DNA of 22,981 nucleotides from a virus, in the IMG/VR virus record IMGVR_UViG_3300025138_006795, positions 1-22,981 of that record. The stretch is one strand, 5' to 3'. The position numbers and the translations under genes were made by a program. Within the stretch, counting starts at the first letter, position 1; each line of letters starts with the position of its first letter. Shown one piece after another: positions 1 through 22,981 of the stretch. A model generated the notes under the pieces. That model did not search any database. It was not told the origin of the DNA and saw only the letters and a list, made by a program, of their open reading frames with translations.

Positions 1-1
1 A

Positions 2-220
2 AGTCATTCAAAGAAATCACATATTGTGGTTGCGAAACAGGGCGACAAGATTAAAACTATTAGATTTGGTGAACAGGGTGCGTCTACTGCTGGAGATCCT
101 AAGGCTGGCGAATCTGATAAAATGAAAGCAAAGCGTAAATCTTTTAAAGCGCGCCATGGAAAAAATATTGCTAAGGGTAAAATGAGCGCGGCTTACTGGG
201 CCGACAAGGAAAAATGGTAG
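2..220 (+). CDS. 3' end of a basic phage protein (partial, DUF6321-like)
   Basis: The reading frame is open from the first bases of the window to a TAG stop, so the gene probably starts upstream. An internal GTG at base 26 is possible as a start but has no convincing ribosome binding site. The visible 72 residues are hydrophilic and rich in Lys, Arg and Gly. They end in a block reading roughly KxKRKSFKARHGKNIAKGKMS followed by AAYWADKEKW. From memory this resembles a short conserved domain (DUF6321) found at the C-terminus of several cyano- and pelagiphage proteins. No enzymatic motif is visible and the role is unknown. It lies one base upstream of the next gene and is probably cotranscribed with it. 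Confidence 0.6.
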   Translation, partial: SHSKKSHIVVAKQGDKIKTIRFGEQGASTAGDPKAGESDKMKAKRKSFKARHGKNIAKGKMSAAYWADKEKW

Positions 221-221
221 A

Positions 222-485
222 ATGAAAAGTTTTATAGAATACATAGGTGAAAGAGACTACAAGAAAGAGCGTGAAAACTATCTTGGTACTCCTAAGCAGA
301 TGGCTAGAAATGCTGCTAGAAAAAGAGCTAGACGCGCGGCAGTCAGAGCGGGTATGGCAGAAGATGGTGATGGTCGTGATATTCACCATAAAGATAATAA
401 TCCTCTCAACAATGACTTGAAAAATTTATCGTCAGTCACAGTAAAATACAACCGTAGAGAACCAAGATTGAGAAATAGGAAATGA
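222..485 (+). CDS. HNH-like small protein with capsid-targeting-like N-terminus
   Basis: This 87-residue protein is very basic in its middle (a run of Arg/Ala/Lys near residues 30-45). It ends with a DIHHKDNNPLNNDLKNL motif, the His-His...Asn core seen in HNH nucleases and in many small HNH-like phage proteins. The N-terminus, MKSFIEYIGE, matches the pattern of the T4 capsid-targeting peptide of internal head proteins, and I-G-E would suit a gp21-type protease cut. The stop overlaps the next start as ATGA, so translation is probably coupled. It could be a DNA-binding or nuclease protein carried in the head. Only one half of an HNH finger is obvious, so nuclease activity is uncertain. Confidence 0.7.
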   Translation: MKSFIEYIGERDYKKERENYLGTPKQMARNAARKRARRAAVRAGMAEDGDGRDIHHKDNNPLNNDLKNLSSVTVKYNRREPRLRNRK

Positions 486-1450
486 AAACATTTCATCAAT
501 ATATTCAATTAGACGAACTCTTTGGACGGGGAAGTTTGTCTCATCACCTTTTTAATATGCCCCTCTTCGGTGGCAAAGATGGCGAAATAATGTCATTTAA
601 AATACCGATGGGTAATGCAAACATAAAAAGAGTGATGCCAACTGAAATTAGAGGGTCTGTCTTTCATGTTACTGGCGAAAGTAATCATTATAAAGTAATA
701 GCAGGACAAAACAAAAAGTCTGGACTGTCTGGATTTAGAAAAATGAAATCGGACAATTTCTTCGCTATAGAGAGGGGTGTTGCGTCCGGTGGCGGATTTA
801 TCTATGAATTAGATGCTAATCTTTTAGGTTCGTTTGAAACAGATGTAAGGTCCGCTGTAGATAAGACGGGTAGAAGATGGGTAACATTGCAATCATTATT
901 AGACACCGGATTTCATAACACTTCTGATTTCCCTCATATCAACGATTTACACCGACCACTTGAGAAAAACGACTTGGGTAGTTTGCCTAAAGATATAGAA
1001 AAATATGTGAGAAATGTAGTGGGCAATTTAGATGGACATACCAAAAGAGGACTTCGTGCTGATTGGGTAGATGTTTCACGACACTTAGAAGATAAGCATG
1101 GTTCTTCAGACGCAGGTGCAAAAAAAGAGATGGGTAATATTATCAAGGGTTATATTGATACAGTCAATAAATCTTATTCTAAAAATGCAAAACAAATTGC
1201 AGCCGCATTGAGAAAACAATATGTCGATCAGTTAGACAATGCTCATTGGGACGAAATTATTGTCAATCAATATAAAGTAAAAAAGCTGCATGTGTTACTC
1301 TCCGCAGCGGCATTTGCAAATGGATTGTGGTCTGATGTTACGGATGCGATGGAAGATGCCAAAAGTAAGGGCATAGAGGTTGTTGAGTGGTCTAGTTCAA
1401 TGCGTTTGCAAAAACATATAAATTCTACAACTACGCGCTCTAAAAAATAA
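482..1450 (+). CDS. Putative internal head protein, paralogue A (ART-like fold suspected)
   Basis: This 322-residue protein is clearly paralogous to the protein at 1977-2918. Shared blocks include LSxxLF near residue 20, an H in VFHVT (WHIA in the paralogue) near residue 63, NKKxG[LI]SxF, RGVAxxG, IYELxAxLLGSFxxD, GRRW, and a C-terminal WDEI(V)IVNxYK. The start MKTFHQYIQLDE looks like a T4 capsid-targeting peptide, with L-D-E as a possible protease site. The order of an early His strand, a Ser-Phe segment and a late E-I-I-V strand recalls ADP-ribosyltransferases. T4 Alt is an ADP-ribosyltransferase packaged in the head. That assignment is inference; no database match could be run. It overlaps both neighbours by a few bases. 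Confidence 0.75.
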   Translation: MKTFHQYIQLDELFGRGSLSHHLFNMPLFGGKDGEIMSFKIPMGNANIKRVMPTEIRGSVFHVTGESNHYKVIAGQNKKSGLSGFRKMKSDNFFAIERGVASGGGFIYELDANLLGSFETDVRSAVDKTGRRWVTLQSLLDTGFHNTSDFPHINDLHRPLEKNDLGSLPKDIEKYVRNVVGNLDGHTKRGLRADWVDVSRHLEDKHGSSDAGAKKEMGNIIKGYIDTVNKSYSKNAKQIAAALRKQYVDQLDNAHWDEIIVNQYKVKKLHVLLSAAAFANGLWSDVTDAMEDAKSKGIEVVEWSSSMRLQKHINSTTTRSKK

Positions 1451-1521
1451 TGAAAACTATGTCGCGTTTTTTAAGTACCGAAGATTACCATTATCTTGAC
1501 GAAATGTGGAGAAAGAAATGA
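1450..1521 (+). CDS. 23-residue mini-ORF with capsid-targeting-like sequence
   Basis: This short frame starts on the last base of the preceding stop codon (TAATG) and ends in an ATGA overlap with the next gene, so it bridges the two exactly. It begins MKTMSRFLSTED and contains a second possible cut site, Y-L-D-E. The opening resembles the N-terminal tags of its neighbours. It may be a leader that couples translation, a free tag peptide, or the remnant of a lost gene. It is too short for its coding nature to be proved here. Confidence 0.4.
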   Translation: MKTMSRFLSTEDYHYLDEMWRKK

Positions 1522-1976
1522 TAAGTTTTAAATCGCATTTAGGCGAAGCCTTCAACACTAAAATTCAGTGGAAGCAAACTAGCACAAGACCTGAAACTGA
1601 AAAATATCTCGGTCGAATAGGTAAACAATTTGTAGAAATGATTTACAATTGGTCACAAGCTAAAAATATTCCTGAAAAATCTGACGTTAATATTGTATTC
1701 AGTGTTGGCGGTGATATGTCTGTTACTGGTAAAGGTGACCAAATGCAAATATTTGGCGCAGTAATAAACCATATAAAAGAATTTATAGAGAAAAATCCAC
1801 AAATAAGAGTCGCAAGTTTTACAGCATCTAAATCTGCCGAAGATGGCGAAACTGGAAGTAGAAACAAATTATACAGTAAATTAGTAAAACGATTTGCTAC
1901 TAAAATGGGCTTTAAAATTGAAGAATTAGATTTAGATGAATTATCGCTTTATATATTGACAAGGAAAGCAAAATAA
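1518..1976 (+). CDS. Conserved phage protein with capsid-targeting-like N-terminus
   Basis: The protein has 152 residues from ATG 1518, chosen because GGAG lies a short distance upstream and because the start then forms an ATGA overlap with the mini-ORF. A GTG at 1506 would add four residues. It starts MISFKSHLGE followed by A, which fits a T4-type capsid-targeting peptide and the L-x-E/A cut of the gp21 protease. The body contains FSVGGDMSVTGKGDQMQIF, then a helix, then SRNKLYSKLVKRFATKMG. From memory, similar small proteins occur in cyano- and pelagiphages, some described as acetyltransferase-like. No catalytic residues can be assigned. It sits between the two paralogous genes. Confidence 0.75.
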   Translation: MISFKSHLGEAFNTKIQWKQTSTRPETEKYLGRIGKQFVEMIYNWSQAKNIPEKSDVNIVFSVGGDMSVTGKGDQMQIFGAVINHIKEFIEKNPQIRVASFTASKSAEDGETGSRNKLYSKLVKRFATKMGFKIEELDLDELSLYILTRKAK

Positions 1977-2918
1977 ATGCAAAATTTTAAATCTTATCTA
2001 TCAGAATTGCATGGCAAAAGTAGTTTATCACAAAAGCTTTTTGATGTCAAAAAAAGTGATAACGAAGGCATTGCAAATTTTTGGATGCCTATGTCCTCAG
2101 CACAAATGAAACAGATTACTCCTACTCCTCCAAGAATAACTTGCTGGCATATTGCAGCTCAACAGTTTCATAAAACGATGTTTAAAGGCGAGAACAAAAA
2201 GCGTGGCATTTCCGCATTTTTGAATATGTCTGCTACGAGTCTTGCTAGAGGTGTCGCCACTAGTGGTGCTCAAGTTATCTATGAATTGGAAGCTGATTTG
2301 TTAGGATCATTCTCTGGTGATATTGGATCAGAACCCGACAATTCGGGCAGACGTTGGTATGAAATGTATGAGTTGGCTCGCTCTGATACATACACAGATA
2401 AATTTGAAAATACCAAGGTCAATCTAAAGGATCTGGGAACCATGCCTGCTGATATGGAAAAATATGTGATAAGTGCTATTGAAAGAGTTTGGGGTAAAAA
2501 ACCTAATAATAAAGGCGAAAGTCTGACTATGTATTGGCAACTTCTGCCTGCCGAATTAAAGCATAAAAACAGAAGCGGAGAACTTGCTGATATTATCAAA
2601 GGTTATATTGAAGCCGCGACAAAAACATATAAGAAAAATGCTAAAGCACTTGCCAAAAAGATACAAAGTCATTATAATGCAGATCAGATGCCAGCTGGAC
2701 AATGGGACGAGGTAATTGTCAATAATTATAAAATAAGACAAGTACATATGACCCATGAAATGAGAAATGATATGCGTTCTGGTGTTCGATTTGAATGGGA
2801 CAAAGCCGAGGATTGGATTGAAACGAAACTCGGCAAAGAGATTGAAATGCACGACAAGAATCAAGATTTGGCAATAGAGATTTCTAGAATAAACGCTAAT
2901 ATGCGAATAAAATTTTAA
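1977..2918 (+). CDS. Putative internal head protein, paralogue B (ART-like fold suspected)
   Basis: This 313-residue protein is the paralogue of the product of 482-1450. The start MQNFKSYLSE carries the tag pattern F-x-x-[YF]-L-x-E. Shared landmarks are LSQKLF, TCWHIAAQ near residue 58, ENKKRGISAF, LARGVATSG, VIYELEADLLGSF, SGRRW, a DIIKGYI helix followed by a lysine-rich stretch, and WDEVIVNNYKI near residue 243. Outside these blocks the two differ widely, which suggests an old duplication. The gene follows the previous stop without a gap and is the last of the run before a strong promoter. A capsid-delivered effector is possible, but function is inferred from the tag and a weak ADP-ribosyltransferase-like pattern only. 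Confidence 0.75.
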   Translation: MQNFKSYLSELHGKSSLSQKLFDVKKSDNEGIANFWMPMSSAQMKQITPTPPRITCWHIAAQQFHKTMFKGENKKRGISAFLNMSATSLARGVATSGAQVIYELEADLLGSFSGDIGSEPDNSGRRWYEMYELARSDTYTDKFENTKVNLKDLGTMPADMEKYVISAIERVWGKKPNNKGESLTMYWQLLPAELKHKNRSGELADIIKGYIEAATKTYKKNAKALAKKIQSHYNADQMPAGQWDEVIVNNYKIRQVHMTHEMRNDMRSGVRFEWDKAEDWIETKLGKEIEMHDKNQDLAIEISRINANMRIKF

Positions 2919-2925
2919 ATAAATC

Positions 2926-2954
2926 TTGACATTGCTCTTGAAATAGACTATAAT
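2926..2954 (+). promoter_or_regulatory. Perfect sigma70-type promoter of hsp20
   Basis: TTGACA at 2926-2931 and TATAAT at 2949-2954 are separated by exactly 17 bases. Transcription would start near 2961, giving an hsp20 leader of about 100 nt. The promoter lies just after the stop of the head-protein run and probably opens a new transcription unit read by the host RNA polymerase. Confidence 0.85.
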
Positions 2955-2960
2955 AATACA

Positions 2961-3059
2961 TATATACTACAGAGACAACTTGTAGAGGTTGTCCAATGAC
3001 GGCGGGATGCAGAATAATCTGGTCCCAGAACATTCTTGCTTGGAAGAGGAGAACCCAAA
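2961..3059 (+). promoter_or_regulatory. hsp20 leader with ROSE-like RNA thermometer
   Basis: The leader contains three possible stems: GACAAC/GTTGTC (2974-2979 with 2988-2993), GGGA/TCCC (3004-3007 with 3023-3026), and a last hairpin that hides the ribosome binding site. In this last one TTC (3033-3035) pairs with GAA (3051-3053), and TTGCT (3036-3040) pairs with AGGA (3047-3050) with one bulged G, around a six-base loop. A UYGCU motif pairing with the AGGA of the Shine-Dalgarno with a bulged G is the hallmark of ROSE thermometers, which control small heat-shock genes in alpha- and gammaproteobacteria. Position, gene and motif all agree. Melting behaviour is untested. Confidence 0.7.
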
Positions 3060-3542
3060 ATGACAGGCATTCAAACACTATTTCCACGATCATCTTTTGT
3101 GGGATTCGATCATTTGTTTAACGAAATGGAACACACAGTTCGTCATGCATCTGACCACTATCCACCTCACAATATTATTAAGGCGAGTGAGCATGAATAT
3201 CTTATTGAACTTGCAGTTGCAGGCTTTTCAAAAGATGAATTATCAATAGAAGTTAAAGATAGAACTTTGATGATAACTGGAGAACACGTTAGCAAAGGAA
3301 GAGACTTTATTCATCGAGGTATTAGTACCAAGAAGTTTAAACGTACTTTTCGATTGTCTGAACACGTTCAAGTAAACGGAGCAGATATTCAGGATGGCAT
3401 ACTTGCAGTAGAATTGAAGTATGAAATACCAGAAGAAATGCGTCCTCGTAAAATTTCAATTGGAAAAAACGAGGAAAACTCAAATGCAACATATACTAAC
3501 AAGTCACAACTTCTTAACGAGAGGTCTAACAGGACTGTTTGA
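3060..3542 (+). CDS. hsp20: Small heat-shock protein Hsp20 (IbpA-type)
   Basis: This is an ATP-independent holdase chaperone with an alpha-crystallin domain. It has 160 residues from ATG 3060, preceded by GGAG with eight bases of spacing; a TTG at 3036 lies inside the leader hairpin and is unlikely to be used. The N-terminus (FDHLFNEME) is IbpA-like. The crystallin core runs from about residue 35 to 130 with YLIELAVAGFSKDEL, KDRTLMITGEH, RGISTKKFKRTFRL and DGILAVELKYEIPEE. The C-terminal RPRKISIG supplies the usual I-x-I tail motif. Hsp20 is common in T4-like cyanophages, where it is thought to help head or tail assembly or protect host proteins. It has its own promoter and a ROSE-like leader, and its 3' end overlaps the next small ORF. 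Confidence 0.95.
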   Translation: MTGIQTLFPRSSFVGFDHLFNEMEHTVRHASDHYPPHNIIKASEHEYLIELAVAGFSKDELSIEVKDRTLMITGEHVSKGRDFIHRGISTKKFKRTFRLSEHVQVNGADIQDGILAVELKYEIPEEMRPRKISIGKNEENSNATYTNKSQLLNERSNRTV

Positions 3543-3696
3543 TCTTTTATCATCTTTAGTAAAATCTATTCAATTTTCAAGACAGTGTTCTGCAAATGCA
3601 GATTTGGTTAAATATTTTAGAATAGAATATCCATATATGTCCGATCATGAAATACTGGTCGAATTGAATAGAAGAACTTTGGAGGAATTTAAATGA
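3484..3696 (+). CDS. Small hypothetical protein overlapping hsp20
   Basis: A 70-residue frame starts at ATG 3484 inside the end of hsp20, with GAGGA a few bases upstream. It runs 150 bases past the hsp20 stop and ends in an ATGA overlap with the next ORF. The frame continues upstream to 3421, but that part is only a shadow of hsp20. The product has an amphipathic or hydrophobic start (GLTGLFDLLSSLVKSIQF) and an acidic, structured-looking end (VKYFRIEYPYMSDHEILVEL). No family is recognised. The region beyond hsp20 has no other reading frame, which supports this one as real. Confidence 0.55.
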   Translation: MQHILTSHNFLTRGLTGLFDLLSSLVKSIQFSRQCSANADLVKYFRIEYPYMSDHEILVELNRRTLEEFK

Positions 3697-3857
3697 TTAA
3701 ATGGATCAAAAATTTCGTTCAAAGTAGTAAACCTAAAACGATGGTAGAAGAAAGAGATGAATATTTTGCAGAAGCAAAAGACTTATGTGATCTTGAAAGA
3801 AGAATGAAGGCGTGGGAAAAATCATCCATGAATGAAAACCTCCGTGGATGGATTTGA
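3693..3857 (+). CDS. DUF3563-like small protein
   Basis: This 54-residue protein starts in an ATGA overlap with the preceding stop and has GGAGG about six bases upstream. The central ERDEYFAEAKDLCDLERRM segment resembles DUF3563, a short proteobacterial family whose typical core is EAYLAxSxDLxDLExRMR. That family has no known function. A host origin is plausible. The assignment is from memory of the family pattern and no search was possible. Confidence 0.6.
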   Translation: MIKWIKNFVQSSKPKTMVEERDEYFAEAKDLCDLERRMKAWEKSSMNENLRGWI

Positions 3858-3871
3858 TTGTATACGATTTT

Positions 3872-3934
3872 ATGATGAAATGGAAAATATATCTACAAAT
3901 ACTAAAGTATTTTTGGTTTAGACTTCCAGTATAA
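3872..3934 (+). CDS. Possible 20-residue peptide before the terminator
   Basis: This short ATG frame begins MMKWKIYLQILKYFW and ends six bases before the terminator hairpin. The peptide is hydrophobic, aromatic and basic. There is no clear ribosome binding site, and a frame this short can arise by chance, so it is listed only as a possibility. Confidence 0.2.
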   Translation: MMKWKIYLQILKYFWFRLPV

Positions 3935-3940
3935 AAAAAG

Positions 3941-3960
3941 GAAGGGCATCATTGCCCTTC
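3941..3960 (+). terminator. Terminator-like hairpin, possibly bidirectional
   Basis: GAAGGGCA (3941-3948) and TGCCCTTC (3953-3960) form a perfect 8-bp stem with a TCAT loop. The stem is preceded by a run of A and followed by TTTC, and it can extend by a few A-T and G-T pairs. The run of T is short, so termination strength is uncertain. It closes the hsp20 unit. Confidence 0.75.
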
Positions 3961-3989
3961 TTTCACACACACAAATTATGGAGATTAAA

Positions 3990-4295
3990 ATGAGACAACA
4001 TATTTTTGACACTTGGAACAGTGTAATGGATTCAAATATAAGTCCACTAAAAAACATTCCTAACTTACAGGTACGCCATTTAATTATGCAAATTCTTGCA
4101 TGGATGTGGGTATCTGTATGCTCTATGTATTTAGGAAGCATAATGTTCTGGGGAATTAACGCAATCGCACACACCCTTTTACTTGCGGCGATTGTAATTA
4201 CTGTTGGTACGTTTGAAACCGCAAAGCGAAAGCCTAAAGTTTTTGACAGAATTGATGGATACAACGGACGCCAAAACAATGGCGAACATAATTAA
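3990..4295 (+). CDS. Small membrane protein, two predicted helices
   Basis: The protein has 101 residues from ATG 3990, preceded by GGAG at 3979-3982. An ATG at 3978 overlaps that binding site and is less likely. Two hydrophobic segments, at about residues 30-48 (LIMQILAWMWVSVCSMYLG) and 50-70 (IMFWGINAIAHTLLLAAIVI), are joined by a very short turn and followed by a basic, Gly/Asn-rich tail (TAKRKPKVFDR). This suggests an inner-membrane hairpin with both ends in the cytoplasm. Similar two-helix proteins with an ETAKR-like end occur, as I recall, in marine bacteria and their phages. The function is unknown. It is directly followed by the pseudoazurin-like gene, so a link to envelope or respiratory processes is possible. 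Confidence 0.7.
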   Translation: MRQHIFDTWNSVMDSNISPLKNIPNLQVRHLIMQILAWMWVSVCSMYLGSIMFWGINAIAHTLLLAAIVITVGTFETAKRKPKVFDRIDGYNGRQNNGEHN

Positions 4296-4306
4296 TGGAG
4301 AAATAT

Positions 4307-4735
4307 ATGGATAAAATTCTAATAGTACTTGCAATGATGTTGGCATTTACTACTTCTGCTTGGGCAGAAGATGTAGCAATCGATATGTTAAACAAGAGAG
4401 CCGATGGAGAAAAAATGGCTTACAGTGTAGATATTGCCAGAATTGATGTTGGTGATACTGTCACTTGGCTACCAGCAAAAAAAGGACATAACGTAGAATT
4501 TCGTGCAGGTCCTGATGGAGTAAAACTACCGAGAAAATCAAAAATGAATAAAGAATTTTCTATGACTTTTGATACTCCAGGCATTTATTATTACTGGTGT
4601 ACTCCACATAAAGCTATGGGCATGATTGGGCTTGTAGTTGTGGGAGATGATACCTCAAATAAAGATGCTATTGCTAAAACCAAAACATCGGGCAAATCTA
4701 AAAAGAAACTAAAAAAACTTCTGACTCAACTTTAA
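4307..4735 (+). CDS. Pseudoazurin-like blue copper protein, secreted
   Basis: This is a type I copper electron carrier. From ATG 4307 (GGAG six bases before) it has 142 residues and starts with a clean signal peptide ending S-A-W-A/ED near residue 20, so the mature protein should be periplasmic. A start at ATG 4295 would add four residues. All four copper ligands of pseudoazurin are visible: His61 in KKGHNVEF, then Cys98, His101 and Met106 in YYWCTPHKAMGMIGLVVVGD. The opening VAIDMLNKRADGEKMAYS and the C-terminal lysine-rich helix also match pseudoazurin. In proteobacteria it passes electrons from the bc1 complex to copper nitrite reductase and other periplasmic oxidoreductases. It probably keeps electron flow going during infection, as plastocyanin does in cyanophages. 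Confidence 0.88.
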   Translation: MDKILIVLAMMLAFTTSAWAEDVAIDMLNKRADGEKMAYSVDIARIDVGDTVTWLPAKKGHNVEFRAGPDGVKLPRKSKMNKEFSMTFDTPGIYYYWCTPHKAMGMIGLVVVGDDTSNKDAIAKTKTSGKSKKKLKKLLTQL

Positions 4736-4750
4736 AAAGGAATACACACA

Positions 4751-4972
4751 ATGGCACACAAAAATCCCTTTGAAATTCGCGCTGATATGTTAGCGATGGC
4801 AAAAGACTATATGGACCAACAATGGTCCATGAATATTCAACTTGCAAATGATATGCATGAGCAAGGTCAAAAGACAATGGATGAAGTTAAAGAAGCATAC
4901 CAAATTTATTCTACAGAAGATTTGATGGCAAAAGCTAAAGAAATGTACTCTTTTGTGTCAAAGAAAGATTGA
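4751..4972 (+). CDS. Conserved small T4-like marine phage protein
   Basis: This 73-residue acidic helical protein begins MAHKNPFEIRADMLAMAKDY and ends EDLMAKAKEMYSFVSKKD. I recognise this pattern, with NPFEIR at the start and a [M/L]Y[SA]FV[SQ]KK end, as a small protein widely shared by cyanophages and related T4-like marine phages. No function is known. An AAGGA binding site lies just upstream. Its TGA stop lies inside the -35 box of the promoter for gp43. The coding sequence contains a perfect 8-bp inverted repeat with a 4-base loop at 4811-4830. Confidence 0.8.
   Translation: MAHKNPFEIRADMLAMAKDYMDQQWSMNIQLANDMHEQGQKTMDEVKEAYQIYSTEDLMAKAKEMYSFVSKKD
4811..4830 (+). repeat. Intragenic hairpin (8-bp perfect stem)
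   Basis: ATGGACCA (4811-4818) and TGGTCCAT (4823-4830) flank the loop ACAA. It lies 60 bases into the 73-residue gene. It is one of several start-proximal hairpins in the window and its function is unknown. Confidence 0.6.
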
Positions 4973-4997
4973 CGAAATCTATATATAATGTTATACT
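4969..4997 (+). promoter_or_regulatory. Sigma70-type promoter of gp43
   Basis: TTGACG (4969-4974) and TATACT (4992-4997) have a 17-base spacer. The TGA stop of the preceding gene is inside the -35 box. Transcription would start near 5004, leaving a leader of about 18 nt before the TTG start of gp43. Confidence 0.65.
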
Positions 4998-4998
4998 T

Positions 4999-5015
4999 AC
5001 TCCAAACATAGGAGT
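4999..5015 (+). promoter_or_regulatory. Possible hairpin over the gp43 ribosome binding site
   Basis: ACTCC (4999-5003) can pair with GGAGT (5011-5015) around a 7-base loop, AAACATA. The 3' arm is the Shine-Dalgarno of gp43. T4 gp43 represses its own translation by binding a hairpin next to its ribosome binding site, so this could be an analogue. A transcript from the promoter at 4969-4997 would start near 5004 and lack the 5' arm, so it would only form on read-through RNA. Confidence 0.35.
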
Positions 5016-5021
5016 TTATAC

Positions 5022-7523
5022 TTGAAAGCATTTTACACAAACGTTGCGCGATATGGCAACACACTTTTATACCGTGGTTATAATGACCACGGTGTAAGAG
5101 TCGAGAAAAAAATTAAATTTAAACCCACTCTATTTGTAAGAAGTAAAGATAAAAATACTGCTTGGAAATCACTTGATGGTTTATCTTTGCAGCCAGTAGA
5201 TTTTAATTCTATGCGTGATGCCAAAGAATGGCTAGAAACGTATAAAGATATGGACAATGTGAAAATATATGGCAATACAAATTATATGCAGCAATTTATC
5301 GCAAGCGCATTTCCTAAAGATATTCAGTTTAATCGTAATACTGTAAATATAGCTAATCTTGATATCGAAGTTGCTTCAGATGATGGCTTTCCAGAACCTG
5401 AAACTGCCAATTATCCAGTAATTTCAATTTGTCTTAAAAGTTCGACCAGTGAAGTTTATCATGTTTGGGGTCTTGGAGACTTTGATGTTGAAAAGCGAGA
5501 AAATAAAGACATATTAGTTCAATATCGTAAATGTAATAGTGAGACAGAATTGCTTGCTAAGTTTATGGAATACTGGACAAAGAATACTCCAGACGTTATT
5601 ACTGGATGGTACATCAAAAACTTTGATATGCCGTACTTGATTAATCGTGTCGCTAAGTTGGCTGGCACAGAAGTTTCTAACAAATTCTCACCTTGGGGTC
5701 TTGTTAGTGAAAGAAATATTACTATTCAAGGTCGTGTTATGAAAAGTTATGAAATTACTGGCATATCACAACTTGATTATATCGAATTGTTTAAAAAGTT
5801 TGGTTACTCTTATGGTAATCAAGCATCTTATAAGTTAGATCATATTGCTAATGTTGTACTTGGTGAAAAGAAATTATCATATGAAGAACATGGCAATCTG
5901 CATACTCTTTATAAAAATGACCATCAGTTATTCATTGATTATAACATAAAAGATGTTTGGCTAGTCGGTAAAATAGACGAAAAAATGGACTTGATTACTC
6001 TTGCATTAACAATGGCATATCGCGGTGGCGTAAATTATGATACGACTATGGGCACTACTGCCATATGGGACTCTATCATTCATCGTGAATTAAACCAAAA
6101 GAAAATAGTTATTCCTCCAAAAGAAGATAAACATAAGACTCCATATCCTGGTGGCTATGTAAAAGATCCACATATCGGTGCACATGATTGGGTTGTTTCT
6201 TTTGATTTGAACTCACTATATCCAAATTTAATTGTGCAATATAATATGTCACCTGAAACGCTAGTTGTTGATCCTGATGAACGACATGAATCTGGCGTTA
6301 ATCATTATATGAATAATACTCCCAGAGTTAATAAAGATTTATCTATTGCCGCAAACGGAGTTACATTCAGTAAAGAAAAGCAGGGTATTTTGCCTAAGCT
6401 TATTTCTGATTATATGTTAGAGAGAAAAACGACTAAAAAAGCTATGTTGGCAGCAATGCAGAAACACGCAGACAATCCATCAGATGCACTTTCAAGAGAA
6501 ATCAATCAACTTGAAAACAGACAGATGGCAATTAAAATTCTACTAAACTCATTATATGGCGCTATTGGTAATCAACATTTTCGTTACTTCGACCAACGGA
6601 TTGCTGAAGGTATTACACTCTCAGGTCAATTATCTATTCAATGGGCAGAACGCTGTATCAATGATGAAATGAATGAGATTTTAAAAACAGATAATGTTGA
6701 TTATGTTATTGCGATGGATACAGACTCTCTCTATATTAACTTCGGTCCATTCATCAAAAAATTAGCACCTAAAGATCCAGTAAAAGCACTTGATAAAATT
6801 TGTGCAGAGCATTTTGAAGCTGTACTTCAGAAAGGCTATGACAATCTCTTTAGACAAATGAACGCATATACAAATCGTATGATTATGGAACGTGAAGCAA
6901 TTGCGGATCGTGGAATTTGGATGGCAAAGAAGCGTTATATTTTGAATGTGCATAATAACGAAGGTGTTCAATATAAAGAACCAAAACTAAAAATCATGGG
7001 TATTGAAGCTATAAAATCTTCAACACCTCAAGTTGTTCGTGATAAATTCTTGCAAGTTTTCAAGATTATTATTTCTGGTTCAGAAATAGATACTAGAAAG
7101 TTTATCAATGATTTTAAGAGTGAGTTTAAATCTTTACCACCTGAAGCAGTATCTTTTCCTAGAGGCTGCAGTGAAGTGAAAAAGTATTCAGATCGAAAGA
7201 CTATATTTAAGAAGGGCACTCCCATTCATGTTAGAGGCGCACTCTTATATAATGATCAAATAAAAGACAAAGCATTAGATAAAAAATATACTCCTATACA
7301 AAATGGTGAAAAAGTTTTATTCAGCTATCTTAAAATGCCTAATCCAATTAGACAAAACGTTATATCTTTTCCTGATTACATTCCTCCAGAAATGAATTTA
7401 GCTAGATATATTGATTATGAAACACAATTTTCTAAAACCTTTCTTGATCCCATTGAACCTATACTTGATGCTGTCGGATGGTCTGTCGAAGAAAAATCTA
7501 CACTAGAAGATTTTTTTGGTTGA
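5022..7523 (+). CDS. 43: DNA polymerase, family B (T4 gp43-like)
   Basis: This is the replicative DNA polymerase with 3'-5' proofreading. It has 833 residues, slightly shorter than T4 gp43 (898). The start is TTG 5022, with GGAG seven bases before and the sequence MKAFYTNVARYGN, which matches the family N-terminus. Exonuclease motifs are NLDIEVAS near residue 112 (Exo I), NFDMPYLINR near 200 (Exo II) and YNIKDVWLV near 308 (Exo III). Polymerase motifs are SFDLNSLYPNLIVQ near 393 (A), KILLNSLYGAIGN near 507 (B), AMDTDSLYI near 564 (C) and the MAKKRY site near 643. The C-terminal LEDFFG resembles the T4 LDFLFG end, which binds the sliding clamp. It has its own sigma70-type promoter, and a strong hairpin lies 46 bases inside the gene. 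Confidence 0.97.
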   Translation: MKAFYTNVARYGNTLLYRGYNDHGVRVEKKIKFKPTLFVRSKDKNTAWKSLDGLSLQPVDFNSMRDAKEWLETYKDMDNVKIYGNTNYMQQFIASAFPKDIQFNRNTVNIANLDIEVASDDGFPEPETANYPVISICLKSSTSEVYHVWGLGDFDVEKRENKDILVQYRKCNSETELLAKFMEYWTKNTPDVITGWYIKNFDMPYLINRVAKLAGTEVSNKFSPWGLVSERNITIQGRVMKSYEITGISQLDYIELFKKFGYSYGNQASYKLDHIANVVLGEKKLSYEEHGNLHTLYKNDHQLFIDYNIKDVWLVGKIDEKMDLITLALTMAYRGGVNYDTTMGTTAIWDSIIHRELNQKKIVIPPKEDKHKTPYPGGYVKDPHIGAHDWVVSFDLNSLYPNLIVQYNMSPETLVVDPDERHESGVNHYMNNTPRVNKDLSIAANGVTFSKEKQGILPKLISDYMLERKTTKKAMLAAMQKHADNPSDALSREINQLENRQMAIKILLNSLYGAIGNQHFRYFDQRIAEGITLSGQLSIQWAERCINDEMNEILKTDNVDYVIAMDTDSLYINFGPFIKKLAPKDPVKALDKICAEHFEAVLQKGYDNLFRQMNAYTNRMIMEREAIADRGIWMAKKRYILNVHNNEGVQYKEPKLKIMGIEAIKSSTPQVVRDKFLQVFKIIISGSEIDTRKFINDFKSEFKSLPPEAVSFPRGCSEVKKYSDRKTIFKKGTPIHVRGALLYNDQIKDKALDKKYTPIQNGEKVLFSYLKMPNPIRQNVISFPDYIPPEMNLARYIDYETQFSKTFLDPIEPILDAVGWSVEEKSTLEDFFG
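5068..5096 (+). repeat. Strong hairpin early in gp43 coding sequence
   Basis: ACCGTGGT (5071-5078) pairs perfectly with ACCACGGT (5086-5093) around TATAATG. Flanking bases extend the stem to 11 bp with one G-T pair. It begins 46 bases after the start codon. It could slow ribosomes or serve as a protein-binding site; neither can be shown here. Confidence 0.65.
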
Positions 7524-7548
7524 CAAAAGCTAATTACTTTACTATAGT
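7520..7548 (+). promoter_or_regulatory. Sigma70-type promoter of the mazG/primase/metabolic operon
   Basis: TTGACA (7520-7525) and TATAGT (7543-7548) have a 17-base spacer. The gp43 stop TGA lies inside the -35 box. A perfect 12-base palindrome, TTACTATAGTAA (7539-7550), covers the -10 box and could be an operator. No other promoter is evident before 12865, so this one may drive everything down to the PEP carboxykinase. Confidence 0.8.
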
Positions 7549-7575
7549 AATATTATCAAAAATAAAGGGTAAAGC

Positions 7576-7908
7576 ATGACTACTAAAAAAATCAAAACAC
7601 ACGACTTTCCTGTGATGGCACTAATCAATAAAATTAAAGATTGGCATCAAAATAGAAATTTAATTGAAGGTTCTACTGATAAAGATCAAGTACTAAAGCT
7701 AATGCAAGAGTTGGGCGAGTTGTCTGATAGTGTATGTAAGGGTAATGACATTAGAGATGATCTTGGCGATATGATGGTTGTTATGATAAATATCATGGTG
7801 CGTAATGATATTAGTATGAACGAATGCTTAACTGTTGCCTATAATGATATCAAAGATCGTAAAGGTCGAATGGTTGAAGGCATCTTTGTAAAGGAAGCGG
7901 ATTTGTAA
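7576..7908 (+). CDS. mazG: MazG-like nucleotide pyrophosphohydrolase
   Basis: This 110-residue all-helical protein hydrolyses nucleoside triphosphates to monophosphates and pyrophosphate. The family's metal-binding pattern is visible as QELGELSDSV near residue 45 (E-x-x-E) and RDDLGDMMVVMINIM near residue 63 (the second acidic pair), followed by VAYNDIKDRKGRMVEG. The length suits the short single-domain phage form. In marine phages MazG has been linked to recycling nucleotides from the host genome or to changing ppGpp levels, and neither role is settled. It is the first gene after the promoter at 7520, has AAAGGG upstream of its ATG, and its stop abuts the GTG start of the primase-like gene. 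Confidence 0.85.
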   Translation: MTTKKIKTHDFPVMALINKIKDWHQNRNLIEGSTDKDQVLKLMQELGELSDSVCKGNDIRDDLGDMMVVMINIMVRNDISMNECLTVAYNDIKDRKGRMVEGIFVKEADL

Positions 7909-8844
7909 GTGTATAGTCTTACTATATTCAAAAATTTATATGATAACAAAACTCACCGCAAGATGCACTTCTCGCGGTGGGAAGATTACACTAAATTTTT
8001 ATTTGATCTATCTAAAATACCTAGAAAAGGAAAGCATGATGCACAACTTATATCTCCAGCTAGTTACGTTTCTGATACGACTAGGGCAAACGCGAATGTT
8101 TTGGATTGGTCAAGTTGGGCTGCTGTTGATGTTGATGATCATGTCTTTAAAGGAAAATTAGAGAGTGAACTTTTTGATCGGTTTGGTTACTATAATTATG
8201 TTTGTTATAGTACCGCAAGTAGTTCAATCGATCATCCGAAGTTCCGACTTGTGTTTCCACTCACAAAATCGATTGATACATCTAAAATAAAACACTTTTG
8301 GTTCGCGCTAAACAAAGAGCTAGGAGAAATAGGAGATGGGCAGACTAAAGACCTATCTAGAATGTATTATATTCCTGCGAATTATGATGGTGCTAATAAC
8401 TTTATATTCAATAACACTTCTGGTATTGATATGAATGCTAACGATATAATATCAAAACATCCTTATAAAGAAAAAGTTGGGTCATCTTTTATGGATAGAT
8501 TGCCTAAAAACACTATAGATAAAGTTATTCAATATAGAAAGAATCAACAGAAAAATACAGAAATTTATTGGTCTAGCTACAAAGATTGTCCGTTTGTAAA
8601 TAAAAAACATGTTAAAGAATGGTTTGATATTTCAAACATAGATAACAGTGGAAGATATGCAATGATCTATAAAATTATGGTTTCTACTGCCATGAACGCT
8701 ATCAAGAAAGAGTATCCTATAACTGCATTTGAGATAGAACAATTGGTTAGAGAATTAGATAATGAAAGTTCTAGAAGATATGAAAAGCGACCTTTAAATG
8801 TGGAAGCTGATAGAGCCATAGAATACGCATATAGAAATGTATAA
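7909..8844 (+). CDS. Primase-like protein of the archaeo-eukaryotic primase (AEP) type
   Basis: This 311-residue protein starts at GTG 7909, directly after the mazG stop, with GGAAG upstream. Residues 70-155 show an AEP-like set of motifs. WAAVDVDDH (Asp74, Asp76) would be the metal-binding D-x-D of motif I. SSSIDHPKFRLVFPL (His109) would be motif II, and GQTKDLSRMYYIPA (Asp148, Arg151) motif III. Similar N-terminal domains occur in RepB-like and PrimPol-like phage replication proteins. The C-terminal part (about 190-311) is basic and helical, perhaps for DNA binding. T4 uses a DnaG/TOPRIM primase (gp61) instead, and none is seen in this window. The neighbourhood of polymerase and helicase genes supports a replication role. 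A hairpin (CTCACCGC with GCGGTGGG, 7952-7981) lies early in the gene. Confidence 0.65.
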   Translation: MYSLTIFKNLYDNKTHRKMHFSRWEDYTKFLFDLSKIPRKGKHDAQLISPASYVSDTTRANANVLDWSSWAAVDVDDHVFKGKLESELFDRFGYYNYVCYSTASSSIDHPKFRLVFPLTKSIDTSKIKHFWFALNKELGEIGDGQTKDLSRMYYIPANYDGANNFIFNNTSGIDMNANDIISKHPYKEKVGSSFMDRLPKNTIDKVIQYRKNQQKNTEIYWSSYKDCPFVNKKHVKEWFDISNIDNSGRYAMIYKIMVSTAMNAIKKEYPITAFEIEQLVRELDNESSRRYEKRPLNVEADRAIEYAYRNV

Positions 8845-8854
8845 GGAGATTTGA

Positions 8855-9679
8855 ATGACTTTTATTGCAGCAATGGACCACAGCGGTGGATCAACAGGTG
8901 GAGTTTTAGAACGCTACGGACAAGAATATACTGAAGATGATAAAATGGAAAAAGTCCATGCAATGCGTATGCGTATGGTAAATAGTCCTAAATTTACTTC
9001 AGAAAATATAAAAGGAGCAATTCTGTACAAAGATACTTTGGATAGAGGAATGGCTTCAATTCTACACGAAAAGAAAATTCCTATCTATTTGAAAGTTGAT
9101 AGTGGTTGTAATCCAGACGGAACTCTTAAAGATTTTGATATAGCTGAGATGATTCAGTTCGCAACTAAACATGGCTGTACTGGCACAAAAATGCGAAGTA
9201 TTGTCCATAGTGTTGATATGATAGCACCTGTACTAAATCAACAATTTAAACTTGCTAAAGAAATTGCTGAAGGATTTCTTATGCCTATTATTGAACCAGA
9301 AGTTCCTATCGATTCTCCAGATAAAGCAGAAATTGAATGGAAAATGCATGTTCAACTTAGAAATAAGTTAGATACATTTCACTCAGATAATAATACTTTG
9401 GGTTTGGTTAGACTTTTTACTATGTTAAAGCTAACTCCACCAGAACAAGATGATTTGTATTATGAGTTGACAAAGCACTACAATGTTGATAGTATAGTTT
9501 CTTTAAGCGGCGGATACTCTACGGATGAAGCATGTGAACGTCTTTCAAAACAGAGGAATATATCAGCAAGCTTCAGCCGCGCTTTAAGTGAAGGTCTATT
9601 CTTCACTCAGTCCGAAGAAGAATTTAATAGTCGCATAAATCAGAATATAGACCAAATATGTAAAGCCAGTAGAGGATAA
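8855..9679 (+). CDS. fda: Fructose-bisphosphate aldolase, class I
   Basis: This enzyme reversibly joins dihydroxyacetone phosphate and glyceraldehyde 3-phosphate into fructose 1,6-bisphosphate, acting in glycolysis, gluconeogenesis or the Calvin cycle. It has 274 residues, against about 295 for bacterial class I enzymes. Family landmarks in order are FIAAMDHSGGSTGGVL at the start, VHAMRMRMVNSP near 34, GAILYKDTLDR near 55, IYLKVDSG near 76, GCTGTKMRS near 105, PIIEPEVPI near 145, MLKLTPP near 190 with Lys192 as the Schiff-base lysine, SLSGGYSTDEA near 216, and ASFSRAL near 237. All key residues seem intact. Its ATG follows an AAGGAGA site, ten bases after the primase-like gene. The best resemblance is to bacterial short class I aldolases such as those of Staphylococcus. 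It opens the metabolic cassette. Confidence 0.93.
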   Translation: MTFIAAMDHSGGSTGGVLERYGQEYTEDDKMEKVHAMRMRMVNSPKFTSENIKGAILYKDTLDRGMASILHEKKIPIYLKVDSGCNPDGTLKDFDIAEMIQFATKHGCTGTKMRSIVHSVDMIAPVLNQQFKLAKEIAEGFLMPIIEPEVPIDSPDKAEIEWKMHVQLRNKLDTFHSDNNTLGLVRLFTMLKLTPPEQDDLYYELTKHYNVDSIVSLSGGYSTDEACERLSKQRNISASFSRALSEGLFFTQSEEEFNSRINQNIDQICKASRG

Positions 9680-9682
9680 AAT

Positions 9683-10027
9683 ATGACTATTGCTGGAAAA
9701 GTTTGGGGTCAAACTGAATTGATTGAAGCAAATTGTGCATTAGAATTTCATAGAATTTTAATGAATAAGGGAGGAGTTTGTAGCAAACATCTACATGAAT
9801 ACAAATGGAATGGCTTTTATGTTGAAAGTGGTGTGATGAAAGTCTCTGTCTGGCAGAAAGATTATGACTTAATTGATGAAACTATTTTATATGAAGGCGA
9901 CTATACAAAAGTAAAACCTGGTCTATATCATCAGTTTGAATGTCTAGAGTCAGGAGTTGCGTTTGAATTATATTGGGCAGAGTTTAATCATAACGATATT
10001 ATAAGAGAAACGGTAGGACATAAATGA
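9683..10027 (+). CDS. Cupin-domain protein
   Basis: This 114-residue single-domain cupin has motif 1 as GGVCSKHLHEYKWNGFYVESG near residues 30-50 (His35, His37 and Glu38 as metal ligands) and motif 2 as GDYTKVKPGLYHQFECLESG near 74-93 (His83). The pattern resembles the small WbuC-like or mannose-6-phosphate-isomerase-like cupins used in sugar metabolism, but these sequences do not fix a substrate. It sits between the aldolase and SAM synthetase genes, with short spacing and a 4-base ATGA overlap to the latter. A sugar-phosphate isomerase or epimerase would fit the nearby phosphomannomutase-like gene, and a binding-only role is equally possible. Confidence 0.8.
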   Translation: MTIAGKVWGQTELIEANCALEFHRILMNKGGVCSKHLHEYKWNGFYVESGVMKVSVWQKDYDLIDETILYEGDYTKVKPGLYHQFECLESGVAFELYWAEFNHNDIIRETVGHK

Positions 10028-11112
10028 TTTTTACGAGTGAAAGTGTTAGCGCAGGTCATCCCGATAAAGTTGCAGATCAAATCTCAGATGCATTGGTAGA
10101 TGCCGGACTACATGCTGGTAATGAAACGACTCGTGTTGCGATAGAAACTTTAGTTACTACAAATTCCGTGACTATTGCTGGTGAAGTAAAAAATTATAAC
10201 GTCGGCTTTCTTAAAAGAGCGGAGATTGTTCGTAATGTTATAAAAGAAATAGGTTATGAGCAAGAAGGTTTTCATCATAAAAGCGTAATTATAACTGATA
10301 AGATTCATGAGCAAAGTGATGATATTGCACTAGGAACAGATGGTTTTGGTGCAGGCGATCAAGGCATTATGTTTGGATATGCGTGTAATCACACAAAAAG
10401 TATGATGCCAGCGCCTATTCATTTTTCACATGAAATCATGAAAGAGTTAAATAAACAAAAGCGCCAATCTCAAATTTTAGGTCCAGATGCAAAAGCACAA
10501 GTAAGTGTTGAATATAATGGTCCTAGGCGCGACGGCAATATTAAACGCATTGATCAAGTTGTTATAAGTACTCAGCATGATGAAGGCAAATGCGATATTG
10601 CAAGAAAATTATCTAAGCAATCAGCCCATAGTGTATTAGGAGATTTGATTGATGAAAATACTAAATGGCATCTTAATCCCACTGGTAATTTTGTTATCGG
10701 TGGTCCAGATGGTGATGCTGGCGTCACTGGACGTAAGATCATTGTTGATACCTATGGGGGTTTTGCTCCTCATGGTGGTGGCGCATTTAGTGGAAAAGAT
10801 CCTACAAAAGTAGATAGAAGTGGTGCATACATTGCCCGATGGCTTGCTAAGAATATTGTAGCAGATGAAATGGCCGATTGGTGTAATATTCAACTATCGT
10901 ATGCAATTGGAGTAAAAGAGCCTACTAGTATATACATTGATAGTAACGGTCATAATAGATCAATAGAAAAATTTATTAGAAATGAAATTGATTTGACTCC
11001 AAAAGGAATTATTGATAGATTTGATTTATTCAACTTCTACAAGTATAGTGAAAATTGTGTACATGGTCATTTTGGCAATAAAGATGTGCCATGGGAAAAG
11101 ATTGGATGGTAG
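10024..11112 (+). CDS. metK: S-adenosylmethionine synthetase
   Basis: This enzyme makes SAM from methionine and ATP. It has 362 residues, a little shorter than the bacterial 384. It begins TSESVSAGHPDKVADQISDA with the GHPDK active-site segment at residues 11-15. GFGAGDQGIMFGYA near 107 is the first family signature, and GGGAFSGKDPTKVDRSGAY near 251 is the second, with the phosphate-binding loop. GGPDGDAGVTGRKIIVDTYGG lies between them. Catalytic residues look complete, so it should be active. It starts in an ATGA overlap with the cupin gene. SAM from this enzyme could feed the DNA methyltransferase at 13427-14575. Phage MetK is unusual; some phages instead encode SAM-degrading enzymes. Confidence 0.96.
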   Translation: MIFTSESVSAGHPDKVADQISDALVDAGLHAGNETTRVAIETLVTTNSVTIAGEVKNYNVGFLKRAEIVRNVIKEIGYEQEGFHHKSVIITDKIHEQSDDIALGTDGFGAGDQGIMFGYACNHTKSMMPAPIHFSHEIMKELNKQKRQSQILGPDAKAQVSVEYNGPRRDGNIKRIDQVVISTQHDEGKCDIARKLSKQSAHSVLGDLIDENTKWHLNPTGNFVIGGPDGDAGVTGRKIIVDTYGGFAPHGGGAFSGKDPTKVDRSGAYIARWLAKNIVADEMADWCNIQLSYAIGVKEPTSIYIDSNGHNRSIEKFIRNEIDLTPKGIIDRFDLFNFYKYSENCVHGHFGNKDVPWEKIGW

Positions 11113-11113
11113 A

Positions 11114-12331
11114 ATGACAAATATTAACATTACAACAGAACCAACTGGTCGTAGTCCAGAGAACAAATACTTTTTTGGAGAAGCAACTTCAGAGTTATGT
11201 AAAGAAAGACCGAAATATTGCAAGATTGGTAATATGGATGATTATCTTTTGTTTGCAGATAAAATGCTTCCTAGAATGATAACAGAAAAAGTTTATAGAA
11301 AACCCTTACAATTTAAATCCGCAAATATTAAGTTCGTTGTACATACTAACGATGAACGCCATGAACAGTTTGTTAGAAATATGTTTGACGTACTACCTAA
11401 TGGATTTGGACATGAAGTTCCAGATTGGACAATTTGGCACAACACAGAATTAGAAGTGCCACATCCTAAAATTTATGTGAATCTTGACACTCAAACAATG
11501 TTCATTGCTGGAACTACATTTCTCGGTGAGATTAAAAAAGGTGTATTCGGTATTCTTGGATTTGAACTGCCAAGGCATGATATTTTACCAATGCATTGTA
11601 GTGCTTTCACATATGATGCAACTACTAATTTAATGTTTGGTTTGAGTGGCACAGGTAAAACTACGTTGAGTAGCGATCCAAATTATGCGTTGATTAGTGA
11701 CGATGAAGTTTATTGGGATATGCATGGCATAAACATGATTGAAACTGGATGTTATGCTAAGAGTGAAGGACTTACACCTGAAACACACAAAACAATCTTT
11801 GATGCAGTTGAAAAAGCAAGATCGGAAGATTGCTTAGTTGTAGAAAATCCAGGTGTGCCGAACGCAAGATTGAGTTATCCAATTACATGTGTTGAAAACG
11901 CATATCATAGTCCTCAGAAATTTGATCATCCAGATAATATATTTTTCTTAACTATGGACGCAAAGGGTGTATTTCCACCATACAGTAAAATTAGCGGCGA
12001 CACAGTACGAAGATTCTTTGAAACAGGCTATACAAGTCAGATGCCTGGTACCGAAGCTGGTGATAATCAGATCAAACCATTATTTAGCCCATGTTATGGA
12101 TCACCATTTATGCCAAGACCTGTGAAAGAATACAGCGATTTGCTGATGAAAAAAATTCATGCAAATAATTGTAATGTATATTTGATTAATACTGGAATGG
12201 ATAAAGACGGTAATAGGTTTTCTCTTGACTTTACTCGCCAATGCGTTAAACTGTGTATAGAAAGTAATTTGCAAGACGAGAGTAAAGAAGTATTAAAAAC
12301 TTTAGAAGATTTGATAGGCAATAGAATATGA
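11114..12331 (+). CDS. pckA: Phosphoenolpyruvate carboxykinase (ATP), shortened
   Basis: This enzyme converts oxaloacetate and ATP to PEP, CO2 and ADP, the entry step of gluconeogenesis. From ATG 11114 it has 405 residues against about 530 in bacteria. The frame is open upstream to 11012 inside metK, but the homology starts at TGRSPENKYFF. Active-site blocks are all present: Arg13 in TGRSP, Lys in GEIKKGVFG near 139, His in MHCSA near 161, the P-loop GLSGTGKTTLS near 176, the metal-binding ISDDE near 195, Arg in NARLSYPI near 252, and the FLTMDAKGVFPPYSK and GYTSQMPGTEAG regions. The losses fall at the N-terminus and in peripheral loops, so this looks like a compact working enzyme. It overlaps the following HAD gene by four bases. 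Confidence 0.93.
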   Translation: MTNINITTEPTGRSPENKYFFGEATSELCKERPKYCKIGNMDDYLLFADKMLPRMITEKVYRKPLQFKSANIKFVVHTNDERHEQFVRNMFDVLPNGFGHEVPDWTIWHNTELEVPHPKIYVNLDTQTMFIAGTTFLGEIKKGVFGILGFELPRHDILPMHCSAFTYDATTNLMFGLSGTGKTTLSSDPNYALISDDEVYWDMHGINMIETGCYAKSEGLTPETHKTIFDAVEKARSEDCLVVENPGVPNARLSYPITCVENAYHSPQKFDHPDNIFFLTMDAKGVFPPYSKISGDTVRRFFETGYTSQMPGTEAGDNQIKPLFSPCYGSPFMPRPVKEYSDLLMKKIHANNCNVYLINTGMDKDGNRFSLDFTRQCVKLCIESNLQDESKEVLKTLEDLIGNRI

Positions 12332-13032
12332 TACACCACATTTTCGATGTTGATGGCACACTTACACCTAGTCGTGGAAAAATGGATGAAAAGTTTAGTT
12401 CATTTTTCTTCGACTTCTGTACATTAAATAATGTATATCTTGTTACTGGTAGTGATATTCAAAAGACGCGAGAACAAGTTGGTGAAGTTATTTGGGGTAT
12501 GACCAAACGTAATTATCAATGTGGAGGTAATGACGTTTGGAAACGTGGAAAAAATATTAGAAGCAATAGTATTAAGTTGCCCGATAACATGTGGGGATAT
12601 CTAAATAGTGAGATTAATAATAGTGAATTTTCCATTAGAACAGGCATTCATATTGAAGAAAGACCTGGTTTAATAAATCTTTCCATTGTAGGCAGAAATG
12701 CAAGTAAAAATCAAAGAGAACAATATATATCTTGGGATAAACAAACTAATGAGAGAATTAATATATCAAAGCGATTACACAATCTATTTCCTGACTTTGA
12801 ATTCAAAGTTGCTGGTGAAACAGGCATAGATATTACAGTAAAAGGAAATAATAAATCTCAAATATTGACAGACTTTTCGAAATCTGATATAATACACTTC
12901 TACGGTGATAAATGTGATTTAGGTGGTAACGATCATGAGATTGCTCTCGCTGTACATGATCGTGTTGGTAAAAATTTATCATATCAAGTAAAAGATTGGA
13001 AAGAGACTTGGGAAATATTAAAACAAAAATAG
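12328..13032 (+). CDS. HAD-family phosphomannomutase-like enzyme (eukaryotic PMM type)
   Basis: This 234-residue HAD protein starts HIFDVDGTLTPSR, with Asp7 as nucleophile and Asp9 as acid/base. Two later blocks mark it as close to the eukaryotic-type alpha-phosphomannomutases rather than a general phosphatase: RPGLINLSIVGRNASKNQRE near residue 112 (compare RNGMLNVSPIGR in PMM) and HFYGDKCDLGGNDHEIA near 190 (compare FFGDKTMPGGNDHEI). The expected reaction is interconversion of mannose 6-phosphate and mannose 1-phosphate, feeding GDP-mannose or other activated sugars. A sugar phosphatase is the alternative. It overlaps pckA by ATGA at the start and the cytidylyltransferase gene at the end, and contains a perfect sigma70-like promoter at 12865-12893. 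Confidence 0.85.
   Translation: MIHHIFDVDGTLTPSRGKMDEKFSSFFFDFCTLNNVYLVTGSDIQKTREQVGEVIWGMTKRNYQCGGNDVWKRGKNIRSNSIKLPDNMWGYLNSEINNSEFSIRTGIHIEERPGLINLSIVGRNASKNQREQYISWDKQTNERINISKRLHNLFPDFEFKVAGETGIDITVKGNNKSQILTDFSKSDIIHFYGDKCDLGGNDHEIALAVHDRVGKNLSYQVKDWKETWEILKQK
12865..12893 (+). promoter_or_regulatory. Consensus sigma70-type promoter inside the HAD gene
   Basis: TTGACA (12865-12870) and TATAAT (12888-12893) with exactly 17 bases between lie within coding sequence. Transcription would start near 12900 and read the cytidylyltransferase and methyltransferase genes. Both hexamers match consensus perfectly, so chance is unlikely, but the codons also serve the protein. Confidence 0.7.
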
Positions 13033-13430
13033 GAATTACCGCTTCAACTTTCGATCTGTTACATGCAGGTCATATTGCAATGCTTCGGGAAGCTAGAACA
13101 AAATGTGATTATTTAATCTGCGCGTTACAAGTAGATCCTTCTATGGACAGACCTGAAAAGAATAAACCAGTACAAACTTTAGTTGAGCGTCACACACAAC
13201 TATATGGTGTAAAATATGTCGATGAGATTATTCCGTATCAAAGTGAACAAGATTTAGAAGATATTTTAAATATGTTTCCTATTGATGTAAGAATAATAGG
13301 CGAAGAATACAAAAGTACTACATTCACTGGTCGTCAAATTTGCGCGGAACGCGGTATAGAGATATATTATAACAAAAGAGACCACAGATTTTCATCTAGT
13401 GATTTAAGAAAGCGAGTAAAAGATATATGA
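13008..13430 (+). CDS. Cytidylyltransferase-family protein (TagD/RfaE-like)
   Basis: This nucleotidyltransferase would join CTP (or another NTP) to a phosphorylated alcohol or sugar. No ATG is available. The start is set at TTG 13008, with GGAAAGAG upstream, giving 140 residues; TTG 12996 would add four. The signature H-x-G-H is in STFDLLHAGHIAML at residues 13-26. RPEKNKPVQTLVER follows near 50, VKYVDEIIPY near 70, VRIIGEEY near 95, and HRFSSSDLRKRV near 125 provides the second nucleotide-binding motif. Close relatives occur in many T4-like marine phages, usually annotated as glycerol-3-phosphate cytidylyltransferase; the substrate is not known. It overlaps the HAD gene and the following methyltransferase gene. 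Confidence 0.85.
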   Translation: MGNIKTKIGITASTFDLLHAGHIAMLREARTKCDYLICALQVDPSMDRPEKNKPVQTLVERHTQLYGVKYVDEIIPYQSEQDLEDILNMFPIDVRIIGEEYKSTTFTGRQICAERGIEIYYNKRDHRFSSSDLRKRVKDI

Positions 13431-14575
13431 TTATTAATGGCGATTGTATTGAAGAAATGCAGAAATTAATTGACCAAGGCGTTCAAGTTGATGCGGTAGT
13501 TACAGACCCACCATATCACCTACAATCTATCGTAGACAGATTTGGAAAAACATCTCTGAGCGATAACACTAAGACTTCAGAAAGAGCGAGAGGTCGTAGT
13601 GACGGTTACGCGAGAATGTCTGCTGGTGGTTTCATGGGTCAAGAGTGGGACGGTGGCGATATTGCATTTCGTGCCGAGACTTGGAGACTTGCTTGGGAAT
13701 TATTGAAGCCAGGTGGACACTTACTTGCATTTTCTGCTTCACGCAATTATCATAGAATGGCGGTTGCGATTGAGGATGCTGGATTTGAAATTCGTGATCA
13801 AATGATGTGGTTGTATGGTAGTGGGTTTCCTAAGTCTCACAATATTGGAAAAAATGTTGATAAGACACTAGGTAATAAAAGAGAAGATTTAGGTAATTAT
13901 AAAACACCAGATGGTAATCAAGAATTATCCACTTACAATAATTGGAAAGATGGTGAAGAACAAGAAAGAAGAACACCAAGAATTACAAAAGGAAATTCTG
14001 AATGGGAAGGTTGGGGTACTGCACTCAAACCAGCACACGAACCTATTGCAGTTGGGCGAAAACCAATATCCGAAAGTACTGTTGCCAAAAATGTGTTGAA
14101 ACACAGAACTGGTGCTATCAATATTGATGGTTGTAGAGTGGGTCTTGATGGTGAAAAACCACCTAGTGGTAGTGCAAAAAGAGTGTATAAAAATAATGAA
14201 TATACAGAAAAAAAAATATATGGAGATAATAAAACTACACCAGAGACAGGCAGATACCCAGCAAATATAATGCACGATGGACTACATCAAGATTGGGCGC
14301 GTTTCTTCTATTGCCCAAAAGTATCAAAAAAAGAACGTGGCGAGAACAACAAACATCCAACAGTTAAACCACAAGAATTAATGAAATACTTAGTGAGGCT
14401 TGTCACGCCTAAAGGCGGCACTGTACTTGATCCATTCATGGGTTCCGGCTCTACTGGTATGGCAGCAAAAGATTTGGGTTTTGACTTTATTGGTATTGAG
14501 AAATCAGAAGAATATTTCAAAATCTGTCAAGAACGAATTGATGAAACAAATCCACTAAAAGAATTTTTAGACTAG
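13427..14575 (+). CDS. DNA methyltransferase (N6-adenine or N4-cytosine, DPPY type)
   Basis: This 382-residue SAM-dependent DNA methylase has the catalytic DPPY at residues 27-30 (VVTDPPYHLQS). After a long target-recognition region comes HPTVKPQELMKYLVRL near 315 and the SAM-binding DPFMGSGSTG near 335, followed by GFDFIGIEKSEEYF. This order, catalytic motif first and SAM motif last, is the beta class. FMGQEWDGG near 63 and LLKPGGHLLAFSASRNYHRM near 87 are also typical. No restriction endonuclease gene is adjacent, so it is probably an orphan enzyme that protects phage DNA or alters gene expression. The recognition site cannot be read from sequence. The stop TAG lies inside the -35 box of the uvsX promoter, and metK upstream could supply SAM. 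Confidence 0.92.
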   Translation: MIINGDCIEEMQKLIDQGVQVDAVVTDPPYHLQSIVDRFGKTSLSDNTKTSERARGRSDGYARMSAGGFMGQEWDGGDIAFRAETWRLAWELLKPGGHLLAFSASRNYHRMAVAIEDAGFEIRDQMMWLYGSGFPKSHNIGKNVDKTLGNKREDLGNYKTPDGNQELSTYNNWKDGEEQERRTPRITKGNSEWEGWGTALKPAHEPIAVGRKPISESTVAKNVLKHRTGAINIDGCRVGLDGEKPPSGSAKRVYKNNEYTEKKIYGDNKTTPETGRYPANIMHDGLHQDWARFFYCPKVSKKERGENNKHPTVKPQELMKYLVRLVTPKGGTVLDPFMGSGSTGMAAKDLGFDFIGIEKSEEYFKICQERIDETNPLKEFLD

Positions 14576-14601
14576 ACAATCATTATAGAATATGATATAA
14601 T
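14573..14601 (+). promoter_or_regulatory. Sigma70-type promoter of uvsX
   Basis: TAGACA (14573-14578) and TATAAT (14596-14601) have a 17-base spacer. The -35 box contains the methyltransferase stop TAG. The predicted start near 14608 gives a leader of about 20 nt with AGGAG before the uvsX ATG. Confidence 0.8.
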
Positions 14602-14628
14602 AGAAGAATATAAACATAGGAGAACTAT

Positions 14629-15681
14629 ATGTCAATTATGGACAAACTCAAAAAGAACTCAAAGTTAAAATCTACAGAAGTTCTTTCTGAGTCTAAATTT
14701 TTTAATAATAAAGAACAGGTAGCGACACCTGTGCCGATGATGAATGTGGCATTATCTGGATCAGTAGACGGCGGTCTTACTCCTGGTTTGACTGTCTTAG
14801 CTGGGCCATCTAAGCATTTTAAAACGTCATTTACACTATTGATTGCGTCTGCATATCTAAAGAAATATCCTGACGCTGTAATGCTTTTCTATGATTCAGA
14901 ATTTGGTTCACCAGCATCATATTTCGAACAGTTTGATATTGATACAGCGCGTGTCTTGCATACACCAATTACAAATGTGGAAGAATTAAAATTTGATCTT
15001 ATCGCACAATTAGAAGGACTTGATCGTAGTGACCGTTGTATTGTTGTCATTGATTCAATCGGTAATCTTGCATCTAAGAAAGAAATGGAAGATGCAATTA
15101 ATGAAAAATCGGTAGCTGATATGTCAAGAGCGAAAGCACTTAAAGGCTTATTCAGAATGTGTACTCCATATCTTGCAATGAAGAATATTCCTATGATTGC
15201 AGTTAATCACACATATAAAGAAATTGGTCTGTTTCCTAAGGACGTTGTATCTGGAGGAACTGGTATATACTATAGCGCAAACAATATTTGGATTCTTGGC
15301 CGTAGACAGAATAAAAAAGGTACTGAAATTACTGGATATGATTTTGTTATCAATGTCGAAAAATCTAGATTTGTCAAAGAAAAATCTAAAATTCCTATTT
15401 CTGTAAGTTGGGAAGGTGGGGTACAAGAATACTCTGGTCTGTTAGAAGTTGGACTAGCAGGAGGTTATGTCGCTAAACCAAGTAATGGCTGGTATAGTAT
15501 TGTAGATATGTCAACTGGTGAAATGTCCGAAAATAAAGTCCGAGAAAGTGCTACACTTGAGGAAAGTTTTTGGAAGCCTGTATTCGAAAATACAGATTTT
15601 GCTGAGTTTATAAAAAAGCAATATACTATTGGATATCATACAGAGATTGATTTAGATGAAATTTTAGAAGGAGAAATTTAA
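14629..15681 (+). CDS. uvsX: UvsX RecA-like recombinase
   Basis: This ATP-dependent recombinase coats single-stranded DNA and catalyses strand exchange. In T4 it drives recombination-dependent replication and repair. It has 350 residues, against about 390 in T4. Walker A is GPSKHFKTS near residue 59 (T4 has GPSKSFKS). LFYDSEFGSPASYFEQFDID near 85 carries the catalytic acidic residue region, CIVVIDSIGNLASKKE near 137 is Walker B, and MIAVNHTYKEIGLFPKDVVSGGTGIYYSAN near 187 covers the loop-2 DNA-binding region. The acidic C-terminus (IDLDEILEGEI) may modulate DNA binding. The start ATG has AGGAG seven bases upstream. The stop overlaps the next start as TAATG. Confidence 0.96.
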   Translation: MSIMDKLKKNSKLKSTEVLSESKFFNNKEQVATPVPMMNVALSGSVDGGLTPGLTVLAGPSKHFKTSFTLLIASAYLKKYPDAVMLFYDSEFGSPASYFEQFDIDTARVLHTPITNVEELKFDLIAQLEGLDRSDRCIVVIDSIGNLASKKEMEDAINEKSVADMSRAKALKGLFRMCTPYLAMKNIPMIAVNHTYKEIGLFPKDVVSGGTGIYYSANNIWILGRRQNKKGTEITGYDFVINVEKSRFVKEKSKIPISVSWEGGVQEYSGLLEVGLAGGYVAKPSNGWYSIVDMSTGEMSENKVRESATLEESFWKPVFENTDFAEFIKKQYTIGYHTEIDLDEILEGEI

Positions 15682-15989
15682 TGATTGAAAATAAGGATTA
15701 TGAATTAGTTCCAGCTGCTAATAATGAGGAAGCATGGAATGTTCGTTTTCTGACAGGAGACTACATTGAAACTGTAGTCTCTATCGGAACCCTTACAGTT
15801 AATGAAGAACCTATGGACGATACAGACGATCACTCTTTGTCATTCAATTTTAGTTTAATTTATTCTCCAGATGATACATTAACTTCAGACGATGAAGATT
15901 TGCAAGATGCTGTTGGAAGTGTTATCTTACACATTATTGAAAAATCTATAGCAAGGGATCAAGGAAGCGTATTGACTTCAGGCAAATAG
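15681..15989 (+). CDS. Conserved acidic phage protein downstream of uvsX
   Basis: This 102-residue acidic protein begins MIENKDYELVPAANNEEAWNV and continues RFLTGDYIETVVSIG, LSFNFSLIYSPDD and a helix ending EKSIARDQGSVLTSGK. I recognise a counterpart of this pattern in T4-like marine phages. The function is unknown. The TAATG overlap makes translation coupled to uvsX, so a partner or regulator of the recombinase is conceivable. The coding sequence holds a 9-bp perfect hairpin at 15757-15781, and the promoter for the next gene overlaps its 3' end. Confidence 0.8.
   Translation: MIENKDYELVPAANNEEAWNVRFLTGDYIETVVSIGTLTVNEEPMDDTDDHSLSFNFSLIYSPDDTLTSDDEDLQDAVGSVILHIIEKSIARDQGSVLTSGK
15757..15781 (+). 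repeat. Intragenic hairpin with 9-bp perfect stem
   Basis: GAGACTACA (15757-15765) pairs with TGTAGTCTC (15773-15781) around TTGAAAC. There is no run of T after it, so it is not a standard terminator. It may be a protein- or ribosome-pausing site within the gene after uvsX. Confidence 0.65.
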
Positions 15990-16000
15990 TGTTATATAAT
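15972..16000 (+). promoter_or_regulatory. Sigma70-type promoter of the first glycosyltransferase-like gene
   Basis: TTGACT (15972-15977) and TATAAT (15995-16000) have a 17-base spacer. The preceding stop codon lies within the spacer. The predicted start near 16007 gives a leader of about 22 nt with AAAGG before the ATG at 16029. Confidence 0.8.
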
Positions 16001-16028
16001 ATTTCAAATATTAAAGAAAGGTTATTTA

Positions 16029-16973
16029 ATGACTAATCCTCAGTATCCAGTTTATATCATATCTAAAGGTCGATCTGATTCGATGGTAACATCCAGATCA
16101 CTTTCACGTATGAAAATTCCACATTACATTGCAATTGAGCCACAAGATGAAGTCGATTACGAAAAAGCTTTAGATCACTTTGCAATTAGAGACTATGTGA
16201 CACTTTTAATAGCACCGTTCTCAAATCACGGTGACGGACCTGGTCGCGCTAGAAACTGGTGCTGGGATCATTCAATGACTTTGGGTTTTGAACGTCATTG
16301 GGTTCTTGATGATAATATATCCGATTTTTACAGACTACATGAAAATAAACGTATTAGAGTTGAGACTGGTGCAATATTTAAAGCCGCTGAAGATTTTACG
16401 GATCGTTATACAAACGTCCCTATTTCCGGTTTTCAATATCGTTTCTTCATTGCACCAAATCAGAAATATCCAGCATTTGTGAAAAATACTAGAATTTATT
16501 CATGCTTATTAATTGCAAATGATTGTAAGCATAGATGGCGTGGTAGATATAATGAAGATACTGACATTTGCTTGCGTGTGTTAAAAGACGGAGACTGTAC
16601 TATTCAATTCAATGCTTTTATGCAGGGTAAACTTGCAACACAAACATTAAGCGGTGGCAATACTGCAGAATTTTATCACGCTGAAAATACAGATCAGAAA
16701 AGTATTGTAACTGGTAAAGATTTAAATGATACTGGATATAATAGTCTTGGTACTGCTAATAAATCCCAGATGCTGGTAGACATGCACCCTGACGTAGCAA
16801 GAATTTCTTGGAGATATGGTCGTTGGCATCATTGGGTAGATTATTCTTCATTCAAGAAAAATCGTCTAAAATTTCGTGGTGATTATGTTCCAGAAACGGG
16901 TAATAATGAATACGGACTAAAACTTGTAAGTGATGAGAAATACAAACTGAGAAATTATGGAGCGAGAAAATGA
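16029..16973 (+). CDS. Putative GT-A-fold glycosyltransferase (TAGT-like)
   Basis: This 314-residue protein opens YPVYIISKGRSDSMVTSRSL and HYIAIEPQDEVDYEKAL, a nucleotide-sugar-binding style start. It then has GPGRARNWCWDHS near residue 72, HWVLDDNISDFYRL near 90 (Asp94, Asp95 as a D-x-D-like metal site) and RYNEDTDICLRVLKDG near 173. These features match GT-A glycosyltransferases, in particular the phage family described next to TET/JBP base oxidases (TAGT), which is thought to put sugars on modified DNA bases. No TET/JBP gene lies in this window. It has its own promoter and sits between uvsX and gp41, so DNA is a likely target. A protein or surface target cannot be excluded. Confidence 0.65.
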   Translation: MTNPQYPVYIISKGRSDSMVTSRSLSRMKIPHYIAIEPQDEVDYEKALDHFAIRDYVTLLIAPFSNHGDGPGRARNWCWDHSMTLGFERHWVLDDNISDFYRLHENKRIRVETGAIFKAAEDFTDRYTNVPISGFQYRFFIAPNQKYPAFVKNTRIYSCLLIANDCKHRWRGRYNEDTDICLRVLKDGDCTIQFNAFMQGKLATQTLSGGNTAEFYHAENTDQKSIVTGKDLNDTGYNSLGTANKSQMLVDMHPDVARISWRYGRWHHWVDYSSFKKNRLKFRGDYVPETGNNEYGLKLVSDEKYKLRNYGARK

Positions 16974-17431
16974 GTAATTTTATTGAAGATGCTATGGAAA
17001 ATCAAGGTAAAGAAATAGAACGTCCTTGTTGTTCTTACTGCGACAATCTAGCGCATAATGCAGGAAAAACTGCATCTGGAAAAATTCGTTGGCGTCAAAG
17101 AATTGTGGACAATAGAAAAGTTTATTTGTGCTATACATGTCATAGTTCCCTACAAGGCAATATTCGTGATGTAGAAAATATGAACGTTGTTCATCGGGAA
17201 AATAAAAAAGTTATTTTAACTAAATATCGTGAGTTGGTTGCTTTTGCAGAATCTAGTCCACTTTATGATCCAAATATTCCTTTGAATAAGAAAGCATTAT
17301 TAAAAGAAGCGGAAGAATGGCATAGCGAAAAAATTAAGACTGAAAATAAGAAAAAGGTTGACAGAATTCGTGATGTAGGATATAATGATAGTTCATTAGA
17401 AATTACCAATACATTACAGGAGTTTATTTAA
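16970..17431 (+). CDS. Zinc-ribbon protein of unknown function
   Basis: This 153-residue protein has two cysteine pairs, PCCSYCDNLAHN near residue 19 and VYLCYTCHSSLQGN near 50, separated by about 30 residues. The spacing fits a four-Cys zinc ribbon. Between them lies a basic GKIRWRQR stretch that could touch nucleic acid. The rest is helical and charged. The gene overlaps its neighbours by ATGA and TAATG, and contains a perfect sigma70-type promoter near its 3' end. It may be a DNA-binding or regulatory protein of the replication region; a half HNH nuclease is another reading. No family is recognised. Confidence 0.7.
   Translation: MSNFIEDAMENQGKEIERPCCSYCDNLAHNAGKTASGKIRWRQRIVDNRKVYLCYTCHSSLQGNIRDVENMNVVHRENKKVILTKYRELVAFAESSPLYDPNIPLNKKALLKEAEEWHSEKIKTENKKKVDRIRDVGYNDSSLEITNTLQEFI
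17358..17386 (+). promoter_or_regulatory. Consensus sigma70-type promoter inside the zinc-ribbon gene
   Basis: TTGACA (17358-17363) and TATAAT (17381-17386) have exactly 17 bases between. Transcription would start near 17393, about 40 bases before the gene at 17431. It is embedded in coding sequence, as is the promoter at 12865. Confidence 0.7.
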
Positions 17432-17763
17432 TGTCCGATAAAGAAGTTAAAGAAAGCGGTGAATACGATAACTTTATGGATCATATAGGCGAAACTATTC
17501 ATGAAGCACCTTCACTAGCAGATTTTGTTGATGTAGAAGATAATAGAGATAATTGGGAAAAACATTGGGTTGGAATGCCCACTTATGTCCAAGAAGAAAA
17601 TAAGACATATAAAAGTGTAGTGATGCATTTTCGTAATGCTGAAGATTATAAAGAATTTTGTGAACTAGTTGGTCAGGCAATGACTATGAAAACTAAAAGT
17701 GCTTGGTATCCAGCTTTAGACCGTGAGGCTAATAGTCTACTACGCTGGATTGAAGAGGAATGA
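17431..17763 (+). CDS. Conserved phage protein, ParB-associated-type domain
   Basis: This 110-residue acidic protein has an unstructured start. Its core reads WVGMPTYVQEENKTYKSVVM near residue 46, then FRNAEDYKEFCELVGQAMTMKTKSAWYP. I recall this pattern (MPxFxQ...vvhF...vgQ..T.KTkSxWyP) from many phage proteins, often attached to or next to ParB-like nuclease domains. No ParB-like domain is present here. The function is unknown. It is coupled to both neighbours by 1-base and 4-base overlaps and has a candidate promoter just upstream. Confidence 0.75.
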   Translation: MSDKEVKESGEYDNFMDHIGETIHEAPSLADFVDVEDNRDNWEKHWVGMPTYVQEENKTYKSVVMHFRNAEDYKEFCELVGQAMTMKTKSAWYPALDREANSLLRWIEEE

Positions 17764-18614
17764 TAGAACGCATCTACATTCCTACTATCCGAAGGGCAGA
17801 TAATCAGATAACATTTAATAATCTGCCCACAGAACTTCAGAATAGAGTCGTAATGGTTGTAGAGCCAGGCGAACGGCATCTATATCGTTATGACTTGGCA
17901 GAATATCTAGAAATACCAGAGTCCTTCGTTGGAGATTATTACCAACTATCACGGACCCGAAAATTTATCCACGAACATGCAGGTGCAATCAAATACGCAG
18001 TCATCGATGATGACCTAATTATTAGACGCAGAAACTCCAAATACTGGACTGGAGAGTCTAATATGGAAACTAGTAGACGAGATGCCACTCAAACTGAAAT
18101 ACTAGAAGCATTCTCTACATTTAACATATGGTTAGATGAATACGACATTGGAATTGTAGGTCTATCTACAGGAGAGGCACCACCAGCCAATACGGAATAT
18201 GTAGATACAAAAGGCGTATTCGGAATGATATTCATTGATGGTAGAATGTTATCAGAGGTTCTTCCTGAAATGGACCTTACTTCTATCAGAGTTGCAGAGG
18301 ATGTTCTGTTTATCTATGAATGCCTATCACGGGGTATTAACACTCGCCAATCTACAGAATGGATGTATGACAATGGATCACTCAAAAAAGATATGCAATC
18401 GTCTAGAGTTATTTGGACTGATATGCACGAAGAACAACCCAAAGATCATTTTCAAACTGACGAACATTATATGGCCCTAGAATATATTCGTACAAAGTTT
18501 CCAGAAGGAATTAAAATTTATGAGAAGGATGGTAGACGTAAGAACACCAAATACTGGAAGAAAGTCTATCAATCAATTAACTATGGTACATCATTAGAAA
18601 ATTTTTTATATTGA
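17760..18614 (+). CDS. Second putative GT-A-fold glycosyltransferase-like protein
   Basis: This 284-residue protein begins IERIYIPTIRRADNQITFNNLP and RVVMVVEPGERHLY, then has YQLSRTRKFIHEHAG near residue 60, YAVIDDDLIIRRRN near 80 (Asp83-Asp85 as the D-x-D-like metal site) and VAEDVLFIYECLSRGINT near 177. The order parallels the protein at 16029-16973: entry strand, an arginine-rich helix, a DD[D/N] strand, then an ED motif. Sequence identity is low, so they are distant relatives at most. A glycosyltransferase acting on DNA or on a surface component is the best guess. It starts in an ATGA overlap with a hairpin at +34, and its stop lies in the -35 box of the gp41 promoter. Confidence 0.6.
   Translation: MIERIYIPTIRRADNQITFNNLPTELQNRVVMVVEPGERHLYRYDLAEYLEIPESFVGDYYQLSRTRKFIHEHAGAIKYAVIDDDLIIRRRNSKYWTGESNMETSRRDATQTEILEAFSTFNIWLDEYDIGIVGLSTGEAPPANTEYVDTKGVFGMIFIDGRMLSEVLPEMDLTSIRVAEDVLFIYECLSRGINTRQSTEWMYDNGSLKKDMQSSRVIWTDMHEEQPKDHFQTDEHYMALEYIRTKFPEGIKIYEKDGRRKNTKYWKKVYQSINYGTSLENFLY
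17794..17828 (+). repeat. Start-proximal hairpin in the second glycosyltransferase-like gene
   Basis: GGGCAGAT (17794-17801) pairs perfectly with ATCTGCCC (17821-17828) around a 19-base loop. It begins 34 bases after the start codon. Confidence 0.55.
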
Positions 18615-18639
18615 AGTTTTATCAGAAATATAGTATAAT
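18611..18639 (+). promoter_or_regulatory. Sigma70-type promoter of gp41
   Basis: TTGAAG (18611-18616) and TATAAT (18634-18639) have a 17-base spacer. The preceding stop TGA is inside the -35 box. The predicted start near 18646 gives a leader of about 20 nt with AAAGGAA before GTG 18666. Confidence 0.7.
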
Positions 18640-18665
18640 TTTTGTTATACAATAAAGGAAATATA

Positions 18666-20039
18666 GTGAGCAATATTGAACAAGTAATCTTAAAGAATAT
18701 CCTGAATGATGAGGAATACATGAGAAAAGTATTACCTTTCGTTCAACCAGAATATTTTGAAGGCGTGTATAAAACGCTATTCAATCAAGCTGGCAAATTT
18801 GTAGGCAAATATAATAAACTGCCAACTGCAGAAACATTTAAAATAGAATTAGATGAATCTGGTTTGCTAAATGAAGAAATGTATAATCAAGCGCATGATA
18901 TTATACCTCAGCTATTTGATGATGAAAAATCAGATCAAGAGTGGCTATTAGATCAGACTGAAAAATGGTGCCAAGATCGTGCGTTATTTAATGCTGTTAT
19001 GGAATCAATTAGTATTATTGATGGTAAGCATCAAACCCTTACTAAAAATGCACTACCTGAGATTTTGACAAAAGCCTTAGGCGTTTCTTTTGATACTAAT
19101 ATTGGTCACGATTATCTCTTAAACTTTAATGAAAGATATGAATTCTATCACCAAGAAGAGGAACGATTGCCTTTTGATCTTGAATATTTTAATCTTATTA
19201 CAAAGGGTGGTCTACCAAGAAAAACTTTGAATATTATTCTTGCTGGCACTGGCGTTGGTAAATCATTGTTTATGTGTCACCAAGCTGCCGCAGCACTAAC
19301 AGACTGTAAAAATGTATTGTATATTACAATGGAGATGGCAGAAGAAAGAATTGCAGAACGTATTGATGCAAATTTACTAAACGTACCCATTTCTGATATT
19401 GCTGAATTGAGTAAAGATAATTTTGCCGAGCGCGTTGCGAATATATCTAAAAGAACGAACGGTAAACTAATTGTAAAAGAGTATCCTACGGGTCAAGCAA
19501 ATACAGCACACTTTCGAAATTTACTAGGCGAATTAAAATTAAAAAAGTCGTTTGTCCCTGATATTGTCTTTATAGATTATCTAAATATATGTGCGTCAAG
19601 TCGAATGAAAGGTATGGGAGGATCAATCAATTCTTACACTTACATTAAAGCGATTGCAGAAGAAATGCGCGGCCTTGCGGTTGAGTTTAACCTCCCGATT
19701 GTTTCAGCAACACAAACGACTCGCTCTGGTTACGGCAACTCAGATATTGGGCTTGAAGATACGTCCGAGTCTTTTGGATTACCCGCTACTGCCGACCTCA
19801 TGTTTGCACTCATCTCAAATGAAGAACTTGAAAGTATGGGTCAAATTGCGGTTAAACAATTGAAAAATCGTTATAATGATGTTAGTTATAAAAAACGATT
19901 TGTTATCGGAGTAGATAGATCCAAAATGAAGTTATTTGATGTTGATGATTCAGAACAGACTTTAATGGATGATACTCCAATTTTCGATAAAACTCCTCAA
20001 GGACAAGATGCTGCTAAATTTAAGGACTTTAAACTATGA
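18666..20039 (+). CDS. 41: Replicative DNA helicase (T4 gp41-like, DnaB family)
   Basis: This hexameric 5'-3' helicase unwinds the replication fork and works with primase. It has 457 residues from GTG 18666, chosen because AAAGGAA lies just before it and the sequence MSNIEQVILKNIL fits the family; T4 gp41 has 475. An upstream TTG at 18642 lies in the promoter region. Walker A is ILAGTGVGKSLFM near residue 191, LYITMEMAEERIAERIDANLL near 220 is the conserved H2 region, and DIVFIDYLNICASSRMKG near 298 is Walker B. SYTYIKAIAEEMRGLAVEFNLPIVSATQTTR near 320 and the SFGLPATADLM region near 370 close the RecA-like core. It overlaps the next gene by ATGA. Confidence 0.96.
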   Translation: MSNIEQVILKNILNDEEYMRKVLPFVQPEYFEGVYKTLFNQAGKFVGKYNKLPTAETFKIELDESGLLNEEMYNQAHDIIPQLFDDEKSDQEWLLDQTEKWCQDRALFNAVMESISIIDGKHQTLTKNALPEILTKALGVSFDTNIGHDYLLNFNERYEFYHQEEERLPFDLEYFNLITKGGLPRKTLNIILAGTGVGKSLFMCHQAAAALTDCKNVLYITMEMAEERIAERIDANLLNVPISDIAELSKDNFAERVANISKRTNGKLIVKEYPTGQANTAHFRNLLGELKLKKSFVPDIVFIDYLNICASSRMKGMGGSINSYTYIKAIAEEMRGLAVEFNLPIVSATQTTRSGYGNSDIGLEDTSESFGLPATADLMFALISNEELESMGQIAVKQLKNRYNDVSYKKRFVIGVDRSKMKLFDVDDSEQTLMDDTPIFDKTPQGQDAAKFKDFKL

Positions 20040-20284
20040 ATAAAGATGAACAAATAACAGAAGATGATTTAGAAGCCTTATGGAATTATTTTCATGAAAT
20101 AGTAGACAATAGGAGAGATGCTGGATATCAAAATTTACAAATAGCAGGACTTATGATGGCATACTCGCTAAAATTATACAGATTTGAATTAAGCGATAAC
20201 GCATACAAAAGTTTACTTAATTTTATCTTTCATCAGCATGAAGCAATGCTAGATGAATCATTTACAAAAGCTACGATGCACTAA
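20036..20284 (+). CDS. Small helical hypothetical protein
   Basis: This 82-residue, mostly helical protein starts in an ATGA overlap with gp41. Its sequence (LEALWNYFHEIVDNRRDAGYQNLQIAGLMMAYSLKLYR) looks compact and folded, with no recognisable motif. Position and coupling suggest expression with the helicase and ThyX. It may be a helicase accessory protein, which is a guess from context only. Confidence 0.65.
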   Translation: MNKDEQITEDDLEALWNYFHEIVDNRRDAGYQNLQIAGLMMAYSLKLYRFELSDNAYKSLLNFIFHQHEAMLDESFTKATMH

Positions 20285-20294
20285 AGGAATTATT

Positions 20295-20963
20295 ATGAAA
20301 GCATTTTTAAGAGCATACACACAGCCATACGAATCTCCAGCTTTGGGTGATCTACAAGAATTTGTTGCATTTTGCGCTAGGGTATCAAATCCTTCAAATC
20401 AAATCAATAGTGCTACTAGTGAAAAACTTATTAGATATTTAATTAAACATCAACATTGGTCTCCACTTGAAATGGTTTCTGCTACAATGGAAATTGAAAC
20501 TACAAGAGATATTGCTAGACAACTTTTGCGCCATAGATCATTTTCGTTTCAAGAGTTTTCTCAAAGATACGCTAACGTTGATGAATTTGGTGACAATATG
20601 TTTGAACTTTGTGATGCACGATTGCAAGACACCAAGAACAGACAAAATTCAATTGAAACTGATGATTTAGAACTTCAAAAAGAATGGGTAATTAAGCAAC
20701 AGGCTGTAATTGAAGCAACTAAATCAGCATACGAATGGGCAATAAAAAATGGAATAGCTAAAGAACAAGCAAGAAAAGTTTTGCCTGAAGGTCTTACAAT
20801 GTCGCGTCTGTACGTCAACGGAACTCTAAGATCGTGGATTCATTATATAGAATTGAGAAGCGGAAATGGAACTCAAAAAGAACATATGGAATTGGCTATT
20901 GCATGTGGTGAAGCTATAAGTAAAATATTTCCTTTAGCCGAGGATCTAATGCAAGGAGATTAA
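20295..20963 (+). CDS. thyX: Flavin-dependent thymidylate synthase ThyX
   Basis: This enzyme makes dTMP from dUMP using methylenetetrahydrofolate, FAD and NADPH, and feeds thymidine to phage replication. It has 222 residues from ATG 20295, with AAAGGAA upstream; the open frame from 20253 is not needed. The hallmark RHRxxSxxxxSxR is present as RHRSFSFQEFSQR at residues 79-91. PLEMVSATMEIETTRDIARQLLRHR precedes it. KVLPEGLTMSRLYVNGTLRSWIHYIELR near 155 and the QKEHMELA helix complete the dUMP/FAD site. T4 uses the unrelated Td protein; ThyX is usual in marine relatives. It follows the small helical gene within the gp41 transcription unit. Confidence 0.96.
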   Translation: MKAFLRAYTQPYESPALGDLQEFVAFCARVSNPSNQINSATSEKLIRYLIKHQHWSPLEMVSATMEIETTRDIARQLLRHRSFSFQEFSQRYANVDEFGDNMFELCDARLQDTKNRQNSIETDDLELQKEWVIKQQAVIEATKSAYEWAIKNGIAKEQARKVLPEGLTMSRLYVNGTLRSWIHYIELRSGNGTQKEHMELAIACGEAISKIFPLAEDLMQGD

Positions 20964-20965
20964 AA

Positions 20966-21217
20966 ATGGGAAAAAAACTTTCAACTCATTGGTCTGATAA
21001 CAGTACAGATTATTGCGAAATTCATTTCAGTTATAAAGAAGAATATGCTTATATAAAATATTTTACTGAAGAAGGTATAAAATACTTTGAAGAAACTTTT
21101 CCTAATAATTCTCTTAGATATGTAGAAGATGCTGCTGAAAATTGGGCATTGGGTTATAAAGATTTATCACCGGAACATCATACACAATATACCATGAAAT
21201 TTTCAAAAACTGCTTGA
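20966..21217 (+). CDS. Small acidic hypothetical protein
   Basis: This 83-residue protein is rich in Tyr, Glu and Trp. It starts two bases after the thyX stop with GGAGA upstream. A beta-rich first half (YCEIHFSYKEEYAYIKYF) is followed by a helical acidic half. No family is recognised. Its TGA stop is inside the -35 box of the promoter for the cell-wall hydrolase. Confidence 0.65.
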   Translation: MGKKLSTHWSDNSTDYCEIHFSYKEEYAYIKYFTEEGIKYFEETFPNNSLRYVEDAAENWALGYKDLSPEHHTQYTMKFSKTA

Positions 21218-21241
21218 CAAAATTTTATATTATGATATGAT
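21214..21241 (+). promoter_or_regulatory. Sigma70-type promoter of the SleB-like hydrolase
   Basis: TTGACA (21214-21219) and TATGAT (21236-21241) have a 16-base spacer. The preceding TGA stop lies in the -35 box. The predicted start near 21248 precedes GAGGA and the ATG at 21274. Confidence 0.65.
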
Positions 21242-21273
21242 TTTTAAATAAAGAATCATAATGAGGACACACT

Positions 21274-21873
21274 ATGAAGTTAAAACATATTGGAATAATG
21301 GCATTAAATGCTATAATATGTGCTGGCATAGGATACGCTGCTTATGAAGGACATAAAAGAAATAGTGAAAGTGCCGAAGCAATTGAGATAAGAGCGACAG
21401 AACTAGCTGAAGAATTAGCAGAAGCGGAGGCAGAAAAGTCTCGCGTGAAAGCTGAAAGAATTGAGCAATTAACTTGTTTAGCAACAAATATATATTATGA
21501 AACTATGGCAGTATCTCTAGTAGATGCTATGGCTGTTACAGATGTTGTTTTAAATAGAGTAGATCATAAAAAATATCCTACAACTCCATGTGAAGTTGTT
21601 CATCAATCATATTTAAATGATAAAGGCGATCCTTTATTAAATAAATGTCAATTTAGTTGGTATTGTGACGGTAAAGCAGACGAACCTCAGAACGCAAAGG
21701 CTTGGGAAAAATCTGTTCGTTATGCTGCTGATATATATCATAAAGGTAACTGGAGAGGTATTACTGAAGGATCAACTCACTATCATGCAACATATGTAAA
21801 CCCTAGCTGGGCAAAGGCTTTTACAAAGATTGCTCAAATAGGAGCGCATATTTTTTATAGACAGGAAAACTAA
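21274..21873 (+). CDS. Cell-wall hydrolase, SleB family, membrane-anchored (likely endolysin)
   Basis: This 199-residue peptidoglycan hydrolase has an N-terminal hydrophobic helix (IGIMALNAIICAGIGYAAY, residues 6-24) that could be a signal anchor. An Ala/Glu-rich coiled coil follows at about 30-66. The SleB (Hydrolase_2) domain begins LTCLATNIYYETM near residue 67, with the Glu of IYYE as the likely catalytic acid, and goes on through VLNRVDHKKYPTTPCEVVHQ, CQFSWYCDG and STHYHATYVNPSWA. SleB-type enzymes are lytic transglycosylases. The anchor resembles signal-arrest-release endolysins, which leave the membrane to lyse the cell. The following gene encodes a small membrane protein that overlaps by one base, so the two may form a lysis unit. 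Confidence 0.9.
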   Translation: MKLKHIGIMALNAIICAGIGYAAYEGHKRNSESAEAIEIRATELAEELAEAEAEKSRVKAERIEQLTCLATNIYYETMAVSLVDAMAVTDVVLNRVDHKKYPTTPCEVVHQSYLNDKGDPLLNKCQFSWYCDGKADEPQNAKAWEKSVRYAADIYHKGNWRGITEGSTHYHATYVNPSWAKAFTKIAQIGAHIFYRQEN

Positions 21874-22046
21874 TGAGTGAAGAACATCAATATTGTACTA
21901 CAAAGGGTTTGGGATGGGCATTTCTTGTACTTGTCTTTATGATATTAGGATTGCCTGTCATTATGCTAATGCTGACAGTAGGTCTTGAAGATTATGGTAT
22001 GTATTGTAACATGAATATTTTACCTTGTTTTGGATTAAACGAATGA
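21873..22046 (+). CDS. Small single-helix membrane protein (holin or lysis partner?)
   Basis: This 57-residue protein starts in a TAATG overlap with the hydrolase gene. It has one long hydrophobic segment at about residues 14-37 (GWAFLVLVFMILGLPVIMLM), a short charged N-terminus and a Cys-containing tail. Coupling to a cell-wall hydrolase and its single helix suggest a holin- or pinholin-like role, but no holin family is recognised. It ends in an ATGA overlap with the next gene. Confidence 0.6.
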   Translation: MSEEHQYCTTKGLGWAFLVLVFMILGLPVIMLMLTVGLEDYGMYCNMNILPCFGLNE

Positions 22047-22237
22047 CACTAATAGTTGATCCACCAAGCGGATGGAAATATGGATTTCCCAAGCCTGTCC
22101 ACGAAGATTATTATCTATTAGAAGATGATTTTAATATGAAACACTGGTTGGTTTCTGAGGGTTATCCTCAGACGGAGATTGATAATCTAGGTAGTAGTTT
22201 TTTTATTAGGACATGGGAAGAAATTGATACGATATGA
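22043..22237 (+). CDS. Conserved small phage protein
   Basis: The protein has 64 residues from ATG 22043, which overlaps the preceding stop. An open TTG frame from 22025 is not preferred. It begins TLIVDPPSGWKYGFPKPV and ends LVSEGYPQTEIDNLGSSFF followed by a Trp-Glu-rich end. I recall the DPPSGWKYGFPKP pattern from many small phage proteins of unknown function. An inverted repeat (TCTGAGG with CCTCAGA, 22154-22172) lies in the middle of the gene. Confidence 0.7.
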   Translation: MTLIVDPPSGWKYGFPKPVHEDYYLLEDDFNMKHWLVSEGYPQTEIDNLGSSFFIRTWEEIDTI

Positions 22238-22319
22238 AAAAATCTGAGAAATATGACACACTATGCAACTGGAAATAATTTTAACCGAATTGAAGGAACT
22301 CTTTAATGGGGGATAAAGG

Positions 22320-22499
22320 ATGAAGTTTAGTAAAAGCGATAGATACGCTAATCAAGACCGTACTAAGATTGAGATGGAAGTTCATGATGAGTCTACACTT
22401 GATGAAGTTCTAGTAGAGTTTCAAAACTTCCTTCGTGCTTGTGGATACGTAATTGAATACAATCAATGTTTAATTTTGGAGGATATAGATAAAATATGA
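22320..22499 (+). CDS. Small hypothetical protein
   Basis: This 59-residue acidic protein starts at ATG 22320 with GGGGGATAAAGG upstream. It has a hydrophilic start and a helix (DEVLVEFQNFLRACGYVIEY), and is similar in style to short phage proteins such as those ending YVIEYNQ. No function is known. It ends in an ATGA overlap with the next gene. Confidence 0.6.
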   Translation: MKFSKSDRYANQDRTKIEMEVHDESTLDEVLVEFQNFLRACGYVIEYNQCLILEDIDKI

Positions 22500-22666
22500 A
22501 AAAACTAAAAAATAAAGTAGTATCATATAGAGTCCACGAATATATCAGACTCTTTGATTTTCATAAACCATTGCTATCACAGATGCCAGTTATTATGTTG
22601 ATTGCAATGATATTTGGTATGTTGTTTCTTGCTATACCTGTAATATACTCAGAAGGTGGACACTAA
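22496..22666 (+). CDS. Small membrane protein
   Basis: This 56-residue protein starts in an ATGA overlap with a GGAGG site about ten bases upstream. It has a basic first half and one hydrophobic helix at about residues 31-50 (PVIMLIAMIFGMLFLAIPVI). The topology is probably N-terminus inside the cell. No family is recognised. Confidence 0.6.
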   Translation: MKKLKNKVVSYRVHEYIRLFDFHKPLLSQMPVIMLIAMIFGMLFLAIPVIYSEGGH

Positions 22667-22915
22667 ATGAGTTTTCTAAACAAGCATAAGAAGGATCAAA
22701 TAAATCCAGAAACAATAATTTATACTAAAAATCCTAGAATTGCTTGTACGGGACAAAATAATGATCATCCTAAAGTTTGGTATAGTGTACCAGAAGTAGG
22801 TGAAGGCTATGTAGTATGTGGATATTGTGATATAAAGTTTGCGAGAGAACCTACAGATAGCTGGGAAGATGAAACTATGAATATTAAAATGACTTCAAGA
22901 GGATTTAATCAATGA
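22667..22915 (+). CDS. CHCC zinc-finger protein (NDUFS6-like)
   Basis: This 82-residue protein starts immediately after the previous stop. The core IACTGQNNDHPKVWYSVPE followed by VVCGYCDIKF has the Cys-His-Cys-Cys ligand set of the zf-CHCC family. That family includes the NDUFS6 subunit of respiratory complex I and small proteins common in alphaproteobacteria. The presence of a host-type gene suggests acquisition from an alphaproteobacterial host. What it binds during infection is unknown. It ends in an ATGA overlap with the last gene. Confidence 0.75.
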   Translation: MSFLNKHKKDQINPETIIYTKNPRIACTGQNNDHPKVWYSVPEVGEGYVVCGYCDIKFAREPTDSWEDETMNIKMTSRGFNQ

Positions 22916-22981
22916 CTACTGGGCCTATAATGGCAATTGTTATTGGCGCCTTTTGTCTCTGTTTTTGGTTTGCAATAATTT
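22912..22981 (+). CDS. Start of a small membrane protein (partial)
   Basis: The frame opens at ATG 22912 in an ATGA overlap and runs off the window. The first 23 residues (MTTGPIMAIVIGAFCLCFWF and on) are almost entirely hydrophobic, so this is a membrane segment or signal peptide. Nothing more can be said. Confidence 0.5.
   Translation, partial: MTTGPIMAIVIGAFCLCFWFAII

Follow-up and report, generated by a model that had tools for sequence, protein, structure and literature searches.

A ROSE-type element in phage hsp20 leaders, probably a two-hairpin RNA thermometer

RNA elements of the ROSE class carry a U(U/C)GCU sequence that is imperfectly paired with the Shine-Dalgarno (SD) sequence and a predicted bulged G in the SD hairpin, and they usually stand before a small heat-shock gene (PMC11342760, PMC3669281). 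In T4-like cyanophages, hsp20 is a core gene whose role in infection is unsettled (PMC3037559). The DNA analysed here is an IMG/VR virus record of 22,981 bases, the whole of which is called the window; it comes from a T4-like marine phage, and its hsp20 leader raises the question of whether a phage governs its own chaperone with an RNA thermometer of this class. A first-pass annotation had read a ROSE-like thermometer behind a perfect promoter at this locus, and had proposed a covariance search with the Rfam ROSE models and an alignment with the leaders of related phages as checks. Its coordinates, and the pairing that it described between TTGCT and AGGA with a bulged G and a flanking TTC/GAA, proved exact when the sequence was re-read, and the small heat-shock gene that it placed downstream is borne out by a Pfam match (PF00011) to the reading frame that follows. 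Hairpin I falls inside the interval that had been marked but was absent from its description, and is part of the element. The features of the locus are as follows.

2926-2954, + strand: sigma-70-type promoter TTGACA-17-TATAAT, agreeing with 12/12 consensus positions; L009 and L012, near relatives, have a similar one, most of the clade none
2960-2968, + strand: CATATATAC, at the site of the relatives' T4-late-promoter-like box (TATAWATA / YTAAATA); the window copy has one mismatch
2974-2993, + strand: accessory 5' hairpin GACAAC...GTTGTC, present only in the window's sub-clade
3004-3026, + strand: hairpin I, GGGATGCAGA-ATAA-TCTGGTCCC, with bulged G3009; seen by covariation and aligned to ROSE_3
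3033-3053, + strand: hairpin II, TTCTTGCT-TGGAAG-AGGAGAA, with the ROSE core UUGCU/AGGA and bulged G3038; seen by covariation and clade-wide presence
3037-3042, + strand: UGCUUG, the strand common to hairpin II and a possible competing helix; G3042, in the hairpin II loop, is invariant in the clade
3047-3051, + strand: Shine-Dalgarno AGGAG, from sequence, 8 nt before the ATG at 3060
3060-3542, + strand: hsp20, an alpha-crystallin small heat-shock protein (PF00011, E=5e-18, 65.5 bits against a cut-off of 20.8)
3064-3069, + strand: CAGGCA in codons 2-4, complementary to 3037-3042; ACA GGC is invariant, and the duplex was compared with shuffles

The sequence features of the ROSE class were found in this leader. 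In hairpin II, the strand at 3033-3040 (TTC at 3033-3035 and TTGCT at 3036-3040) closes over the loop TGGAAG (3041-3046) onto AGGAGAA at 3047-3053 (AGGA at 3047-3050 and GAA at 3051-3053), so that the hsp20 SD is buried; TTGCT is the U(U/C)GCU sequence imperfectly paired to the SD, and G3038 is the predicted bulged G opposite it, which is kept in all aligned rows. ROSE elements have two to four hairpins with the SD in the 3'-proximal one, and here hairpins I and II are joined by the clade-specific 5' hairpin, at whose site relatives carry GGCAAT..ATTGTC and TTAGCAT..ATGCTAA (by eye). The bulged-G arrangement of hairpin I, with AUGC opposite GGU, is the same as that of hairpin II and of the ROSE_3 consensus, and a small heat-shock gene follows.

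The Rfam search gave a full-length alignment at a score below the curated threshold. No Rfam family reached its gathering score in the window. At relaxed thresholds, ROSE_3 (RF02523) was the best of 4227 families for the leader, with 20.2 bits and E=0.048, and the alignment runs the full length of the model and keeps the AUG in register; since its gathering score is 43, membership by the curated rule was rejected. ROSE_2 (RF01832) gave no match to the window leader up to E=10. For comparison, the Pseudomonas-type ibpA leader scored 69.2 bits against ROSE_3, and the best phage tested, Methylophilales phage Melnitz-3, scored 34.1 bits. The ibpA leader of Salmonella, a genuine ROSE_2 that scores 94.9 bits against its own model, reached 23.9 bits against ROSE_3, and the window leader is therefore within the range of another genuine ROSE family.

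In 80 hsp20 loci from IMG/VR (protein identity 78-100%), TTGCTTG...AGGAG stands before every ATG, and in hairpin I the sequence changes while the pairs are kept. The C48C1 lineage, whose Hsp20 is 57% identical, carries AACTTGCT...AGGAGTT or AGGAGTC together with a hairpin I of different sequence. Because the MAFFT alignment (A1) placed hairpin I and the SD out of register in several rows, the covariation counts were taken from an alignment fitted to the model (A4). These counts lean towards the structure; the unaligned raw leaders display the same co-changes. Among 69 distinct rows of A4, both-sided changes occurred in 10 of the 16 pairs and 99.3% of cells were paired, compared with 41-57% in slid-partner controls, and the covariation score was 0.534, compared with 0.133 for shuffled and at most 0.050 for slid alignments. 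Seven of the nine pairs of hairpin I showed both-sided changes (99.3% of cells paired). Hairpin II had 99.1% of cells paired, with outer pairs that swap A-U for U-A; its SD-pairing core is nearly invariant, and what supports it are the outer pairs, a replacement of U-G by C-G and the retained bulged G. The cyanophage leaders independently yielded three covarying pairs, with a score of 0.146 against 0.060 when shuffled. The alignment with related phages thus kept the pairs that the first-pass annotation had drawn.

Covariance models built from phage leaders pointed to the same place. A model made from the leaders of six relatives with the window left out (R1) returned 78 matches at E<=1 in a search over 539 kb, all of them hsp20 leaders, and scored the window leader at 47.6 bits (E=5e-8). 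A later model, built partly from the window itself, had 3004-3060 as its sole strong match in the whole 23-kb window (61.9 bits; next 13.3). A model built from two close phage lineages, the window and C48C1 clades (R2), also matched the Pseudomonas-type ibpA ROSE (E=4e-4), alphaproteobacterial hsp20 leaders and leaders of named phages; when whole records were scanned, its best match was the hsp20 leader in 10/12 named phage records and 9/9 of the IMG/VR records tried. R2 found no match on the whole S-TIM61 record, and on VpB-34 gave weak matches elsewhere only. Taken together, the motif, the architecture, the covariation and the Rfam alignment agree with the arrangement first proposed and, as far as sequence comparison goes, strongly support a ROSE-type element in this phage hsp20 leader.

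The hairpin II core was present in 38/38 distinct leaders of the window clade and 31/31 of the C48C1 clade, in 51/53 distinct cyanophage and 60/60 Melnitz-like leaders, and in at least 49 of 57 pelagiphage-like leaders; among the remainder, two owe their miss to a wrongly called start and do have the core, and four carry an ACGCT variant. All 30 bacterial hsp20 leaders, mostly alphaproteobacterial, also have it. The loci of the two close lineages contain 1205 ORF starts other than those of hsp20, 196 of them with an AGGA SD; a UYGCU-N3-14-AGGA core stood before just four, and three of these are a single homologous site. Set against 38/38 distinct window-clade hsp20 leaders, such a frequency means that the core is not there by chance. 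Upstream of hairpin II, a UGC/GG hairpin, expected in 0.1-0.5% of shuffled sequence, was found in every core-bearing leader of the window clade (38/38), the C48C1 clade (31/31) and the cyanophages (51/51), and in 56/60 Melnitz-like but only 12/49 pelagiphage-like ones. The loci are the best 80 matches per query, and close relatives of each query are over-represented in these counts. In four leaders (L335, L339, L342 and L364) a variant core, ATAACGCTTAACGGAGGTTAT, lies about 20 nt before the ATG with the bulged G kept, C-G in place of U-G and a perfect outer stem, and is possibly a stiffer ROSE variant. At L338:291-350 and L347:282-341, a ROSE-type element precedes a short ORF (phasin-like by eye) that is followed by hsp20; here a leader of this type heads a differently composed operon.

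Among named phages, the core stands before hsp20 in syn9, S-SM1, ACG-2014b, P-TIM40, Melnitz-3, HTVC115P and HTVC103P, as well as in Sinorhizobium phage Phosso and AG-345-P14; the hsp20 leaders of cyanophage S-TIM61 and Vibrio phage VpB-34 have no ROSE core. Nearly all hsp20 leaders examined from phages of Synechococcus, Prochlorococcus, Pelagibacter, Methylophilales and Sinorhizobium carried it, and the element was seen in several hundred other phage sequences. The idea that it marks the host as one of a ROSE-using lineage was abandoned, because it occurs in phages of unrelated hosts; its presence before hsp20 in phages of cyanobacterial to proteobacterial hosts indicates that it travels with the phage gene and bears no host-lineage signal. 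In a tree of Hsp20 proteins, the window clade joins the C48C1 clade (100/99), both near bacterial IbpA (94/93), and the cyanophage and Melnitz-like proteins fall elsewhere; the deep branches are weakly supported and do not distinguish single from repeated acquisition. One contig binned as a Rhodobacteraceae MAG (L083) carries a phage hsp20 with the same leader (protein 75% identical), a weak hint at an alphaproteobacterial host for the window clade.

The perfect promoter of the first-pass annotation fared differently in its two aspects: TTGACA-17-TATAAT does match the consensus throughout, but it is confined to the nearest relatives of the window, and as a conserved driver of the gene it was rejected. 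On sequence evidence, the conserved promoter-like feature is the TATAWATA box at the 5' end of the leader. This box (TATAWATA/YTAAATA) abuts the 5' side of the hairpins in 34/46 upstream regions of the window clade, 36/36 of the C48C1 clade, 51/62 of cyanophages and 52/68 of Melnitz-like phages, where shuffles lead one to expect 3-5, and in 0/30 bacterial leaders. The T4 late promoter is TATAAAT (PMC3037559). Given the position of the box, transcripts would start at the structured part or a little ahead of it.

The reading that we favour, with a probability of about 0.73, is that the 5' leader of phage hsp20 is a two-hairpin ROSE-type RNA thermometer. At low temperature, hairpin II would mask the ribosome-binding site by pairing the anti-SD UUGCU with AGGA around the bulged G; being a weak helix, it would melt gradually as temperature rises and allow Hsp20 to be translated. 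Hairpin I, with the same bulged-G motif, would sit directly 5' of it near the start of the transcript, and the Hsp20 made in this way would protect phage or host proteins during infection. The masking of translation, melting within the physiological range and a benefit to the phage are what we infer from this structure. When the leader alone was folded with ViennaRNA, the SD was unpaired with a mean probability of 0.05 at 10 °C and 0.31 at 50 °C across 38 clade leaders, a gradual melting. When codons 2-4 were included, mean SD exposure in the window clade went from 0.67 at 15 °C to 0.76 at 45 °C, with a competing helix favoured, which weakens the first-pass proposal that chaperone would be made only at raised temperature; the temperature change predicted by folding for cyanophage leaders was also small.

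The competing helix belongs to a different account of the leader, which we regard as quite unlikely: a two-state RNA switch in which UGCUUG, the anti-SD strand, gives up hairpin II for a helix with CAGGC(A) of codons 2-4, so that either the SD is exposed or the start codon is locked, the choice being made by folding kinetics or temperature. Codons 2-3 are invariantly ACA GGC in 55/55 distinct coding sequences, where the other conserved glycine codons, Gly107 excepted, vary (dominance 0.44-0.65), and the loop base G3042 is invariant only in the window clade. The competing hairpin is predicted to be the more stable at 37 °C (-7.7 versus -3.2 kcal/mol), but the computed energies omit the non-canonical stacking of ROSE hairpins; in modelling terms, either nearest-neighbour energies undervalue the ROSE hairpin with its non-canonical pairs, or the window clade has a two-state variant. 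The duplex outperformed shuffles (p<0.05) in 86% of the window clade, 36% of the C48C1 clade and 0-8% of the other groups, and a helix general to all groups was therefore rejected. Neither the other phage groups nor bacterial ROSE elements have the switch, perhaps bar a few Melnitz-like leaders; its strands are both invariant and so show no covariation, and the helix lies within the ribosome footprint, where it may inhibit translation instead of exposing the SD. Whether the ROSE hairpin of the window clade forms one half of such a switch, in which invariant codons 2-3 vie with the SD for the anti-SD strand beside an adjoining late-type promoter and without the autoregulatory arginine of IbpA, is a doubtful proposal, though a conceivable one.

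That arginine bears on a further alternative, in which the leader is a translational attenuator and not mainly a temperature sensor: Hsp20 would bind its own leader until aggregates draw it off, in the manner of E. coli IbpA, and the phage would make chaperone when proteins aggregate. Gammaproteobacterial IbpA represses its own mRNA through a ROSE leader and needs R93 to do so (PMC10474464); arginine occupies this position in 61/61 cyanophage, 57/57 matched pelagiphage-like and 58/66 Melnitz-like proteins, and also in the bacterial Hsp20 proteins compared. A chaperone tuned to protein load would suit late expression, and cyanophage Hsp20 has been proposed to take part in capsid maturation (PMC3037559). 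In the window and C48C1 clades, however, the residue is lysine in 78/78 proteins (41/41 in the window clade), the counterpart of K98 is Thr or, mostly, Gln, and R93K abolishes self-repression by E. coli IbpA (PMC10474464). By the E. coli rule, the window phage should thus lack this layer of control; IbpA-type autoregulation is disfavoured for it, and the attenuator is unlikely as the main account. By analogy with the E. coli data, cyanophages may have such a layer. It is highly improbable that the leader is conserved simply as a stabiliser of the mRNA 5' end or as a promoter-proximal feature, with incidental SD pairing: in most relatives hairpin I does come immediately behind the promoter box, and it covaries more strongly than hairpin II, but the outer pairs of hairpin II co-change, and almost every distinct phage leader, like the bacterial small heat-shock leaders, keeps UYGCU/AGGA with its bulged G.

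Several other features of the window genome were recorded. Near its 3' end, hsp20 has a second cluster of invariant codons (codons 125-131, at 3432-3452: E125, R128, P129, R130 and K131), which an out-of-frame ORF at 3421-3696 overlaps; the cluster suggests nucleotide-level constraint or an overlapping gene. A pseudoazurin-like copper protein with a signal-like N-terminus is encoded at 4295-4735 (TIGR02375, 105.7 bits, just under the cut-off of 109.85). What looks like a carbon-metabolism cassette, unusual for a phage, consists of a gene resembling class I fructose-bisphosphate aldolase (8855-9679), metK (10024-11112) and, next to them, a phage-encoded ATP-type phosphoenolpyruvate carboxykinase (11012-12328; PF01293, E=3e-87), and the protein encoded at 12328-13032 matches eukaryotic-type phosphomannomutase (PF03332, E=5e-24).

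Should the thermometer reading hold, temperature or proteotoxic load would directly control a chaperone in very abundant ocean viruses, and many phages may ration chaperone by temperature; phage RNA thermometers would go from three reported cases to hundreds, and when and why phages make Hsp20 would become testable by simple reporter fusions. The open-access literature (subscription journals were outside the scope) yielded no report of a ROSE element in a phage, and no paper on phage C48C1 was found.

This is a known mechanism class, ROSE, in a new setting, phages. The window element shares with ROSE_3 its two hairpins (hairpin I as GAUGC...GGUC with a bulged G, hairpin II as UYGCU/AGGA), the AUG spacing and the small heat-shock gene downstream, and differs in its phage genome, its sub-gathering score, a shorter spacer and a phage-type promoter context, where Pseudomonas ibpA is known for a sigma-32 promoter. 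It likewise resembles the short ROSE-like thermometers of Pseudomonas ibpA, with a two-hairpin leader of about 60 nt and an SD-paired U(U/C)GCU (PMC3669281); hairpin II is sufficient for regulation there (PMC3669281), as shown experimentally, whereas the case here is made by comparison alone and the carrier is a phage. With ROSE_2 of enterobacterial ibpA it has the SD-proximal ROSE core in common. The closest bacterial Hsp20 relatives found, those of Maricaulis and Robiginitomaculum, have leaders (L084-L113) with UYGCU...AGGA in 30/30 and a UGC/GG hairpin I in 11/30, but, unlike the window, mostly GC-rich upstream stems and no phage-type box. The RNA thermometers reported from phages, in lambda cIII, SPbeta blyA (fourU) and a Caudoviricetes (gut phage) sigma-70 gene (fourU) (PMC11182007, PMC10586365), also sit in phage mRNA leaders; unlike the element described here, those three are non-ROSE, control non-chaperone genes and belong to single phages.
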